Below are positions 1 to 64,000 of a stretch of 64,000 nt of DNA, one piece after another. The position numbers were made by a program, and so were the translations under genes. Under the pieces are notes generated by a model. It was not told the origin of the DNA and did no database searches. It saw only the letters and a list, made by a program, of their open reading frames with translations. The stretch spans positions 62,001 through 126,000 of the IMG/VR virus record IMGVR_UViG_3300021479_000006; one strand, 5' to 3'. This DNA is from a virus. How positions within the stretch are numbered: the first letter of the stretch is position 1; each line of letters opens with the position of its first letter.

Positions 1-285
1 TGCATTGGTTTGCCATTTAATATAGCTAGTTATGCGTTAATTTTGGAAATGATAGCTCAAGTTACGGATCATTTAGCTTTTGAATTTATACATACTTCAG
101 GAGATGCACATATTTACCTTAATCATATGGATAGTATTGCTGATTTTAAAAATAATGAATCATACCCATTACCAACATTATATCTGGATAGAAATATAAA
201 AGAGCTCTCTGATTTCAGAATTGAACATATTAATATAAGTAATTATCAAAGCCATCCTTATATACCACTCAAAGTAGCTGTATAA
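1..285 (+). CDS. thyA: Thymidylate synthase, C-terminal part (gene starts before the window)
   Basis: The frame is open to the left edge, so this is the 3' end of a longer gene. It reads GLPFNIASYALILEMIAQ, then EFIHTSGDAHIYLNH, and ends NYQSHPYIPLKVAV. These match the dUMP-binding segment, the GDAHIY block and the HPxIxxxVAV C-terminus of thymidylate synthase, which methylates dUMP to dTMP using methylene-tetrahydrofolate. The terminal Val-Ala-Val typical of the family is intact. It belongs with the ribonucleotide reductase, MazG-like and guanylate-kinase-like genes further on as a dNTP-supply set. A terminator follows, so it ends its transcription unit. The catalytic Cys lies outside the window. 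Confidence 0.93.
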   Translation, partial: CIGLPFNIASYALILEMIAQVTDHLAFEFIHTSGDAHIYLNHMDSIADFKNNESYPLPTLYLDRNIKELSDFRIEHINISNYQSHPYIPLKVAV

Positions 286-305
286 ACTATTGATTTAAAG
301 CTATT

Positions 306-340
306 AAAAACCTCATAAATTAAATTTATGAGGTTTTTAA
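306..340 (+). terminator. Rho-independent terminator after thyA
   Basis: A perfect inverted repeat (CCTCATAAA / TTTATGAGG at 311-333) is followed by a T run. It separates thyA from the membrane cassette starting at 384. Confidence 0.85.
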
Positions 341-383
341 ATTTTTTATATGATAATATCATAGAAATTTTTAGCTTTGCAAC

Positions 384-926
384 ATGATGGAACTCCTTAA
401 TGAATTTACAAAAGCAGAATTGATATTTTTCTGTATTGGTATTATAGCAACTGTACTATTTATAATTCAAACTTCACTAAGCTTTATTGGTACTGATGAT
501 ATTGAATTTGATACTGAAGAAGGTTTCGAAATATTAACAATCAAAAATTTAGTTATTTTTATGATGATCTTCGGTTGGTCTGGAATGGTTGCTATTGATA
601 GTTTTAAATTACAAATTTCCTCTTCCATAGTATTCTCTTTTACTATTTCAGTACTAGTAATTTTTATACTATCCGGTATAGTATATTTTATGAGTAAGAT
701 GAAACATGATGGTACAATTAAAATGGAGAATTGTATTGGTAAAATAGCTCAGGTGTATCTGAATGTAAGTCCCCAAGGAATGGGTAAAGTAACATTATCT
801 GTTCAAGGAGCTTATAGAGAATTCGATGCTATATCAAAAAACAAAGTTTATATACCATCAGGAGCCAATGTAAAAGTCACAGGATTTCAAGATAATATTC
901 TTGAAGTAGAAACAATTAATTCATAA
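384..926 (+). CDS. NfeD-like membrane protein, flotillin partner
   Basis: Three hydrophobic segments (about residues 12-36, 53-72 and 80-106) are followed by a soluble domain (about 115-178) with the beta-rich, Gly-spaced pattern of an NfeD OB fold (IGKIAQVYLNVSP, GMGKVTLSVQG, IPSGANVKVTG). NfeD1b/YuaF proteins are membrane partners of flotillins and are encoded beside them; here a flotillin gene follows after 25 bp. Two ATG codons lie in tandem at 384 and 387 with no clear Shine-Dalgarno. The arrangement suggests a phage-made inner-membrane scaffold; its role in infection is unknown. Confidence 0.75.
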   Translation: MMELLNEFTKAELIFFCIGIIATVLFIIQTSLSFIGTDDIEFDTEEGFEILTIKNLVIFMMIFGWSGMVAIDSFKLQISSSIVFSFTISVLVIFILSGIVYFMSKMKHDGTIKMENCIGKIAQVYLNVSPQGMGKVTLSVQGAYREFDAISKNKVYIPSGANVKVTGFQDNILEVETINS

Positions 927-951
927 TTTTAAACAAATATAAATCACAACT

Positions 952-2484
952 ATGTACTCAATAATTTTAGCATCCTTAATTTTTGTTGTATTATTTGCAA
1001 CAGTATACTCTATTTTCAAACGCTATAAAAGATGTCCATCGGATAAAATACTCGTAATCTATGGTAAAGTAGGTGGTGAAAATAGTTCTAAATGTATCCA
1101 TGGTGGAGCAGCATTTATATGGCCGGTCTTCCAGGAATCAACTTTCCTTGATTTAAAACCAATTGCTCTCAAAGTAGATGTTGACAAAGCATTATCGAAA
1201 CAAAACATTCGACTCAATGTTAAGTCTAATTTCACTATAGGTATATCTACAGAACCAACAATCATGACTAATGCTGCTGAAAGGCTTCTTGGTTTACAAA
1301 CAACTAGTATATCGACATTGGCTGAAGATATCATTGTTGGTCAGCTAAGACAAATAATTTCTTTAATGGATATTGAAGAAATAAATACTGACCGGGATAA
1401 ATTCTTGACAAACATTCAGAGTAACGTTGAAAATGAACTTAAGAAAATCGGTCTAAAATTGATTAATGTCAATATTGTTGATATTAAAGATGAATCTGGG
1501 TACATTGATGCTCTTGGTAAAGAAGCTGCTGCTAAAGCCTTAAATGATGCTAAAAAATCTGTAGCAGAAAAAGACAGAGATGGTGCCATCGGTGAAGCTG
1601 ACGCAAATCAGGATAAGATAACTAAAGTATCTAAGCTTACAGCTCAATCGGAGATCGGTAAAGCAAATGCCGAAAGAGAGAAACGTACTAATATAGCTGA
1701 TGCCAATGCTTTAGCAGTAGAAGGTGAAAACACGGCACAGATTAAAATAGCTAAGTCTGAAGCAGAAAAGAGAGAAGCTTTAGCTCAGGCAAATAAAACA
1801 GCAACTGTAGCTGAACAAGTTGCTCAAGCAAAAGCTAAAGAAGAATCATACTCAGCACAAACAAAAGCTGAGTTAGCTCGTGCTGAAATGTCAAAAGCTA
1901 CCAAAGAAGCAGATATTATTGTTGATACTGATATAGCAAAGAGAAAACTTGTTATTGAGGCTCAGGCCGAAGCTGAATCATTAATAGAGAAAGCTAAAGG
2001 TCAAGCTAATTCAGCTATTGAAATCGCTAAAGGTGAGGCCGAATCAGTATTTCTGAAACTTGAAGCTGAAGCAAAAGGTAATTATGAAATTTTAGCTAAA
2101 CAAGCAAAAGGTTTCGAAGAACTTGTTAAAGCTGCCGGAGGAGATCCTAAAACAGCGATTCAATATCTTATCAGTGAGAAAATAGTAGAGATTTACAAAA
2201 TCCAAGCAGATGCTATACAAAATATCAAAATTGATAAAATTACTGTATGGGAAAACGGTGGAGGAAAAGATGGTGGATCTTCAACAACAAATTTCATCAA
2301 TAGTCTTTTACAAGCAATTCCACCAAATGCTGATCTTTTGAATATGGTGGAACAGAGTCTTCCTGGATTCTTAGATGCTATAAAGACTAAAGAAATTAAA
2401 GAAATTAAAGAAAATCAACCAGTTTTGGTGACAGGTGCTGGAAAAGAAAATAATAATAATAATTCACAATTACTTAAAAGCTAA
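952..2484 (+). CDS. Flotillin / SPFH-domain membrane scaffold protein
   Basis: A single N-terminal membrane segment (residues 2-21) is followed by an SPFH/band-7 domain (about 25-190) and a long alanine- and glutamate-rich coiled coil (about 195-390, many AEA/AKAEA repeats). A C-terminal tail contains a Gly-rich linker near residue 440. Length (510 aa) and domain order match YuaG/YqiK flotillins, which oligomerise in membrane microdomains. It sits between an NfeD-like gene (25 bp upstream) and a CNNM-like gene (6 bp downstream), so the three are probably co-transcribed. Base and codon usage look like the neighbouring phage genes. Flotillin identity is well supported; a role in membrane protection, lysis timing or superinfection exclusion is speculation. 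Confidence 0.88.
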   Translation: MYSIILASLIFVVLFATVYSIFKRYKRCPSDKILVIYGKVGGENSSKCIHGGAAFIWPVFQESTFLDLKPIALKVDVDKALSKQNIRLNVKSNFTIGISTEPTIMTNAAERLLGLQTTSISTLAEDIIVGQLRQIISLMDIEEINTDRDKFLTNIQSNVENELKKIGLKLINVNIVDIKDESGYIDALGKEAAAKALNDAKKSVAEKDRDGAIGEADANQDKITKVSKLTAQSEIGKANAEREKRTNIADANALAVEGENTAQIKIAKSEAEKREALAQANKTATVAEQVAQAKAKEESYSAQTKAELARAEMSKATKEADIIVDTDIAKRKLVIEAQAEAESLIEKAKGQANSAIEIAKGEAESVFLKLEAEAKGNYEILAKQAKGFEELVKAAGGDPKTAIQYLISEKIVEIYKIQADAIQNIKIDKITVWENGGGKDGGSSTTNFINSLLQAIPPNADLLNMVEQSLPGFLDAIKTKEIKEIKENQPVLVTGAGKENNNNNSQLLKS

Positions 2485-2490
2485 TTTACT

Positions 2491-3501
2491 ATGATACTAA
2501 TACTTGCAATTCTTGTTACAGTGTCGGGCTTCTTTGCCGGCCTTATCCTATCTTTCATGGGTTTAGATATATCTGATTTAGAAAGAAAAGCGAAACTTGG
2601 TGATAAAAGAGCAACCAAGATATTACCGTTAAGAAGAAAGAGTAATCAATTACTCTCCACACTTATGATGTGTAATGTGTTTATCAACTCAACAATTTCA
2701 ACCTTTATGTCTGAAGGTGGTAATGGTGGAATAACATCTATAATCATATCAGCATCATTGATCTTAGTTTTTGGTGACATTGTGCCTACAGCAATCTGTA
2801 ATAAATATAAAATGTCTATAGCATCATATACAACACCTTTGGTTTACGTCATGTTTTATATTTTATGGCCTATAACTTATCCATTATCATATGTTCTTGA
2901 CAGATGGCTTCATGTTGAAATGACAACAATGTTTACTAAGAATGAAATAAAAGAAATTATTCATGCTCATGAAAAACACTCTACTATAGATACACACGAA
3001 AAGAATATTATGATCGGTGGTTTAACTTATTCTTCTAAGTCTGTTCTTGATATTATGACACCTATAACACAACTTTATCGTATTAATATAGATAAGCCGG
3101 TGACATTAGAAGAATTAAAGAAACAAAATTATGCAAGGGTTCCTGTATATCAGGGTACTAGAGATAATGTTATTGGAATATTATTTCTTAAAGATCTTGT
3201 CGGAGAATCTTCTGTACAAATAGATGTTGCTAAGAAATACAGACAGGATGGTATCATAAAAGTTATGGAGACAGAAAAACTTGATGTCTTGCTTAACAAG
3301 CTTATAAAACAACAAGTACACATGTCTTTTGTATATGATCAGTATGGTACATTAAGAGGCGTTGTAACAATGGAAGATATTTTAGAAACCATTATTGATC
3401 GTGAAATTTTAGATGAATCTGATTTAATTGTAGATCATCAAGAAGAAGCGAAAAGAACTTTTGATATCGAAAAAACTTCTGAGTTAGAAAAAATATCATA
3501 A
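2491..3501 (+). CDS. CNNM/CorC-type membrane protein (DUF21 plus CBS pair)
   Basis: The N-terminal half (about residues 1-135) is hydrophobic with several membrane segments and the DUF21 look (SGFFAGLILSFMGLDISDLE, then NQLLSTLMMCNVFINSTIS). The C-terminal half carries two CBS motifs (VLDIMTPITQLYRI to GILFLKDL, and VHMSFVYDQYGTLRGVVTMED). CNNM/HlyC-CorC proteins are linked to Mg2+ transport or membrane homeostasis. This copy lacks the C-terminal CorC_HlyC transporter-associated domain that bacterial homologues usually have. It starts 6 bp after the flotillin, which indicates one operon. Confidence 0.82.
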   Translation: MILILAILVTVSGFFAGLILSFMGLDISDLERKAKLGDKRATKILPLRRKSNQLLSTLMMCNVFINSTISTFMSEGGNGGITSIIISASLILVFGDIVPTAICNKYKMSIASYTTPLVYVMFYILWPITYPLSYVLDRWLHVEMTTMFTKNEIKEIIHAHEKHSTIDTHEKNIMIGGLTYSSKSVLDIMTPITQLYRINIDKPVTLEELKKQNYARVPVYQGTRDNVIGILFLKDLVGESSVQIDVAKKYRQDGIIKVMETEKLDVLLNKLIKQQVHMSFVYDQYGTLRGVVTMEDILETIIDREILDESDLIVDHQEEAKRTFDIEKTSELEKIS

Positions 3502-3516
3502 AGTAAATTTTATTAT

Positions 3517-3585
3517 ATACTGTTAGAGGGATAGGTTTTACAAAATTAACTATCCCTCATTTAATTTGATAAAAAATAACAGTAT
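3517..3585 (+). repeat. Nested inverted repeat after the membrane cassette
   Basis: An outer pair (ATACTGTTA 3517-3525 / TAACAGTAT 3577-3585) directly encloses an inner pair (GAGGGATAG 3526-3534 / CTATCCCTC 3550-3558). As RNA it would form a long interrupted hairpin. It lies just downstream of the CNNM-like stop codon and just before the small ORF at 3593, so it may act as a terminator or an mRNA-stability element. Confidence 0.6.
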
Positions 3586-3592
3586 GTAAAAC

Positions 3593-3757
3593 ATGAAAAT
3601 ATGGAGGAGTACTTTAGCGAATATTTTATATTTTTTAATCCCTGCTGCTTTAGTATTTAACATTAATCCCAATGTTTCCATATTGATTATGTTAGTATGT
3701 ATATCATATTTAAAGTATAAGCATTTAGAACGTAAGAGAGATAATATCCAAGATTAA
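3593..3757 (+). CDS. Small membrane protein (54 aa)
   Basis: The frame begins MKIWRSTLANILYFLIPAAL and contains two hydrophobic stretches (about residues 8-22 and 29-41) before a charged tail (HLERKRDNIQD). It overlaps the convergent minus-strand gene by 4 bp. No family is recognised. It could be a fourth member of the upstream membrane cassette, although the inverted repeat at 3517-3585 separates them. Confidence 0.5.
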   Translation: MKIWRSTLANILYFLIPAALVFNINPNVSILIMLVCISYLKYKHLERKRDNIQD

Positions 3758-4455
3758 ATATTTGATATAACCATCGCTGGCTCTTGTTCACAATTCCATT
3801 TAAACCAATAAAAATCAACATCCTGTATATGATATGGAGATTCCTCATATATTATATTTATTTTTGGCTTCTCATCTTGAGTAATAACTTCATCTACAAC
3901 TATTTTACTTCCTGGTTTTACAAAAATATTTTGTCCCCAACTATTTTTTACATTGATTCCAGCATTAACTATCCATCTACCAGTATGTGGTTTGAAATAG
4001 TCATGTAAAATGTTTTTTAAAATACCAATTACTTTAATCTTTACAGATGCATTACCATATACCTCATCGAAACTTGATGATTTGAAGAATGGTGTTTGAA
4101 ATCCACCCCAGTTTTGAAATATACCTAAAAATATTTGTTCACCTATAATGAATTTCAAATATATGTCAAGAAGATTCAAATTGTTATCGAACATTTTAAG
4201 TATAAAAACTTGTTTCATATCAACATTTGAACTGTCAACATAACTACCACCATGAAGATTTCTTAAACCGGTTGAAATTTGTACTAAAGTATCTATTTGT
4301 TGTCTTTTAAGGCCAGCATATCTATCAAAAGGATCAAAAGATAATTGTGGATCTCTTGGTTGCATTGCACCTGTACCAGTACTAAGACTTTGAAACATGA
4401 ATTCGCTAGTTTCAGTTAGTTTTTCAAAATCATCATATTTCTTAATAAACTTCAT
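3754..4455 (-). CDS. Unknown protein with capsid-targeting-like N-terminus
   Basis: 233 aa of unrecognised function. The N-terminus MKFIKKYDDFEKLTE resembles the short M-K-x-x-K-x-F-E-x-F motif shared by several small proteins in this window, which is compared in the findings with the T4 capsid-targeting leader. The body has no visible membrane segment or known motif. A GATATATAG box lies about 10-20 bp upstream of the start on the minus strand. Being late-expressed and packaged is an inference from these two signals. Confidence 0.6.
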   Translation of the reverse strand: MKFIKKYDDFEKLTETSEFMFQSLSTGTGAMQPRDPQLSFDPFDRYAGLKRQQIDTLVQISTGLRNLHGGSYVDSSNVDMKQVFILKMFDNNLNLLDIYLKFIIGEQIFLGIFQNWGGFQTPFFKSSSFDEVYGNASVKIKVIGILKNILHDYFKPHTGRWIVNAGINVKNSWGQNIFVKPGSKIVVDEVITQDEKPKINIIYEESPYHIQDVDFYWFKWNCEQEPAMVISNI

Positions 4456-4558
4456 AATCTATATATCTATTCCATAAATTAAACAACAAAAAATCTTTTC
4501 AATAATACCTAAAACTTTCTTGAATTAAGCCATATAACTTACAAATGTTAGCATAAAT

Positions 4559-5809
4559 ATGGCAAAAGGAAAAAGTCTTAAGAAGTTTGAATTCTCCCAG
4601 ATCGGTAAGATTATGGAGCAAGCAAGCGAAGGAAAACACGTTATTATTAATAATTCTCAAAAAAGAGAATTTATCCCAACAAGTATCTATATACTCAATG
4701 CACTTTTAAGTGGTTCCCTATTACATGGTGGTATCCTCACTAACCGTATTACAATTATGGCCGGGGAAGAAGCTACTGGTAAATCTTATCTATGTTATCA
4801 CATAGGTAGAGAAGCTCAGAAAAAAGGATATAAAATTATTTATATTGATACAGAGGGATCTATTGAATTAGATGATTTTGCTTCACATGGTATTAAATCA
4901 GATCCAGATAATTTAATGTTGGTAGATTGTTCAGTTGTTGAAGATCTTACACACATACTAGCCAACTTACTTAGTAAATTACAAGAAGCAAAAGATCAAG
5001 GTTTTGAACTTGAGAAAATTATTATCTTCATTGATTCTCTTGGTCAGCTTTCTTCAAGAAAAGAAAAACTAGTTGCTATTGAAGGTAAAGATACTCTAGA
5101 TATGACTCGTGCTAAAGCAATCAAAGCACTCTTCCGTATTGTAAATAGTGATTTGAAACACTTAGGTATTCCAATGGTTTGTACCAACCATACCTATAAA
5201 TCACAAGATTTTATTCCTACAGATATCATGGGTGGTGGTAAAGGTCCTTATTACTCAGCATCACATATTGTATTCCTTTCTAAAGCTAAACTTAAGACTG
5301 GTGAGGAAGATGATTTAGATCTTGGTCAAACAGGTATTATTGTGACAGCTAAAGCTATTAAAAATAGGTTAGCTAAACCTAAGAAAGTTAAGTTTCATAT
5401 ATCATTTGATGCCGGAACCAATCCTTTTGTTGGTCTTGACTTCTTTTGTTTGCCAGCTGTATACAAACAAGTTGGTATCGCCAAAGGAAAACCAAAAATT
5501 ACATCAGATGGAGAAGAAACTTTTGAAGAAGGTGGTAATCGTTGGTATGTAAGACATCTTAATAAGCATATTACAGCTTCCGAATTATTTACAGCTAAAG
5601 TATTTACACAAGAGGTATTAGAAGCCCTGGAGCCTCTTATTTATGAATATTTCAGATACAAAAATCACGAAGAAGTTGAATCAATGCTTAAAAACTTTGA
5701 AAAACTTATCGATGAAGCTGAAGTTAAAGCAAGTAAAATGACTAATAGTAAGAGTATGACTGAAATTACAGCAAGTGATTTTGATGAACAACTCGATAGT
5801 GATGAATAA
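4559..5809 (+). CDS. uvsX: UvsX-like RecA-family recombinase
   Basis: A RecA/UvsX strand-exchange ATPase that coats single-stranded DNA and drives recombination-dependent replication. The Walker A motif GEEATGKS is at residues 69-76, a Walker B-like strand reads KIIIFIDSLGQL, and a DNA-binding-loop segment GGGKGPYYSASHI follows. The 416-aa length is close to T4 UvsX (about 390). The C-terminus is acidic, as in RecA-family proteins. The gene stands alone between divergent or convergent neighbours and ends at a strong bidirectional terminator. Confidence 0.92.
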   Translation: MAKGKSLKKFEFSQIGKIMEQASEGKHVIINNSQKREFIPTSIYILNALLSGSLLHGGILTNRITIMAGEEATGKSYLCYHIGREAQKKGYKIIYIDTEGSIELDDFASHGIKSDPDNLMLVDCSVVEDLTHILANLLSKLQEAKDQGFELEKIIIFIDSLGQLSSRKEKLVAIEGKDTLDMTRAKAIKALFRIVNSDLKHLGIPMVCTNHTYKSQDFIPTDIMGGGKGPYYSASHIVFLSKAKLKTGEEDDLDLGQTGIIVTAKAIKNRLAKPKKVKFHISFDAGTNPFVGLDFFCLPAVYKQVGIAKGKPKITSDGEETFEEGGNRWYVRHLNKHITASELFTAKVFTQEVLEALEPLIYEYFRYKNHEEVESMLKNFEKLIDEAEVKASKMTNSKSMTEITASDFDEQLDSDE

Positions 5810-5829
5810 TATTAGGTTATGAAATAAAA

Positions 5830-5856
5830 AAGGTCAGCTGAATCAGCTGACCTTTT
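5830..5856. terminator. Bidirectional terminator between uvsX and the ParB-like gene
   Basis: The stem AAGGTCAGCTG / CAGCTGACCTT with a 3-nt loop is flanked by an A run and a T run, so it can end transcription from both sides. The minus-strand gene stops directly at its edge. Confidence 0.9.
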
Positions 5857-6240
5857 TTATTTCTTTTTAGGTTTACCTATATAAGCTTTAATTGGTACAT
5901 TAAGATTGACCGCAGCCTCTAATCTATGAGCACCATCAAGAAATAAATATTCTTTACCAGTATCTACCAAAACAACTGGTGGAAATCCAGAACCATTTTT
6001 ATATTCTTTCATATAACGTTTAACGTCCCTTTTTGAATGAGCATACAGATTTTTTATTTTCGGATCGTTTGGTTGAATCCAAATAGGTTTTAGATTCCAA
6101 GTATATTGATTCAAACCATTTATACCACGCCAAGCATCACGTGCTGTTCCAGCATAAATATTATATTGATCAATATGATCAGATATAACTTTATATGGTT
6201 CTGGTACTTCAAAGGTTTCAAAAGTTTTAACGTATTTCAT
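5857..6240 (-). CDS. ParB/Srx-like domain protein with capsid-targeting-like N-terminus
   Basis: 127 aa. The C-terminal half holds the ParB-like motif FLDGAHRLEAA (about residues 101-111), which in the ParB/sulfiredoxin superfamily forms the nucleotide-binding or nuclease pocket. FPPVVLVDTGKEY precedes it as the usual beta strand. The N-terminus MKYVKTFETFEVPE is the clearest example of the shared leader-like motif of this genome. A small ParB-fold nuclease or CTPase-like effector is plausible; the reaction cannot be assigned from sequence. Confidence 0.65.
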   Translation of the reverse strand: MKYVKTFETFEVPEPYKVISDHIDQYNIYAGTARDAWRGINGLNQYTWNLKPIWIQPNDPKIKNLYAHSKRDVKRYMKEYKNGSGFPPVVLVDTGKEYLFLDGAHRLEAAVNLNVPIKAYIGKPKKK

Positions 6241-6295
6241 TATTCAATTCTATTAATAATTTGATCTGATAATTTTCTTAGGAAAGGTGTTCTTT

Positions 6296-6532
6296 TCACA
6301 TAAAATTCTTAGTAGTAAATTGACCTTTACTATTTTCGGCCAAACCTTCAAAAAGATCAATATTTTTAATTACTTCAGATTCAGTAACTCCTGTTATAAC
6401 AGCTATTTCCGAAGCATCTTTCCATAGTTCATTAGTATGAGTTTCTAAATAATTATTTAAAGACAACATAAAATCATTTTCCGATTCGGTTTGTATAAAT
6501 ATATTCTTTAGAAATAAAATTAATTTTTTCAT
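6296..6532 (-). CDS. Hypothetical protein (78 aa)
   Basis: No family recognised. Residues about 40-60 (DASEIAVITGVTESEVIKNI) look like a small winged-helix or helix-turn-helix element that senses no visible ligand. The first 15 residues are hydrophobic and basic. The start is an ATG 14 bp downstream, on the minus strand, of the stop of the membrane-protein gene at 6547-6897, so the two are probably co-transcribed. Confidence 0.5.
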   Translation of the reverse strand: MKKLILFLKNIFIQTESENDFMLSLNNYLETHTNELWKDASEIAVITGVTESEVIKNIDLFEGLAENSKGQFTTKNFM

Positions 6533-6546
6533 TTTTGTTATTATTT

Positions 6547-6897
6547 TTAAGAACCTGGTTGAGCAGGTACAGCTTCATCTTCTGTAGAACCATCTTTATT
6601 ATCAAGAGCTCCACCAACACCATTTTTAACTTTAATAAATACCGTTAATAATTGTTGTAAGTTAATAATACTAAATAGAACACAAATAAACATAGCATCA
6701 ACCAATATTAATCTAATTAACCAATACGGATCAACAATTTCTTTAAAGAATCTAATATGTCCTATAATATAAAGTATTACTATAAGAAAAGATGTTAATC
6801 TCCTCGCAGAAGATTTCCCGTCATCTCCCTCAAACGAAGGTCTGAACCAAGCCACTAGAGCATCCAGACCAAAGAACTTTAATAATTTAGTGATCAT
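6547..6897 (-). CDS. Small two-helix membrane protein, possible holin
   Basis: 116 aa with an N-terminal amphipathic part, a KSSARRLTSF motif, two hydrophobic helices (about residues 37-50 and 60-85) and a charged, flexible C-terminus. This SSARR-then-membrane-helix layout is seen in many small phage holin-like proteins. There is no endolysin next to it (the GH19 endolysin is at 45.5-46.1 kb), so a holin role is only a possibility. It is divergent from the uracil-DNA glycosylase gene at 6949. Confidence 0.45.
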   Translation of the reverse strand: MITKLLKFFGLDALVAWFRPSFEGDDGKSSARRLTSFLIVILYIIGHIRFFKEIVDPYWLIRLILVDAMFICVLFSIINLQQLLTVFIKVKNGVGGALDNKDGSTEDEAVPAQPGS

Positions 6898-6948
6898 AAA
6901 AACTTTTTTCTTTATGATTTATATATCAATATATAGAAACATTTATTT

Positions 6949-7635
6949 ATGAATACCTGGATAGAATTTATTAAAAACGAATCAGAACAAGAATATTTTC
7001 TTTCTTTAAAAGAAAATTTAAAAATAGAAAAATCTAAAGGAAGGATAATATATCCACCAACTAAACAAATATTTACAGCCTTTGATATTACACCATTCGA
7101 AAGTATTAAAATTGTAGTATTAGGTATGGATCCCTACATAGGACATAACCAGGCACATGGTTTAGCATTTTCTACACTAGATAAATCAAGGCCTAAGTCA
7201 TTACAAAATATTTGTCAAGAAATTCGTAATGATATCTATACAGAAAAAGAAATGAAAGATATTTTTGTAGGAAGTAATTTAACTTGCTGGGCTAATCAAG
7301 GTGTATTTTTATTAAATACAACATTAACTGTTCAAGAAGGTTTATCTGGATCACATGAAGGTATAGGTTGGGAAGTTTTTACCGGAAGAGCTATTGATTT
7401 AATCGCTAAAGATCCTACACCAAAAGTGTTTATGTTATGGGGTAAAAAAGCTAAACAATTCAGTAATATTATAAAAGAAGCTGGAAACGATCATTTAATT
7501 TTAGAAGCTGCTCACCCATCACCATTTTCAGCAAGTTCTGGATTCTTTGATTGTAAACATTTTTCAAAAGCAAATATATTTCTTAAGGAAAACGGTTCAA
7601 AGAAAATTGACTGGAGGATCTGGCCAACAGAATGA
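6949..7635 (+). CDS. ung: Uracil-DNA glycosylase (family 1)
   Basis: Excises uracil from DNA. The water-activating loop reads VLGMDPYIGHNQAHGLAFS (Asp at residue 61), and the C-terminal HPSPF motif supplies the second catalytic residue. LLNTTLTVQEG and FMLWGKKAKQ match further family blocks. The 228-aa length is normal. Compared with the canonical GQDPYHG, the Gln and His are replaced by Met and Ile, while the catalytic Asp and the HPS His are kept. Its presence argues that the genome is not uracil-substituted. Confidence 0.9.
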   Translation: MNTWIEFIKNESEQEYFLSLKENLKIEKSKGRIIYPPTKQIFTAFDITPFESIKIVVLGMDPYIGHNQAHGLAFSTLDKSRPKSLQNICQEIRNDIYTEKEMKDIFVGSNLTCWANQGVFLLNTTLTVQEGLSGSHEGIGWEVFTGRAIDLIAKDPTPKVFMLWGKKAKQFSNIIKEAGNDHLILEAAHPSPFSASSGFFDCKHFSKANIFLKENGSKKIDWRIWPTE

Positions 7636-7638
7636 GGA

Positions 7639-8040
7639 CTATAAAAGTCCCCATTTCTTTGCAAGTGATATAGGAACTTCTACTTTTTCATTCCAAGCAT
7701 CATTACCAGATATTGTAATTATATCCGATACATAATAACTCCATCCCTGCCATTCAACAAATCTATCCCAAGCAGAAGAATCACATAATTGCTTAAGTGT
7801 ATAAACAACTTTTTGTTCATCCTCTTGAACTGGATCGTTAAGTTTTGATGCATTAATAGTGATTGTTATATTACTATCATCTAATCCTATTAAGTCCAAA
7901 CCAAAATCATCAATTAAAACTTCCAGATTTAAATTTCCATCATCTAAACTTTCCAATAAAAATTTTCCAAATGAATTCTTTTTTATTTTTCCCGTAAATA
8001 CTTTCTCGAAAATAAAATCTTCTTTTCTATTTTCTTTCAT
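7639..8040 (-). CDS. Hypothetical protein (133 aa)
   Basis: No family recognised. It is an acidic, beta-rich-looking protein with conserved-looking WDRFVEWQGWSYYVSD near residues 93-108. It overlaps the start of its own operon partner (8027-8419) by 14 bp, and it ends 3 bp from the convergent ung stop. Confidence 0.55.
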   Translation of the reverse strand: MKENRKEDFIFEKVFTGKIKKNSFGKFLLESLDDGNLNLEVLIDDFGLDLIGLDDSNITITINASKLNDPVQEDEQKVVYTLKQLCDSSAWDRFVEWQGWSYYVSDIITISGNDAWNEKVEVPISLAKKWGLL

Positions 8041-8419
8041 TGTAATTTTTTATTAAAAGACCCATTTTATTTACTAGCCAATAAACAATATGCCCATCTG
8101 TATCTTTATTGTAACCACAAACCAAACAAAAAATGTATAAATCAATAGTATCGTCTATCGTTAGTAAAGTTTCACAAATACCTTCACATAACTCATGATA
8201 GTGAGCACTTGTATTGAATAAATCTAATTCTTCAGCTAAATTATTAATATCATCATCCGATAAACCATCGAACGGATCCATAATAGGTTCTCTTTTCATA
8301 TGGAATAGAAATCTATAACAACTCGTATCATATAATGACCATATTTTAGTACTTATTTCTTGAACCAAATAGTAAGGCCCTGCCACCTCACCGTATATTA
8401 TATAATCGTTACCAAGCAT
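8027..8419 (-). CDS. Hypothetical protein (130 aa)
   Basis: No family recognised; mostly alpha-helical and acidic, with several cysteines and a CLVCGYNKDTDGHIVYWLV segment near the C-terminus. It is the first gene of a two-gene minus-strand operon and has a good host-type promoter 20 bp upstream. Confidence 0.55.
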   Translation of the reverse strand: MLGNDYIIYGEVAGPYYLVQEISTKIWSLYDTSCYRFLFHMKREPIMDPFDGLSDDDINNLAEELDLFNTSAHYHELCEGICETLLTIDDTIDLYIFCLVCGYNKDTDGHIVYWLVNKMGLLIKNYNERK

Positions 8420-8439
8420 ACTTCAATTTTGTTTATATA

Positions 8440-8447
8440 CAAAGATA
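8440..8447 (-). promoter_or_regulatory. Bacteroidota-type -7 promoter element
   Basis: Read on the minus strand the sequence is TATCTTTG, matching the Bacteroidota housekeeping -7 consensus TAnnTTTG. It is placed 20 bp before the ATG of the gene starting at 8419. A TTG-containing -33 region is not well defined. Confidence 0.6.
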
Positions 8448-8654
8448 GCAAAATTTTTTACAACATAAAAAAATTGATAAAATACAAATTAGTTATATTT
8501 GAAAAGCACATAAAGTTTTGTTAAACTTTCTGACAAAAATATTACCTTGTTACATTAAATACAAAAAAAAATTTAATAAAAACTTCATATAAAATTTGAT
8601 TTGTTGTCAGATTTTAAATTCCTTTGTATCACGAAAAAATTAAAGATTAATAGA

Positions 8655-9155
8655 ATGCTTAAATCGAATATAACTTTTAATGAAAACAATGATAAACAAC
8701 AAATTTCGATAAATGATGCTCTGATTTATTGGGATCCGATACAAGAAACTTTCTTAAGTATTATTAGTGCAAAAGAACTTTCTCATAAAAAAGCTACCGA
8801 GCATTTTAATATTAACAGTGATACATTTGTTGATTTTTTAGAACAGTTATCCGAGAAATATGATTGGTTTGATTACAGAATGTCTCCACATATAATAGAA
8901 TTTATTACAGTCCTTATCGAGGATACTTTTTGTGAAACTTCTGAAGATACTGAAGACCAATACAATTGTTGGTATATTGATCTTGAACAAAATATTAGAA
9001 ATACATATAATATAGAACTTGTTGATTTGTTAGAAAGAGTTCGATACAGAATAAATGTTGAACATTTTTTTGAAAGACAAAAAACACCGGATCAGACTGT
9101 ATATTTAATTGGTAGTTATTATCTGGAAGAAATAGAAGAGTTACAAAAGAAATAA
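8655..9155 (+). CDS. Hypothetical protein (166 aa)
   Basis: No family recognised. The frame is open from a TTG at 8601, but the ATG at 8655 (MLKSNITFNENN) gives a better start. It is acidic, with helices around FNINSDTFVDFLEQLSEKYDW. The 235-bp stretch before it holds the divergent minus promoter and an AT-rich region with no further visible gene. Confidence 0.5.
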   Translation: MLKSNITFNENNDKQQISINDALIYWDPIQETFLSIISAKELSHKKATEHFNINSDTFVDFLEQLSEKYDWFDYRMSPHIIEFITVLIEDTFCETSEDTEDQYNCWYIDLEQNIRNTYNIELVDLLERVRYRINVEHFFERQKTPDQTVYLIGSYYLEEIEELQKK

Positions 9156-9185
9156 TATTTTTGAAAACAAAACGTGAGTTAACTT

Positions 9186-9262
9186 ATATAACTACTGGTG
9201 TTAGAAGCCAGAATTCCGATTAAGGATGTAATCAGAAAAGGAAGCAATTGCTTCCTTTTCTA
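9186..9262 (+). ncRNA. Candidate small RNA with its own promoter box and terminator
   Basis: A TATATAA box at 9186-9192 is followed by about 45 nt without an ORF and then a strong terminator hairpin (AAAAGGAAGC / GCTTCCTTTT, 9236-9259, T-rich tail). The segment lies between two genes on the same strand. It may simply be the terminator of the preceding gene, but the promoter-like box just upstream fits a short independent transcript. Confidence 0.3.
9236..9262 (+). terminator. Rho-independent terminator
   Basis: Ten-bp stem AAAAGGAAGC / GCTTCCTTTT with an AATT loop and a following T-rich tail; it ends transcription ahead of the helicase gene. Confidence 0.85.
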
Positions 9263-9348
9263 TTTTTAAATAATTTTTTACTTTCTGAAAACCTAAATAC
9301 ATTTTTCATCTATAACTTTTACCTAACTATACAATATAGGTTCAAAAT

Positions 9349-10704
9349 ATGGAAATATCAGTAACACTTGAAAAAGCTTTCTTTAAATTTATTCTAGATC
9401 ATCCTTCTTATTATTTCAGAGTTGATGTTGCAAATTTTAATAATAAACAAATAGGATTCGTCTATCAAGTAATACAAACCTATTATAACGCCTGTAAAAA
9501 TGATCCCCATGTACCAAAGCCACGTAAGATTGTTGAACTGGTTCGTATGTATGATCCTGAGAATCGTGTCACAGATGATGTAATAAAATCACTTTTAACA
9601 TTTGACCTTTCACAATTTATACAAAATGAAACCGATGACTGGTTAGAGACTCAATTAAAATCATGGTGTACAATACACAATTTCACATCAAGATCTGTTC
9701 AGGTAATCGAGAAAGTAAGAAGTCTTAGCAGTGATACAATGTCCTGGGGAGATATACAAAAAGTAATTGATGAAGTTAAAGAACTTGTTATAGATCCTAC
9801 AATCACTACTTTCAATGATGATAATTTAGGACTCGATTTTGACAATCCTGAGGATCACTTTCAAAATGAAGAATTTAATAAAATTAAAACAGGATGGGAT
9901 TCTTTAAATGAGCAACTCAATGGTGGTTGGAAAAGAAAAACAATGACTGTTCTTGCCGGACCATCAAACGTTGGTAAATCTCAATGGTTGTGTAATATAG
10001 GGGCCAATTGTGCTGATATGGGATACAATGTTCTTTATGTAACCTTGGAGATGTCCGAAACTGATGTATTAGCAAGGGTTGGTTCTAAAAGATTAAGAAT
10101 ACCTATAGATGATTATGCTACAGCAAGCAAGGATCAATCAGCTATGAAAGAAAAAATCCTTGCACTTAAAAAACGTGGAGCAAAAGGACTTAATAATTTA
10201 TACGGAGATAAAATAGGAAAATTTCTTGTTAGAGAGTTTGCTACTGGATCAGCAAGAATCTCAGACATCGATCAGTACATAAAAGGTCTCCAAGATAAAA
10301 AAGGTATAAAAATCGATGTTATCCTTGTCGATTATCTTACAATTATGTGCCCTAATAAAGCAGATGAGAATTTATACATCAAAGGTAAACAACTATCTGA
10401 AGGTTTAAGAGCAATGGCTAAAAAGTATGAAGCTGCTGTAATCACTGCTGTACAAGTTGGTAAAGAAGCATGGAATACAAATGATATGGATCTGGCTGAT
10501 GTATCAGAATCAAAAGCAATTGTTGAAACTTGCGACTTACTTTATGGTATTATTCAAAATGGTAAAATGAAACGTGATAAGAAATATCAATTAAAGCTTC
10601 TAAAAATTAGAGCAGGGGCCTTCAAATGGGAGCGAACAAGTTTTGATTTTGATTCGGTTTATCTTGATATTATCAACGATGTTAAAATTTTAGAACAAAA
10701 ATAA
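9349..10704 (+). CDS. 41: Replicative DNA helicase, DnaB/T4 gp41 family
   Basis: Hexameric 5'-3' helicase of the replication fork. The N-terminal domain (about 1-150) is followed by a RecA-like core with Walker A GPSNVGKS (204-211), a YVTLEMSE motif and Walker B VILVDYLTIM. The 451-aa length is near T4 gp41 (475). It has no visible Shine-Dalgarno. No primase domain is present, so a separate gp61-like primase would be expected elsewhere. A gene of unknown function with a very acidic N-terminus follows 50 bp downstream. Confidence 0.9.
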   Translation: MEISVTLEKAFFKFILDHPSYYFRVDVANFNNKQIGFVYQVIQTYYNACKNDPHVPKPRKIVELVRMYDPENRVTDDVIKSLLTFDLSQFIQNETDDWLETQLKSWCTIHNFTSRSVQVIEKVRSLSSDTMSWGDIQKVIDEVKELVIDPTITTFNDDNLGLDFDNPEDHFQNEEFNKIKTGWDSLNEQLNGGWKRKTMTVLAGPSNVGKSQWLCNIGANCADMGYNVLYVTLEMSETDVLARVGSKRLRIPIDDYATASKDQSAMKEKILALKKRGAKGLNNLYGDKIGKFLVREFATGSARISDIDQYIKGLQDKKGIKIDVILVDYLTIMCPNKADENLYIKGKQLSEGLRAMAKKYEAAVITAVQVGKEAWNTNDMDLADVSESKAIVETCDLLYGIIQNGKMKRDKKYQLKLLKIRAGAFKWERTSFDFDSVYLDIINDVKILEQK

Positions 10705-10754
10705 AAAACTTTCTTTATTTTTTAGATATAAAGTTTAAATTCAGTTTATTTTAT

Positions 10755-11471
10755 ATGCCTAAAAAGAAAAGTTCAAATGAAGAACCAAAGAAAGTAAAAG
10801 CAAAAAAATCTAAAATATCTTTAGAAGAAGCTGATGAGGAAGAAATGGAAGAAATGATTTCTGAAGATATAGAAGATGATACTGATTTTGAAGACACTGA
10901 TATATTAGATCTACCCTTAGATATTATAGAAGATGAACTTGATTCTGATGAAGAGATTGATGGCTTGTCTGTTATAGAAGTTGTTGAGGAAGTCAAAGAA
11001 GAAGCTCCAGTGAAGAAGAAAAATATGTTCAATCATAGATTGAAATATGATTCAATCTTTAAAGGTAAAAAGAATGATATGGCTACTGATGAATTCAATC
11101 CGGATTTTTTGGTACAAAAACAAACTACATTCGATCTTGTTGATTTCCATAGTAGTGAAGATAATTATCGTATTTCACAACTTGAAGAAATTATATACCA
11201 GTTTGTAATCGAAAAAACTACAATAGATATGACAGCAAGCCGTAGAAAACCTGGCAGAAGTGAATTTAATAAGTATATACAAATGCTTACTGAATACGTG
11301 GATCTTAGTCTTTACACACATGGTGATATATTCTGTATATTTTCAACCTATTTTAGTGATAATTTATTTAGTATGTTTAGACTACTTGATAAAAAATGGG
11401 GTGCTATTGTAGCAAAAGAACTTAAAAATGTTTTTAACAATAAAGACTTTGACGGTTTTGAAATCGTATAA
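10755..11471 (+). CDS. Unknown protein with a long acidic N-terminal tail
   Basis: Residues about 1-95 are a low-complexity Lys-then-Asp/Glu region (KKKSSNEEPKKVKAKKSK followed by many E/D). Residues about 110-238 look folded (FNPDFLVQKQTTFDLVDFHS, later FSDNLFSMFRLLDKKWG). No family is recognised. The position directly after the helicase gene and before another small gene 5 bp away suggests a replication-linked or DNA-mimic protein, but this is position-based inference only. Confidence 0.6.
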   Translation: MPKKKSSNEEPKKVKAKKSKISLEEADEEEMEEMISEDIEDDTDFEDTDILDLPLDIIEDELDSDEEIDGLSVIEVVEEVKEEAPVKKKNMFNHRLKYDSIFKGKKNDMATDEFNPDFLVQKQTTFDLVDFHSSEDNYRISQLEEIIYQFVIEKTTIDMTASRRKPGRSEFNKYIQMLTEYVDLSLYTHGDIFCIFSTYFSDNLFSMFRLLDKKWGAIVAKELKNVFNNKDFDGFEIV

Positions 11472-11476
11472 CTATT

Positions 11477-11758
11477 ATGGAAAATAAAACAGGATTTGAT
11501 CTTTCAAGTTTAAATGCTATGGAAGAATTTATTAAAGAACAAATTGCTAAGGATCCTGATATAGCTCAGGCCCTCCTTGCAGAAGATGGTGTTCCGATAA
11601 AAACATATCGAATAGATTTTGGTAAAGTGAAGACTCTTCCAGAATTATTGAAAATTTTACAACATTTGAGTTTTGTTATATCTGGACCACAAGAATATTT
11701 CGATACCTACTGTAAAGAAATACAGGAATATTTAATATCAACAGAAGAAGGCTCTTAG
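11477..11758 (+). CDS. Hypothetical protein (93 aa)
   Basis: No family recognised. Acidic, helical, starting MENKTGFDLSSLNAMEEFIK. It begins 5 bp after the acidic-tail gene and its stop codon lies in the loop of the terminator hairpin, so it closes the helicase operon. Confidence 0.55.
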   Translation: MENKTGFDLSSLNAMEEFIKEQIAKDPDIAQALLAEDGVPIKTYRIDFGKVKTLPELLKILQHLSFVISGPQEYFDTYCKEIQEYLISTEEGS

Positions 11759-11769
11759 GAGCCTTTTTA
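11748..11769 (+). terminator. Rho-independent terminator
   Basis: AAGGCTC / GAGCCTT stem with a 4-nt loop followed by five T. The stop codon of the upstream gene is inside the hairpin. Confidence 0.85.
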
Positions 11770-11797
11770 TTTTAAAAAATTTTTGATATATTTGTAT

Positions 11798-12331
11798 ATG
11801 GAATCCTTATTCAAAAAGAAAAGAACAACTAAAAAAACACACTTTGCTTTTCAGTATTTGGGTATTTTTAATGGTGTTGGTACTATAAAAAAAGTAGATT
11901 CACTTCAATTTATATGGTATAAAGTACAATCTGTTTTGAAAGAGTATTTTAAATATCAACAAATAACCCGTAAAATTAAACAGTACCAAATATATTATAG
12001 ATTTAATGTAACTATTAATTCACAAAAGGTATGTATGCTTGAGATAATTGACACAAAAGAAAATATTTCATTTATATTCTCTATTAATAAGGAAAAACAT
12101 TTGAATATTTTCAAAACAAAATACCCTTATAATATGACATCTATGTTTACATCTAATATGTATGTTGAATGGTCTGATAAAGAAGCTAAAATTAAAGAAA
12201 TTAAACATTCAAAAGCAACACCATGTAGTATGGTATCACAAGATATAAGACGGATTGAACATAAAGACGATGTAAAAAGAATATTCAACTTTATCCAGAC
12301 CTTAGAAGCCTTTAATTTGAAGCCTCATTAA
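11798..12331 (+). CDS. Hypothetical protein (177 aa)
   Basis: No family recognised; basic and beta-rich. The ATG at 11798 (MESLFKKKRTTKK) is preferred over an in-frame TTG at 11783. A TATATTTG element sits only 3 bp before the ATG, which would give a nearly leaderless mRNA if it is the promoter. The 3' end overlaps the convergent coiled-coil gene by 20 bp. Confidence 0.5.
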   Translation: MESLFKKKRTTKKTHFAFQYLGIFNGVGTIKKVDSLQFIWYKVQSVLKEYFKYQQITRKIKQYQIYYRFNVTINSQKVCMLEIIDTKENISFIFSINKEKHLNIFKTKYPYNMTSMFTSNMYVEWSDKEAKIKEIKHSKATPCSMVSQDIRRIEHKDDVKRIFNFIQTLEAFNLKPH

Positions 12332-12731
12332 TTGTATTTTTTAATGATTCTATTTCACTCTTTCTATGGTTAATAGAGTCTCTTAATATAGCACATCGTT
12401 CGTAATTTTCTAATTTAATATTGTGTTCAAGTAATTCTACCAATATAGGGATATCTTTTTCTATTACATCGTCAATAACTATTGTTGAAAATTTACAAAA
12501 TTTTGTGAACAGAACTTCTTGTTTTTTTATATGTAAATTTATCTCTTTTAGGAAATTAAAACTTTTCTCTGCCAGCCTATTAAGCTCATCAGAATCATTT
12601 GTGTTATCACGGATTTTTCTACTCTCTTCTATATGTAAGGAAATATCAGTTATAACATTCTGATTAACCTTTATCTGTTCCTGAATACTTTTGATATAAT
12701 CAACTAGTATCTTGTGTATTTTTGTATCCAT
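12312..12731 (-). CDS. Coiled-coil protein with a UVR-like motif
   Basis: 139 aa, almost entirely alpha-helical coiled coil. The C-terminal part reads LEHNIKLENYERCAILRDSI, matching the UVR motif pattern (NYE.CA.LRD.I) found at UvrB/UvrC contact surfaces and in some other proteins. No other domain is visible. A TATAAATA-containing stretch lies just upstream on the minus strand. Interaction with the host repair machinery is possible but untested. Confidence 0.55.
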   Translation of the reverse strand: MDTKIHKILVDYIKSIQEQIKVNQNVITDISLHIEESRKIRDNTNDSDELNRLAEKSFNFLKEINLHIKKQEVLFTKFCKFSTIVIDDVIEKDIPILVELLEHNIKLENYERCAILRDSINHRKSEIESLKNTINEASN

Positions 12732-12819
12732 ATATTATTTATATACGAAAACTTTTATGAAGTTTTAGTCTAAAATATAAACCTGGTATAATACCAGATA
12801 TAAATTCAATAGAAATATA

Positions 12820-13584
12820 ATGAATCAATCTTTACAACTGATAGTAGATTCCATAGACATAGAGCTTAAGAAAAAAATATATGCAGCAAGACTACCCATA
12901 GTTAATATAAGTTCAGAAGTATACATAAAAGTATCTGATGATACAGTTCCCACAGATAATATTGATCTTAATATCACAACTTACGGTTATTACTATAGTG
13001 AAAATGTCTTTGAAACCGAACATAGCGAAGAAATTATTATTTATTCTGATTGGTGGAATCAATTGAAACATAATATATTTGGTAATTTATTTTCTCTAAA
13101 GATAATAAGTATTACTAAAAAATTTAAAATTACTTTGTATAGAGTACCAAAAGAAATTTTGTCAATACCAGAAGATAAATTGGTAACACAAAATTCTATA
13201 ATCTTTGAAACACCTACTAAAACAGATTTTGGTATAGATATTAAAAAACGTATTGCTAATAAAATAAAAAATTGTGTGAATTATAATATTCAAATTTCAT
13301 CACTAAGAAATTCGGATCATTATTTATCGAAAATTATACCAGATCTTGTAAATAATGTAGCTGGTGAATTCGAAAAATTCTTTTCTAACGGTAAAGAATA
13401 CACATTAAGTAATAGCATTGAAGTTCCAGCTACATGGTTTCAACAACTTTTACTAAAATTATTCCCTAAAAAAATAGTAAAAATGAAGACTTTAGTGAGC
13501 TCAACAAAAGTTACAATAAACGATTATATACCAACCGAATATAAAAAATCTGATCTTTATCATTTAAAAATTACTGAATGTTAA
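12820..13584 (+). CDS. Unknown protein (254 aa), possibly with an internal duplication
   Basis: No family recognised. Two similar segments, DWWNQLKHNIFGNLFSLKII near residue 85 and TWFQQLLLKLFPKKIVKMKT near residue 207, share a W-x-Q-L-x-x-x-x-F pattern that recurs in many uncharacterised phage proteins. Between them lies a charged helical region. The gene precedes the MazG-like gene by 53 bp. Confidence 0.55.
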   Translation: MNQSLQLIVDSIDIELKKKIYAARLPIVNISSEVYIKVSDDTVPTDNIDLNITTYGYYYSENVFETEHSEEIIIYSDWWNQLKHNIFGNLFSLKIISITKKFKITLYRVPKEILSIPEDKLVTQNSIIFETPTKTDFGIDIKKRIANKIKNCVNYNIQISSLRNSDHYLSKIIPDLVNNVAGEFEKFFSNGKEYTLSNSIEVPATWFQQLLLKLFPKKIVKMKTLVSSTKVTINDYIPTEYKKSDLYHLKITEC

Positions 13585-13637
13585 AACTATTCACAATTCC
13601 ATGGATATAAAACTCACATATAAAACATATACAAATC

Positions 13638-14165
13638 ATGGAAATCAAAGATTATTTAGAATTATCAGAAAAAACATTATCATACAATTTCTACGCAGAG
13701 GAACAAACAAAGCTTGCTCTAAATGAAACTGTTGAAGATATAGTGATTATCGGAGACAGATTAGATCTTATTAAGAAAGTTCTTTTCTATGGAAAAGATA
13801 TAAAACTTGAAACAAGACCTAATGAACCCAATGACACATTTACTACACCAGACTTAAAGAAACAAATAATTCTTCATGGTGCTATAGGAATGGTCACAGA
13901 ATCCATTGAACTTTTGAAAGAAGTATTTGCTGCCATTAAAGAAGAAAGAGATTTTGATACAGTCAATATTTTTGAAGAGCTTGGTGATGAAAATTTCTAT
14001 CAAGCTATATTTTTACGTGAATTTAATTTTGAACTTGGTAATGTTTGGGATACAAATATTAATAAATTGAAGGCTCGGTACGGAGAAAATTTTAGTAGTG
14101 AAAAAGCTATGAATAGAGATTTAGTGAATGAGTCAGAAGTACTGACTCAAGGTCTTAATAAATAG
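13638..14165 (+). CDS. MazG-like nucleotide pyrophosphohydrolase
   Basis: 175-aa all-alpha protein with the MazG metal-binding pattern: a first helix MVTESIELLKEVF and a second helix EELGDENFYQAIFLREF. MazG enzymes hydrolyse (d)NTPs to the monophosphate; phage copies have been proposed to lower alarmone or adjust nucleotide pools. A standard second motif EExGD is present. Its neighbours in pathway terms are RNR, ThyA and the guanylate-kinase-like gene. It ends at its own terminator. Confidence 0.75.
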   Translation: MEIKDYLELSEKTLSYNFYAEEQTKLALNETVEDIVIIGDRLDLIKKVLFYGKDIKLETRPNEPNDTFTTPDLKKQIILHGAIGMVTESIELLKEVFAAIKEERDFDTVNIFEELGDENFYQAIFLREFNFELGNVWDTNINKLKARYGENFSSEKAMNRDLVNESEVLTQGLNK

Positions 14166-14173
14166 AATAAATT

Positions 14174-14197
14174 AGTCCGGTTCATCCCGGACTTTTT
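14174..14197 (+). terminator. Rho-independent terminator
   Basis: AGTCCGG / CCGGACT stem followed by a run of six T, directly after the MazG-like gene. Confidence 0.85.
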
Positions 14198-14219
14198 TAT
14201 GTAAAAATAATCGATCAAG

Positions 14220-14513
14220 ATGGAAAAAATAACAGAAATTGAAATTAAAAGATATCCAGGATTTATAATTGAAATTTATAAAGGCTTTGATAAAGATATC
14301 ATAGATTCTTTTCCAGCTAACACTCCAGGAGAAAAAGCAAAGTTGTTCTTTCTATTCATAAACTATGATCAAAAGGTAGAATGGTATAAACCAATATCAA
14401 ATATGATAGGATTTGTTGTTGATAAATTTGATGGATTAACAGAAGAGTATGTCATCAATTTTATTAATGGTATTATCAATACAGATTTTTCGATTCTATC
14501 AGAATCTTTATAA
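14220..14513 (+). CDS. Hypothetical protein (97 aa)
   Basis: No family recognised. It starts MEKITEIEIKRYPGFIIEI and is mixed alpha/beta. It is bounded by terminators on both sides, so it is a single-gene unit. Confidence 0.55.
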   Translation: MEKITEIEIKRYPGFIIEIYKGFDKDIIDSFPANTPGEKAKLFFLFINYDQKVEWYKPISNMIGFVVDKFDGLTEEYVINFINGIINTDFSILSESL

Positions 14514-14514
14514 C

Positions 14515-14542
14515 AAAAAAGGCTAGTAATTTACTAGCCTTT
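14515..14542. terminator. Bidirectional terminator before nrdB
   Basis: Stem GGCTAGTAA / TTACTAGCC with a single-base spacer, an A run on the left and T-rich sequence on the right; it serves the convergent genes ending at 14513 and 14564. Confidence 0.85.
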
Positions 14543-14563
14543 CATTTTTTCTAATTAAAACGA

Positions 14564-15547
14564 TTAAAACTCAACGGTATCATCAAAGCTTAAATCATTC
14601 TCTTCTTTTGTATTACCAGTATGAGCCTTTTTGTAATCACTTACTCTCTTCTCAAAGAAGTTCGTCTTACCCTGAAGACTAATAAGCTCCATAAATGGAA
14701 AAGGATTAGCTGTACCGAATACTTTACTGTATCCCAGGTTAACTAACCAAAAATCAGCTACAAACTCTATGTACTGAGACATAGCTGTTGCATTCATACC
14801 AATTAAAGATACGGGCAATGACTCTGTAATGAATTCTTTTTCTATCTCTACAGCACTCAATATAATTTCTTTTACTCTTTCTTCTGTAAGCTTGTTTTCA
14901 AGCATAGAATAAAGAAGGCACGCAAACTCACAGTGGAGCCCTTCATCACGGCTTATAATTTCATTAGAAAAAGTTAGACCAGGCATAAGTCCTCTTTTCT
15001 TTAACCAGAAGATAGAGCAGAAAGAGCCGGAGAAGAAAATTCCTTCAACAGCAGCAAATGCAATAAGTCTTTCTGCAAAACTATCAGCTTTAATCCAACG
15101 AAGTGCCCAATCAGCCTTTTTCTTTACAGCTGGTAAGTTTTCATGAGCATTAAAAAGCATATCCTTTTCTACGGGATCTTTTATATAAGTATCAATAAGT
15201 AGAGAGTATGTTTCTGAATGTATATTCTCCATCATAATTTGAAACCCATAAAAACATTTAGCTTCAGGAATTTGAACTTCTTTTAAGAAATTTTCAGCAA
15301 GATTTTCGTTTACAATTCCATCAGAAGCAGCGAAAAAGGCTAGAACATATTTAATAAAATGTCTTTCATTATCATTAAGTTCTTTTTCCCAATGTACCTG
15401 ATCTGGAGATAAATCTATCTCTTCGGCTGTCCAAAAAACAGCCTGACAATCCTTATACATTTTCCATATTCGATCATATTTAATCGGAAAAAGAACAAAT
15501 CTATTTTTGTTCTCCATTAACAAGGGCTCCATTATCTGTTTATTCAT
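14564..15547 (-). CDS. nrdB: Ribonucleotide reductase class Ia, small (radical) subunit
   Basis: Houses the diiron-tyrosyl radical used by the large subunit to reduce ribonucleotides. Iron-ligand segments are [35 protein letters not shown] and [15 protein letters not shown]. The radical Tyr is expected in CFYGFQ, as in eukaryote-type R2. The start is taken at [10 protein letters not shown] (15547), 24 bp after a clear -7 promoter element, rather than at an upstream in-frame ATG (15595) that would place the start before the promoter. It has its own promoter and is separated from nrdA by a terminator, so the subunits are transcribed separately though adjacent. Confidence 0.95.
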
Positions 15548-15570
15548 ACTAAAATATTTTTTATTTTTTA

Positions 15571-15578
15571 CAAAGATA
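15571..15578 (-). promoter_or_regulatory. Bacteroidota-type -7 element of nrdB
   Basis: TATCTTTG read on the minus strand, matching TAnnTTTG, 24 bp before the preferred nrdB start. It lies between the nrdA terminator and nrdB. Confidence 0.65.
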
Positions 15579-15584
15579 TAAAAT

Positions 15585-15612
15585 AAAAGCATCACTTTTA
15601 TATGATGCTTTT
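15585..15612 (-). terminator. Terminator after nrdA
   Basis: AAAAGCATCA / TGATGCTTTT stem with an 8-nt loop, located downstream of the minus-strand nrdA and upstream of the nrdB promoter. Confidence 0.8.
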
Positions 15613-15654
15613 AAAAAATTTTTAATTACATAACTTATTGATTATCAATAAGTT

Positions 15655-18600
15655 CTATGATCCACAAGCCTCACAATTTTCTGGATTATCAAGTGAACAG
15701 GATAGTTGACTACTAGATTCATCTTCAGTAATTGTTGTAAGTATATCTACTTTCACTGTAGCTTTTTGCTCTACAGTAAATTGAACAGCATCAATACCGG
15801 TTTGTGTTCTTAGATAATACATACCTGTTTTTAAAGCTTTTTGTGGTGTAGTACCATATTTAACATCTAACTCAGATTTAGTAACTCCACCACCCCATCC
15901 ATAGAAATGCATACCATTAAGTTTAGCAAAATTAGGATCTTTCATATAGATATTCATTGATTGTGTTTGATCCATATAAGCTCCACGATCAGCATATTGA
16001 TCAATAACATCTTTTTGACTAATTTCCCAAACTGTTTTGAAAATATCTTTGATATCCTGAGGTATAATATCTATATTTTGTATAGAACCTTTACCACGAA
16101 TAATCTCATTCTTCATTGCTTCAGTCCAAAGGCCTCTTTCACAAAGAGTTTTAACTAAATATTTATTTAATACAACAAATTCACCTGAAAGAAGTCTTCT
16201 TGTATAAATGTTAGAAGTTTGAGCTTCGCAACTAGCTTCATTACCAAATATACTTGCTGTTGAAGCTGTAGGCATAGCACAAGTAATCAAACTGTTTCTT
16301 ATACCATACTGTTTAATTTTATCTTTTAATGCATCCCAATCGTATCTACCTGGTTCTGGAACTATATTCCACATATCGAATTGAAGAGTACCTTGTGATG
16401 CTGGAGAGCCTTCAAATGTTTCATAAGGACCATCTTTTTTAGCCAAATCACAAGATGCTTTCATAGAAGAATAGTAAATAGTTTCAAATATTTGTTTATT
16501 TAAAATTTTTGCTTCTTCTGAGGCAAAAGGAATTTTTAATTTGAAATATACATCAGCTAAACCTTGTACTCCAAGCCCGATAGGTCTGTGTTTCAAATTA
16601 GATTTTTTAGCTTCTTCTACAGGATAATAGTTAATATCAATAACTTTATTCAAATTAACTGTCGCAACATAAGCAACTTCTTCCAATTTTTTAAAATTAA
16701 ATGTACCATCATCTTTAACAAATCTTGGTAAACATAATGATGCAAGATTACATACAGCTACCTCATCAGGAGCAACATATTCAACGATTTCAAGGCATAA
16801 ATTCCCATTTTTTATAACACCAATATTTTTTTGATTAGATTTTACGTTAATCGAATCTTTATAAGCAATATATGGAGCACCAGTTTCAATTTGAGATTCC
16901 AATATTTTTTTCCATAGATCCCGAGCTTTAACTTGTTTTTTGAACTTACCTTCCAGTTCATATTTTTCATAAAGAGTAACAAAATCATCCCCATAAACAT
17001 CCATTAATCCAGGAGATTCATTAGGACACATTAAACTCCATACAAGATCTTTCTCAACACGCTGCATAAATAAATCACACATCCATATAGCAGTAAACAA
17101 ATCTCTTGTACGCATCTCTTCTTTACCATTATTCTTTCTTAAATCAAGAAAGTCAAATATATCAGCGTGCCATGGTTCTAAGTACATGGCAAAACTTCCT
17201 TTCCTTTTCCCACCCCCGTTATGAGCTAAACCTATATGTGTAACATACTCATGATTTGTGTCTATTTCAAAATCATATACATTCCCAGCATACTTCGTTT
17301 TATTAATATCAGTAATTCTTGTATAAAGATAATTATCATGCACCATGAAGTTAACCCATTCACCAACTTCTATATTAAACAAATCAGCAATATCTTGAAC
17401 TTTAGGTATTCTTATACAGTAACTAACTTTAGCATGTTTACGACCAGATGTATACTCGATATTTCTTCTGTCTCTGATATAACCGGAAGTAAATATACCA
17501 AACCGCATTAACATATATCTTGTAGATTCAATTACATTTCTTGAAGTCATTTCCAGAGTCAATTCTTTAGAAATACATCCATCAGAGAGCATTAAGCCTT
17601 TAAACAAACCAAGACTTTTATCTTTTGGTAAATGTAAAAGATTTTTATGTATTATTTTTTCAGCATTATGATCATAAAAATATTCCCTATTAAATTTAAA
17701 TCTTTCGTTTATACAAAAATAAATTACTGTCATATTAGGATGATATGTATCATCTAATATAGAATATTTTATTATGTTATCATTAAGATACTGTTCAACA
17801 AAAGCTAAAGCTTCTATATCAGTATTTTCTAAATATATTTTACACTCTGTACTTTCTTTATTAATATACCCATCACCAACAATAATACCATACATTATAG
17901 CATCACTAACAGAAATACTCGAAATATCTTTTTCATAATTCACTATTGGTGTTACTAGAAAATCATCAACCTTCAAATCTTTTGTTTCAATCCATTCAGG
18001 TTTTATTATTCCTTTTTCCAACCTGTTTTTAATAACAGAATAATTTACGCCTTTCTCTTGTTGTAAAGTAAACATTGGATGTTGTGTTGTAACAATTACT
18101 GGATCGATAGAATGTTTTGTTTCAATAGCAAGAAAATCTTTATGTTGAGCTGGATAACGTCTTGTTCTAAGGACTTCTTGAAATGTTCCATCACTAGTTA
18201 AAACTTTATCACCTATTACTATTTTACCTATTTGTTTTGGTCCTTCAATAGTATAAATAATAGTTTCATAAGCGAAACACTGATCTACATAGCGAGCTGT
18301 GTCATTGTATACACGAAGCATTGGTACAATACCGTTAGAAGTACCATTGGTACCTTTAATATAGGATCCTGTTGCTCTAATATTAGAAATAGAAATTCCT
18401 ATACCACCAGCAGCTTGTGAAATTTTAGCACATTGTTTTAATGTGTCATATATTCCATCTATTGAATCGTTTTTCATTTGTAATAAAAAACATGAGCTCA
18501 TTTGCGGCTTTTGCGTTCCAGCATTGAATAAACTAGGTGTGGCATGTGTGAAATAAAACTGTGAAATTAAGTTATATGTTTTGATTGCACTCTTAATATC

Positions 18601-19161
18601 TTTACCATGAATACCAACAGCAGTTCTCATAAAAAGATATTGGGGTCTTTCTATAATTTTCCCGTCAATTTTTAATAGATAAGATTTTTCTAAAGTTTTA
18701 AATCCCATATAATCCAAAAGAAAATCTCTTGTTTGAATTATAGCTGCATCTATTTCATCTTTGTTTTCTTGAACTATATCATTGAATTCTTTTGAAACAA
18801 GTGGTGCATGTTCACCATTTTCTTTGTTTACATAATCGTACATTTTCTGAGATGTTTCAGAAAAACTTTTGAATGTTTTTTTGTAGAGATTTGTAATAGC
18901 TAATCTCGCAGCTAGATAAGAATAGTCAGGATGTTTTACTGTTAAAACAGCAGCCGTCTCAACGGCTAAATTGTCTAATTGCTCCGATGTAACACCATCA
19001 TAAAGACCTTCTACTACTTTTTGTGCAACCTCACTTGGGTTCACCCATAATCTATCTAAGCTAAAGGTTTCACGCTCAATCCTTCCGTAAATTTTATCAA
19101 GATTTACGGTCTCTTTTTTTCCATTACTTTTAATAACTTGCATATTCGTTTTGTAATCCAT
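15655..19161 (-). CDS. nrdA: Ribonucleotide reductase class Ia, large subunit, interrupted by an intein
   Basis: Encodes 1168 aa: N-extein 1-294, intein 295-648, C-extein 649-1168 (814 aa if joined, a normal R1 length). The N-terminus is an ATP cone ([18 protein letters not shown]), so dATP feedback is expected. Active-site blocks include LSSCFLLQM-type [32 protein letters not shown] and [13 protein letters not shown]; the C-terminus has the redox pair CEACGS. From memory of the human enzyme, the second active-site disulfide Cys (in EACLSN) appears to be Lys here (EAKKSN), with an extra Cys in NLASLC; this needs an alignment. Sequence is closest in style to eukaryotic/Bacteroidetes R1. The intein sits in the conserved YVDQ/GGGKRKG loop. 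Confidence 0.95.
17218..18279 (-). other. Intein with LAGLIDADG homing endonuclease inside NrdA
   Basis: The 354-residue insertion starts with Cys ([13 protein letters not shown], block A), has block [16 protein letters not shown] with the conserved TxxH, two LAGLIDADG-type helices ([10 protein letters not shown] near residue 424 and [11 protein letters not shown] near residue 520), block [14 protein letters not shown] and block G GLAHN. Removing it restores [14 protein letters not shown], the expected R1 sequence. The first C-extein residue is Gly, whereas classical inteins need Cys, Ser or Thr there. The intein boundary is exact at nucleotide level (AAC GGG GGT GGG). Confidence 0.9.
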
Positions 19162-19194
19162 AAATGTTTTATTGTATAGGTTTTAGTTTTTAAT

Positions 19195-19211
19195 CCCTAA
19201 AAGTTTTAGGG
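19195..19211. promoter_or_regulatory. Palindrome in the nrdA upstream region
   Basis: CCCTAAAAGTTTTAGGG is a perfect 17-nt palindrome around a central G, 34 bp upstream of the nrdA start. The 237-bp divergent gap 19162-19398 otherwise holds only AT-rich sequence and the TATATAA box of the plus-strand gene. It could be an operator for nrdA; there is no direct evidence. Confidence 0.4.
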
Positions 19212-19385
19212 TATAAAAATTTTTGTGAGAGTATATATGACCTCTAAAAATGATGTATTTCTGGTCTAAAAAATCAAAACGTTGTAATCAAAGCCTTTAA
19301 GATGTTTCTGACAATAAAGACTCTTAAAAAATATTTTTTTAATTTTTTTATAATTTTTTGCTTTAAAAACTTTAGTTTTATTTGA

Positions 19386-19392
19386 TATATAA
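19386..19392 (+). promoter_or_regulatory. TATATAA box, putative late promoter
   Basis: GATATATAAA 13 bp before the ATG at 19399. One of a series of similar boxes upstream of structural and accessory genes, resembling the T4 late promoter TATAAATA read by gp55. Confidence 0.5.
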
Positions 19393-19398
19393 AAAATT

Positions 19399-19803
19399 AT
19401 GAAACCACGTAAATTATCTATTTTGACAGAAAAGTTTGACGAATCATCTATAGAAGATGAAGTAAATAAATGGATTTCAGAAAAGAAAAAATATTCCTCT
19501 GAAGATAAATTTGTCTTTATGCCCTACATAAAGAAATTGTATATTCACAAAAATGATATACATATATTTAATTGTTTTGAATATGAATCTTTAGAGAAAA
19601 TAAATGAAGAATATTATTTACCTATAAAAGTTGTTGGTTGGGACGGTACAAAACTTATTTGTTATTACTATGATGATCATATAAACAATCTTTATTGTGT
19701 TCACATAAATTCTACCATGGGTAATAAAAAACTAATGGTCGAAGGAAATATTATAAAACTAGTTAGTCTACTACATCAAACTCCAGCATTGGATGTTTCT
19801 TAA
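19399..19803 (+). CDS. Hypothetical protein (134 aa)
   Basis: No family recognised. The N-terminus MKPRKLSILTEKFDESS has the basic-then-Leu/Ile-x-Glu look of the short leader sequences found on other proteins of this window. The rest is beta-rich (YLPIKVVGWDGTKLICYYYDD). It overlaps the convergent gene by 41 bp. A TATATAA box sits 13 bp before the ATG. Confidence 0.55.
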   Translation: MKPRKLSILTEKFDESSIEDEVNKWISEKKKYSSEDKFVFMPYIKKLYIHKNDIHIFNCFEYESLEKINEEYYLPIKVVGWDGTKLICYYYDDHINNLYCVHINSTMGNKKLMVEGNIIKLVSLLHQTPALDVS

Positions 19804-20389
19804 TGCGTTCAATATCATCAGCCGACAAGTTCTTTTTAAAACTTGATGTCTCATTTTCTATATTCTGAAGCTGCCAGTCATTTCCGGAATCACTACTATA
19901 GTATATCCATTTTTTACCGGTATCTGTCTTCTTAAAAACGATTGTTTTAGATGAAAGTTTTTCTAAAAATCCTTCAATTCCTTTATTAAGGTAAAATAAA
20001 TGTAATTCTGACCATTTACCACCTTGAAAAATCTGAAGTATTAAATAAATTGGTTGTTCTATTTCGGTATTTCCCACACTATCAACTGTTACAAATCTTA
20101 AAGGGTAATGTGAAAATGTTGATAAATCACGGGTATCATTGATTTCAGAGAACTGTAGGCTACTCTTTTGAAGAGTTCCTATTATTTCTGGATCATTAAT
20201 TATATCTGGAAGTGTTCTGTTTGATTTAATTTTTAAAACTGACTCTATATCAAGTTCATTTGCTTTAAGTGAGGATAAGAGATCTTTTACCTTAGCAGTA
20301 AGATTTGTTCTTTCTTGGAAATCTCTTAATTCTTGTTTAACTTGCACAAGATTTTTTTCAAACAAGTGAAAGTATGTGATCTGTCTCAA
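19763..20389 (-). CDS. Hypothetical protein (208 aa)
   Basis: No family recognised. It begins MRQITYFHLFEKNLVQVKQE, which again has a basic start with LFE. The C-terminal half contains a beta-rich segment (FKKTDTGKKWIYYSSDSGNDW). It runs convergent with the previous gene and divergent from the virion-gene block beginning at 20438. Confidence 0.55.
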   Translation of the reverse strand: MRQITYFHLFEKNLVQVKQELRDFQERTNLTAKVKDLLSSLKANELDIESVLKIKSNRTLPDIINDPEIIGTLQKSSLQFSEINDTRDLSTFSHYPLRFVTVDSVGNTEIEQPIYLILQIFQGGKWSELHLFYLNKGIEGFLEKLSSKTIVFKKTDTGKKWIYYSSDSGNDWQLQNIENETSSFKKNLSADDIERIKKHPMLEFDVVD

Positions 20390-20437
20390 GATTTGTCTTT
20401 TCTTTTTTGATATATATTAAAAATCTAAAACTAAAGT

Positions 20438-20764
20438 ATGGCCGGTACATATAAAGTAAAACGTATTTCTAAAATATTGGAATCCATGACAATCGCAGAT
20501 CCTATTACTAAACCTGAAGTGTTACCATTTAATCCTACAAGACCTGGGAAACCATTAGTTGGTCCAGGACCAAAGAATAATAAAACTCTACCAGGTGTGG
20601 CACCAGCTCCAACAACTGTTCCTACGACAAAACCTTTTAATCCTTCAAGACCACAAAAACCTTCTGTGGATCCAGGACCGAAAAATTATAACAATGAAAT
20701 CAACAAAGTAGTTGACCGATATAACAAATTAATTAAGGCAGGTATGAAGCCGGTAAAAAAATAA
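20438..20764 (+). CDS. Proline-rich repeat protein with capsid-type N-terminus
   Basis: 108 aa. Two copies of a Pro-rich unit, PFNPTRPGKPLVGPGPKN and PFNPSRPQKPSVDPGPKN, form an extended linker, followed by a short basic helix. The N-terminus contains RISKILESM, nearly the same as WSKILESI near the start of the major capsid protein, suggesting a shared prohead recognition or cleavage signal. It lies 14 bp before the next virion-type gene. A TATATATT box lies about 27 bp upstream. Probable minor head protein. Confidence 0.55.
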   Translation: MAGTYKVKRISKILESMTIADPITKPEVLPFNPTRPGKPLVGPGPKNNKTLPGVAPAPTTVPTTKPFNPSRPQKPSVDPGPKNYNNEINKVVDRYNKLIKAGMKPVKK

Positions 20765-20778
20765 CTCAAACTAATTTA

Positions 20779-22092
20779 ATGACAAAGATTAAACGATTCA
20801 GTGAAATGAACGAAAGCCTCGATGATAATAAAGGAATACCAGCAGAATTCTTGAAAAAGATGCAAGATGAGAAAAAGAGTAAAGAAGATTTTCATGCTGG
20901 TATGCAAGCTGGTGGTATGGCAATGAGACTTTCACAAGAAATTTATAATTTAGAGAAGAATATAGATCCCAAAGATCTTGAAAGTGTTGCTATTGGAGTT
21001 GTAAGAAGTATATTCAGAGGTGAAGAAGAAATAGAACAAGTTGGTGTTGATATAGATGATATTAAATTTCATATTGAATTTATCAAACCGCCATCAAATC
21101 CAAGGGAAGCTGAAAATATGGGTAGAATGATGAAAGTAGGTGTAAAAACTTTTCCTAAAAGTTCTCCAGAGGAATTAAAAAAGAAAAAAGAGGAAGATAC
21201 TGAATTTTCAAACGCTGTTGATAAAAGAAATTTAATTAATGCTTTAACACAAGGTTTTGCTATAAATAGTCAGAAAGATTTATTAACTCTTGACCAATAT
21301 TCAGAAGAATTAGCTGGTAAAATACCATCTACACTTTTACAGAAATATTTTGGGTTCATGAAAAATGCATTAAGTACAGCTGAACAAATACCACAAGATT
21401 TTAAAGATCAAATGAGACAACAGGGTGGTGACGTACAAGCTGGACAAATGAAAGTTGAACAAAATGAAGATGAATCATATACAGTTGATGTAAAAGCGAT
21501 TAATCTTGTTGTTGCTATTCAAGAAATGGTTAAAGGTGTTTACGAAATTTTAAGTTATCATGGTTTAACGGATTACAAACCAGAAAAGTTAAAAGAGGTT
21601 TTTGATGAGACAGAAAATTTAAAAAATGAAGAAACCGGTTTTATCGAAGGACAAAAATTAGCAGTGGCTTTCGATGAATTCTATGATGAGTTAGAAAATA
21701 GACTGATAACTGAAGGTTTTATATTTAAACATTATAAACCAATGAAGTTCATGGTACTTTCGTATTCTTATACTTTACCAAATCAAGAGTTTTTAAATTT
21801 ATTTTATAGAATACTCACACCAGATGATAAACCTTTCATTGAGTTTGCCGGGTTCTATAAAAATTTGTTTAAACAACAAAAAGAATCAGAACAAGATCCT
21901 AATTATGGTGAATTAGAACATCCTTCTTTCGAAGAACCTATCGAAGAACCAACTGATGTACCAGTTAATTATGGTCAGATGAGTCAAACACAATTACAAA
22001 ATATATTAAATAATGCCTTAGATTCTGGGGACATGGCTACAGTTAAAAAAGTAGGTCCATATATTAGAGAATCTTATAACGGTAAAAAATAA
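20779..22092 (+). CDS. Probable virion protein (437 aa), function unknown
   Basis: No family recognised. The N-terminus MTKIKRFSEMNESLDDNKG resembles the leader-like starts of other proteins here. The body is acidic and helical with a Met-rich stretch GMQAGGMAMRLSQEI. A Pro/Glu-rich linker lies near residue 385 (EHPSFEEPIEEPTDVP). The context (between the Pro-rich protein and one of two large paralogues, on the same strand) suggests head or neck material, but no catalytic motif is visible. Confidence 0.6.
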   Translation: MTKIKRFSEMNESLDDNKGIPAEFLKKMQDEKKSKEDFHAGMQAGGMAMRLSQEIYNLEKNIDPKDLESVAIGVVRSIFRGEEEIEQVGVDIDDIKFHIEFIKPPSNPREAENMGRMMKVGVKTFPKSSPEELKKKKEEDTEFSNAVDKRNLINALTQGFAINSQKDLLTLDQYSEELAGKIPSTLLQKYFGFMKNALSTAEQIPQDFKDQMRQQGGDVQAGQMKVEQNEDESYTVDVKAINLVVAIQEMVKGVYEILSYHGLTDYKPEKLKEVFDETENLKNEETGFIEGQKLAVAFDEFYDELENRLITEGFIFKHYKPMKFMVLSYSYTLPNQEFLNLFYRILTPDDKPFIEFAGFYKNLFKQQKESEQDPNYGELEHPSFEEPIEEPTDVPVNYGQMSQTQLQNILNNALDSGDMATVKKVGPYIRESYNGKK

Positions 22093-22137
22093 GACTTATT
22101 TACCGATATATACGTGTATAAAAATTAAAAGTAAACC

Positions 22138-23403
22138 ATGCAGGAACTTAAAATAAAGCTTTTCAATTTTAGAAAAGAATTAGATCTGGAAGAAAATGAA
22201 ATTTATGAGCTTGTTAGTGCTCATCTTCAAATCGCCGATGTACACTCTAACCTTACAATAGTTAGATCTATTAATGAAACACTTAAAACTTATACTTACA
22301 ATGAAAAAGTAAGAGAACTTCTTGAAAATTTATCACAGATGATTGAGACAGATCCTGTTTATTATAATCTTGAAGACATTTGTAAAGTTCTTGAAACAAG
22401 AGATTCAATCTTACACAAACCTATTATTGATGATATTAGAAAAATCATGGATATTAAAGAGTCTGTTGAAAGAAAATCAGCAATATTAGCAATTCTTCCA
22501 GAATATAATTGGATTACAGAAGTTCAAAATTTCTTAAATTATTACAGCCAAAAACCACTTATCACTTCTAAAAATGTAAGTGATCCAGGATCAAGGATTG
22601 AAGAAATATTTGGTTATGTAGAAAAGGTAGAAGGTGGTAGTATTTTCTTCACTGAAGGTCAATGGTTTTTTATAAAAGAAAACTCTATCGAATTAGGTGA
22701 TCCAATAAATCATTTTGAAGATCCAAATAAACTTAATCAAATATTCAGACTTCAGGAAGCAGCAAGAATTGGAACTGTAGAGGAAGGTAGAATAACATTT
22801 AATATTTTAGAAAATTTCAACTTAACACTTGATAAACATGCAGGAATGCTTCTTAATGGTGAAGTAGCTGATACCGAAACTACTCTTGAATCTGTTTATC
22901 AATCAGGGTTAATACCTATAGTAAATGCTGGACTTCTTTCAATAATTAAAGAAGCTTCTGCAAATATGAAAAAATTCATGAATATTGATATTGCAAGAAA
23001 AGTATATAATATAGGTAATCCTTTGTCTGAAGCTATTATATTCAATTACAATGAAAAAATGTATGTATTCTTCAGAAACGAATCTTTCGGAAATGATCTT
23101 TATGTACAAGATAGTGCCGTAGACCTTTATGATGAAATGAAAGGTAAATTTGGTGCTGATGTTTATGAATTCTTACAAGATAAATTCCCGGTAGAAATAC
23201 AAGAGAAGAAAAAACTTGAAAAAGAAGAAATATTTTTGACTGAACAAGTATCTGAAATAGATGAAAATATATCTAGACTTGAAGAAACTCAAATGTTAGG
23301 TGAGAATCCAGATCTTGCTACAGCTCATAAAGCTTTACTTGATAAAAGATCTGAAGTTTTGCAAAAACTACAAGATGTTAAAAATTCTATATCCGAATCT
23401 TAA
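22138..23403 (+). CDS. Large unknown protein, paralogue of the gene at 30384
   Basis: 421 aa. It shares its whole layout with the product at 30384-31976: an N-terminal helical part, DPVYYNLEDICKVLE versus DVVYYELEDLLRFLE, RIEEIFGYVEKVEGGSIFF versus RAEQVYTFVESVVDGQLVY, LLNGEVADTETTLESVY versus LLNGEKAERSTTLESIF, and a C-terminal coiled coil (EIDENISRLEETQML versus EINENIEKLESSSLF). No known family. Both copies sit in structural-gene neighbourhoods, so a virion role is likely. It ends at a strong terminator. Confidence 0.7.
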   Translation: MQELKIKLFNFRKELDLEENEIYELVSAHLQIADVHSNLTIVRSINETLKTYTYNEKVRELLENLSQMIETDPVYYNLEDICKVLETRDSILHKPIIDDIRKIMDIKESVERKSAILAILPEYNWITEVQNFLNYYSQKPLITSKNVSDPGSRIEEIFGYVEKVEGGSIFFTEGQWFFIKENSIELGDPINHFEDPNKLNQIFRLQEAARIGTVEEGRITFNILENFNLTLDKHAGMLLNGEVADTETTLESVYQSGLIPIVNAGLLSIIKEASANMKKFMNIDIARKVYNIGNPLSEAIIFNYNEKMYVFFRNESFGNDLYVQDSAVDLYDEMKGKFGADVYEFLQDKFPVEIQEKKKLEKEEIFLTEQVSEIDENISRLEETQMLGENPDLATAHKALLDKRSEVLQKLQDVKNSISES

Positions 23404-23424
23404 TATACATTATAACTTAATTTT

Positions 23425-23450
23425 AAAAAAGCCACTGATGTGGCTTTTTT
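23425..23450 (+). terminator. Rho-independent terminator
   Basis: AAAAAAGCCAC / GTGGCTTTTTT with a 4-nt loop, after the first of the two paralogues. Confidence 0.9.
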
Positions 23451-23488
23451 ATTTATATCTTAGATATATAAATTAAACAAAGTACTTT

Positions 23489-24328
23489 ATGTCATACAAT
23501 ATTTACGATCTTATTTTGGCTGTTCAGTATTTTAAGCCGGAAACACTTGATTTTTTAGATAATATAAGAAACCGTTACATATACAACACAGAATCTTTTT
23601 TAAATCACTTAAAAGTAGATTTTCAAAAATTACCCATTGAAGTTGATGGTGATAAAAAAATGGCTTTTCCAAGTGTTAAAGATTTTTCTTTGGAAAGAGA
23701 TTGGAATAAATTAAAGAGAATACGTGAGAAAGCAAAAAATTTACCAGAACAGGAAAGTATCAAATTAGAAGTTCTTGGACATAAACAATTAAAAGAATAT
23801 TCAGAGACAATTGTAAGTAATCAGTCAGCCTTAAATAATCAATTAGCTGAAGTATATGATGATGTAAGTAATTGGGATGAACTTACAGTGACCTGGTTAA
23901 AACTAGTTCTTGAATATGCTTCAGAGGAGTGGAAAAAAGGAATTTTAGAATTTGTTAAAGAATTTGAAATAGAAAGTATGACATTTAATAAGTATCTATC
24001 CTTAAAAAAATCAGGTCTAGGTATTAAAATTTACAATAGTCCTAAATTGTATTATAATACATTGAAACAATTAATGTCGGATATAGTAAAACAGTCAAAC
24101 GGACTTGAAAACAAAAGCAGTTTTTTAAACGAGTGGTTAATGACAAAACATAATCTACTTAATAGTAAAATATTGTATCCATGGATACAAAAAACTTTAA
24201 ACATTAAGGATAATGAATTACTTGAGGACTCTAGTAATAATCTTCTTCTAGCTGAAGAGGGTGGTTCTTTAATACAAATTAGAATGAAAGATTTTGGGCC
24301 TTCCAGACTCGAGATAAAGCTTAAATAA
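23489..24328 (+). CDS. Hypothetical protein (279 aa)
   Basis: No family recognised. It is mostly helical, with two Trp-rich helices (ELTVTWLKLVLEYASEEWKK). A TATATAAATT box (23465-23473) lies 24 bp before the ATG. It overlaps the convergent phosphoesterase by 8 bp. Confidence 0.6.
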   Translation: MSYNIYDLILAVQYFKPETLDFLDNIRNRYIYNTESFLNHLKVDFQKLPIEVDGDKKMAFPSVKDFSLERDWNKLKRIREKAKNLPEQESIKLEVLGHKQLKEYSETIVSNQSALNNQLAEVYDDVSNWDELTVTWLKLVLEYASEEWKKGILEFVKEFEIESMTFNKYLSLKKSGLGIKIYNSPKLYYNTLKQLMSDIVKQSNGLENKSSFLNEWLMTKHNLLNSKILYPWIQKTLNIKDNELLEDSSNNLLLAEEGGSLIQIRMKDFGPSRLEIKLK

Positions 24329-25115
24329 TACGAATAAATTCATCTATATCAATAACACTGACCTGTAGATCAAATATTTTTGTATGAACAGATCTATGAT
24401 AATGCCCACAGAAAAATTTCGTTAAATTGCCTTGATTTAATACATGTTGATATATTGTTTCAGCAACATGTGATTCATAAATCATATCTGTTGCTAAATA
24501 TTCATCTCTTTCCTTAAGAGATTTCATATCAGAATGTTCTGGAATTCTATATTTCACATAAGATAAAATTGTAGATGGTGCCATATGTAAACACAAATAA
24601 TCAACTTGACCAATATTTCTTAATTTTTCTTCATTAAGATATAAAGGTTCATCTTTCCACCAACTCAAATTTTCAATCCTTTTCTTACGATCAATCGATA
24701 TAGCTCCGCCAACACAAAGTATTTTCTTTCCAAGTATTTCCAATACAGAATAGTCCTCAACAAAAATAATATTTGTTAAGTCCTCTATTCTATTAAGAGC
24801 TTGCTCTATTATAATCTCAGAATATTTTTTTTCTTCTATATTATATCGTAAAATTTCTTCTTTCCATGTATTTCTAAAGAATTTTGGATCATCATGATTA
24901 CCTCTTATTGCATACATGATAATATTACGACTTAAAAGATAGTCATTTAAAAATTTCATTCTATAGGATTCTTTCACAATATTTTTAAAACCTATACCGA
25001 AATCACCTACCTGTAGAATATAAGTATTTTCAATTCCTATTCTGTTTATTTCAGATATTGTAATATTGATTTTACCGTGAATATCACCAAGTCCTAAAAG
25101 TTGATCCTTTTCCAT
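24321..25115 (-). CDS. Calcineurin-like metallophosphoesterase
   Basis: The metal-binding blocks are in order: LGLGDIHGK (DxH), LQVGDFGIGF, IRGNHDDP (GNHD), CLHMAPS and FCGHYHRS (GHxH). About 264 aa. The start is placed at MEKDQLLGLGD (25115), since the in-frame upstream extension would cross the divergent gene's promoter and coding region. It acts on an unknown phosphodiester or phosphomonoester; T4-like phages carry several such enzymes. The usual GDxxD second block reads GDFGIG, so one metal ligand may differ. Confidence 0.85.
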   Translation of the reverse strand: MEKDQLLGLGDIHGKINITISEINRIGIENTYILQVGDFGIGFKNIVKESYRMKFLNDYLLSRNIIMYAIRGNHDDPKFFRNTWKEEILRYNIEEKKYSEIIIEQALNRIEDLTNIIFVEDYSVLEILGKKILCVGGAISIDRKKRIENLSWWKDEPLYLNEEKLRNIGQVDYLCLHMAPSTILSYVKYRIPEHSDMKSLKERDEYLATDMIYESHVAETIYQHVLNQGNLTKFFCGHYHRSVHTKIFDLQVSVIDIDEFIRII

Positions 25116-25120
25116 ATTAA

Positions 25121-25127
25121 TATATAA
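25121..25127 (+). promoter_or_regulatory. TATATAA box, putative late promoter
   Basis: TATATAAAAC 26 bp before the ATG at 25147, directly beside the divergent phosphoesterase start. Confidence 0.5.
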
Positions 25128-25146
25128 AACAAAAGTAACGAATTTT

Positions 25147-25380
25147 ATGGCCGAACAAAAGGATATCACGAAAAATAATATGGGTGTGAAGGTCAATAAA
25201 GAACTTGTAAAAAAACTTAATCAACAAGCTGTCCCTGATAAATTCGATGTAAAGAAGAAATGGTTTCCAAATGTTGATATAAGAGAAATCAGTATAGGTA
25301 ATCCTAATCCTGTTATGGGGTTTAAAGAATGGAGTAAAAATTCATTTAGTAAAGTAGATAAAACAAAAAAGAGCGATTAA
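25147..25380 (+). CDS. Hypothetical basic protein (77 aa)
   Basis: No family recognised. Lys-rich (KVNKELVKKLNQQAVPDK). It has a late-type box 26 bp upstream and its stop codon lies inside a fully palindromic bidirectional terminator. Confidence 0.55.
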   Translation: MAEQKDITKNNMGVKVNKELVKKLNQQAVPDKFDVKKKWFPNVDIREISIGNPNPVMGFKEWSKNSFSKVDKTKKSD

Positions 25381-25392
25381 TCGCTCTTTTTT
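25365..25392. terminator. Bidirectional terminator, fully palindromic
   Basis: AAAAAA-GAGCGATTAATCGCTC-TTTTTT. It contains the overlapping stop codons of the two convergent genes. Confidence 0.9.
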
Positions 25393-25835
25393 GTAAATTT
25401 TTTCCAGTAATCATTTTCGTTATACTCATAACCCATTACTGTTAATGGTTCTAAAAATTTAACCTCACCGGTTTTTTTATAACTTTGATAACAGGCAGAA
25501 GCTAATGTACTTAAATAATCATTTTGTATTAGTGTATTTTTACTAAGAATTTCATTATTAAGAAAATTTACAACAGTTTTAAACATAGGAGCAACCGTTT
25601 TCATTTTACATTTTTTCATTTCAACCAAAAGATCGTCTCGCCAGTCTATTGCTTCAAAAAACTCTGGGTTATTTTCGATTAGTTGTGCATCATAAAGAAA
25701 CTCTTTAGTACCTTTTTTAAAGACATACTGTTCCTCAGATGATAGATCTGGTGCCAGTATGGATCCTATCTTAAGGACATCTATTTTTTTGTCTGCTGTA
25801 GTAAATTGAAAATTTTGTATTACTCTATAATTCAT
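25377..25835 (-). CDS. Hypothetical protein (152 aa)
   Basis: No family recognised. It starts MNYRVIQNFQFTTADKKIDV, beta-rich at the N-terminus and helical later. A TATATAAATATAAAG stretch lies about 20 bp upstream on the minus strand. Confidence 0.55.
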   Translation of the reverse strand: MNYRVIQNFQFTTADKKIDVLKIGSILAPDLSSEEQYVFKKGTKEFLYDAQLIENNPEFFEAIDWRDDLLVEMKKCKMKTVAPMFKTVVNFLNNEILSKNTLIQNDYLSTLASACYQSYKKTGEVKFLEPLTVMGYEYNENDYWKKFTKKSD

Positions 25836-25886
25836 ACATTTGATGTTGTTTTCTTTATATTTATATAAGAAGAAATTAAATAAGTT

Positions 25887-26363
25887 TTAGAAATCTTCAT
25901 TTCTTATTAAAATATCATACTCTGTGAAGCCTTTAAACATTTCATAATCAGCTAATAATCTTCTTGTAACAAGATCAGCATCTCTTCTTTTAGAAAGTCT
26001 TCGTTCTCTAACGACAGCCTCTACATTAAGATATATTATTGTTGATTCTTTACGCTGCTCAGTTGACAGTTTAGCTACGCCTGGAGGAGTTAATATAAAT
26101 AAATCATATTTCTCCCAGGCATCCTTGGCTGAACCATAATACCAACCGTTAAAACAATCATATTCCAGAAGACCGTCATTATCTATGAGATTTTTGAAAT
26201 ATTCATCATTTACAAACCAATAATCTATACCATCCGTTTCATTTTCCCTTGGTGGTCGTGTTGTATAACTGATAGAATAATTATATCCTTTATTTTGTAA
26301 TTTATGTCTTAGATGATCTTTACCACTACATCCAGCACCCACAAGAATAATTTTGTTACCCAT
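25887..26363 (-). CDS. gmk: Guanylate-kinase-like nucleotide kinase
   Basis: 158 aa, shorter than the usual about 200. The P-loop reads GAGCSGKD (residues 9-16), followed by the GMP-binding signature SYTTRPPRENETDGIDYWFV, then LLEYDCFNGWYYGS. These are hallmarks of guanylate kinase, which phosphorylates (d)GMP. The lid/C-terminal part (RERRLSKRRDADLVTRRL) is kept. In a phage this would feed dGTP synthesis, matching RNR and ThyA. The P-loop Ser/Thr after Lys is Asp, which is unusual and may affect metal binding. Confidence 0.8.
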   Translation of the reverse strand: MGNKIILVGAGCSGKDHLRHKLQNKGYNYSISYTTRPPRENETDGIDYWFVNDEYFKNLIDNDGLLEYDCFNGWYYGSAKDAWEKYDLFILTPPGVAKLSTEQRKESTIIYLNVEAVVRERRLSKRRDADLVTRRLLADYEMFKGFTEYDILIRNEDF

Positions 26364-26491
26364 AATTAAAATATTTTTAAGTAAATTTTATATAGGCTTA
26401 TCTCGTAAAGTTTAAAGAATAGTTAAAAATTATATGATTGCTCAACTTTTAATAAAAATGAAATATAATATTTACATAAAGTCCAAAAAAT

Positions 26492-27493
26492 ATGAAATGT
26501 AATCTTGTTGTAGATACCAACTTCCTTCTTAATAGAAATGCTTTTGCTTTAGATAAAGAAAAAACTTTGTATGGTGATTTATTAAAGAGTCTTATAACTA
26601 CCATAGAACTGTATGAAAGACAGTACCATTATAAAAATGTATTTATAGTATGTGATGCGAAAACATCCTGGAGAAAAATGATTTATGCTGATTATAAAGG
26701 TACCAGAAAAAAAGATGAAAATATGGATTGGGAATTTATTTTCAATACATATGAACAATTTAAACAAGAGATAAAAGAGTCTGGTCGTTATATTTTATTG
26801 GAAGGTGATCACCTTGAAGGTGATGATTGGGTTTCATATATCGTAAAAGAAAGTAATAAACAAAATGAAAGTTGTGTCATTATAGCATCCGATGTTGACT
26901 TAAATCAGACTCTTGCAATGAGTCTTAGTCCATTATGGATAAATGTACAGGTGAAAGATATTTTTAAACATGAGAAAGTTTTCTTTCCTGAAAATTATCG
27001 ATTGTTTATAAGTAAATTAAAACAAGAAAAAAACAGTCTTTTTAAATTGAATGAAGCACCTATATTCCATCAATTTCTTAATGAGTTAACTAACCGTAGA
27101 AAAATAGAAGAGACATCACCACAAGCTGTAATATTTAAAAAATTGATATCTGGTGATACTGGAGATAATATAAAATCAATAATATTTTCAAGGAATATAA
27201 ACCCTAAAACAGGTAAAGAAACTATTAGAGGTATCGGTGATAAAGGTGCAGAAAAGATTTATGCCGAATACATGAATACTTATCCTGAACTCATAGATTT
27301 CACTTCTAAAATATTTGCTAAGAGGATAATAGCTATGGTTAAGAAATTTAAGAAAGATACAACAACAGATAATAATATTATTCTCGAAAGATTATTTTTA
27401 AATCTTAGATTAGTTCATCTGGATACCAGATATATGCCGGAAAATACTAAATTTATTTTAACAGAGAAATATAATCAAACAAGAAAAGTTTAA
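26492..27493 (+). CDS. rnh: 5'-3' nuclease of the T4 RNase H / FEN family
   Basis: Removes RNA primers and flaps during lagging-strand synthesis. Acidic metal-binding sites are visible at VVDTNFLLNR, FIVCDAK, LEGDHLEGDDWVSYI and IIASDVDLNQ, then SGDTGDNI. YADYKGTRKK matches the DNA-bridging region, and GIGDKGAEKIYAEYM is the helix-hairpin-helix. The 333-aa length is near T4 RNase H (305). A plus-strand single gene; the clamp loader lies 1 kb away in opposite orientation. Confidence 0.88.
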   Translation: MKCNLVVDTNFLLNRNAFALDKEKTLYGDLLKSLITTIELYERQYHYKNVFIVCDAKTSWRKMIYADYKGTRKKDENMDWEFIFNTYEQFKQEIKESGRYILLEGDHLEGDDWVSYIVKESNKQNESCVIIASDVDLNQTLAMSLSPLWINVQVKDIFKHEKVFFPENYRLFISKLKQEKNSLFKLNEAPIFHQFLNELTNRRKIEETSPQAVIFKKLISGDTGDNIKSIIFSRNINPKTGKETIRGIGDKGAEKIYAEYMNTYPELIDFTSKIFAKRIIAMVKKFKKDTTTDNNIILERLFLNLRLVHLDTRYMPENTKFILTEKYNQTRKV

Positions 27494-27521
27494 CCAAATA
27501 TATAAGAAAATCAATTATTGT

Positions 27522-27581
27522 ATGAAAAACAATTATGTAAAAAAGTTAAAAGTTATCCAAATTGTGCACCCAGGCTATTGA
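27522..27581 (+). CDS. Possible 19-aa peptide
   Basis: An ATG at 27522 (MKNNYVKKLKVIQIVHPGY) follows a TATATAAG box (27499-27506) by 16 bp, a spacing comparable to other late-type genes here. The remainder of 27582-27649 is noncoding AT-rich sequence. A real product is uncertain. Confidence 0.25.
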   Translation: MKNNYVKKLKVIQIVHPGY

Positions 27582-27649
27582 TTCATATTTTCCTTTTTTA
27601 ATTTCTGTCATAGAATTGGTGAGATTTTGTTTATTAAATATATAGATAT

Positions 27650-27880
27650 ATGAATGGTATTAAAACATTAGAACAACTTCAAATGATAACTGAACTTTTA
27701 TCATTTGAAGCAAATTTAAAAGTAAATTATAGAAATTACTTCCAACTGCTTAGAGAAACTTTACAAAACTGTCGTAAGTTTTCTGAAGATGAAAATCTTA
27801 ATAGTAATGATAAAATTCAAAAAATTCTAGCAGATTTAAATGATTTGAACCGACTTTTACCTGATATTGTAAAAGTCTAA
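27650..27880 (+). CDS. Hypothetical helical protein (76 aa)
   Basis: No family recognised. All-helical (LEQLQMITELLSFEANLKVN). A TATATAG box lies about 12 bp upstream. Confidence 0.5.
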   Translation: MNGIKTLEQLQMITELLSFEANLKVNYRNYFQLLRETLQNCRKFSEDENLNSNDKIQKILADLNDLNRLLPDIVKV

Positions 27881-27933
27881 ATAATATTACTATTGCCGGA
27901 CGGAAATAAATAATTGTCAAAGTAAAAGTTTAT

Positions 27934-28086
27934 TTATTTCAAACTAGTTGTATGATAAGCATTACATTCATTACACCAATACAAACGCTTTTCTGTTCTG
28001 TTAAAATTGGTTTGTGTGGCCTTTTGAGCATTAGCTATAATCATCATAGCTTTTATTTTATCAATTTTCTTTTTTACACATTTCAT
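27934..28086 (-). CDS. Small protein with CxxC knuckle (50 aa)
   Basis: Reads MKCVKKKIDKIKAMMIIANA and ends RLYWCNECNAYHTTSLK. The basic N-terminus and the single CxxC followed by His suggest a half zinc-binding knuckle. It starts 8 bp after the stop of the 93-aa gene (28095-28376), so it belongs to the clamp-loader operon. Confidence 0.5.
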   Translation of the reverse strand: MKCVKKKIDKIKAMMIIANAQKATQTNFNRTEKRLYWCNECNAYHTTSLK

Positions 28087-28094
28087 AAATTATA

Positions 28095-28376
28095 CTAACC
28101 TACTATCAGAGGTAATCTTTTTACTATGGCATGTCCATCGTCAGTTTCACCATCAATATAACTAATTGTTACTGTGGATATTTGTTCTTTACTAACAATT
28201 CTATTTGTAGCCTCATTAAGTACACTATATTTTACTCTTTTTATATGTATAGCTGGTTCATTATCAAGAATCTTACGTAAATCATTTTTTATTTGTGTAA
28301 TAGAGAAATTTTCATTAGCAAAATCAATTTCACTAATATAATCTCTAATATATCTTTCTATATCTCTTCCAAACAT
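28095..28376 (-). CDS. Hypothetical protein (93 aa) in the clamp-loader operon
   Basis: It starts MFGRDIERYIRDYISEID, and the second half is beta-rich (TVTISYIDGETDDGHAIV). It follows the clamp-loader ATPase gene with only 3 bp between. In T4 the small clamp-loader subunit gp62 occupies this position, but this protein is half its length and no similarity is visible, so no function is given. Confidence 0.55.
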   Translation of the reverse strand: MFGRDIERYIRDYISEIDFANENFSITQIKNDLRKILDNEPAIHIKRVKYSVLNEATNRIVSKEQISTVTISYIDGETDDGHAIVKRLPLIVG

Positions 28377-28379
28377 ATT

Positions 28380-29348
28380 CTAATTCTTAAATTTTTCTGG
28401 TGACATCACCTTTTGTAGTTTATATATCGTACAATACAATGTGTTGAAAGGATCAAGTGCATATGGTAGACGTATATCGGCAAATTCTGATATAATATCC
28501 ATAGCACCAGGTAAATATTTTATTTTATCCGGATGATTTACTTTTATCCAATCAAAAAATCTTTGTGATAACATTTTAAAAGCATCAGTGGCCCTGGAGT
28601 TCCAGTTCATTTTAACATAATCCCAAGTTTCTATAGTATCAGAAACTTTCATAATAATTTTGAAAAAATCTTCCTCAAGTAATACATGTTCTAATCTTAC
28701 CAAACCTTCACTTTCAACATACAGTTGAATATCCTGCATAGTTTTTCTGAAGTCTGGATAGAAAGATATTATTGATTCCTGTAATACTTCTATGGGCACG
28801 TTCCATTTTTCGGTTTCGTTTAATACTTTTAATCGTTTTAATATTTGCTTACGTACTTCCTGATGTTCTTTGTCATTAACACAATCAAAATTAAGTTTAG
28901 TGAAACGACTATCAAGAGCTCCTTCAACCTTTCCTATATTATTACAAGTAAAAAGAAATCTTACATCTGAGTATTTTTCGATAAAAGCTTTCATTTCATT
29001 TTGTACCTGATTTGTAGCATTATCAAACTCATCAATAAATACAATTTTTTTATTATATTTCTTTTTTTCTTTCCCAAAAGAATTTGGTACTGTTTTACAG
29101 AATCTTGTAATACCAGTCCTTAATTCATCAACACCTATTTTACCATCAATTTTATATTGATAATAGTCATCAGCTATAATTTCAGACACTGTTGTTTTAC
29201 CTATACCATAAGTACCATATAGTACCATATTGGTTGTTAAACCCATTTCCAGAGTATTTCTTACTCTGGTTGACATCGCAACATCTTCAATTTTATTTGG
29301 TCTATATTTAATCCAAAATAGATCTTGTTCGGTTTGTTTTTCTGACAT
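28380..29348 (-). CDS. 44: Sliding-clamp loader ATPase, T4 gp44 family
   Basis: AAA+ subunit that loads the polymerase clamp. It has Walker A LYGTYGIGKTT (about residues 43-53), Walker B KIVFIDEFDNA, sensor 1 FLFTCNN and the Arg-finger segment LDSRFTKLNF. The 322-aa length matches T4 gp44 (319). A host-type -7 element lies 62 bp upstream, and two small genes follow in the same direction with 3-8 bp gaps. Confidence 0.92.
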   Translation of the reverse strand: MSEKQTEQDLFWIKYRPNKIEDVAMSTRVRNTLEMGLTTNMVLYGTYGIGKTTVSEIIADDYYQYKIDGKIGVDELRTGITRFCKTVPNSFGKEKKKYNKKIVFIDEFDNATNQVQNEMKAFIEKYSDVRFLFTCNNIGKVEGALDSRFTKLNFDCVNDKEHQEVRKQILKRLKVLNETEKWNVPIEVLQESIISFYPDFRKTMQDIQLYVESEGLVRLEHVLLEEDFFKIIMKVSDTIETWDYVKMNWNSRATDAFKMLSQRFFDWIKVNHPDKIKYLPGAMDIISEFADIRLPYALDPFNTLYCTIYKLQKVMSPEKFKN

Positions 29349-29409
29349 TATGATAAATATTTTAGGTACTAATATTTTATAGGATATTAACTCAATAAGT
29401 TTTAGTATA

Positions 29410-29417
29410 CAAAGATA
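29410..29417 (-). promoter_or_regulatory. Bacteroidota-type -7 element of the clamp-loader operon
   Basis: TATCTTTG on the minus strand, 62 bp before the gp44-like start, matching TAnnTTTG. Confidence 0.6.
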
Positions 29418-29478
29418 TCATTTTAAAAACATATTTCAATAGATCATAAAAAATATATACCTAAAATGAATATAAATT

Positions 29479-30327
29479 ATGGCACTTTCTACACAACCAA
29501 CATATGTTAATGAAAGTTATAATTATGATGGTCAAATCCTTCGTGATATTACAGTAGGTTTGTTAAAATTTTTAAATGGTCGAATGTATTGGGATAACAC
29601 ATTCGAAACTGGTATACAAAGAGTAAATGTACCGTTTTATTATGCCTCTAAACCAGATGATAGATATTTGTTAGATGCTTTTTTAGATGATATACCAGGT
29701 ATAAGACCTGAAGGTGACTATGAACCAGCACCAAGAGTGTTTATACATCTTCAGAGTATGGATATAAAGAGTAAAGAATTAACAAATCCAAATGTATGGG
29801 TAAGATTTAATAAAAAAGTTGGTAATCAGTTACAAGCTTTTATGGGTAAAATGCAACCTGTTCCAATCAAATGTAGATATGAATTAAAAGTTCAAGTTGA
29901 GAATGAAATAGAATTATTTAAGTATACCCAAAGATTTATGGATATTATATGGTATTATCATTTCTATTATTTTGAACATAAATTTTTTAGACTTGATGCT
30001 GTTATAGATGCAACAGATTCTCTTCAAGGATCATTTGAAAATGTAATTACACTTGACAGTTCAAATACAATAGAAATAACACATACATTAGATATACATA
30101 CTTATTATCCTCATACTCGTATGGATAAACTTATACCAGCTAATAAAAGAGTTAATTTTAAAGCTAATTTATGGGATTTAACTGGTAGTGGTATTAGAAT
30201 ACCTAAAAATGATTATGATTTTCTGACACCACCAAAAAATATGGGTGATGATAAAAAGATAGATAACAATAGTAGTATTGATGGTGTTAATGGTTCGCCA
30301 TCATTCAATGATACTATATTTGAATAA
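29479..30327 (+). CDS. 15: Tail sheath stabiliser / tail terminator, T4 gp15-like
   Basis: 282 aa (T4 gp15 is 272). The N-terminal half has RVNVPFYYASKPDDRYLLDA, like the VPITYASK segment of gp15, followed by PRVFIHLQSMDI. The middle carries QPVPIKCRYELKVQVENE and a helical RFMDIIWYYHFYY. gp15 caps the tail tube and sheath before joining to the head. The C-terminus is a flexible, Asn/Gly-rich tail. It heads the structural block. The assignment rests on pattern memory, not on a search. Confidence 0.65.
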   Translation: MALSTQPTYVNESYNYDGQILRDITVGLLKFLNGRMYWDNTFETGIQRVNVPFYYASKPDDRYLLDAFLDDIPGIRPEGDYEPAPRVFIHLQSMDIKSKELTNPNVWVRFNKKVGNQLQAFMGKMQPVPIKCRYELKVQVENEIELFKYTQRFMDIIWYYHFYYFEHKFFRLDAVIDATDSLQGSFENVITLDSSNTIEITHTLDIHTYYPHTRMDKLIPANKRVNFKANLWDLTGSGIRIPKNDYDFLTPPKNMGDDKKIDNNSSIDGVNGSPSFNDTIFE

Positions 30328-30383
30328 AAAGCGAATTTAGTTTTAATATATAATTTTAATACCAAAAAGAATATTCTTAACCT

Positions 30384-31976
30384 ATGGCTAATAACAAAAT
30401 ACAAACTAAATTATTTGATCTGTATAAGGAGTCAAAGTTTAGTGCTGATGTCGATAGTATTATCAAACATCACTTAAATTGTTTTCACAACAACTCACAG
30501 ATAGCTGTTTATAATAGCCTTAAGGAGAACCTTAAAAATTATATTTATAGTAAACCTGTAGTTTCTATACTTGAAAAAATTCAAGATGAAATAAATCAAG
30601 ATGTTGTATATTATGAACTTGAAGATTTGTTGAGATTTCTTGAAGATCAAAATCAAGGTATGGTCTTTCGTCCAGTGATGAAAGTAGTTTTGGATGTTAT
30701 GAATGAAGTAAACATGGGTGCTCGTCATAAAAAAATAATGAATGAATTGAAATTGTATGATTGGGTAAGACCTATCGCAGAATTCATGTTTAGATATACA
30801 CAAAACCCACTTGATAAACAAAACATTTCTAGTCGTGGTGGTAGAGCTGAACAAGTTTATACTTTTGTAGAAAGTGTTGTTGATGGTCAATTAGTATACA
30901 TTAAAAATAAATGGTTCATGATTAAAGAAGATACAATATTTCCTGTTGTTCTTTTTGATTATGTAAAAGATATTGAAAGACTTCGTAAATTAAATATTAT
31001 ACAAACTTGTCTGGAGCTTACTCAATTTGATAATGATATTATGAGTTTCCGTATTAATGAAGACCTAACAATAGGTGTATCTATAAAAACAGGTGAACTT
31101 TTATTAAATGGTGAAAAAGCTGAAAGATCTACAACTCTTGAAAGTATATTTAATTCACCACAAATACCTGTTTTAAAAAGAGATTTCTTCTTAATCATTC
31201 AAGAATGTATAGGTAACAAAAGTCAATTCAAAAATTTAGATATAGCACTTCACATAAGTAATGTTGTAAATCCTAATATTGAAACATATGCTTTTAAATA
31301 TGAAGGTAAATGTTATGCTTATATTTTAGATGGCTTCTCCGGTAGTACATTCTTCCAATATGAATCCGTTTCCACTCTTATAAGAGAAGTTGATATAAAA
31401 CTCGGTTTTGATTTATCGGAATTTTTTAAAGAACAACTAGATGCTCAAAAACAATTGACTAATAAAATTCAAGATACTCAAAAATTAATCTATCAACAAA
31501 TAGATGAAATTAATGAGAATATTGAGAAACTTGAATCTAGTTCTTTATTCGAAAGTAATGAACAAATTAAAAAAGCTCATGCAATGCTTAAAGGTGAAAG
31601 AACAGCCTTAATAGACAAACTTAAAAAGATAGGTGATAAAGCATCTTCAGAAACAACTATTATTAACTCTGAGGCTGATTTACAACCTTATATCGATGCC
31701 CCAACAGATACAATAAGTGTAGAGGCCGAAATAAATGAGCCTTCTGTTATGGAAAGTTTGAATGAAAGTTTAGTAGCTGAGAATAGTGTTGGTAAATATA
31801 CTATCTATGGTAAGGACTTTGAAATATATGGTATTAAAGAAAATAAAGAGGATGAAGATTTCTTTACATTTGATGTATACTGTGAAGGTAAATTATTAAA
31901 TAAAGGATTTACTTTCTATTCTATACCTTCATCTGATGTTGTAAGAAACATAGCAATAGAAACATATGTAATATAA
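30384..31976 (+). CDS. Large unknown protein, paralogue of the gene at 22138
   Basis: 530 aa, built as the 22138 product plus an extra C-terminal domain of about 110 residues (from NSEADLQPYIDAPTD), which ends in a small beta-rich module (YTIYGKDFEIYG). It shares YYELEDLLRFLE, LLNGEKAERSTTLESIF and the coiled coil IDEINENIEKLE with the paralogue. A TATATAA box (30347-30353) lies 37 bp upstream. A virion or assembly role is inferred from its place between the gp15-like gene and the head genes. Confidence 0.7.
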   Translation: MANNKIQTKLFDLYKESKFSADVDSIIKHHLNCFHNNSQIAVYNSLKENLKNYIYSKPVVSILEKIQDEINQDVVYYELEDLLRFLEDQNQGMVFRPVMKVVLDVMNEVNMGARHKKIMNELKLYDWVRPIAEFMFRYTQNPLDKQNISSRGGRAEQVYTFVESVVDGQLVYIKNKWFMIKEDTIFPVVLFDYVKDIERLRKLNIIQTCLELTQFDNDIMSFRINEDLTIGVSIKTGELLLNGEKAERSTTLESIFNSPQIPVLKRDFFLIIQECIGNKSQFKNLDIALHISNVVNPNIETYAFKYEGKCYAYILDGFSGSTFFQYESVSTLIREVDIKLGFDLSEFFKEQLDAQKQLTNKIQDTQKLIYQQIDEINENIEKLESSSLFESNEQIKKAHAMLKGERTALIDKLKKIGDKASSETTIINSEADLQPYIDAPTDTISVEAEINEPSVMESLNESLVAENSVGKYTIYGKDFEIYGIKENKEDEDFFTFDVYCEGKLLNKGFTFYSIPSSDVVRNIAIETYVI

Positions 31977-31981
31977 TCATT

Positions 31982-32234
31982 ATGGGAAAATACGTAAAAA
32001 CTTTTGAAAAATTTTATTAATGAATTAGAGCATCAACCTTCTATTGAAGAAATAGAAGAATTTGGTGTTTTTAAAAGTGATTCCTGGGTTGATGAGTATG
32101 ATGAAATGGAAGACGCTGGTTGTATAGAAATTTATGATTATAAAAACAAACGCTATTATATAGCTGAATGGCAACCAGGATCAGAAAGAGGTTCCATAGG
32201 AAAAGAAATTATTAAAAAAGAAGACATAGAATAA
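31982..32234 (+). pseudogene. Small acidic protein gene split by a frameshift after its leader motif
   Basis: The ATG at 31982 encodes MGKYVKTFEKFY and then stops. The reading frame just after it (from TTG 32004) gives NFINELEHQPSIEEIEEFGV and continues to 32234. Skipping one T in the AAAAATTTTATT tract joins them to MGKYVKTFEKFINELEHQ, which restores the motif found on intact proteins at 6240, 62379 and 62398. Either a one-base indel (biological or from sequencing) or frameshifting is involved. It begins 5 bp after the large paralogue. Confidence 0.6.
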
Positions 32235-32264
32235 TAAAAAAGGCTCCAATTGGAGCCTTTTTTA
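32235..32264. terminator. Bidirectional terminator
   Basis: AAAAAAGGCTCCA / TGGAGCCTTTTTT between convergent genes; the gp55-like gene stops at its edge. Confidence 0.9.
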
Positions 32265-32768
32265 TTAGAGATTAAATATTCCCTCACCATCATTGGATGA
32301 GTTAATTGATATTGTTCGGGACTCATTATTAGGATCACCTTTCTTTTTGTTTAATTGATTAAATCCTCTGGCCATACCACGTTTAAAAACTTCAGTGAAG
32401 TAAGCAAATGCATTTGTAGATTTAGCCGGATCAAAATTTTTCCAGTTGCTATACATATCTAAAAGCCCTGTCTGAAGACAATCTTTACGATCATCCGGAT
32501 TGTAATAATATCTTTTCTTTTTAATTACATTATTACCTAAGGTATACAACATTTTTTGTGCTTTATGAGTCAATGCACCTTTACCCTTTGATTCTATAAT
32601 TTGAGCAAATAATTCTTTGTTACTTAAATAATCTTTTTTACTGATAGATTCTTCATCAGTATTTTCTATGATGAAATTATCATGTATAGGATCAATATAA
32701 GTGTTTTTTCCTGATAAAGTACCATTAGCTGGTTTTACTGCTTTTTGTATTTTCTTTGTTTCTGACAT
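32265..32768 (-). CDS. 55: Late-transcription sigma factor, T4 gp55-like
   Basis: 167 aa (T4 gp55 is 185). A sigma region 2-like core reads DRKDCLQTGLLDMYSNWKNF followed by STNAFAYFTEVFKRGMARGF, strongly like the NPFAYFT block of gp55. T4 gp55 recruits RNA polymerase to TATAAATA late promoters with gp33 and the sliding clamp. This fits the TATATAA boxes upstream of the structural genes in this window. The N-terminal 40 residues are unstructured. Confidence 0.85.
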   Translation of the reverse strand: MSETKKIQKAVKPANGTLSGKNTYIDPIHDNFIIENTDEESISKKDYLSNKELFAQIIESKGKGALTHKAQKMLYTLGNNVIKKKRYYYNPDDRKDCLQTGLLDMYSNWKNFDPAKSTNAFAYFTEVFKRGMARGFNQLNKKKGDPNNESRTISINSSNDGEGIFNL

Positions 32769-32815
32769 GCATAGGCTTTTATTTTTTAAATGTTCTTAGG
32801 TTAGAACAATTTTTA

Positions 32816-32825
32816 TATATAAATA
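32816..32825 (+). promoter_or_regulatory. Late promoter box TATATAAATA
   Basis: Contains TATAAATA, the exact T4 late consensus, 29 bp before the gp4-like start. It lies in the divergent gap between gp55 and the head-completion gene. Confidence 0.65.
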
Positions 32826-32844
32826 AAGCCTAAAAGTTTTAGAA

Positions 32845-33345
32845 ATGGGAATTTATAATGCTGCACCGAATAAAACAGATAAATATAATCAAGGTATTTT
32901 CCCTATAAAGAATTCCAGCAAATATATGGGTAATGAGGAGAAGTGTTTTTATAGAAGTTCCTATGAACTTAAATTCATGGTTTATTGTGACAATAGTCCT
33001 AACATTGTTAAATGGGGTGCTGAGATGATTGCTGTTCCTTATTTTGATTGGGACGGTAAAGAGCATAAATATTATATTGATTTTATTGTCGAAGATATTA
33101 AAGGTGAAAAATGGTTAATAGAAGTAAAACCTCTTGCTGAATCATTACTAGTATTAAACAACGAAGTTCCACCACCACCAAAAAAAGAGTCTAGTAAGGC
33201 TTTAGAGAATTATGAATATACATTGAAGCAATGGGCACTAAACAGACATAAGTGGGCACAGGCTAGGCAATACGCAGAAGATAGAGGGTATAAATTTAAA
33301 ATTGTAACAGAGGAGACTCTGAATAAAACTGATATTAATATGTAA
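32845..33345 (+). CDS. 4: Head completion protein, T4 gp4-like
   Basis: 166 aa (T4 gp4 is 150). It shows CFYRSSYELKFMVYCDNSPN, then IAVPYFDWDGKEHKYYIDF and LIEVKPLAES, with a final HKWAQARQYAEDRGYKFKIV. This is the layout of gp4, a predicted nuclease-fold protein (IDF...EVK catalytic pattern) that finishes the filled head before tail joining. Its stop overlaps the next start by one base (TAATG), indicating translational coupling. Confidence 0.85.
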   Translation: MGIYNAAPNKTDKYNQGIFPIKNSSKYMGNEEKCFYRSSYELKFMVYCDNSPNIVKWGAEMIAVPYFDWDGKEHKYYIDFIVEDIKGEKWLIEVKPLAESLLVLNNEVPPPPKKESSKALENYEYTLKQWALNRHKWAQARQYAEDRGYKFKIVTEETLNKTDINM

Positions 33346-34076
33346 TGGGATTCCTAGCCGAAGAAGTATTCAAAATAAGAAAGAAGTTTGGTAATATTGC
33401 ACAATATTCAACTAATTGGTTAGAAAAAAATATCAATCGTAGTAGTCCAGAATTCGAAATAATATCACCAAGACAAATAAATGTAGGGCAATTTTATTTT
33501 ATGATATATGATGTGAATAGTGCTATTACAAGGGTTACAAAACAAAAAGCTACTGAAGATACATTAACTAATAAAACATCTAATTTGGAAAATTTCTCAG
33601 CTATTTTAGTTTTACAAAAAACAGATTCTGACACTTTTTGTGCTATAAATTTTAATTTTTTTCCTGCATTAGATCGTATAGAAATAATGGATAATTTTAT
33701 TGAAGAAAATATAGTTACAAAAGAAGACAGCGAATATAATTTTAAGAAAAATATACCTGATGATATGTATAAAGTCGGGTTTAATTATTTACATAATTAT
33801 GCATACGAATATACTTTGAGATATTATAAATATAGTTTAGTTAGTCAACTATATCATTCAGATATTAAAAATATACCAAAGATTTTAACTATTTCAACAT
33901 ATCATATGACGAAAGTTGATGAAGATCAACTTCAAAAAATACATAATCAAAAAATTATAGGACAAGATAAACGTGATTTAGAAGTTAACACAGTTTTACA
34001 AAATTATGAAAGTTTGGCTAACGAACTTAAAGAAAAGTTCAAAGAGTTTGAAAGAAGATTAAACATTAACACTTAA
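33345..34076 (+). CDS. Unknown protein (243 aa) coupled to gp4
   Basis: No firm family. Residues about 38-62 read SPRQINVGQFYFMIYDVNS, and residues about 98-115 read FCAINFNFFPALDRIEIM. This PR.I..G..Y.F-then-N..P..R pattern recurs in uncharacterised T4-like phage structural proteins. In T4 the gene after gp4 is gp53 (baseplate wedge), but no similarity to gp53 is seen. The C-terminus is a coiled coil (ESLANELKEKFKEFERRLN). Confidence 0.6.
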   Translation: MGFLAEEVFKIRKKFGNIAQYSTNWLEKNINRSSPEFEIISPRQINVGQFYFMIYDVNSAITRVTKQKATEDTLTNKTSNLENFSAILVLQKTDSDTFCAINFNFFPALDRIEIMDNFIEENIVTKEDSEYNFKKNIPDDMYKVGFNYLHNYAYEYTLRYYKYSLVSQLYHSDIKNIPKILTISTYHMTKVDEDQLQKIHNQKIIGQDKRDLEVNTVLQNYESLANELKEKFKEFERRLNINT

Positions 34077-34169
34077 ACTTTTACACTTAAACCTATATAA
34101 CATACAAGTTAATCATTATATTTTAGTATAGATGACTAAATATATAACATAAATATTTGAGAATCATTA

Positions 34170-35924
34170 ATGTCAAGTTACACACCTCAATCAGGAGCTT
34201 ATGGTCAGTTAGGATATAATAAAAGCATGTTTTCAAGACTCTTGAGAAGAATAGGAAACTTCAATATGGAGTATCAAGATATGATCTTTAGAAATCAAGT
34301 TGGTGTTGGTATAAATCAAGAAGCTACACCAACAGCTCTGAAAAATTCTGTATCAAAGGGTAGTGATATGTATGATGTTTTTTCCAGAAATGCTGTTAAT
34401 AAAATAATGACAGAAAAATCTATCTCTTATCTTGATGGTAGCTATTTGGAAAAAAGAAGAATCTTGAGAGAGTATAGTCTTAAAGATGAAATACGTGATA
34501 TGATTACACAAGTTGCTGATGAAGCTGTCATGTATAAAGAAGGGGAACCATTCTGTTCACCTAAGAGATTATCTGACTCTTTCAGAAAGGACTTGAAAGA
34601 AAAATATGATCAAAATTTCAAATACATATTTAATAGATTAGGATTCAATGGTGGTATTAGAGCATGGTATCTTTTTAGAAAATTATTAGTAGATGGTTAT
34701 TTAGCTTTTGAGATAGTATATGATGATAAACAAAAGAATATTATTGATATCATCGATATGGATGCTGCTACACTTGTTCCGGCGGTAGATCCAGTAACTA
34801 AAGATTATGTTTGGATTCAATTTCCTGAAAATCCTATTTACAGAAGAGTATTCTTAGACTCTCAAATAATATACATTTCATATTCTAATAATATGGAATA
34901 TATGGAGACTAGTTATGTTGAGAATTTAATACGTCCTTATAACCAATTAAAATTACTAGAGCAAACAAAAATAATGTTTAACATTATTCATGCCTCTATG
35001 CACAAACAATTTTCTATACCAGTTCACGGATTACCCAAAGCTATTGCTGAACAACAAGTACAACAACTTATAGCTGATTACAAAGACGAAGTTATTTTTG
35101 ATGAAAGAATGGGTCAGGTATATATTAATGGTTCTCCACATATACCATATTCCAAAGAATACTGGTTCCCTGTAGGTGAAGCTGGTAAGCCAGAGTTTCA
35201 ACTTGTGGAACAAAATGGTATCAATCTTAATGAGAATGATATGCTTAAATGGTTTCATGATATTTTGAAAAGAGCTAGTAAATTACCTTTCTCAAGATTT
35301 GATCATACAGCTGGTGGTGGAGCATTATTTGCTTTTGATAATATTCAAAGTGTTACTAGAGATGAAATAACTTTCTTTACTTTTATACAAAGACTAAGAT
35401 ATATTTACAAGGAAATTGTTATTAAACCTTGGAAAATTCAAATGGTTTTAGATTTCCCTGAATTACTTGACGATGATAATTTTCTTACTAGTATAGATGT
35501 AGAATTTAAAGGTGTGAATCATTTCTATGAAATGATAGAACTTGATAATCTTGTTAAAAAAGTCGGTATATTAGCTACACTTGTTAATTCTGTCCAAGAA
35601 GAAGACGGTAAACCATTCTTCAGTGTATATTTACTTGTTGAGGATATTTTAAAATTTAGTCCTGAATTTTTAGAAAGAAACGAACGATATAAAAAAGAAA
35701 AAAGAGGTACTGGTCAAGCTGTACCAGCTGAAGGTGGAAGTTCTAGTAGCCCAACACCTGATTTTAGTGGGGGAAGTAGTAGTCCTGAAAATGAATCTCC
35801 AGCACCCGAAGAAACACCACCATCTGAAACGCCACCTCCTACTGAAGCACCAACAACTCCAGAGCCTGGCGGTAATGAAACACCACCTCCAACTGGTGGA
35901 GAAGCTGAAACATTTACATTTTAA
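34170..35924 (+). CDS. 20: Portal vertex protein, T4 gp20-like
   Basis: 584 aa (T4 gp20 is 524). Portal features include YSLKDEIRDMITQVADEAVM, GIRAWYLFRKLLVDGYLAFE, DMDAATLVPAVDPVTKDYVW and IIYISYSNN. It forms the dodecameric ring through which DNA is packaged. The final 75 residues are a Pro/Glu/Thr/Ser-rich tail (ETPPSETPPPTEAPTTPEPG) absent from T4. Two TATATAA-type boxes lie at about 34093 and 34141. It ends at a strong terminator, so the protease gene is transcribed from its own promoter. Confidence 0.9.
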   Translation: MSSYTPQSGAYGQLGYNKSMFSRLLRRIGNFNMEYQDMIFRNQVGVGINQEATPTALKNSVSKGSDMYDVFSRNAVNKIMTEKSISYLDGSYLEKRRILREYSLKDEIRDMITQVADEAVMYKEGEPFCSPKRLSDSFRKDLKEKYDQNFKYIFNRLGFNGGIRAWYLFRKLLVDGYLAFEIVYDDKQKNIIDIIDMDAATLVPAVDPVTKDYVWIQFPENPIYRRVFLDSQIIYISYSNNMEYMETSYVENLIRPYNQLKLLEQTKIMFNIIHASMHKQFSIPVHGLPKAIAEQQVQQLIADYKDEVIFDERMGQVYINGSPHIPYSKEYWFPVGEAGKPEFQLVEQNGINLNENDMLKWFHDILKRASKLPFSRFDHTAGGGALFAFDNIQSVTRDEITFFTFIQRLRYIYKEIVIKPWKIQMVLDFPELLDDDNFLTSIDVEFKGVNHFYEMIELDNLVKKVGILATLVNSVQEEDGKPFFSVYLLVEDILKFSPEFLERNERYKKEKRGTGQAVPAEGGSSSSPTPDFSGGSSSPENESPAPEETPPSETPPPTEAPTTPEPGGNETPPPTGGEAETFTF

Positions 35925-35930
35925 TAAACA

Positions 35931-35961
35931 AAAAATCCTGAAGCACAACTTCAGGATTTTT
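35931..35961 (+). terminator. Rho-independent terminator after the portal gene
   Basis: AAAAATCCTGAAG / CTTCAGGATTTTT with a 5-nt loop. Confidence 0.9.
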
Positions 35962-36036
35962 TGTTTTTATTCTTTACATATATAGATGATTGAGGAAATA
36001 TTTTGAAAGTAGAAAAATCATATATTTTTATCAAAA

Positions 36037-36044
36037 TATATAAG
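36037..36044 (+). promoter_or_regulatory. TATATAA box, putative late promoter
   Basis: TATATAAG 27 bp before the ATG of the protease-scaffold gene; the same spacing as at the capsid gene. Confidence 0.55.
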
Positions 36045-36063
36045 AAAAAATACTACTACCAAA

Positions 36064-38190
36064 ATGAGTATTATAAAACCAGTATTAATATTAGAACGCA
36101 CACAAGAACGCCTAAATCTTAACGAGTCTGTAAAGATGAAGAATGGGAGAAAGCAGTATATCATGGAAGGTGTGTTTACACAATTCATGCAAAGAAACAG
36201 AAATGATAGAGTTTATACTCCAGATAAATTTTTGCCACACTTAGAAGAATTGTTGGGAAGAAAACAAGAATTAGGTGTAGTATATGGTGAATTTGATCAC
36301 CCTGATGTTTTTGATACATCTTTAAGTAGAGTATCTCACGTAATTGAAAATGCTAAATATATTAAAGAACATAACCGTGTAGATGGTGCCGTAAGACTCA
36401 CTAATACTTATTGGGGTAAAGAAGCACAAGCTCTTGTTGATGATGAATTTCCTTTATTCATTTCATCTCGTGCTGCTGGTGTAACAGAATCTAACGGTGT
36501 TGTCGAAGTTAAAAAACTTTTTACTTATGATATTGTTGCTGACCCAGGTTTTAGCTCAGCAAAACTTAGTATGAAAGTTATTAATGAGTCTTGTGGATTT
36601 GATAATACACCCACTTCACCAATCAGAATTTATGATTTATCAGACACATCAAAAACTAATGAATTATTCATGGAAAATAAAAACGATTTTAAAACTCAAG
36701 CAGATCTAATGAAATTTATGGATTACTTGACTAAAGAAGTTGCTGAAGTAAAAAATGGACTTGCTAAAAAAGTTACAGAATCATCTAAAGGTGATATTAG
36801 TGCTTCAGCTGCTGATATAGAAAAAATGTCAGAATATCAAGAAGCTTTACATGAGACAATGGCTCACATTATTAAATATCTTGATTACATATCAGAAAAT
36901 ATTACAATATCTCTTAATGAAACTACAGCTCTTAATAAAAAAACTGATGCTATTGTTGAACACAATGATTACTTATCAACTGAAATAGAAAAATCTATAA
37001 ATTATGGTACTTACATAAGTGAAAAATTAAATCAATCAATTCACTTTGGAAACTACCTAGGTAATAAAGTAAATGAATCAATTCAGTTCGGTAATTATAT
37101 CGTTGAACATTTGAATAATAATATTAATTATGGTGAATACATCACTGAACATCTTAACAAATCTATTCGTTTTGGAAATTATCTTTCTGAACAATTAGAT
37201 ACTACAATTGGCTACACGGAACTTCTCGCAGAACAAGTAAATAATAGTCTTGAATATGCAGACTATATACGTGAACAAGTAAATATGAATATCAACTACA
37301 CTGAGAAAGTTGGTAAATCAATGAACAGAGTAATTGATTATGCACACTATATCAGTGAAACATTAGATACTACAATAGCATATACTGAATTGATTGGTGA
37401 AAAACTAAGTAACACTATGGATTATGCTGATTATGTTGTTGAATGTGCTGATAAAACTATGCTTTATGCTGATAAAATCAGACAAACTATAACTAAGAAT
37501 ACAGGTCTATTAACAGAATCAATAAATATACCAAGTGCCGAAGAATTCCTTGAAGAAACTGATGAGACAGATACTATAGTTGATCCAGATAAAAAAGAAG
37601 AGGAAGAAGGCGTTGATAAAATGAAAGATACTGATGAAGAAATTAAAAAAATTACTGAATCGGTTCAATTTAAAACAGGAAATATATCAAAACAAATAGA
37701 TGTGTTAATCGCTGAAGCTATGAAGACAGAAGCTTCTAAAGAGGAAGAACCTCACTTTTATCTTTTCTTAACAAAAGAAGATATTAAATCTTTTGAATCA
37801 CTATCTAATAGTGATAAGGAAACCGTGAAAATTGCTTTGAAAGAAAGTCAAGGTTATTGGATGAGATCCGATGTACTTAATATAATGCAATCTGTATTAT
37901 CTAAACCAACATCTGAAACACCTATTAACAAACTTATGAAAGCTATGCCGGATGATATTAAACCAGTTTGGGAAAGTATTACTGACAAAGAAAAATCACG
38001 TCTACTTGCAGAATCTACAATCTATGTATTGGAGACAGATGAAGAAAGAACAAATTTTTGGTCAACAAGAAAAGTTGGTGTCGTGAATGAGTCTAAGAGA
38101 CTTGTATCTCATGCTGATCTGATCATGAATGATACTCTTTCTGATAATGATGTTCAAGGTTTCATGTCAAAATTTAAAATGTTAGGATAA
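36064..38190 (+). CDS. 21: Prohead protease (gp21-like) fused to a repeat-rich scaffold
   Basis: 708 aa, against 212 for T4 gp21. Residues about 25-175 are the protease: GVFTQFMQRNRNDRVYTPDKF, catalytic His in YGEFDHPDVF (His79), catalytic Ser in ISSRAAGV (134/135), then IVADPGFSSAKL. Residues about 200-310 are helical. Residues 312-479 are twelve tandem 14-residue units. The C-terminal 230 residues are acidic and helical. In T4 the protease (gp21) and scaffold (gp22) are separate; here one polypeptide seems to carry both. Autocleavage at Leu/Ile-x-Glu type sites would release the parts. Confidence 0.88.
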   Translation: MSIIKPVLILERTQERLNLNESVKMKNGRKQYIMEGVFTQFMQRNRNDRVYTPDKFLPHLEELLGRKQELGVVYGEFDHPDVFDTSLSRVSHVIENAKYIKEHNRVDGAVRLTNTYWGKEAQALVDDEFPLFISSRAAGVTESNGVVEVKKLFTYDIVADPGFSSAKLSMKVINESCGFDNTPTSPIRIYDLSDTSKTNELFMENKNDFKTQADLMKFMDYLTKEVAEVKNGLAKKVTESSKGDISASAADIEKMSEYQEALHETMAHIIKYLDYISENITISLNETTALNKKTDAIVEHNDYLSTEIEKSINYGTYISEKLNQSIHFGNYLGNKVNESIQFGNYIVEHLNNNINYGEYITEHLNKSIRFGNYLSEQLDTTIGYTELLAEQVNNSLEYADYIREQVNMNINYTEKVGKSMNRVIDYAHYISETLDTTIAYTELIGEKLSNTMDYADYVVECADKTMLYADKIRQTITKNTGLLTESINIPSAEEFLEETDETDTIVDPDKKEEEEGVDKMKDTDEEIKKITESVQFKTGNISKQIDVLIAEAMKTEASKEEEPHFYLFLTKEDIKSFESLSNSDKETVKIALKESQGYWMRSDVLNIMQSVLSKPTSETPINKLMKAMPDDIKPVWESITDKEKSRLLAESTIYVLETDEERTNFWSTRKVGVVNESKRLVSHADLIMNDTLSDNDVQGFMSKFKMLG
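36997..37500 (+). repeat. Twelve tandem 14-residue (42-bp) repeats in the scaffold
   Basis: Units read INYGTYISEKLNQS, IHFGNYLGNKVNES, IQFGNYIVEHLNNN, INYGEYITEHLNKS and so on. The consensus is a hydrophobic residue, x, aromatic, G/A, x, Y, I/L, x, E, x, L/V, N/D, x, S/T. Fourteen residues equal two heptads, so a long coiled-coil rod is expected. The nucleotide sequences have drifted, so it is an old protein-level repeat. Confidence 0.88.
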
Positions 38191-38240
38191 TATAAATTAA
38201 TATTTCAGCAAATAGAAAAAAAATGAGTTTTTCACTGGAA

Positions 38241-38247
38241 TATATAA
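38241..38247 (+). promoter_or_regulatory. TATATAA box of the major capsid gene
   Basis: GGAATATATAATAAAAAATA ends shortly before the ATG at 38268, 27 bp from box to start. Confidence 0.55.
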
Positions 38248-38267
38248 TAAAAAATAAGTAATTCACA

Positions 38268-40052
38268 ATGAATCAAAACATTCAACTTGACAGTGCAAAA
38301 TCTGTCAAAAAATGGTCAAAAATTCTCGAGTCAATCGGAATTAACGCTACACCTAGAAATGCTGAAAAAATTGAGTGGATGTCTGAGTATGCAGAATATC
38401 ACAACATCAATGCAAAAAAAGGTTTAGTACAAGAAAACACAGGTTATTCTAACTTAGGTAACTTAACTGGTATGGGTGCAGTAGTATCACCTGGTGTTAA
38501 CGTTACACCTGGTCAAACTGGTGCTTACACTAGCTTAGGTCAAGCAACTGGTGCTGGTTCTGGTGACTTCGGTCAACAATTGTTACCAATCGCTATGAAA
38601 ATCGCTGGTCAAACTATCGGTCTTGATCTTGTTGGTGTAAAACCATCACCTGGTCCAGTTATCGATCTTATGTATGTAGACTTTAAATATGATGATGGTC
38701 CTACAAATGATCAAAACTATGTTCCAGTAGTTTTCAAAATCGCTACAACTGCTGCTGATACTAATAGTGTTAATCTTAACGCTATGATAGCTGAATTAAA
38801 TGCTATACTTACAGCTAATTTAATACTACAAACTTCTGGTGGTTTGTCTAGTAGAGTTTGGGTAACATTACCTGCTAACCCAACAGGAAATCAAGGTGGT
38901 AACAGAGCTGGTGGTGCTTTATCTTCAGTACTTTCTGAACCTGCTACTAAAACTGGTGTTCTTGAATTCCTTGGATTCTCAAGAATTGATGGTTTACCAA
39001 TGTTCCGTGCTTACAGAACAACGAATGCTTCGTCAATGGGACAATTCTATTTCGATATCACAGCTAATACTTTCGGTACAACTGAAACTGTTAAAAATGC
39101 TTTCGAAACTGGATCGTTCGCTTCTACGTCAGGTTCTGCTGATGGTCTAATAGGTGGTTTTGCAACAAATACTGTCTTGATAGAACTTATCTCAGCTCTT
39201 GAAGATCACATTCCTGGATTCGTATCTAACTGGAATAAAGATTATGGTATGCCACGTGAACAAGATGATACTACTTATCCAGGTATTATCGCTCCAAGTG
39301 TATCTGTAAAAAGAATAACAGTTGGTTCTATCGAAGTAACTTCAGCTCTTAAAAGAACTGAAATTGAAGATATCAAAGCTCAAACTGGAATGGATATCGT
39401 TCAAAAACTAGAAAGCGTACTTGTTAATGAGTTGTCACAAACAATTTCTAAACAAATCGTTACTAAAGTATACGCAATGGGTAATCTTAACAGATCAACT
39501 CTTCCAACTAACACTAGTGGGTACACAATGTTCGACTTCGACGTTGATAGTTACTTCGGTGGTGGTACTGCTCCAGCAGGAGAGACTACTCAGTCTGCAC
39601 AAAGAAAGCTTATCACTAAAATTGATGCTGCTTCTAACTACATTGCAACTGAAGGTCGTGTTGGACCAGCTACTTTTGCTGTAACTAACGGTAAACTTGC
39701 TGCTGCTCTTAAAACTGCTGCTGGTTTCATTATCAACCCTATTGAGTCTAAACTTAACGCACCAGGACAATTATATCCTCTAGGTACAATTGGTGGATTA
39801 ACTATTTATGTTGACCCATACCAAAAATACACTAATGATGTAATTTTACTTGGACGTAAAAACAATCCTGATCAACCAGGTATTATTTTCATACCTTACT
39901 TGATGGCTCAATCAGTAAACTTGATTTCTGAAGCTACTTTTGGACCACGCATGATGCTCCGTTCAAGATACGCTATCGGTGAACTTGGATGGTATCCACA
40001 AAAACAGTATATGACTGTTAAAGTTAACGATACAAAAGGTTACTTAGTGTAG
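38268..40052 (+). CDS. 23: Major capsid protein, T4 gp23-like
   Basis: 594 aa (T4 gp23 is 521). HK97-fold T4 capsid features include LLPIAMKIAGQTIGLDLVGV, PGPVIDLMYVDFKY, SVSVKRITVGSIEVTSALKR, EIEDIKAQTGMDIVQKLESV and FIPYLMAQSVNLISEATFGP near the end. The first about 56 residues are helical and charged and end GLVQE before NTGYSNLGNLTGMG, matching the T4 pattern where gp21 removes an N-terminal propeptide after Glu65. Codon use is richer in G/C-ending codons than its neighbours, as expected for a very highly expressed gene. It is a single-gene unit with box and terminator. Confidence 0.95.
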   Translation: MNQNIQLDSAKSVKKWSKILESIGINATPRNAEKIEWMSEYAEYHNINAKKGLVQENTGYSNLGNLTGMGAVVSPGVNVTPGQTGAYTSLGQATGAGSGDFGQQLLPIAMKIAGQTIGLDLVGVKPSPGPVIDLMYVDFKYDDGPTNDQNYVPVVFKIATTAADTNSVNLNAMIAELNAILTANLILQTSGGLSSRVWVTLPANPTGNQGGNRAGGALSSVLSEPATKTGVLEFLGFSRIDGLPMFRAYRTTNASSMGQFYFDITANTFGTTETVKNAFETGSFASTSGSADGLIGGFATNTVLIELISALEDHIPGFVSNWNKDYGMPREQDDTTYPGIIAPSVSVKRITVGSIEVTSALKRTEIEDIKAQTGMDIVQKLESVLVNELSQTISKQIVTKVYAMGNLNRSTLPTNTSGYTMFDFDVDSYFGGGTAPAGETTQSAQRKLITKIDAASNYIATEGRVGPATFAVTNGKLAAALKTAAGFIINPIESKLNAPGQLYPLGTIGGLTIYVDPYQKYTNDVILLGRKNNPDQPGIIFIPYLMAQSVNLISEATFGPRMMLRSRYAIGELGWYPQKQYMTVKVNDTKGYLV

Positions 40053-40072
40053 TCTGTATTATTAATACAAAT

Positions 40073-40106
40073 AAAAAACCTGTTCATTTATTTGAACAGG
40101 TTTTTT
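40073..40106. terminator. Terminator after the major capsid gene
   Basis: AAAAAACCTGTTCA / TGAACAGGTTTTTT with a 6-nt loop; flanked by A and T runs, so usable from both strands. Confidence 0.9.
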
Positions 40107-40131
40107 TTATGTTTTGTTATATTTAGCTTCC

Positions 40132-40644
40132 TTATGCATCAAAACCTTTAAATATTGTGGCCAGATTAATGTTATTAAATTCTGGATGCTCTGTGATCTC
40201 CATTACGATATTATCTCTTAAAAGGGCTGGAATCTCAAAACTATGATCGATTGAAGGAAGTTCTATTTCTGCTATAATTAATGTAACATTACGGAATACA
40301 TCAATTTCCCATATTAAATCTCCTGTTTCAGGGAATTTAAATTTATGTCTGCTTTTAGTAATATAAGTTGAAGCCTCTTTATAAAGATTTTCAAATTCTT
40401 CTGAAGTTATTTCTTTTTCATTTTCCTCTCTTACTCCAGGACTAACATCTTTCTTTTCTGTATAGGTAAAAACAACTTTAGAATCATCCATAGAACTTTC
40501 TTCTCTTACTCTACGAGATATACCTTCATCACTGGATAAATAAAATTGAAGTATATTTGTTGAATCAACATAGAATTCTTTAGAGGCTGGGTCAAGACTT
40601 TTAAGTAAAAATTTTCTTTCTATTTCGATACCATTTTTATTCAT
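40132..40644 (-). CDS. CYTH-domain triphosphate tunnel protein
   Basis: 170 aa. The N-terminal EIERKFLL (residues 7-14) is the ExExK signature of CYTH/triphosphate-tunnel enzymes. Downstream are alternating charged strands (YLSSDEGISRRVREESS, VVFTYTEKK, WEIDVFRNVTLIIAEIELPS) typical of the tunnel barrel. Members hydrolyse tripolyphosphate, ThTP or make cAMP; the phage substrate is unknown. Intact length for a stand-alone CYTH protein. Confidence 0.8.
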   Translation of the reverse strand: MNKNGIEIERKFLLKSLDPASKEFYVDSTNILQFYLSSDEGISRRVREESSMDDSKVVFTYTEKKDVSPGVREENEKEITSEEFENLYKEASTYITKSRHKFKFPETGDLIWEIDVFRNVTLIIAEIELPSIDHSFEIPALLRDNIVMEITEHPEFNNINLATIFKGFDA

Positions 40645-40711
40645 AAAACTAATTTTCTTTATAAGTTATATCAGTTTTATCATCAAAGTTTTTATTGAAT
40701 ATCATAATATG

Positions 40712-40793
40712 TAGCGGTAGAGGGACTCGAACCCTCCGTAGTAAACCTGGCTCCTTATGAGGAAGCTCCGATGCCATCTCCGGTCATACCGCT
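40712..40793 (-). tRNA. tRNA with CAT anticodon (tRNA-Met-like)
   Basis: On the minus strand the acceptor AGCGGTA / TACCGCT, anticodon arm GCTTC-CTCATAA-GGAGC and T arm GAGGG-TTCGAGT-CCCTC are visible; the discriminator is A. The anticodon is CAT. Between anticodon and T arms there are about 13 nt, longer than the 5 nt usual for tRNA-Met and approaching a class II variable arm, and the D stem is only about 3 bp. Identity Met versus Ile(CAU) cannot be decided. Confidence 0.75.
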
Positions 40794-40805
40794 ATTTTTT
40801 AATTG

Positions 40806-40880
40806 TTTTCCCAGGAGGATTCGAACCTAAACCATTAAATGATCCAAAATCATTTGTGATGCCAATTACACTATGGGAAA
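40806..40880 (-). tRNA. tRNA-Gln (TTG anticodon)
   Basis: Acceptor TTTCCCA / TGGGAAA, anticodon arm AATGA-TTTTGGA-TCATT with anticodon TTG, and a normal T arm (AGG-TTCGAAT-CCT core). It lies 12 bp upstream, in transcription order, of the tRNA with CAT anticodon. Confidence 0.9.
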
Positions 40881-40895
40881 ATATATAAAAACAAA

Positions 40896-40930
40896 AAAAC
40901 CCGACCAACTATAAAAGTTGACCGGGTTTT
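40896..40930. terminator. Imperfect hairpin, probable terminator
   Basis: AAAACCCG..CAACT / AGTTG..CGGGTTTT with a 2-nt internal mismatch, followed by T-rich sequence; it separates the tRNA pair from the minus-strand genes upstream. Confidence 0.6.
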
Positions 40931-40952
40931 AATATTTTTGTTATTTCAAATA

Positions 40953-41024
40953 TTAAGCAAAACTTTCCCAGTCAACCATTGGTTGTTGCTGAGCCTGCAT
41001 ATTATTTGAAATTAATTTTTTCAT
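40953..41024 (-). CDS. Possible 23-aa peptide
   Basis: MKKLISNNMQAQQQPMVDWE followed by SFA. A TATATAA box sits just upstream (41032-41038 region, minus strand) and a hairpin terminator lies downstream, so a dedicated small gene is plausible. Function unknown. Confidence 0.4.
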   Translation of the reverse strand: MKKLISNNMQAQQQPMVDWESFA

Positions 41025-41079
41025 CTTAGATTATATATCAGAAAATTTCTGTTTGTTTTAGCAAAATTAGTAATTTATT

Positions 41080-41286
41080 TCATTTTATCAAAATATTCTT
41101 TAAATAATATTCACGCATTTTATCGAATCCATCAATTAAAGTATTCCAGGAATGAATAAGTTCAAAGTTTATTTTCTCATTTACTATAGAAGGAATATAC
41201 TTAAAATCTATATTAGACCAATTATCACCTAAGAAGTATTGAAAGCATTCTTCATCAAACTTATTTCTTACAAACTGATATCTCAT
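41080..41286 (-). CDS. Hypothetical protein (68 aa)
   Basis: No family recognised. It starts MRYQFVRNKFDEECFQYFLG and overlaps the stop of the upstream fusion gene by 4 bp (ATGA-type overlap), so it is translationally coupled to it. Confidence 0.5.
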   Translation of the reverse strand: MRYQFVRNKFDEECFQYFLGDNWSNIDFKYIPSIVNEKINFELIHSWNTLIDGFDKMREYYLKNILIK

Positions 41287-42566
41287 ACTTTAATCTTTTG
41301 ATCTTTGATTTTACTATAGATGACTTCCATTATCATACCAATCTGAGCATGATCTACGATATCATCTTTGAATAGGTCTTTTAGTTGTTTAAATTCAACG
41401 TAAGTACGTTCTGTTTCTTCGGTCACACCAAACACCTTTCCTTTGACAGACTTCTTTATATCAGCTAAATCATCATCAGATAGCTCAAGACCAAATAGAG
41501 CGTTCTTATGTATTGATAAAGTAGAAACTAACTGTCTTCTTCCAAAGAATTCTAAATCATATGGTTCAACAGTTAAACCAGTTTCTTCTTTTATCTCTTT
41601 AACTATTATTTCCTGAGGATCTTTACTTGAGAAACTAGAACCACCTGGATTTTCGTAAACATAAATATCTCCATTATTTACTGGAGATCTGAATTCCTTA
41701 ACAAGAACAATATCACTGTTCCACATATCTTCTTGATCAATATGATACATTACTACTGAAGATAAATTGAATCTGGATAGAATTATTTCATTATCTTTAT
41801 ACCGGTCCTCAGCTTTTATCCATACTTTAACCCACATAGACCATAAGAATAGAATATTTTTATCTGGCCCAACATAATACTTCCATAATACATTTGCATC
41901 ATGAAGTTCATCACCGGCTTTCTCTTGATTTTTATACCATTCAATAAATGTGTCAGAATTCCAAATATCCAAGGGTACAAATCTCTCAGCACCTGTTCTT
42001 TTAAATGTATATTTATCTTTCTTTAAAAGTTCTTTATATTTATCAATAACATATTGAAGAGTATTTTCGAGAGTTTTAAAGGCTGGTATATTGTATTTCT
42101 CAGCATAAAATTCTTGATACCTTACTTTCTCAGCATCTTTAGGACATCCAAGTACAAGTTTTTCTGGAGCCTGACCTTTCCAATAACCCCATTCATCGTT
42201 GGTAGTGAATCCTGGAAGTTTAACTAAATCTCTTGGTATCCAAAAAAGGATTACATCAGCTATTCTCAAACCTTCTTCTTCCCATTCAATCTGATCCTCA
42301 TATTCATTTTTAAATTCACCACTTGAATCTTCCGGAATAAGAACAGCACCAGTAAATCCTTTTTTCTTAAGATATTCTACAGCTTCAGATCTCCAGGATT
42401 TAGGTGTTTTTTTATTTTCTTCAGATCTATAAGTAGGACCAGCAAGAAATACAGTGAATTCAGTTGTTTTAGGTAATTCCTGGTTACTGTAATATACTTT
42501 TAATTTTCCAGAACTATTATCTTCATTAATACTTTGATAAGTATCAGATTTTTTGAAATACTTCAT
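41283..42566 (-). CDS. Nucleoside 2-deoxyribosyltransferase-like / NUDIX fusion
   Basis: 427 aa. Residues about 37-170 match the deoxyribosyltransferase-like 2 family: FTVFLAGPTYRSEE, SWRSEAVEYLKKKGF, VLIPEDSS, EWEEEGLRIADVILFWIPRD and PGFTTNDEWGYW. Residues about 290-400 hold a NUDIX fold with GGSSFSSKDPQEIIVKEIKE followed by ETGL; the box has Lys in place of the first Glu and of Arg, so activity may be altered. The N-terminus MKYFKKSDTYQSINED resembles the genome's leader motif. A salvage or NAD-related nucleotide role is likely; the pairing of the domains suggests cleavage of a modified nucleotide. Confidence 0.8.
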   Translation of the reverse strand: MKYFKKSDTYQSINEDNSSGKLKVYYSNQELPKTTEFTVFLAGPTYRSEENKKTPKSWRSEAVEYLKKKGFTGAVLIPEDSSGEFKNEYEDQIEWEEEGLRIADVILFWIPRDLVKLPGFTTNDEWGYWKGQAPEKLVLGCPKDAEKVRYQEFYAEKYNIPAFKTLENTLQYVIDKYKELLKKDKYTFKRTGAERFVPLDIWNSDTFIEWYKNQEKAGDELHDANVLWKYYVGPDKNILFLWSMWVKVWIKAEDRYKDNEIILSRFNLSSVVMYHIDQEDMWNSDIVLVKEFRSPVNNGDIYVYENPGGSSFSSKDPQEIIVKEIKEETGLTVEPYDLEFFGRRQLVSTLSIHKNALFGLELSDDDLADIKKSVKGKVFGVTEETERTYVEFKQLKDLFKDDIVDHAQIGMIMEVIYSKIKDQKIKV

Positions 42567-42659
42567 TTTATAATTTTGATTTATAAAGTATATAAGATAA
42601 ATGATAAAAGTTTTGAAGTAATTAGTATCTTTACACCAATAACAGTTAATATATAAGTC

Positions 42660-42706
42660 ATGAAAAATCTAAATTATGGACTCTAAGTAAAAAATTAACT
42701 TAGAGT
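42660..42706 (+). promoter_or_regulatory. Short leader ORF and hairpin directly before the gene at 42710
   Basis: A TATATAA box (42650-42656) is followed at once by an 8-codon ORF (MKNLNYGL, 42660-42686) that ends inside a 9-bp hairpin (ACTCTAAGT / ACTTAGAGT, 42680-42706). The hairpin finishes 3 bp before the ATG at 42710, where it could block initiation. A translational control element is possible. Confidence 0.4.
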
Positions 42707-42709
42707 AAA

Positions 42710-43396
42710 ATGAAAAAAAGAAACAAGCAATATCTTCGTGAGAAGGAATATTTGCGTTTAAAAAAAGCATCCGATGATAATTGGGATGCTCAAAGAAATT
42801 TAGGTTGGATTCAACTTGATGAACCTCTCCATACAGGTTATACAGCTAAACTAGTTCTCAGGTCTGATATTGCTAATAGAGAAGATGCTTGGATTTTTCA
42901 AACAATCATCGATAATTACAGTAGCAGTTCTTATGCTAAAAGATTAAGGGATCTTGATTTTTCAAAAAAAGATATCAAATCATATCGTATTTATGGTAGG
43001 CCACATGTGTATAGTATAAGTGAAAATACATATAACTCAATGAATCCACAAATCAAAAAATGGTTTCAAAAACTATCATTTACTTCCTCATGGGCAGGCG
43101 AACGTTATTCTTGTGATGTACCAAATTTCTTTTTTGAAATTTCAATAGAGAAATATTACACAACTAAAATAAGAATATTTGATGAAGTTCTTCAACAAGA
43201 AGCAGCAGAGATAAAAGCTACAATTGAACATAAATTCTATATAGAAAATTGTAGATTTTATAATGGTCGTAGAATGAGAAGAATTTTGAATAATATACAA
43301 AGGAATAAATCTAAAATGAAAATGAATCATATTATTGATAGTGATGAGGATTATATCTTTGAGGATAATTATAAAAATGCTTCCGGGTATTGGTAG
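42710..43396 (+). CDS. Hypothetical protein (228 aa)
   Basis: No family recognised. A Lys/Arg-rich start (MKKRNKQYLREKEYLRLKKA), then mixed alpha/beta with Trp and Tyr clusters (KKWFQKLSFTSSWAGERYSC), and a basic helix near the end. Its start is closely preceded by a hairpin and a short upstream ORF. Confidence 0.55.
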   Translation: MKKRNKQYLREKEYLRLKKASDDNWDAQRNLGWIQLDEPLHTGYTAKLVLRSDIANREDAWIFQTIIDNYSSSSYAKRLRDLDFSKKDIKSYRIYGRPHVYSISENTYNSMNPQIKKWFQKLSFTSSWAGERYSCDVPNFFFEISIEKYYTTKIRIFDEVLQQEAAEIKATIEHKFYIENCRFYNGRRMRRILNNIQRNKSKMKMNHIIDSDEDYIFEDNYKNASGYW

Positions 43397-43426
43397 AATT
43401 AATATATAATAGAAATAATATTTTTT

Positions 43427-43609
43427 ATGATTAAATTTAGAATAAAGAGTATACTGATGATATCAGCAATTTTGGTTATTGCTTTAGCTTTAATATTTCT
43501 AATACATATTTTTAGTCTTCCACCTATATTAGTAGGTGTAGTTTTTATATTTACTTTTGTTGCAGTAATATTTAACGAAAGTATATTTAAAATAAATATT
43601 AAAGAATAA
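43427..43609 (+). CDS. Small two-helix membrane protein (60 aa)
   Basis: Two hydrophobic segments (about residues 9-28 and 32-50) between short charged ends; it starts MIKFRIKSILMISAILVIAL. A TATATAA box lies at 43403-43409. Could be a holin-like or accessory membrane protein; nothing specific is visible. Confidence 0.5.
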   Translation: MIKFRIKSILMISAILVIALALIFLIHIFSLPPILVGVVFIFTFVAVIFNESIFKINIKE

Positions 43610-43677
43610 ATTTTGGTTATATGAAAACTTTCTACTACTTTTGACGTATCAATACAAAAGGAAGATATTTGTCTTCA

Positions 43678-43685
43678 TATATAAG
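43678..43685 (+). promoter_or_regulatory. TATATAAG box of the leader-tRNA-ArgRS operon
   Basis: TATATAAG 20 bp before the leader-peptide ATG. About 35 bp further upstream a TTGACG hexamer with 17-bp spacing to GATATT offers an alternative host-type promoter. Confidence 0.45.
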
Positions 43686-43697
43686 TTAAGAAAAACA

Positions 43698-43796
43698 ATG
43701 AACTTGAACAATAACATATCTACAACCACTACGAATAGATGGCATCGTCGTACAAGAACCTCTCAAGGGTTGCTTAGTGGTCATGGTATGTTGTAA
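43698..43796 (+). CDS. Candidate attenuator leader peptide rich in Thr/Arg/Trp/His
   Basis: 32 codons: MNLNNNIS, then the core TTTTNRWHRRTRT, then SQGLLSGHGML. The four consecutive Thr codons are aca, acc, act and acg; the Arg codons are aga and cgt; His is cat and Trp tgg. The terminator at 43824-43863 follows 27 bp after the stop, and beyond it come tRNA-His, a CCA-anticodon tRNA, tRNA-Arg(ACG), tRNA-Arg(TCT), tRNA-Thr and ArgRS. The core is thus made of the amino acids those genes serve. This is the layout of amino-acid attenuators such as thrL or hisL. A clear alternative antiterminator helix was not found by eye. Confidence 0.6.
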   Translation: MNLNNNISTTTTNRWHRRTRTSQGLLSGHGML

Positions 43797-43823
43797 TTTC
43801 TAGTTCTAAAGATAAAGGAATTC

Positions 43824-43863
43824 AAAATCCGCCTCGAAGCATAAAACCTTCGAGGCGGATTTT
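43824..43863 (+). terminator. Strong terminator (candidate attenuator) ahead of the tRNA cluster
   Basis: A 16-bp perfect stem AAAATCCGCCTCGAAG / CTTCGAGGCGGATTTT with an 8-nt loop; unusually GC-rich for this genome. It stands between the leader ORF and the first tRNA, so the tRNA operon needs readthrough or its own promoter. Confidence 0.9.
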
Positions 43864-43872
43864 TGTTTATAT

Positions 43873-43943
43873 GGTGTCATTAGTTTAGTGGTAGAATTTA
43901 GGTTTGTGGAGCCTAAGACCAGGGTTCGATTCCCGATGACACC
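43873..43943 (+). tRNA. tRNA-His (GTG anticodon)
   Basis: Acceptor GTGTCAT / ATGACAC with the extra G-1 paired to C73, the hallmark of tRNA-His. Anticodon arm TAGGT-TTGTGGA-GCCTA (GTG), T loop TTCGATT. First tRNA after the attenuator-like terminator. Confidence 0.9.
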
Positions 43944-43949
43944 CAAATA

Positions 43950-44026
43950 CAGCAGCTGGCATTGGCGAGCCGAGCATTCTCCAAAAGTGTGTCGAAAGAC
44001 TTGTAGATCCGACTTCTACCTGCTGT
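43950..44026 (+). tRNA. tRNA with CCA anticodon (Trp), unusual long variable arm
   Basis: Acceptor ACAGCAG / CTGCTGT, anticodon arm GCATT-CTCCAAA-AGTGT (anticodon CCA, two wobble pairs), T arm GTAGA-TCCGACT-TCTAC, discriminator G. Between anticodon and T arms lies GTCGAAAGACTT, which can form a 3-bp mini-stem with a GAAA loop, as in class II tRNAs (Ser, Leu, Tyr). A Trp anticodon on a class II-like body is unusual; G73 is compatible with both Trp and Ser. The D stem is short. Confidence 0.65.
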
Positions 44027-44034
44027 GCAAAAAT

Positions 44035-44107
44035 ATTCCTGTAGTTCAATTGGATAGAACAAATTACTACGGATAATTAGATAAAGGTTCGAGTCCTTTC
44101 GGGAATA
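44035..44107 (+). tRNA. tRNA-Arg (ACG anticodon)
   Basis: Acceptor ATTCCTG / CGGGAAT, D arm GTTC / GAAC, anticodon arm AATTA-CTACGGA-TAATT (ACG), T arm AAAGG-TTCGAGT-CCTTT, discriminator A. A34 would need host TadA deamination to inosine to read CGT/CGC/CGA. Confidence 0.88.
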
Positions 44108-44116
44108 CAAAAATAT

Positions 44117-44190
44117 TATCTTGTAGCTCAATTGAATAGAGCGATTGCCTTCTAAGCAGTAGGTTGCAGGTTTGAATCCTGCCAAGGTAA
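44117..44190 (+). tRNA. tRNA-Arg (TCT anticodon)
   Basis: Acceptor TATCTTG / CAAGGTA, D arm GCTC / GAGC, anticodon arm ATTGC-CTTCTAA-GCAGT (TCT), T arm GCAGG-TTTGAAT-CCTGC. Reads AGA/AGG, the common Arg codons of this AT-rich genome. Confidence 0.92.
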
Positions 44191-44195
44191 CAAAT

Positions 44196-44268
44196 TCCGG
44201 AGTAGCTCAATTGATGGAGCATCTGACTTGTAATCAGAAGGTTGAGGGTTTGATCCCCTTCTCCGGAT
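44196..44268 (+). tRNA. tRNA-Thr (TGT anticodon)
   Basis: Acceptor TCCGGAG / CTCCGGA, D arm GCTC / GAGC, anticodon arm TCTGA-CTTGTAA-TCAGA (TGT), T arm GAGGG / CCCTT, discriminator T. It ends 15 bp before the arginyl-tRNA synthetase start. Confidence 0.92.
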
Positions 44269-44283
44269 CAAACGTATATAACT

Positions 44284-45459
44284 ATGAAAATAAATATCAA
44301 CATATTAAAAGAAATTCCTAAGAACTTTGGTTCTGGATTATGTGTATATGGTAAACCTAGTGAAGAAGTTTCTTCATGGATAAACTATCACAATTTTGAA
44401 ACCGAGTTATCTGGAAGCTTCACTAATATAATAATACCAGAAGATTTAGATATTAATACAGCTTTTTACATTAACGAGCAGTATGAGTATATTGATGGGA
44501 TTAGTCCAAATCTCAATAAGTATACTCATTTAGGACATATATCTAACTTTGTATTAGCTAAAACTTTTCAAAAACTTGGTATAGGAAAACAATTTATCGC
44601 TAACCTCGGTGATACTTTGGAGGGTAATGTTAAAAAAGAAGATGCTTTAAAAGTTTATCAGGAAATATGTAACACTTTCGATTACAAAATTGATAAAATA
44701 TTCTTTGCTTCTGAATTAGAATATACTGGTGAACTTTTAGAAAACGGACAAGGTGAATATGAAGGCACTAAAATATTTAACATAAATGATAAGAAATTGG
44801 TCGGAATTAAAAGTAATGGGGCTACATCATATTTTTATCAGGATGTAGCCCTGGCCTCTATACTAAACAGTAAAACTTTATACATGACAGGTTTGGAACA
44901 AGGTGAGCATTTTAAATCTTTGAAAATATTATTTCCAAATGTTGAACATCTACCTCTTGGTTTAGTTATGGTAAAAGGCGAGAAAATGTCTTCTCGTTTA
45001 GGTAATGTGATCTTATTTTCTGAGATCATAGATATGTTCAAAGAGAAATTTGGTGATAATGATAAGCTTGTATGGAATGTATTAGCAGGTTATATTTTAA
45101 AATCTATTCCTGGAACCAATAAAAACATTGATTTGGATCAATTGGATAATGTTAAGATGTCAGCCGGTTTATATTTGAGCTATACGTTGGCTAAATTAAA
45201 AAGTGCTGGATTAGTTGTAAATGATATATCTGATTTCAATTCAGTTTTCTTAAAAATAAAAACATTGAAAGCAAAGAATAGTTTATCACCAAATATATTG
45301 TTTGAAGCTTTAGTGGAACAGGCTAAAAAGATAAGTGGTTTGTATGAGTTATATCAAATAAAAGGAAACGACGATAATCAAAAAATGTTCAACCCCTTGG
45401 CTGAGGACTTATTATTTGGTATGAAACTATTAGGTCTTTATGATATAGACAAGGTGTAA
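44284..45459 (+). CDS. argS: Arginyl-tRNA synthetase (compact, class I)
   Basis: 391 aa. The ArgRS-specific HIGH region reads SPNLNKYTHLGH (residues 74-85). Further blocks are KSNGATSYFYQDVALA (about 176-191), GLEQGEHFKSLKILF and the KMSKS loop EKMSSRLGN (about 233-241). The bacterial enzyme is about 550-580 aa; this copy has a very short N-terminus before the catalytic core, so the Add1 D-loop-binding domain is missing, and only about 130 residues follow the KMSSR loop as a reduced anticodon-binding domain. It sits 15 bp after five tRNAs, two of them tRNA-Arg. Phage ArgRS genes are rare in my knowledge. Confidence 0.88.
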   Translation: MKININILKEIPKNFGSGLCVYGKPSEEVSSWINYHNFETELSGSFTNIIIPEDLDINTAFYINEQYEYIDGISPNLNKYTHLGHISNFVLAKTFQKLGIGKQFIANLGDTLEGNVKKEDALKVYQEICNTFDYKIDKIFFASELEYTGELLENGQGEYEGTKIFNINDKKLVGIKSNGATSYFYQDVALASILNSKTLYMTGLEQGEHFKSLKILFPNVEHLPLGLVMVKGEKMSSRLGNVILFSEIIDMFKEKFGDNDKLVWNVLAGYILKSIPGTNKNIDLDQLDNVKMSAGLYLSYTLAKLKSAGLVVNDISDFNSVFLKIKTLKAKNSLSPNILFEALVEQAKKISGLYELYQIKGNDDNQKMFNPLAEDLLFGMKLLGLYDIDKV

Positions 45460-45480
45460 AATATTCAACACCTTGTCTAT
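45445..45480. terminator. Hairpin at the convergent argS/endolysin junction
   Basis: A 13-bp stem (ATAGACAAGGTGT / ACACCTTGTCTAT) that includes the last argS codons; there is no strong T run on either side, so it may be a weak terminator or an mRNA-end stabiliser. Confidence 0.5.
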
Positions 45481-45490
45481 CATAAGTAAT

Positions 45491-46069
45491 TTATTTAGCT
45501 ATAGAAGCTGTTGTAGGAGCTGCCTGTATAACGGATTTACATTTAACTACCCACATCTTTCTTTCATTAAGACCATTATAACCGCCATTAATTTTTTTAG
45601 TGATTGATACTACATCATCTTTATCAGCAAAAACGTTGAGACCTTTTCTATTCCAGAACCAGCCTGCCACTAAACCATCCCATGGTTCATGTGCAACTAA
45701 ATCAGGGTTTGTAACAAAATCTTGTCCAAATTCAGCTGATGCAGCTTTATAATTACCTTTTCCGGTTAATTGGAACCAACCTCGACCCCTGTATAAATAT
45801 CCATCACCATCATGTTCAGGAGTATTACCAAGATCTACTCTTGTATCATAAGCTAACTGAGCCGGAGTATTACCCCAAATCTCTGTTGAATATCTGAAAG
45901 CACCAGATTCATGTAATACTTGGGCCAAGAAATGGCAAATTCTAAGAATAGTATTAATATTGTATTTTATAAATGTTTGATTTAAGGCATCTGTAATTGT
46001 TTGAAGTCTAGCATCATCGTAATGTGTTGGTACTATAATAGATGCTAACTGTTCTTTTGTAATAGACAT
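45491..46069 (-). CDS. Endolysin, GH19 chitinase-like / muramidase fold
   Basis: 192 aa. Catalytic-domain blocks: HFLAQVLHESGAFRYSTE (catalytic Glu in HES), YRGRGWFQLTGKGNYKAAS, NPDLVAHEPWDGLVAGWFW and ITKKINGGYNGLNER. These match glycoside hydrolase 19 endolysins that cut the peptidoglycan sugar backbone. No signal peptide, so a holin is needed for export; small membrane proteins at 43427 and 6547 are candidates. A lipoprotein gene lies on the other side of the divergent promoter. Confidence 0.88.
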   Translation of the reverse strand: MSITKEQLASIIVPTHYDDARLQTITDALNQTFIKYNINTILRICHFLAQVLHESGAFRYSTEIWGNTPAQLAYDTRVDLGNTPEHDGDGYLYRGRGWFQLTGKGNYKAASAEFGQDFVTNPDLVAHEPWDGLVAGWFWNRKGLNVFADKDDVVSITKKINGGYNGLNERKMWVVKCKSVIQAAPTTASIAK

Positions 46070-46195
46070 AAGAGAATTTTTGATTTCCTTTATCTATATT
46101 TTTAGATAAATGTTTTTATTCCACAAATACATCAGTACCAATATTAAAACATAAGATAGTTTTGTTATATAACAATAAATGCTTATTATTGTAAT

Positions 46196-46561
46196 ATGAA
46201 ACATTTCATGATTCTTATCATCGGTATTATATTCACTACGGGATGTTATAAACCACCACAAAAAGTATCTTACATCGTGAAAGATACTATTTATGTTACT
46301 GTCATCGATACGATATATTTACATCATTATGTAGATACTATAGTTGAAAGAATCATAATACCATATACAAGTATGATTACATCTATTGATAAAATATGTA
46401 TACCTAATAATAAACCATATTATTCAAAATTTTCTAAACTAGGTATAACTATAAACATACCTAAGAGAAAAACGCTGTCGGATTTTAGACCAGGGCTCCA
46501 GTATCATATTATTATACCTAAACCAAAAGTAAAAAAACCAAAACATTCTTACGATTTTTGA
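46196..46561 (+). CDS. Lipoprotein (121 aa), possible outer-membrane spanin
   Basis: A signal peptide with a lipobox (MKHFMILIIGIIFTTGC, Cys at 17) followed by a periplasmic domain rich in beta-branched residues (YVTVIDTIYLHHYVDTIVER) and a basic, Pro-rich C-terminus. It sits divergent from the endolysin, which suggests an o-spanin-type lysis protein, but it is longer than typical o-spanins and no i-spanin is next to it. Confidence 0.6.
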   Translation: MKHFMILIIGIIFTTGCYKPPQKVSYIVKDTIYVTVIDTIYLHHYVDTIVERIIIPYTSMITSIDKICIPNNKPYYSKFSKLGITINIPKRKTLSDFRPGLQYHIIIPKPKVKKPKHSYDF

Positions 46562-46579
46562 AATCACAAAGAATTTTAG

Positions 46580-46587
46580 TAAATTTG
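46580..46587 (+). promoter_or_regulatory. Bacteroidota-type -7 element
   Basis: TAAATTTG, 22 bp before the ATG at 46610, matching TAnnTTTG. Confidence 0.45.
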
Positions 46588-46609
46588 ATACAAAATTAAG
46601 AATAAAAAA

Positions 46610-46822
46610 ATGTCCACAAGTTTGTTATGCAATAATTGTAAATCACCTATACGTAAAAGTAACCAAGAAGAAGTTTATGAGAATAACTTTTTTTATAAAA
46701 ATGATAATGGTCAACCTATATGCAAATATTGTGGACCCAAAAATTATTCGGATGATTTTGGATGGGTATTTATTGGTATGGTAATAATAGCCCTAATTGC
46801 TATAGTATTCACAATCGTGTAA
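46610..46822 (+). CDS. Small zinc-knuckle protein with C-terminal membrane anchor
   Basis: 70 aa. Two CxxC pairs (LLCNNCKSPI and ICKYCGPKNY) make a zinc ribbon; the last 20 residues (VFIGMVIIALIAIVFTIV) form a membrane anchor. A tail-anchored zinc-ribbon topology. It precedes an unknown gene by 4 bp. Confidence 0.6.
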   Translation: MSTSLLCNNCKSPIRKSNQEEVYENNFFYKNDNGQPICKYCGPKNYSDDFGWVFIGMVIIALIAIVFTIV

Positions 46823-46826
46823 AATC

Positions 46827-47165
46827 ATGAAAGAGGTAAAGGATCCTTGTTATCAAATCACAAAAAAAGTTAAAACTGTTTTATATACAGATGGTATGAT
46901 AGAGGATTTTCCTTTAATTAAAAAGACTAGAGAACAAATTATCGAACTTATAACTCAGGCTCGTTTACAGAAGTATAACTCTTTGACTAAAGAAGAGTTG
47001 ATTGAGAAGTTAATGAGAAAGAATGCTGTTAGAATAGAAAGTACAAAGAATGATGATCTGGAGGATTTAGTGGATAAACTTGTAGGATTCGGTCATATTA
47101 TTAATGAACCTTGTCCATACAATGGTATTCATTGTTCCTTTGGTGATATAAATGGTTTAGTTTAA
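46827..47165 (+). CDS. Hypothetical protein (112 aa)
   Basis: No family recognised. The middle is helical with a SAP-like pattern (SLTKEELIEKLMRKNAVR), and the C-terminus is Cys-containing (NEPCPYNGIHCSFGD). It lies in an operon with the tail-anchored and TrpF-like genes (gaps of 4 and 6 bp). Confidence 0.5.
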   Translation: MKEVKDPCYQITKKVKTVLYTDGMIEDFPLIKKTREQIIELITQARLQKYNSLTKEELIEKLMRKNAVRIESTKNDDLEDLVDKLVGFGHIINEPCPYNGIHCSFGDINGLV

Positions 47166-47171
47166 AAAATT

Positions 47172-47894
47172 ATGATACACACTGTAACAATTACTGGAGC
47201 TGATGATAACGTAGAACAGAAAGAATTACAAAAACTCTTTGTTAAATATCCATTTGTCGAATGGGGTATTTTATTTTCAAAAACCAGAGCTGGAACACAG
47301 CGTTATCCATCTACTAAGTGGATAGATAATTTAGGCAGTATAGATGAATTATTTGATCGCAAGAAAGTTAAGTTCTCATCGCATATTTGTGGTTCTATAT
47401 GTGAAGATTTTCTTCAAGGTGATAGAAAAATCTTAAAACTTATACAAACTAATGTATTTACAAGATTTCAATTGAATTTTAATATTGAGAAATACTCTGT
47501 TAATATATTTGATTTCATTCATTTAATGATTCGTGCTGAAGAGAAATCATACAATGGTTTAAATGTTATACTTCAATATAATCAACCAAATAAAGCATTC
47601 ATGGATTTTTTAATAAAATATCAACCAGGTGAATTTTTACATTACTTATATGATTCTTCAGGTGGTAATGGTAAAACACCTGATTCCTGGCCAGCTCCTT
47701 TATCCAAACCTACCGGTTATGCTGGAGGATTAAATTTGGAAAATTTAGATTCAGAAATTCAAAAGATACTAAGTGTAACTGGTGAAACACCTATTTGGAT
47801 AGATGCTGAATCTGGTATCAGAACAAATAATGAATTTGATTTAGTTAAGGTAGAAAAATTTTTAGAGATAGCATCCAAATATGTTGAAAAATAA
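47172..47894 (+). CDS. TIM-barrel protein resembling phosphoribosylanthranilate isomerase (TrpF)
   Basis: 240 aa. It starts with a barrel strand (HTVTITGADDNVEQ), has VILQYN in the middle, and the C-terminal half shows YDSSGGNGKTPDSWP, GYAGGLNLENLDSEI and IWIDAESGIRT, closely following the TrpF blocks (DSxxGGTGxxFDW, AGGLxPENV, DVSSGVE). The catalytic Cys of TrpF at the first strand is not obvious (ITGADD instead of ICGxT), so the reaction is probably different. No other tryptophan gene is near. A sugar-phosphate or nucleotide-derived substrate is possible. Confidence 0.6.
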   Translation: MIHTVTITGADDNVEQKELQKLFVKYPFVEWGILFSKTRAGTQRYPSTKWIDNLGSIDELFDRKKVKFSSHICGSICEDFLQGDRKILKLIQTNVFTRFQLNFNIEKYSVNIFDFIHLMIRAEEKSYNGLNVILQYNQPNKAFMDFLIKYQPGEFLHYLYDSSGGNGKTPDSWPAPLSKPTGYAGGLNLENLDSEIQKILSVTGETPIWIDAESGIRTNNEFDLVKVEKFLEIASKYVEK

Positions 47895-47940
47895 TATTTA
47901 ATCTAGTTTAAACTCAGAATATATAAAGCATGAAAAAATA

Positions 47941-48797
47941 GTATATTATATACCTGTTGCAACCATTTTTTAATTTATACGTATAAGAGTCTATAAAATA
48001 GGCTAATATATGTTTATGCATTTATCCCGATAATTACATTTTATACTTAATTGTATAGAATAAATTATATTTTCTTATTTAATATACCCTTTAAATCTGT
48101 CACCAAAAATTGCATGTGCTCAAGTAAGCTACTTCTGTCTACAGTATTTCCGTTTACGGTTATGTAATTATGTTCACTAATTTCAACATTAACTACAATT
48201 TGAGAAACCTGTTCTCTTAATCTTTTTTCGTATTGCCTAAAATCATTTATTGTTTTTTCGTAATCATCTTTCGCTAATTTCAGGCTATCATTTAAACGTT
48301 TATTTTCTTCTAAGTAATGTCTATTCTGATCAAGTTCTTTTTTGAATCCATAATTTTTAAGTATATAATTAGAAATAGGAAATGAAAGCAAAAGAAACAT
48401 TAATCCAGACAACAAAAAACATACTATTATCATATCTAGTGTCATTTTCTCATATTTTGAAATTATTAAGGCAATAGCTACTCCTATTGCAATACCTATT
48501 AGAGGAAAAATCAAATTAACGATTACATCTCTTGAACTTATTTTTTCATTCATATAAATTAAGGCTTAAGTTAAAACCCTAAAATACACGAAAAATCTAG
48601 CATCTAAGGTTTATTTTCTTTTTGTACACTATTTCTTTTACTGCTTTCTTAGGTTTATAATTCAGCATTTCAGGACTGTGCCCCAAGGCTAACTTTACTG
48701 GTAACAATTAAAATACCTAATTTTCAGTCGCTTATCAAAAAAAGCGAAATCACTGAAATTTAAGGAAAATGACGGTTGCAACAGGTTTATAATATAC
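47941..48797. mobile_element. Transposon-like insertion with 24-bp inverted repeats and 8-bp target duplication
   Basis: The ends are 24-bp inverted repeats (47941-47964 and 48774-48797) differing at one position; the outer part reads GTATATTATA and the inner part ACCTGTTGCAACC. Immediately outside both ends is AAAAAATA (47933-47940 and 48798-48805), an exact 8-bp direct repeat. Inside are one minus-strand gene (48065-48553) and about 220 bp (48554-48773) of more GC-rich sequence with a 35-codon minus-strand frame (ending 48597) that looks like a gene remnant. No transposase is present, so it would be non-autonomous. Confidence 0.65.
48065..48553 (-). CDS. Membrane protein with coiled coil, cargo of the insertion
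   Basis: 162 aa. Two membrane helices (about residues 11-31 and 40-62) are followed by a coiled coil (about 70-118) and a small C-terminal part (VVNVEISEHNYITVNGNTVD). No family recognised. It is the only intact gene between the inverted repeats. Its function could be anything from immunity to host interaction; nothing decides. Confidence 0.55.
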   Translation of the reverse strand: MNEKISSRDVIVNLIFPLIGIAIGVAIALIISKYEKMTLDMIIVCFLLSGLMFLLLSFPISNYILKNYGFKKELDQNRHYLEENKRLNDSLKLAKDDYEKTINDFRQYEKRLREQVSQIVVNVEISEHNYITVNGNTVDRSSLLEHMQFLVTDLKGILNKKI

Positions 48798-48854
48798 AAA
48801 AAATATGTTGTTAGTTTTGCTGATTTTATAAAAGAAAGTATAGATAATTCAGTA

Positions 48855-49403
48855 ATGAATAAACCAGAAGATATATACAATTATATTAGTAATCTACCAG
48901 GAAGAGGTAAAATATATAGTCAGTCATCATACCACACTAAAGATATTTTATATAAAGATAGTATAATTACTGCAATAAATTCATCATTCAATGATATTCG
49001 CACTTTTTATATAAAATATAACAAGACCTTAAATAAAATAAAACATAGTCTTCCAACACCAACAAATTTAAGAATACCTCTTTATGATAAATTAAATAAT
49101 ATAATAATACATTGTGAACGATATTCAAAAAACAAAATGTATTTAGATCTTGCTAAGTTAATGTGTTTTCAGACTATGTCATTTCTATTATATGAAGACT
49201 ATTTCAATATTAATTTTTCATATGCAAATCATAATTTCGAAGAAGTAATAAACAATATTGTTATACCTGAAACAGAAATAGATTTTTATAACTTTGTAGC
49301 AAATTTTGTAAATGGTGATCCAATTAAAGGTTTATTACTTTTTAGTAAAAATTCAGAACCAATATTAGTGACTATGACACTCTTTATTCAGGGTAAAAAA
49401 TAA
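48855..49403 (+). CDS. Hypothetical protein (182 aa)
   Basis: No family recognised. It starts MNKPEDIYNYISNLPGRGKI and is helical, rich in Tyr, Asn and Ile. Its upstream region contains the right end of the insertion, so its original promoter may have been displaced or replaced by the TATAATATAC sequence within the repeat. Confidence 0.55.
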   Translation: MNKPEDIYNYISNLPGRGKIYSQSSYHTKDILYKDSIITAINSSFNDIRTFYIKYNKTLNKIKHSLPTPTNLRIPLYDKLNNIIIHCERYSKNKMYLDLAKLMCFQTMSFLLYEDYFNINFSYANHNFEEVINNIVIPETEIDFYNFVANFVNGDPIKGLLLFSKNSEPILVTMTLFIQGKK

Positions 49404-49409
49404 AAAATT

Positions 49410-49709
49410 ATGTTGAACCCAATATCAAATAAAATAGTAGTTAAGATAAATAATTCTGGTAGTTGTTTTTTAAGTGATCCAGACTCTATGCTGGCTTCAG
49501 TTCTTACAGAAGTATTAACTGCTATGGGACATAAATTCCCTTTTAGTAAAGACATATTATCTCAATTAAATGAAAATGAGCTTGAATCTAATAAGGATAT
49601 ATTTCCGAAGAAAATTAATTACTATCTTGGTAGCACATTTATTATGCAGGAAAATATTTTAAACCCTGGTGTGTTTAGATTTTATTCACCCTTTATATCA
49701 TTTTCGTAG
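49410..49709 (+). CDS. Hypothetical protein (99 aa)
   Basis: No family recognised. It starts MLNPISNKIVVKINNSGSCF, 6 bp after the previous gene, and overlaps the convergent rhomboid gene by 28 bp. Confidence 0.5.
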   Translation: MLNPISNKIVVKINNSGSCFLSDPDSMLASVLTEVLTAMGHKFPFSKDILSQLNENELESNKDIFPKKINYYLGSTFIMQENILNPGVFRFYSPFISFS

Positions 49710-50248
49710 GAGATTTCTTTATTATTAAGGTATTCATAATAACCATATAAAATACCTACAACAGCACCTAAAACATGTGCTTCATAAGCAATATTATCAT
49801 TAGGTAGTGCTACAACATTAATAAAATTACTAATTATGGACCATATGATATAAAATCGGATCAACCAAAATCTTGTAACAACTAAGGCGTACCCTTTAAG
49901 TACATAAATTCCGGTTGAGGCACCAAGTAATCCTCCAGGCGTTCCCATAAAATAACAAGCGTATAATAAATTCGCTATGGCACCAAGCAAAAATATTTTG
50001 AATATATCTTTTCTGTTTTCATATACTTCAAGATAATATCCTGTCATAAATAAGACAACAATATTATTTAGTATGTGTGAATAATCCGAATGGAAAAACA
50101 AAGCTGTTACAGAAGTTATGAATGTAAATCTATTACCTTTTGTAATACAGAAAAACCATAAGAATACATCATTGTATATACAGATCTGCTCAAAAATAAA
50201 ACAGAAAATAATTATACATATTAACAGAACAGTTTTATTCTTCTTCAT
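49682..50248 (-). CDS. Rhomboid-family intramembrane serine protease
   Basis: 188 aa with about six membrane helices. Rhomboid landmarks: FFHSDYSHILNNI (H...H..NN of helix 2), LLGASTGIYVLKG with the catalytic Ser111 in a GAST form of the usual GxSG, and YEAHVLGAVVGILYGY with the catalytic His in the AHxxGxxxG helix. These proteases cut transmembrane substrates. It overlaps the gp46 gene start region by 14 bp and is co-transcribed after it. Whether the Thr after Ser impairs activity is open. Confidence 0.8.
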   Translation of the reverse strand: MKKNKTVLLICIIIFCFIFEQICIYNDVFLWFFCITKGNRFTFITSVTALFFHSDYSHILNNIVVLFMTGYYLEVYENRKDIFKIFLLGAIANLLYACYFMGTPGGLLGASTGIYVLKGYALVVTRFWLIRFYIIWSIISNFINVVALPNDNIAYEAHVLGAVVGILYGYYEYLNNKEISYENDIKGE

Positions 50249-51992
50249 TAGTTATTTCCTCACTTTCAATTTTTTTAGGTATTAATTGATTCTTCCTCTT
50301 TTCAGTTATCATTGTAGTCACATTCTTTTCGAAACTTATAATCCGATCAAACCAAGGTTCGCCTATTTGTGCATGATGCACCAGAAATACAATTGTCTTA
50401 TATTCAGTAGCGAAATTTCTGAATAGTTTCAATATATCTTCAATACTCTTCAGATCAATTGAGGCAAATACTTCATCAAGAAAAAGAATATTGATTCTTC
50501 TTTTTGATCTGATAACTTTTAGATAAGCTAGCATTATTGATAAATTAACTTTCCTGGCCTCACCATTACTTAATAGTTCTGGATCAATGTCTTCACCCAT
50601 AAAAGTAATAACAGCATCAAATTTATCATCTAGAGAAATAGCATAAGGAAATTTGATTAAGTCAAGATTTTCTTTGACATATGTATTGATAATTTTTACC
50701 AGATTTCCTACAATTATTTTTTTAATACCATTCTCACCAAATACTTTATCTAGCTGTTTATAAATATTTTTTTTCTTCTCGTGTACAATACTGAGATCTT
50801 CAACGGTTTCTTTTCTTTGATGAACACTATCAATAAGTTTTAAAAACTCTTGGACACCGTTGACATCTTTTTGATCTACATTAGTTTCTTCTATTTTTAA
50901 AATATCTAATTTTATTTTAAGATCAGATAAATAGAATTTTATAGAATTGTAACTTTCAGTAGTATTTTTATTTCTGCTATTAAGTTCTTTTTCTATTTCA
51001 GAATATTGTGTCATTGTCTGCTTAATTGTGTCACGGATATCAATCAACGTTTGACGTTTATCTTCGATTTCTTTTCTGTAGGCTTGATTTGTTTCTGTTG
51101 TTAAATCAGACTTACAAGTGGGGCATTTACCAAGATTGTAAAGTTTTATTTGCTCATCAATAGTCTTAATTTCAAAATTAACATTTTGAAGTTGTTCAGC
51201 CTCTTGATCATACATAGTATCAAGTTCAACTTTTTTATTGGTAAGTTTTTGTACCTTAGATTCTAATTTTAGAAATTCCTCCTTTTTAGTAAGCATAAGT
51301 TTTTTGATCTCTTTGATCTCTTGACCTATGTTGGTTTTTACCTTTTCTTTTAAGGATTCAATGCTATTTTGTAAACCATTAATCTCCCTGTCATAATTAG
51401 ACATTTCTTTTTGATACCCTTCAATAATTAGTTGATTCTGACTTGTAAGTCCTGTTAGTATTTTCTTTAGTTCATTTATAATAGAGAGGTTGAATAAACG
51501 ATCAAGCAGAAGTTTTTTATCTTCGCTGTTAAGTGACATGAAATTTTTAAAGTCATTTATACTCATAGATATGAATGACAGAAAGGATTTATAATCTAAT
51601 CCTACATACTCTTCGATTTTATCATCAATATTTCCTTTACCTATACGATCATAGGGTTTATGATCTACCCAAAGATTTAATTTATCTGGTTTAACATCAC
51701 GTTCAACTCTTACATGAGTTCTTTTGGAATCACTACCAAGAAATTCGATACCAACATGAAGATTTTTATTAAATCTATTTGCTAATTTATCTTTAGCAAT
51801 TGTTCCATCACCAGACTTCTTTTTTACTTTACCATATAAAGCAAATTCGATAGACTCTTTAAAAGAAGATTTTCCAGAACCATTTTCTCCTGTAAGTAAA
51901 ACTAATTCACCAACCTCTGGATCAAATTCGAGAGTCTGAAGATTATTACCAAAACTTTTAACATTTCTTATTCCAATTTTTGTAAATAGCAT
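50235..51992 (-). CDS. 46: Recombination endonuclease ATPase subunit, T4 gp46 / SbcC-Rad50 family
   Basis: 585 aa (T4 gp46 is 560). Walker A GENGSGKS at residues 35-42, long coiled coils flanking the zinc hook CPTC (in LGKCPTCKSDL), the ABC signature LLSNGEARKVNLSIML and Walker B INILFLDEVFASID. With gp47 it processes DNA ends for recombination-dependent replication and degrades host DNA. The gp47 nuclease gene is not recognised in this window. It follows the 51996 gene by 3 bp. Confidence 0.93.
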   Translation of the reverse strand: MLFTKIGIRNVKSFGNNLQTLEFDPEVGELVLLTGENGSGKSSFKESIEFALYGKVKKKSGDGTIAKDKLANRFNKNLHVGIEFLGSDSKRTHVRVERDVKPDKLNLWVDHKPYDRIGKGNIDDKIEEYVGLDYKSFLSFISMSINDFKNFMSLNSEDKKLLLDRLFNLSIINELKKILTGLTSQNQLIIEGYQKEMSNYDREINGLQNSIESLKEKVKTNIGQEIKEIKKLMLTKKEEFLKLESKVQKLTNKKVELDTMYDQEAEQLQNVNFEIKTIDEQIKLYNLGKCPTCKSDLTTETNQAYRKEIEDKRQTLIDIRDTIKQTMTQYSEIEKELNSRNKNTTESYNSIKFYLSDLKIKLDILKIEETNVDQKDVNGVQEFLKLIDSVHQRKETVEDLSIVHEKKKNIYKQLDKVFGENGIKKIIVGNLVKIINTYVKENLDLIKFPYAISLDDKFDAVITFMGEDIDPELLSNGEARKVNLSIMLAYLKVIRSKRRINILFLDEVFASIDLKSIEDILKLFRNFATEYKTIVFLVHHAQIGEPWFDRIISFEKNVTTMITEKRKNQLIPKKIESEEITNEEE

Positions 51993-51995
51993 AGT

Positions 51996-52745
51996 TTAAA
52001 AATCAATTTTTATATCCCAATTTACAAGAGTTACAGCGTCTGTATTAAATAATATTTCAAAGTTATTTTTGAATATTAAATTGTTTTTATTATCTGTTTC
52101 TAATTCCATTAAAGAATTAATTTTAACAGTAACAGGCTTATTTTTTATAATTAATATTTTTTTATCACTATAAAACATATATGGATCTACATATAATTTA
52201 TAACTATTTATTTGACCACATAGATAGATTGATCCTGAAATTCTTGACTGTAGGATAGGTTGTGTCATATAATTTTCTACAAGAATACTTGAAGTAATAA
52301 GACCATTACTTATAATGTAATTTTCTTCCGACTTATTATCTTCTAATAATTTATCGATTACTTTTTTATTACGTTTCTTTACATATAGATATGCTGAAGA
52401 ATTTATACCAGTTAATTCATCGACAGGTTCATTACTAGGAAATTTTTCGATATTAATATCTTTAATAAGATCAGTAAAATTTATAATCTTACTAGTTTTA
52501 AACATTCCAGAAACTATTTCTTTAGATATATTTACAATAAGTGTTTCTCTTAAGGTAACTGTCATCTTTTCTATATCATGATGACTATTAAAAGGCATTG
52601 ATATAACCGTTTCCGAATTTGTGATAGGCTCATCAGTGAATTCAATATTTACAAAAGGAAAATGTTCAAGATATCCTAAAATATATTTAATATTTTTTAG
52701 CTGGTTATTTTTATTATTACTAATAAGAAATTCCTCATGATTCAT
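51996..52745 (-). CDS. Unknown protein (249 aa) upstream of gp46
   Basis: No family recognised; mixed alpha/beta with many Asn, Ile and Lys residues. It begins MNHEEFLISNNKNNQLKNIK. Its tight linkage to gp46 (3 bp) suggests expression with the recombination machinery. Confidence 0.55.
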   Translation of the reverse strand: MNHEEFLISNNKNNQLKNIKYILGYLEHFPFVNIEFTDEPITNSETVISMPFNSHHDIEKMTVTLRETLIVNISKEIVSGMFKTSKIINFTDLIKDINIEKFPSNEPVDELTGINSSAYLYVKKRNKKVIDKLLEDNKSEENYIISNGLITSSILVENYMTQPILQSRISGSIYLCGQINSYKLYVDPYMFYSDKKILIIKNKPVTVKINSLMELETDNKNNLIFKNNFEILFNTDAVTLVNWDIKIDF

Positions 52746-52755
52746 AAAACATCTT

Positions 52756-53094
52756 TTAGTTTATATCGGATTTTTCAGGTAAAGTTGCCTGACCAGATGT
52801 TGATACATTAAGATAAGGTAATAATTCATCAAATATTTCATCATGTGGAGGTAAAATAAGATCTATATCATCCATGAGTTCTTTTAAAAAAGGGAGTTCC
52901 TCTATACTTTCAATATCAAATAATTCTAAAAAATCTTCATATACCTCTAAGTATCTTATACCTTCTGGATGAAGCCAATATATGGCTTCATAACTAACAT
53001 CATCATTCATAGTAATAGCAATATGAATAGGTATACCACCATGTAGAGGTTCTAAATAATTAATAATAGATGTTTTTACTAGTATAGGTTCCAT
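52756..53094 (-). CDS. Hypothetical acidic protein (112 aa)
   Basis: No family recognised. Acidic; starts MEPILVKTSIINYLEPLHGG. First gene of the four-gene gp46 operon on the minus strand. Confidence 0.5.
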   Translation of the reverse strand: MEPILVKTSIINYLEPLHGGIPIHIAITMNDDVSYEAIYWLHPEGIRYLEVYEDFLELFDIESIEELPFLKELMDDIDLILPPHDEIFDELLPYLNVSTSGQATLPEKSDIN

Positions 53095-53156
53095 TCTTTT
53101 TATATGATATAAAGTATAAAAGTTTCGGGTATTACTTTCTTAACTATATAATTACA

Positions 53157-53322
53157 ATGATACTTACTAATAATTGGCTTGTCGATGATCCGAATGATTT
53201 TGAATGATTTTGAATATAAACAATATGCTTTGTTGGCCTTCGAACAATCATGTAATGAGGATTTTAATATTTTAAAAATATTTCCACTCTATAAATCTTA
53301 CATCTTTAAATACACTCTGTGA
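53157..53322 (+). pseudogene. Small gene broken by a 10-bp tandem duplication
   Basis: The ATG at 53157 gives MILTNNWLVDDPNDFE and a stop. The unit GAATGATTTT is duplicated at 53192-53211. Removing one copy restores a continuous frame (NDFEYKQYALLAFEQSCNED and onward) to a stop at 53320-53322, about 51 residues. Replication slippage explains it. Nothing else is seen between 53095 and 53453 apart from promoter-like AT-rich sequence. Confidence 0.55.
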
Positions 53323-53416
53323 TTTCTTAATCGTTACTATTTGCACTAAATATTATATCATTTTTTGATACTGTATATATCAAAAATATGTGTTTTACTT
53401 ACTGAAATATTTTAAC

Positions 53417-53424
53417 TATTTTTG
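53417..53424 (+). promoter_or_regulatory. Bacteroidota-type -7 element
   Basis: TATTTTTG, 29 bp before the ATG at 53454, matching TAnnTTTG. Confidence 0.45.
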
Positions 53425-53453
53425 TATATAAAATATATCATATATCATTTGAT

Positions 53454-53672
53454 ATGATTTCTATTGAACTGTTAAAACACAAAAATATAATTTTAACACA
53501 TCATAAAAATATAATTTTAACACAAAGTGTAAATCAGGCTACTGAATATTTAAATAAGAAAGAGAAAACTAACATATATCATATCGAATCTAAATACCCT
53601 TTAGAAACTTGTGTTTTACCTATTATAAAAATAAAAATTCTTAATGAAGTTAATAAATTGTTTAAATTTTAG
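53454..53672 (+). CDS. Hypothetical protein (72 aa) with an 8-residue duplication
   Basis: No family recognised. KNIILTHH is followed directly by KNIILTQS, encoded by two copies of a 20-bp repeat spaced 24 bp apart (53481-53500 and 53505-53524), an in-frame 24-bp duplication. The 3' end overlaps the convergent gene by 11 bp. Confidence 0.45.
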   Translation: MISIELLKHKNIILTHHKNIILTQSVNQATEYLNKKEKTNIYHIESKYPLETCVLPIIKIKILNEVNKLFKF

Positions 53673-54201
53673 AACAAACAACTACTAATCTGTCTGAATT
53701 ATTAAGTAAATGTTCTTCAATTAATGTATTATAATCACCCCGGATACGTTTCTTTTTAAGACCACTGATGGCTTTATTTTTATATTCGTATTCTGTATAA
53801 GAACAAGAAGCTGTAAAAATACCAGTAGTGGTATTATCATAATATTCAGTATTTACAATAAAAGATTCAGGAACTGTATATTTTGGACTAAATTTACATT
53901 CTATTTTCTCTTTATATTCTCTGGCCTTCACAGTAAATATAGGTGATATATTAGAAAAATATGTTCTACAGGCTGATGAAATTGGTTTAAACCCTAATAT
54001 TTTTTCTATATCAGACTTCTTTTTCTTATTAAAGAACCACTGGACATAGGCTTTTAAAAAAGGAGTATATGTGTTCTTAAATAGAGTAGAATTTTCAATC
54101 TGATATTCAAATTCATATAGATCATCTTGATTTATTACCTCATCATAAGCTTCTTCTAAATCTTTATACTCAGGTAAAATAACAGCTATTGATTTGATCA
54201 T
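53662..54201 (-). CDS. Hypothetical protein (179 aa)
   Basis: No family recognised. It starts MIKSIAVILPEYKDLEEAYD; the C-terminal part is beta-rich. Its start overlaps the RNase HII stop by 4 bp, so translation is coupled. Last gene of the minus-strand operon that begins near 56397. Confidence 0.55.
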   Translation of the reverse strand: MIKSIAVILPEYKDLEEAYDEVINQDDLYEFEYQIENSTLFKNTYTPFLKAYVQWFFNKKKKSDIEKILGFKPISSACRTYFSNISPIFTVKAREYKEKIECKFSPKYTVPESFIVNTEYYDNTTTGIFTASCSYTEYEYKNKAISGLKKKRIRGDYNTLIEEHLLNNSDRLVVVCSKI

Positions 54202-54788
54202 ATTAAATTATTAATATCGAAAGAGACTCTATGATATGGTGATAAACCATGTTCATCAATTGCCATTTTATGTTCTTTAGTTAAATAACCAGAGTTTTTA
54301 TCCCAGCCATATTGAGGATATTGCTCCGATAAAACTCTCATATAATTATCTCTATATGTTTTTGCTATTAAAGAGGCAGCTGCAATTGAATAATATTTAT
54401 CATTTCCACCAACTATACATTGATATGGAAAACCTAAAAAAGATTTAAATTGATTACCATTTATTAAAAGGAAATTAGGCTTTATAGATAAAGAATTCAC
54501 AGCATCATTCATTGCCTGTATTGTAGATTCTGAAATATCTATTTGATCTATGATTTTATTATCAGCGATACCTACAGAAAAAGATATTGCTTCACGACGT
54601 ATAATGTCAACGAGTTGATATTTTGCTTTTTCGGTTAATTTATTAGAATCTTTTAATTTAGAATTTCTAAAATTCTTTGGAAAAATTACAGTAGCAGCAA
54701 TTACTGGTCCTGCTATACAATCTCTACCAGCCTCATCTACACCAGCAATAAGCTGATGTGTAATATATTCGAAATATTCGTTCTGCAT
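54198..54788 (-). CDS. rnhB: RNase HII-like protein with altered active site
   Basis: 196 aa, of the Bacteroidetes type. It keeps AGVDEAGRDCIAGPVIAATV (Asp18, Glu19), LKDSNKLTEK, YYSIAAASLIAKTYRDNYM and the C-terminal HGLSPYHRVSF. RNase HII cleaves 5' of ribonucleotides in DNA. The third and fourth catalytic Asp, normally in IDGN and KGDGKY, are Asn here (INGN, Asn110; GGNDKY, Asn129), confirmed in the codons (aat). The enzyme may be inactive or use the shifted Asp130. Also DSK is DSN. It is in an operon of tightly packed unknown genes. Confidence 0.85.
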   Translation of the reverse strand: MQNEYFEYITHQLIAGVDEAGRDCIAGPVIAATVIFPKNFRNSKLKDSNKLTEKAKYQLVDIIRREAISFSVGIADNKIIDQIDISESTIQAMNDAVNSLSIKPNFLLINGNQFKSFLGFPYQCIVGGNDKYYSIAAASLIAKTYRDNYMRVLSEQYPQYGWDKNSGYLTKEHKMAIDEHGLSPYHRVSFDINNLI

Positions 54789-55205
54789 TTATTTTGAATT
54801 GAATTTTTCCTTTAACTTAGACAATTTATCTTCATAGGATTCTACTGGTTTCATGGGTAAAGAAATGTGTTTCTCTCGCCTAGTATGATCCTCATTGTTT
54901 AATATAATGAAGGTTATTAGTTCACCTAACGCATAAGGCTCAAAACATCTCTCTGATGCATATCTCATCTCTGTTTTATATTCACCTTCAACAGAATCAT
55001 AATCTCGTATAGCTTTTTCTGAACCAAGCTCAGGATAATTTTCATAACTTATTTCAAAGTCTTCAAACTTACCATAACTACAATCATCATGTGGACCAGA
55101 AAAAAGACAAATACTAGATTTCTCCATAGTATCACATTTACAAGACCTAGTATTTACTCTTACGATATATTTATCGTTTAATTTTACAACTACACCTTTA
55201 ATCAT
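54789..55205 (-). CDS. Hypothetical Cys-containing protein (138 aa)
   Basis: No family recognised. The N-terminal half has a Cys cluster (NTRSCKCDTMEKSSIC and later DDCSYGK) that may bind metal; the C-terminus is charged and helical. It abuts the RNase HII gene with no gap. Confidence 0.5.
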   Translation of the reverse strand: MIKGVVVKLNDKYIVRVNTRSCKCDTMEKSSICLFSGPHDDCSYGKFEDFEISYENYPELGSEKAIRDYDSVEGEYKTEMRYASERCFEPYALGELITFIILNNEDHTRREKHISLPMKPVESYEDKLSKLKEKFNSK

Positions 55206-55207
55206 AC

Positions 55208-55480
55208 TTAAAATTTATTAGCGTCAATAGTTTTTGAACATATACCGAAAACCAAATACGGTTTTATAAAAATTAGCAAATCTCTTATGAGTTCATTTTC
55301 TGAAGGTGCTTGCGAATTATAAATGAAAGCCTTTTCATCTGATATTCTGTTATCACCTTTAAAAGATAATGTTCGCATTAGTTTACCATTTTCTATAGGT
55401 CTAAAATTATCATTAAAAATTAAGCCTGCACTATTTGCCACAGCTATCTGTATAATTTCTTTAATCTCGTTATTTCCCAT
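55208..55480 (-). CDS. Hypothetical protein (90 aa)
   Basis: No family recognised; starts MGNNEIKEIIQIAVANSAGL. In the RNase HII operon, with 2-bp gaps on both sides. Confidence 0.5.
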   Translation of the reverse strand: MGNNEIKEIIQIAVANSAGLIFNDNFRPIENGKLMRTLSFKGDNRISDEKAFIYNSQAPSENELIRDLLIFIKPYLVFGICSKTIDANKF

Positions 55481-55482
55481 TA

Positions 55483-56397
55483 TTATAAATCATTTTCGTT
55501 TTCAACTGTTTCTTTAATTTCAAAATCAACTAACTCGTCACCGAGCAACTCAGCAATCTTTTCCCAAGTAAGATCACATACTTCATCTATCCAATCACCT
55601 ATAAAATAAAGCTTTCTACTACCTCTGATAACACCAAAAAGAATTGGATCTTTTTTCTTTTCTATTTCCTTCTTGGTTAAGTGATTATTTTCATTCTTTG
55701 GGTCAAAATGTAGAATAACATAATTATCAAAAACATTTAGTTCGTCAGCAAGTAATTTTTGTTCTAAAACATCATCTGGTATAACTCTTGTAAAATTCTT
55801 TATCCAGTCTAAACGAAGCCCTCTTTCACATTTTTTAGAAAATAATATTATTTTTTCTTCTGTGATGAATTTTTTAAATTCTGATTTAAGTAAAGCTGTT
55901 TCAAGATAGTACAATTTAATATGATCTTTAACTTTTTCTTCAAGAGCTTTTTGACCAAGAGTTTGAGCTTTTATAAGAAGTTTTTTGTAACCATCTAATC
56001 TTGTGTTTACTATTCGAAGTTCTTCAATATTTTTCGCTAAATCATTGAATACTTTTTGAACAGGTACAGACATAATTTTTATTTTACTTCTTGTAAAAAA
56101 ATATTTTATCTGTATAAAAAGTTTATTTATAAATTTTGGTTTCTTTCTAAGAGAACTATTACTAGCAAAACCAGACATGACTGAACCCATATCACCAGAA
56201 AAGAACACACCAGGTTTTGTATCAGACATAGGCATATTTGGTACAGAACCTTCTTCTTCACTATCAAAATCCAAAAAGGTTACTTGATCTTTGTCATTAA
56301 CTGTTCCTTTATGTTTGGATAGATTAAAATCGGTCTCAAAATTTTCAAATATATCTAATTTAGTATTAGTTCTAAAATACAGATGGTCATTCATCAT
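55483..56397 (-). CDS. Unknown protein (304 aa), first gene of the RNase HII operon
   Basis: No named family. Residues about 1-75 are acidic and flexible; about 80-100 a basic/hydrophobic segment (KKPKFINKLFIQIKYFFTR); about 110-190 a coiled-coil region; the last third contains DPILFGVIRGSRKLYFIGDW followed by IDEVCDLTWEKI, a block seen in uncharacterised phage proteins. Two ATG codons in tandem begin it. Confidence 0.6.
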   Translation of the reverse strand: MMNDHLYFRTNTKLDIFENFETDFNLSKHKGTVNDKDQVTFLDFDSEEEGSVPNMPMSDTKPGVFFSGDMGSVMSGFASNSSLRKKPKFINKLFIQIKYFFTRSKIKIMSVPVQKVFNDLAKNIEELRIVNTRLDGYKKLLIKAQTLGQKALEEKVKDHIKLYYLETALLKSEFKKFITEEKIILFSKKCERGLRLDWIKNFTRVIPDDVLEQKLLADELNVFDNYVILHFDPKNENNHLTKKEIEKKKDPILFGVIRGSRKLYFIGDWIDEVCDLTWEKIAELLGDELVDFEIKETVENENDL

Positions 56398-56465
56398 GCT
56401 ATAAATAATTATTCTAAAGTTTTAACAAAAATACACTTTATTATGTAATAATCAAATAAAAAAAT

Positions 56466-56488
56466 AAAAAAAGGCCCTAAGGCCTTTA
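56466..56488 (-). terminator. Terminator after the 95-aa gene
   Basis: AAAGGCC / GGCCTTT stem with a CTAA loop; on the minus strand it is followed by a run of T. Confidence 0.75.
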
Positions 56489-56491
56489 TAA

Positions 56492-56779
56492 TTAAAATAT
56501 TAATTCATCCGGATTTTCAATAGTCAATCGAAGTTTTTGTTTCTCTCCTGATTCAAGTAATCTAACCATATTGATTACCAATTTTTTATCAATTTTACTT
56601 GGATCAGGTTCTGTCCACGTTAATTGACCCAACTGTGAGCATTGTTGAAGTAATTGCTGAGCGAAAGCTTTAAAATCGATAGGTTGTACTTTTGGTACTT
56701 CCTGTGTGTTTTGACCATCATTCACAATAGTTGCTTCTGTTAAAATGTTATCTGTTGCATTAGAATTTGTAATTTCCAT
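56492..56779 (-). CDS. Hypothetical protein (95 aa)
   Basis: No family recognised. It starts MEITNSNATDNILTEATIVN with a flexible N-terminus, then a helical, Gln-rich part (FAQQLLQQCSQLGQLTW). Single-gene unit ended by its own terminator. The 219-bp divergent gap to 56999 holds promoter-like AT-rich sequence only. Confidence 0.5.
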   Translation of the reverse strand: MEITNSNATDNILTEATIVNDGQNTQEVPKVQPIDFKAFAQQLLQQCSQLGQLTWTEPDPSKIDKKLVINMVRLLESGEKQKLRLTIENPDELIF

Positions 56780-56998
56780 AAATCAATTATTTTTACATTA
56801 TGTATAAGTAGTTTTGATGAAAGTTTTTAAAAAGATGAAATATTTTAATTATAGAAGAAAAAACAATAGGAGGAAACTTTTTCATATAAATAAAATATAA
56901 ATGTAGTCCAGCATTTATCTGTTTCGAGCATAAAGCTTTGAAGATATCAAAAAGGTATCAAAGAAATAGGTAAAATATAAACAAAACAAGCGACGATT

Positions 56999-57967
56999 AT
57001 GACACACAAACAAACCCAAGGGAATAGTATGCCAGAGGCTTACATTACCCGCACGCAAACCCAATCAAGAGGCCGTTACAAAATTTTTGAAGAGTCAACG
57101 AGTCTTAAATCTGAAGCTACCACACCTATTAAAAAAATAGAAAATGGTAAAGTTTACATTCAATCCGGTGAAAATTTTGAGATTGAACTGTATAATCCAA
57201 CACAAAAGTTAGTATTAGCTAAACTTTCCTTTAACGGAAAGGATGAAGACTCACCAGGTTTAGTATTAAAACCAGGACAGAGAATTTATTTAGATCGATA
57301 TCTGACTGAAGCAGTAAAATTCAAATTCGATACTTATGAAATCGATAATTCCGGCGAAAGCTTAGATGCTACAGCTAAAAATGGTTTACTAAAAGTTTCT
57401 TTTTATGAGGAATCTGTAAACAACCCAATAACTACTAGTAATAGTGGTCATACAACTATTATACATAATTATCCTTATTATCGACCAATAAATCCTTATA
57501 ATTGGCCATATAGAAAACCTTGGTATAATGAATGGTATATTAATGATAACAATAATTTCTATGGGAATATCACAAATGGGTTTTCATCAAATACAGCAAA
57601 CTTTAATTTAAATTCTAATAACCTTAACACCAATGATTGTTCTTATTATACTAGTAGTGAAAGTAATCTTTCTGATAGCTTAAAAGAAAATGTTGAATTC
57701 TCTGATGAATTTTATGAAACTTTAGCTTCTTTATCAGATAAATTGGAAACTGGTAGAATTGAAAAAGGTGCTGTATCAGAACAAAAATTTGTAGATGTTA
57801 ATTACAATTTTAATTCATATACTTGTAATGAAGTTGTTATCACTATGCTTCCTGTTAGCAGAAAACCTTTAGAAGCAAAAGATCTTAATGTGTTTTGCAC
57901 AGGTTGTGGAACAAAAGCAAAAAAGAATCATATCTTCTGTTCCAAATGTGGTACTAAACTAGAGTAG
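56999..57967 (+). CDS. Probable virion-associated protein with C-terminal zinc ribbon
   Basis: 322 aa. The N-terminal 40 residues are basic and flexible (RGRYKIFEESTSLKSE). Residues about 50-120 form a beta-sandwich-like part (VYIQSGENFEIELYNPTQ, LVLKPGQRIYLDRYL). A Tyr/Asn/Pro-rich linker follows, then an acidic helix, and the end carries a zinc ribbon (CTGCGTKAKKNHIFCSKCG). No family is named. A TATAAATA-containing upstream region (56886-56903) suggests late expression. RYKIFEES is weakly like the leader motif. Confidence 0.55.
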   Translation: MTHKQTQGNSMPEAYITRTQTQSRGRYKIFEESTSLKSEATTPIKKIENGKVYIQSGENFEIELYNPTQKLVLAKLSFNGKDEDSPGLVLKPGQRIYLDRYLTEAVKFKFDTYEIDNSGESLDATAKNGLLKVSFYEESVNNPITTSNSGHTTIIHNYPYYRPINPYNWPYRKPWYNEWYINDNNNFYGNITNGFSSNTANFNLNSNNLNTNDCSYYTSSESNLSDSLKENVEFSDEFYETLASLSDKLETGRIEKGAVSEQKFVDVNYNFNSYTCNEVVITMLPVSRKPLEAKDLNVFCTGCGTKAKKNHIFCSKCGTKLE

Positions 57968-57983
57968 TTTCGTTAAAGAAAAA

Positions 57984-58023
57984 ATAAGAAAGCCGGTGTT
58001 TGGACTACTACCGGCTTTCTTAT
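57984..58023. terminator. Convergent terminator
   Basis: A 14-bp stem (ATAAGAAAGCCGGT / ACCGGCTTTCTTAT); a T run follows on the minus strand, so it mainly ends the minus-strand transcripts. Confidence 0.8.
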
Positions 58024-58091
58024 TATATAGTAATGACTTTATCTAATCCTTCGCTAGAATTATTTCTTCTTATCTGTTCAATCAACTTCAT
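58023..58091 (-). CDS. Possible 22-aa peptide
   Basis: MKLIEQIRRNNSSEGLDKVI and two more residues. It overlaps the 40-aa ORF by 4 bp (ATGA), so it may be coupled to it or be its frameshifted C-terminus. Confidence 0.3.
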   Translation of the reverse strand: MKLIEQIRRNNSSEGLDKVITI

Positions 58092-58210
58092 CTGTTCTTT
58101 GCTTGTTCTAATACAGCCTTTACTTCTGGGTCATTAAAATCAAGTTTTCCAACATTTAATTTAGTATTTGGGTCTTTTAAAATATCAGAAAGGCTAAGTC
58201 TGGTTTTCAT
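58088..58210 (-). CDS. Small protein (40 aa)
   Basis: MKTRLSLSDILKDPNTKLNV, then a short charged helix. It begins 1 bp after the stop of the 91-aa gene (58212-58487). Function unknown. Confidence 0.4.
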   Translation of the reverse strand: MKTRLSLSDILKDPNTKLNVGKLDFNDPEVKAVLEQAKNR

Positions 58211-58211
58211 A

Positions 58212-58487
58212 TTAGTTGGTCCCACTTTTACAAACTGATTCAATTTTTTTAACCAGCATCATATATTCTTTAGGTGTTTCAAAGTGATAAGATTCCTTAT
58301 TTTCGATCAGAGTGATTGTTTTATTTTCCAAATCAATTTTTATTATTGATTCGTTATCATGAAGTACCAAAGGATCATGTTTAAATTCATATCGCAAAAG
58401 CTCTTCACATAAAGCTTTCAACACAAACTTGTTGTGTGATTTTATTATGATTTTATTAGATATTTCGTTTCTTGATAATTTAGGCAT
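58212..58487 (-). CDS. Hypothetical protein (91 aa)
   Basis: No family recognised; starts MPKLSRNEISNKIIIKSHNK and contains alternating strands (IIKIDLENKTITLIENKESY). It heads a small minus-strand operon. Confidence 0.5.
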   Translation of the reverse strand: MPKLSRNEISNKIIIKSHNKFVLKALCEELLRYEFKHDPLVLHDNESIIKIDLENKTITLIENKESYHFETPKEYMMLVKKIESVCKSGTN

Positions 58488-58628
58488 AATTTGTTTTATT
58501 GTATTTTGTTGGTAAATATATGTATATAATAAACAAATAACAAAAATATAATATAAAATTTGGTTTACTCTCTAAACCATTATTTTGGATTTCAATATAT
58601 ACATTGTAGAAAATATACTGAAAGAATT

Positions 58629-59144
58629 ATGAAGTATCGTTCATTAATATACGAAAAAAACCGCTACTATCAAACCCACCAAATAAATGAAATTCTTTCA
58701 TCTAATGGGTACTCCTGGCTAATAAATGCTGAATTTGAGAATGCTTTGATTGAAATCAAGGATGATACAATTGTATGGCATGGTGGAACTTGGTTTTACG
58801 GAACCTGGGAATATGGAGTATTTATGGACGGTTTATGGAAGGCTGGCATATGGAAAGGTGGGGTCTTTAAAAATGGATTGTGGGAATCCGGTACCTGGGA
58901 GTCTGGTGTCTTCCTTAATGGTACGATATTGAAAATAGATTGGAAGGGTGGAGAATTTAGAGGTGGTACCAAAGGTAAAGATGTTAAAATAAATGAGTCA
59001 TTCGCTGACAGAGAACAAAAAACGAATCATTATGAAACCAAAGAGAAATTTAGTTCAAGTAGCAGAACAGCAATATACACTGTATCGAGATTCTCAGATC
59101 ATAATCAGCCGAATAGACGAACAAACAAAAATAGCAGTAAATAA
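58629..59144 (+). CDS. WG pentad-repeat protein
   Basis: About 171 aa from the ATG at 58629 (an in-frame TTG lies at 58560). Residues about 40-105 are at least nine consecutive five-residue units of the form G-x-W/F-x-x (GTWFY, GTWEY, GVFMD, GLWKA, GIWKG, GVFKN, GLWES). They predict a regular beta-solenoid or MORN-like surface. The C-terminal 50 residues are low-complexity and overlap the next gene by 113 bp in another frame, so this end may be a frameshift product. Function unknown; binding of a host surface or nucleic acid is possible. Confidence 0.6.
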   Translation: MKYRSLIYEKNRYYQTHQINEILSSNGYSWLINAEFENALIEIKDDTIVWHGGTWFYGTWEYGVFMDGLWKAGIWKGGVFKNGLWESGTWESGVFLNGTILKIDWKGGEFRGGTKGKDVKINESFADREQKTNHYETKEKFSSSSRTAIYTVSRFSDHNQPNRRTNKNSSK

Positions 59145-59505
59145 TTTTGAATTTGAGACACTTGATGTTTTTGAGGCTGTAGCTTTTTTACTTCGAGATA
59201 AAAAATATAACAAATCATTTCTTTGGGATATTAAATTAACCGACGGAGATAGAGAATATGTAAATCCTATCAGATGTCTATACTGGCTAAGTGGTGGTGA
59301 TGAATTCTGGTTTCAAAACGATGAAATATCACAAAAATGGGGTGAATGTAATGAATCCTATTATGAAGAATTCTCTGATATTATTTATGATGGTCTGGAG
59401 CAAGCAGAAACTTTGATGGATATCCGTAAACATATAATGACTAATTTGAATCTTATTAAGTTTTGGAATTTTGCTTTAAGTCAAAAGATTATTGCTTTTG
59501 CTTAA
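59032..59505 (+). CDS. Hypothetical protein (157 aa)
   Basis: No family recognised. The ATG at 59032 (MKPKRNLVQVAEQQYTLYRD) is preferred to 58993. It is acidic with many aromatic residues (GGDEFWFQNDEISQKWGEC). The long overlap with the WG-repeat gene is unusual for this genome and points to a possible frame disruption upstream. Confidence 0.5.
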   Translation: MKPKRNLVQVAEQQYTLYRDSQIIISRIDEQTKIAVNNFEFETLDVFEAVAFLLRDKKYNKSFLWDIKLTDGDREYVNPIRCLYWLSGGDEFWFQNDEISQKWGECNESYYEEFSDIIYDGLEQAETLMDIRKHIMTNLNLIKFWNFALSQKIIAFA

Positions 59506-59513
59506 AAAATTAG

Positions 59514-59521
59514 TATATTTG
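59514..59521 (+). promoter_or_regulatory. Bacteroidota-type -7 element
   Basis: TATATTTG 16 bp before the ATG of the first HAD gene, matching TAnnTTTG. Confidence 0.5.
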
Positions 59522-59537
59522 TTCATATAAAAATACT

Positions 59538-60299
59538 ATGGCTTTGAAACTTCGTTATTATTTTTTTGACTTAGATGACAATTTGTTAAGGACTGATACT
59601 AAAATTAACCTTAAGAATGGTGATGAATATGTAGATTTGTCTACAGAAGAATACGCTACTATCAGTGAGGATAAAAATCACAACTTTACGTTTCATGAAG
59701 ATTCTTTTAAAGAATTTTCTGATAATGGTACACGTGGTGATATGGCTTTTCATCAAGATGCTACAATAGCATTAAACGAAAAGAGATTTTCTGCAAGTTT
59801 TAATGATTTGATACGTTGTATTAAAAATGGTCATTTATTTGGTATAGTTACAGCAAGAGCTCATCATCCAGACACAATAAAGAAATGGTTCTATATGTTC
59901 ATCAACCATTATCTAAATGAGGATGAAATGAAAGTATTGATTATGAAACTTAATAAATACTGTAAGATTTTAGGAACTAACATTCCCAAAGATCCTATAT
60001 TACATTATCTGGATCATTGTTATTTCTTTCCAGTAACAAATCCAGAGTTGAAGCTTCCAAAGAAAATAGATGAAGCCAAGAGTCTTGTTGTAGAAAAAAT
60101 AGTTAGTGAAATATATGATTATTATCAAACGATTTCATCACTAGTTGATAAGGTTCAAATTGGTTTCTCTGATGATAATATCAGTAATGTTGAGAAAATG
60201 AAAAGTCTTTTCACAGAATTTAAAGACAAGTATAAACCAATAAAATTCTATATATTCGATACCTCAAAAGGTATAAAAATTAAGTACAAAATAAAATGA
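59538..60299 (+). CDS. HAD-fold hydrolase 1
   Basis: 253 aa. Motif I YFFDLDDNLLRTD (Asp nucleophile), motif II GIVTARAHHPDT (Thr), and the acidic motif IV QIGFSDDNISNVEK match haloacid-dehalogenase phosphatases. It overlaps the second HAD gene by 4 bp (ATGA). Substrate unknown; 3'-phosphate or 5'-nucleotide ends are common for phage HADs. The last residue of motif I is Asn-Leu-Leu rather than the usual DGT-L. Confidence 0.75.
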   Translation: MALKLRYYFFDLDDNLLRTDTKINLKNGDEYVDLSTEEYATISEDKNHNFTFHEDSFKEFSDNGTRGDMAFHQDATIALNEKRFSASFNDLIRCIKNGHLFGIVTARAHHPDTIKKWFYMFINHYLNEDEMKVLIMKLNKYCKILGTNIPKDPILHYLDHCYFFPVTNPELKLPKKIDEAKSLVVEKIVSEIYDYYQTISSLVDKVQIGFSDDNISNVEKMKSLFTEFKDKYKPIKFYIFDTSKGIKIKYKIK

Positions 60300-61114
60300 G
60301 ACCTTTTCACTTCTATGACCTTGATTCAACTTTATGGGATACTCATTCTAAAGAGGTTGTTATAGATAAAAGAAGTCCTGGTAAAACCATACTTCGATTA
60401 ACAAATATACAATCCTTTCAAACATCAAACCTTAATAAGGAATACAAACTAGAAATTAATTACAATGGTGAAACTCGATATCTGGATCCTGCTGTTTGGG
60501 AGAAGATAAAAAAACTTTCTAAGAACATAACACTTGCTGATGTGGGTATATCTGGAAGAGAGTTTACACAAGATGAATTTTTAGATAAGCAGGCAAAACA
60601 TCTTGAAATATTCTTAAACGTTCTTAATAGTATTAAAGGAAAGGATGTTTCTGTAGGTATTATTACTGCCAGAAGCAAACAAAAAGAACATTCTGAATTA
60701 CTTAAAAAGTTTAAAGATACGGTTAAGCAGAAATTAGGTATTGATATTACCAAAATTTATTTTGTTAATGATAATTCTGTTTCTGATCCGGATTCAACAG
60801 CCTATAAAAAAGTTAAAATACTATTAGAATATCTAATCGGATTAAAAATAAAAGGTGATTGCTTCACAAATTTAAAACAAGATTCTGATGCTAATGAAGT
60901 ATACTTTTATGATGATATAGAAAAGAACATAGAGGCAGCAAATAACATAAACTATCTGTTTATAAAATTATTTCATGAAACACCAGATAATATCAAATCC
61001 ATAATAATAGAAAAAATGGATAAATCTCCTTTAAAACTTATTACTAATAAAATAACAAATAATAAACTCAATCCATTTGTTACAACAGAGAACATTTTAA
61101 AAAAGCCTAATTGA
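60296..61114 (+). CDS. HAD-fold hydrolase 2
   Basis: 272 aa. Motif I FHFYDLDSTLWDTHS, motif II VGIITARSKQKEH, and motif IV VYFYDDIEKNIEAAN. It is related in layout to the upstream HAD protein, so the two probably arose by duplication and may form a pair acting on linked substrates. Translation is coupled. Confidence 0.75.
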   Translation: MRPFHFYDLDSTLWDTHSKEVVIDKRSPGKTILRLTNIQSFQTSNLNKEYKLEINYNGETRYLDPAVWEKIKKLSKNITLADVGISGREFTQDEFLDKQAKHLEIFLNVLNSIKGKDVSVGIITARSKQKEHSELLKKFKDTVKQKLGIDITKIYFVNDNSVSDPDSTAYKKVKILLEYLIGLKIKGDCFTNLKQDSDANEVYFYDDIEKNIEAANNINYLFIKLFHETPDNIKSIIIEKMDKSPLKLITNKITNNKLNPFVTTENILKKPN

Positions 61115-61195
61115 ACAAACTTTTCAGCATTTTATAATATAATCTTTACCGATGGACCTTTTAGGTTCTATGTAAAAAATAAAATTATAAAACAA

Positions 61196-61591
61196 ATGGT
61201 GAACTTTTATGCTGATGATAGGTACAACACAACCTTTGATCTAAACACATTAGAAGAAGATAATTATGTGTATTTAAGATGTAAATCTAATTTTGCTTAT
61301 CTTTATGAGTATGAATTAACAACAGACCTTTATAAAGAACTCGTTATACATTTAAGGAACGAAAAAAATAAGCTGAGTGTTGTTGAAGCTAATGATTTCT
61401 TAGAGTATATTCATTTTGTTCATAATGGGATTACGTATAAAGTAAAATTTAATGTAATTGATCAACTTATTAAATCCTTTGATTATCTAAGAAAATCTTT
61501 CTGTAGAAAACATGATTTTCCTTTAGATGGGTATGTACCTCAGGATGGACTAAGAGATTATCAAAAAATTAAAATATTACAAGAATGTTAA
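61196..61591 (+). CDS. Hypothetical protein (131 aa)
   Basis: No family recognised. It starts MVNFYADDRYNTTFDLNTLE and is rich in aromatic residues. It overlaps the next gene by 7 bp. Confidence 0.5.
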   Translation: MVNFYADDRYNTTFDLNTLEEDNYVYLRCKSNFAYLYEYELTTDLYKELVIHLRNEKNKLSVVEANDFLEYIHFVHNGITYKVKFNVIDQLIKSFDYLRKSFCRKHDFPLDGYVPQDGLRDYQKIKILQEC

Positions 61592-61920
61592 CAGATATAA
61601 AACAGTTTGAATTAAAAGAAGAACACATAAAGTTACTTAGTAATTTTAACATCTATTGGGTTGATAATAGTTATGATGGTGCCCCAGGTGTTTATCCTAA
61701 AAAACCTTATGGAAATTCAAACGTTATGAGAGATGTAGCTAAAATAGTTGGTGAGGATTATTGTGAAGATAATGATATTGAACAAATTAAACGATTGTAT
61801 AAATGGCATACAGAAACAGAAATAGCTTTAACTGTTGTATTACAGGCTAAAAGTTTTGAACCAGGTATTTATCAATCAGTAAACGGTGGAAAATATTCAA
61901 AAATTGAACCATTACTTTAG
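61585..61920 (+). CDS. Hypothetical protein (111 aa)
   Basis: No family recognised. Contains VDNSYDGAPGVYPKKPYGNS, then a helical stretch. Overlaps the convergent GNAT-like gene by 9 bp. Confidence 0.5.
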   Translation: MLTDIKQFELKEEHIKLLSNFNIYWVDNSYDGAPGVYPKKPYGNSNVMRDVAKIVGEDYCEDNDIEQIKRLYKWHTETEIALTVVLQAKSFEPGIYQSVNGGKYSKIEPLL

Positions 61921-62379
61921 TTGGATATAGTAGTCCCAACCCTCTTTATCATCGCTGGCTTCTTTCTTAGTAATAATTACATTCTCTTTTGATTGTTCTT
62001 TGTAAATATTTTCCCAGAACATATCCATAATAGTTGTTCTCTGGCCTTTTTTATGAATAGGATATTTTCTTGATACAATACCTTTTGATTTTTTACTTTC
62101 TACAATACTAAGACATTCTTTAAGCATTGATAGATACAAACCATGTCTTTTATATTTTTCATTAATATCGACTTCCTCAACCTCCCAGAAATTTTCTGTT
62201 ATATCATGCTCCAGTTTTATATAAGATATTACTTCATTCTTTTTATTTGTTATAGTTAAACGGATTTCGTGTCTAGTTGATATAAAATGATAATTGTATA
62301 CATTATCAAATTTATCTTTAATTGTTCCGGTCTTCTCATCCTTGTCTATAAAGGCCTCAAATGTTTTTACATATTCCAT
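61912..62379 (-). CDS. GNAT-like acetyltransferase with capsid-targeting-like N-terminus
   Basis: 155 aa. The start MEYVKTFEAFIDKDEKTG is the shared leader-like motif. Residues about 60-110 look like the GNAT core: EVEEVDINEKYKRHGLYLSM with the acetyl-CoA-binding R/K-xx-G-x turn. Catalytic residues are not identifiable. It is divergent from the ART-like gene, with only 18 bp between the start codons. Confidence 0.55.
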   Translation of the reverse strand: MEYVKTFEAFIDKDEKTGTIKDKFDNVYNYHFISTRHEIRLTITNKKNEVISYIKLEHDITENFWEVEEVDINEKYKRHGLYLSMLKECLSIVESKKSKGIVSRKYPIHKKGQRTTIMDMFWENIYKEQSKENVIITKKEASDDKEGWDYYIQLK

Positions 62380-62397
62380 GGTATTATATATAAGACT
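62380..62397. promoter_or_regulatory. 18-bp bidirectional promoter between two leader-motif genes
   Basis: GGTATTATATATAAGACT separates the two ATG codons and contains TATATAAG on the plus strand and TATATAAT on the minus strand. Transcripts from it would be nearly leaderless. Confidence 0.5.
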
Positions 62398-62826
62398 ATG
62401 AAATATGTTAAACTATTTGAAAGTTTCGAACCAAATTTTAAAGAATTTGATAGTTATCTATATCATGGAACATCTGATAAAAACCTGAATAATATTTTAG
62501 AAAAAGGTATTCTAAACAAAAGTTGTTGGGGTTCTGAAAGTATTGCTTTTTACTATGCTGAATGTGTGGTAGATGAAATTGGTGGTAATCCAATTTTAAT
62601 TAAAATGCCTTTTAAAAATTTTGCTGATAATAAATTTGAAATAGATTGGCCTTCTATATCAGAACCTATAACTACTATTCTTGGACAAACAGATGAAGAA
62701 TTAATAGATCTTTGGTCAAAAGTACCCAATGATGGTACTTGGTTAGATTGTTTAAATATTTTTCATTCTGTGATTTATAAAGGCGATATTTATCCCACAG
62801 AAAAAAACATTATTGCTGATATATGA
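62398..62826 (+). CDS. ADP-ribosyltransferase-fold-like protein with capsid-targeting-like N-terminus
   Basis: 142 aa from the ATG at 62398 (MKYVKLFESFEPNFKEFDSY), chosen because it begins the shared motif. LYHGTSDKNLNNILEKGIL (about residues 20-38) has the H-G-T and helix pattern of ART/PARP-fold enzymes, followed by IAFYYAE. A catalytic Glu is not certain. T4 packages the ADP-ribosyltransferase Alt, so an injected ART is a precedent. It overlaps the next gene by 4 bp. Confidence 0.55.
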   Translation: MKYVKLFESFEPNFKEFDSYLYHGTSDKNLNNILEKGILNKSCWGSESIAFYYAECVVDEIGGNPILIKMPFKNFADNKFEIDWPSISEPITTILGQTDEELIDLWSKVPNDGTWLDCLNIFHSVIYKGDIYPTEKNIIADI

Positions 62827-63200
62827 AATTTACTGATTACATAAAAGAAGAGTTTGCTAATAAAAGCGAATTAAGTATTGTATCCTCATTTATAGAAGCT
62901 TTGAAATCTTTACCGGCCTCTGACATACTTAATAAGTTTGATCACCTTAAAACAACTGTAAAAAAGGAAATGTCTGATATAAATGATCTTATTGATTCTC
63001 TCGAGTTTGATATTCAAAATATAAATAACAGTTTAGCTCAAGAAGTACTCAATCAGAAGGAACAGGAACGTAATGAGAAAATTGAACAACGTAAAAAGAT
63101 GCACAGTGTCGAAAAAGGTATTGATAGTATATTACCCTTGATGAGAAGTATGTTTACTAACATCGATACTCAGAAGAAAGCTTTTAACATTAGTAATTAA
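62823..63200 (+). CDS. Internal-protein-like helical protein
   Basis: 125 aa. The N-terminus MKFTDYIKEEFANKSE closely follows the T4 internal-protein leader MKTYQEFIAEA in charge and spacing, with Glu after a hydrophobic-x pattern. The rest is a long charged helix (KKEMSDINDLIDSLEFDIQN). It is coupled to the ART-like gene by a 4-bp overlap. Probable packaged protein; function unknown. Confidence 0.55.
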   Translation: MKFTDYIKEEFANKSELSIVSSFIEALKSLPASDILNKFDHLKTTVKKEMSDINDLIDSLEFDIQNINNSLAQEVLNQKEQERNEKIEQRKKMHSVEKGIDSILPLMRSMFTNIDTQKKAFNISN

Positions 63201-64000
63201 TACCCAAGCATTTTTCTATTCATACTAACATTACTTATCACTTCACCCATATTGCTATTTTTAGCATTTTTAAGTTCAACTTCTTCATTATGTATAATGA
63301 TCTCCTCTTGGTACATCCAGTAAGGCCAGTTTTCAATATTTTCGAAGTTATAAGGATATTTAGAGAATCTACGAATGTTTCTTAGTAAATTTCCTAAAGG
63401 CACCTGAAATAAGGAAAAGGTCTTTTGCTCGTCTGGGAAATACCTTATTGGTGCGGACCTCCCTACCACACGAACATTTCTTAACAAGACCTTTAATACC
63501 GAATTTCATATAATTAGTTACTGTATCATCAAGATAGGAGAATAATTCAGGCGACAAATCTTTTTCGAAACGAGCCAGTTCTTGTTCTATTTCATCTATT
63601 CTTAGATAGTCCTGATTTATTTTTGTATATGGTATTATTTTATAAAAGGATTCATTTATAGGCAGACGTTTTTTAGCTCTATATTGAGCCCATTCAATAA
63701 AAGATGTCTGGATACCTATAGATGGTGGAGCCATATAAATTGGGTTTTTTCTAAGTGAAGTTGGAAAAGCAAAACAATTACTGTTAGTATCCCAATAAGA
63801 TTCTATATCTGGACTAATATCATAATATTCTAAATGTTGACGAACTAATTCTATTTTAATTGGATTATTACATTGACAAGTCGTTGATACAGTTAGCATA
63901 TTACCTTCCTGAAAGGTAATCTCTCTTAATAAGAGTATAAGATATAAACGATCTCCCTCTTTAATATCATTTATTGTACCTACAGTACCATTAAATAATA
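63197..64000 (-). pseudogene. 26: Baseplate hub protein (T4 gp26-like), frameshifted and cut by the window edge
   Basis: The upstream frame is open to the right edge (NDIKEGDRLYLILLLREITF, CQCNNPIKIEL, YMKFGIKGLVKKCSCGREVR) and stops at 63369. A second frame (63197-63487) continues with VPLGNLLRNIRRFSKYPYNF and ENWPYWMYQEEI. Skipping one C in TTTCCCAGA (about 63455) joins KVF to PDEQKTFSLFQVP and yields one protein with the layout of T4-type baseplate hub proteins: a RE-T/S-F start, Cys pairs and a WPYWMYQEE end. A one-base error, a real mutation or +1 frameshifting are all possible. Confidence 0.6.

Follow-up and report, generated by a model that had tools for sequence, protein, structure and literature searches.

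In phage T4 the prohead protease and the scaffold are encoded by separate genes, 21 and 22, which together with genes 67 and 68 fill the interval between the portal and the major capsid protein, whereas in the virus studied here a single core gene occupies that interval. The question that this locus raises is how one polypeptide might supply both protease and scaffold. The window that we analysed is a stretch of 64,000 nucleotides (positions 62,001 to 126,000) of IMG/VR record IMGVR_UViG_3300021479_000006, a genome fragment of 166.9 kb. Using a combination of profile searches, structure prediction and comparison with relatives, we find that the gene joins a gp21-type protease to an array of 14-residue units, most of which carry the cleavage motif of such a protease. 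We put at roughly two in three the probability that its product serves a huge, Mahaphage-like phage as a single-chain prohead core protein, a self-cleaving protease–scaffold whose helical rod would be a ladder of cleavage sites.

Architecture of the fusion gene

Table 1. Features of the proposed protease–scaffold fusion gene and its flanking genes in the window (a slash marks a predicted cut)
Feature	Position	Strand	Basis
Portal protein (gp20-like), 139 nt upstream of the fusion gene	34170..35924	+	Portal_T4, E 5e-57
Protease–scaffold fusion gene	36064..38190	+	ORF, ATG start, 708 aa
gp21-type prohead protease domain, aa 1–175	36064..36588	+	phrog_207, Foldseek 5jbl, T4 gp21 alignment
Predicted protease/scaffold separation site INE175/S176	36580..36591	+	equivalent Glu in relatives; cleavage predicted
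Met203 codon, candidate internal start of a scaffold-only product	36670..36672	+	conserved Met, upstream context
Degenerate first unit EHNDYLSTEIEKSI, aa 299–312	36958..36999	+	aligns with first unit of relatives
Twelve 14-residue units, aa 313–480	37000..37503	+	[ILV]xE at unit positions 6–8 in 9/12
Acidic, probably disordered stretch, aa 481–540	37504..37683	+	composition; pLDDT 27–48
C-terminal region, aa 541–708: conserved small helical domain, invariant FW motif	37684..38187	+	alignment A2
Major capsid protein (gp23-like), 77 nt downstream of the fusion gene	38268..40052	+	Gp23, E 7e-31

The N-terminal part of the protein is a gp21-type protease, in agreement with an earlier sequence-only reading of the 708-residue product. 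Residues 7–272 match the head maturation protease family phrog_207 in a profile search (E 3e-29), and T4 gp21 (5jbl) is the best Foldseek match of the predicted structure (E 1e-7; TM normalised to target 0.62–0.71), the remaining Foldseek matches being dismissed as noise; Pfam Peptidase_S77 scores 16.2 bits, under its 27-bit cut-off. His79, Ser135 and Asp156 line up with positions conserved in T4 gp21 and other phage proteases and are invariant among the 42 proteins of alignment A1. In the alignment, the INE/S at the end of the domain is equivalent to ITE/S in T4 gp21, and an xNE or equivalent Glu stands at the protease/scaffold junction in T4 gp21, Lak, PAU, Kaldavass and the relatives of the window's protein. 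The motif [LIV]xE is also moderately enriched inside the protease domain itself (9 versus 3.5 expected).

The full-length structural model is poor (mean pLDDT 58) and comprises the protease, long helices at residues 196–478 and a small C-terminal helical domain. What had been described as an acidic helical tail resolves into two parts: the acidic stretch stands, as a low-confidence segment, while a merely helical tail does not, since a conserved and better-predicted helical domain follows at residues ~560–670 (pLDDT ~59–83 across residues 561–670). The C-terminal region is alignable also in a 462-kb phage and in Lak-C1 (alignment A2).

The gene order is portal, fusion, capsid. The capsid gene follows 22–107 nt after the fusion gene in 74 loci, and the interval between portal and fusion is gene-free in the window, in L006, in a 735-kb phage (L084) and in the 462-kb phage (L086); in the other relatives inspected, genes intervene there, mostly on the opposite strand.

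A protease motif in register with the repeats

The twelve 14-residue units of the sequence-only reading are real, although their placement at 36997–37500 was one codon off and one further, degenerate unit precedes them. Identity at lag 14 within the array is 0.33 versus 0.068 after shuffling (z 13; 0 of 2000 shuffles reach the value), lag 28 is as strong, and the remaining lags tested lie near or under background. Tandem Repeats Finder detects no DNA-level tandem array over the repeats, so that the repeat exists at the protein level only and its units must be old.

What the earlier reading overlooked is that the repeats contain the cleavage motif of a gp21-type protease. T4 gp21 cleaves after L/I-X-E, and gp22, gp67 and gp68 are cut down to fragments (PMC9026906; PMC5694885). 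For consensus and motif counts we used 471 in-register units from 40 non-redundant proteins of relatives, whose consensus is A-Y-S-E-Y-I-A-E-N-L-D-K-N-I; [LIVM]xE occupies unit positions 6–8 in 441 of them, and the unit Glu is most often followed by Asn. Tyr5 and Glu8 are the most conserved residues (94% each); the hydrophobic residues at 2, 10 and 14 come behind. The window belongs to a diverged lineage which, at the level of sequence, is a natural test of which unit residues stay: Glu8 is kept in 9 of its 12 units (the other three have no Glu there), while the consensus at the polar or small positions 1, 3, 4, 7, 9, 11, 12 and 13 survives in 0–4 of the 12, and Ala7, the free X of L/I-X-E, in one. 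Across residues 299–480, [LIV]xE occurs 10 times versus 3.9 in shuffles (P 0.001).

The capsid protein points to the same specificity. Its predicted propeptide site, VQE56/N57, falls in alignment columns that are 98% (E56) and 97% (N57) conserved, and [LIVM]xEN is found near residues 56–57 in 57 of 58 sequences. The capsid processing site of the relatives is thus the motif of the repeats, including the Asn at P1′ that most repeats carry. Motif density has parallels in separate scaffolds: T4 gp22 has 16 [LI]xE sites versus 5.8 expected, and the Kaldavass gene in the scaffold position has 20 versus 6.6. This suggests that dense cut sites are typical of such scaffolds and that they are periodic here.

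The fusion in huge phages

The best annotated relatives belong to the Mahaphage clade (635–735 kb): they are the largest four phages described by Al-Shayeb et al. 2020 (PMC7162821), and identity to the proteins of three of them is 40–42% over almost the full length. In 80 IMG/VR loci that a scan yielded (L002–L081), and in six further loci (L082–L087), protease and scaffold part are fused in every complete homologue. Unit number varies: most relatives have 10–13 units, by a score threshold that picks up only 7 of the window's 12 diverged units, and phages in the clade of LR756500 (462 kb) mostly have 5–9 recognisable, less regular ones. Lak-C1 (540 kb) lacks the repeats: its fusion protein, encoded at 7983–9737 of locus L087, joins the protease to an acidic region of ~200 residues, which stands in place of the helical repeats, and to the alignable C-terminal region. 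Homologous heads may thus be built with a disordered middle.

Search for a separate scaffold

The family of gp22, phrog_237, has no match in the 166.9-kb record of the window or in six huge-phage records of 462–735 kb, Lak-C1 included; the positive controls T4 and HTVC008M match at E <1e-89, but the profile misses divergent scaffolds (Kaldavass and PAU are negative), which makes the absence of gp22 indicative only. No separate gp22-like gene, which the earlier reading had named as grounds for abandoning its proposal, was thus found by this profile in the record or in the complete relatives. Homology of the C-terminal scaffold part to T4-type gp22 was rejected (hhalign probability <1%), as was homology to the Kaldavass scaffold-position gene, for which none was found. 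Of the proposed union of protease and scaffold in one polypeptide, the protease half stands; the scaffold half, having no detectable gp22 homology, is argued from position and architecture, together with motif content and the lack of a gp22 match in complete relatives.

A candidate internal start

A T4 prohead contains ~576 copies of gp22 versus 100 of gp21 (PMC5694885). Given this excess, a fused gene would gain from a scaffold-only product, as with UL26.5 of herpesviruses (PMC12474303), and such a product may arise from an internal Met that is conserved at the junction. All 41 clade-1 and related proteins examined, and likewise the 30 complete second-clade proteins inspected, have a Met where protease and scaffold join, amid a poorly conserved linker; in the window it is shifted by one codon. 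The upstream context of Met203 ranks at the 97th percentile of internal ATGs under a model trained on true starts, a rank among related sequences rather than a probability.

In most relatives, excess synonymous conservation appears ~8–11 codons upstream of the junction Met, where GAG is used in 35 of 38 although GAA is usual; the window does not have this synonymous-constraint element. The conserved coding element under strong synonymous constraint, TCYGATGAGTCAAAA, lies upstream of the junction Met in L082, L084, L085 and most relatives, and all 23 same-strand copies of its core with ATNs in the loci retrieved fall within fusion genes. A programmed frameshift at TCYGATGAGTCAAAA was rejected, as the alternative-frame stops rely on non-conserved codons (ATA or ATT, AAT or AAC). 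The strongest synonymous-constraint signal, at residues 588–597, seems to stem from alignment columns in which amino acids are mixed.

Discussion

Starting from the protease domain, the repeats, the register and conservation of their motif, the gene order and the fusion across relatives, we infer a maturation pathway in which cleavage, scaffold role, peptide exit and internal start would fit together as follows. The gp21-type serine protease would enter the prohead as the N-terminal head of the scaffold, in which 14-residue units would form a long amphipathic helix, with the acidic linker behind it and then the C-terminal helical domain, which probably makes a specific contact, perhaps with the capsid protein or the portal. 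At maturation the protease would cleave [ILVM]-x-E sites: a cut at INE175/S would free the protease, a cut at VQE56/N would process the capsid protein, and cuts at most repeats would turn the rod into peptides of ~14 residues, small enough to exit the shell. Initiation at Met203 may add scaffold without protease. A more far-reaching version, that in the largest known phages a periodic substrate ladder, with a site for the molecule's own protease every 14 residues, arose by unit-by-unit duplication, was selected for cutting and is combined with an internal start that adjusts the ratio of protease to scaffold in the manner of herpesviruses, is tentative, and we rate it somewhat below even odds.

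The repeats could instead be a purely structural coiled-coil rod, in which case [ILV]xE would simply accompany a conserved helical Glu, and maturation would cleave the protein at only a few positions beyond the repeats. Along the units, the dominant period of hydrophobicity is exactly 3.5 residues, the repeats give a weak profile match to the designed coiled coil 8qkd, and the repeat region of the relative L018, modelled alone, is predicted as a single unbroken helix (pLDDT 89; pTM 0.33). Lone helices commonly receive high prediction confidence, which carries no information on the oligomer. A helical rod is plausible, and of the coiled-coil rod proposed earlier the long helix stands as a prediction while the coiled-coil oligomer is conjecture. 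Tyr5 is conserved as highly as Glu8, the three-residue motif is weak, helix packing alone could conserve [ILV]AE, and the predicted sites sit in a helix that would need to open for cleavage. However, the diverged units of the window keep Glu8 and lose the other polar consensus residues, the unit motif coincides with the processing motif of the capsid protein and with the consensus known for gp21, and T4 gp22 is likewise rich in it, which makes a purely structural array rather unlikely. The main scaffold could also be another gene, such as the 530-aa ORF at 30384–31976, the C-terminal part of the fusion serving only to target the protease into the prohead. The protease of SPN3US is targeted by a C-terminal propeptide (PMC7411985), and the ORF is conserved in four phages of 635–735 kb, has weak coiled-coil matches and carries LNE/S and VAE/N motifs. 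Yet ~500 residues far exceed a targeting tail, the slot of gp22 directly before the capsid gene is filled by the fusion protein in every locus checked, and the 462-kb relative carries the fusion but nothing that matches the ORF; we consider a separate main scaffold unlikely.

Least probable, and in our view very unlikely, is that the array acts as a molecular ruler in which unit number sets rod length and hence prohead size, as the sequence-only reading had proposed. Unit number does shift in whole 14-residue steps, a helix would measure ~2.1 nm per unit, and the 462-kb clade has fewer recognisable units than the 11–12 of the 635–735 kb phages. Against this, proteins 88–93% identical in the repeat region differ by one or two units, four complete genomes of 635–642 kb and 735 kb span only 11–12 units, Lak heads are built with none, and clade and size are confounded. 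We likewise rejected a correlation of unit number with genome size, for which complete genomes are too few and which Lak contradicts.

The reading that we favour, a single-chain core cut along its own rod, would place the protein among known protease–scaffold fusions, which as such are represented by P2 gpO, herpesvirus UL26 and small actinophages. With T4 gp21 and gp22 it shares the gp21 fold, the aligned catalytic residues, the order portal–protease–scaffold–capsid and a scaffold rich in L/I-x-E; in T4, however, the sites of gp22 are irregular and have no 14-residue repeat. P2 gpO also has an N-terminal protease and a C-terminal scaffold on one chain, but is shorter, with domains described to residue 284 and no such repeats reported (PMC7552001). 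In the herpesvirus UL26/UL26.5 system, an N-terminal maturation protease, distantly related to gp21 (PMC5694885), is fused to a scaffold with a self-separation site between them, and UL26.5 is the scaffold-only product of an overlapping gene that starts inside UL26 (PMC12474303), whereas here the internal start is a prediction; UL26 is cut at two sites (R and M) and not along a ladder. In small actinobacteriophages, siphoviruses with unusually small genomes, protease and scaffold functions are fused as well, but so is the capsid protein (PMC7302621). The Lak phage protease (MK250029) has the same protease, an INE/S junction, an acidic middle and a C-terminal region with the FW motif, and differs in the long acidic region that stands in place of the 14-residue repeats. 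Among the open-licence papers searched, none was found to describe a fusion of the gp21 type in which cut sites form a periodic ladder.

If correct, our reading offers a concrete and testable one-gene core for capsids that house genomes of 600–735 kb, with predicted cut sites every 14 residues. On the T4 side, the gene would be a phage equivalent of the protease–scaffold gene of herpesviruses, and its sequence signature could help to spot protease–scaffold fusions that are annotated merely as proteases.

Other features of the window

The two cleavage-like motifs of the 530-aa protein encoded at 30384–31976 lie towards its C-terminus, making it a possible further substrate of the prohead protease. 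At 43873–45459, four tRNA genes (His, Arg-acg, Arg-tct and Thr) stand directly upstream of a 391-aa ORF that carries the class I synthetase signature GLVMVKGEKMSSRLGNV and appears ArgRS-like by eye, its Pfam class I synthetase match falling under the cut-off. On the minus strand, at 41283–42566, a 427-aa protein pairs a NUDIX-like domain with one resembling nucleoside 2-deoxyribosyltransferase.
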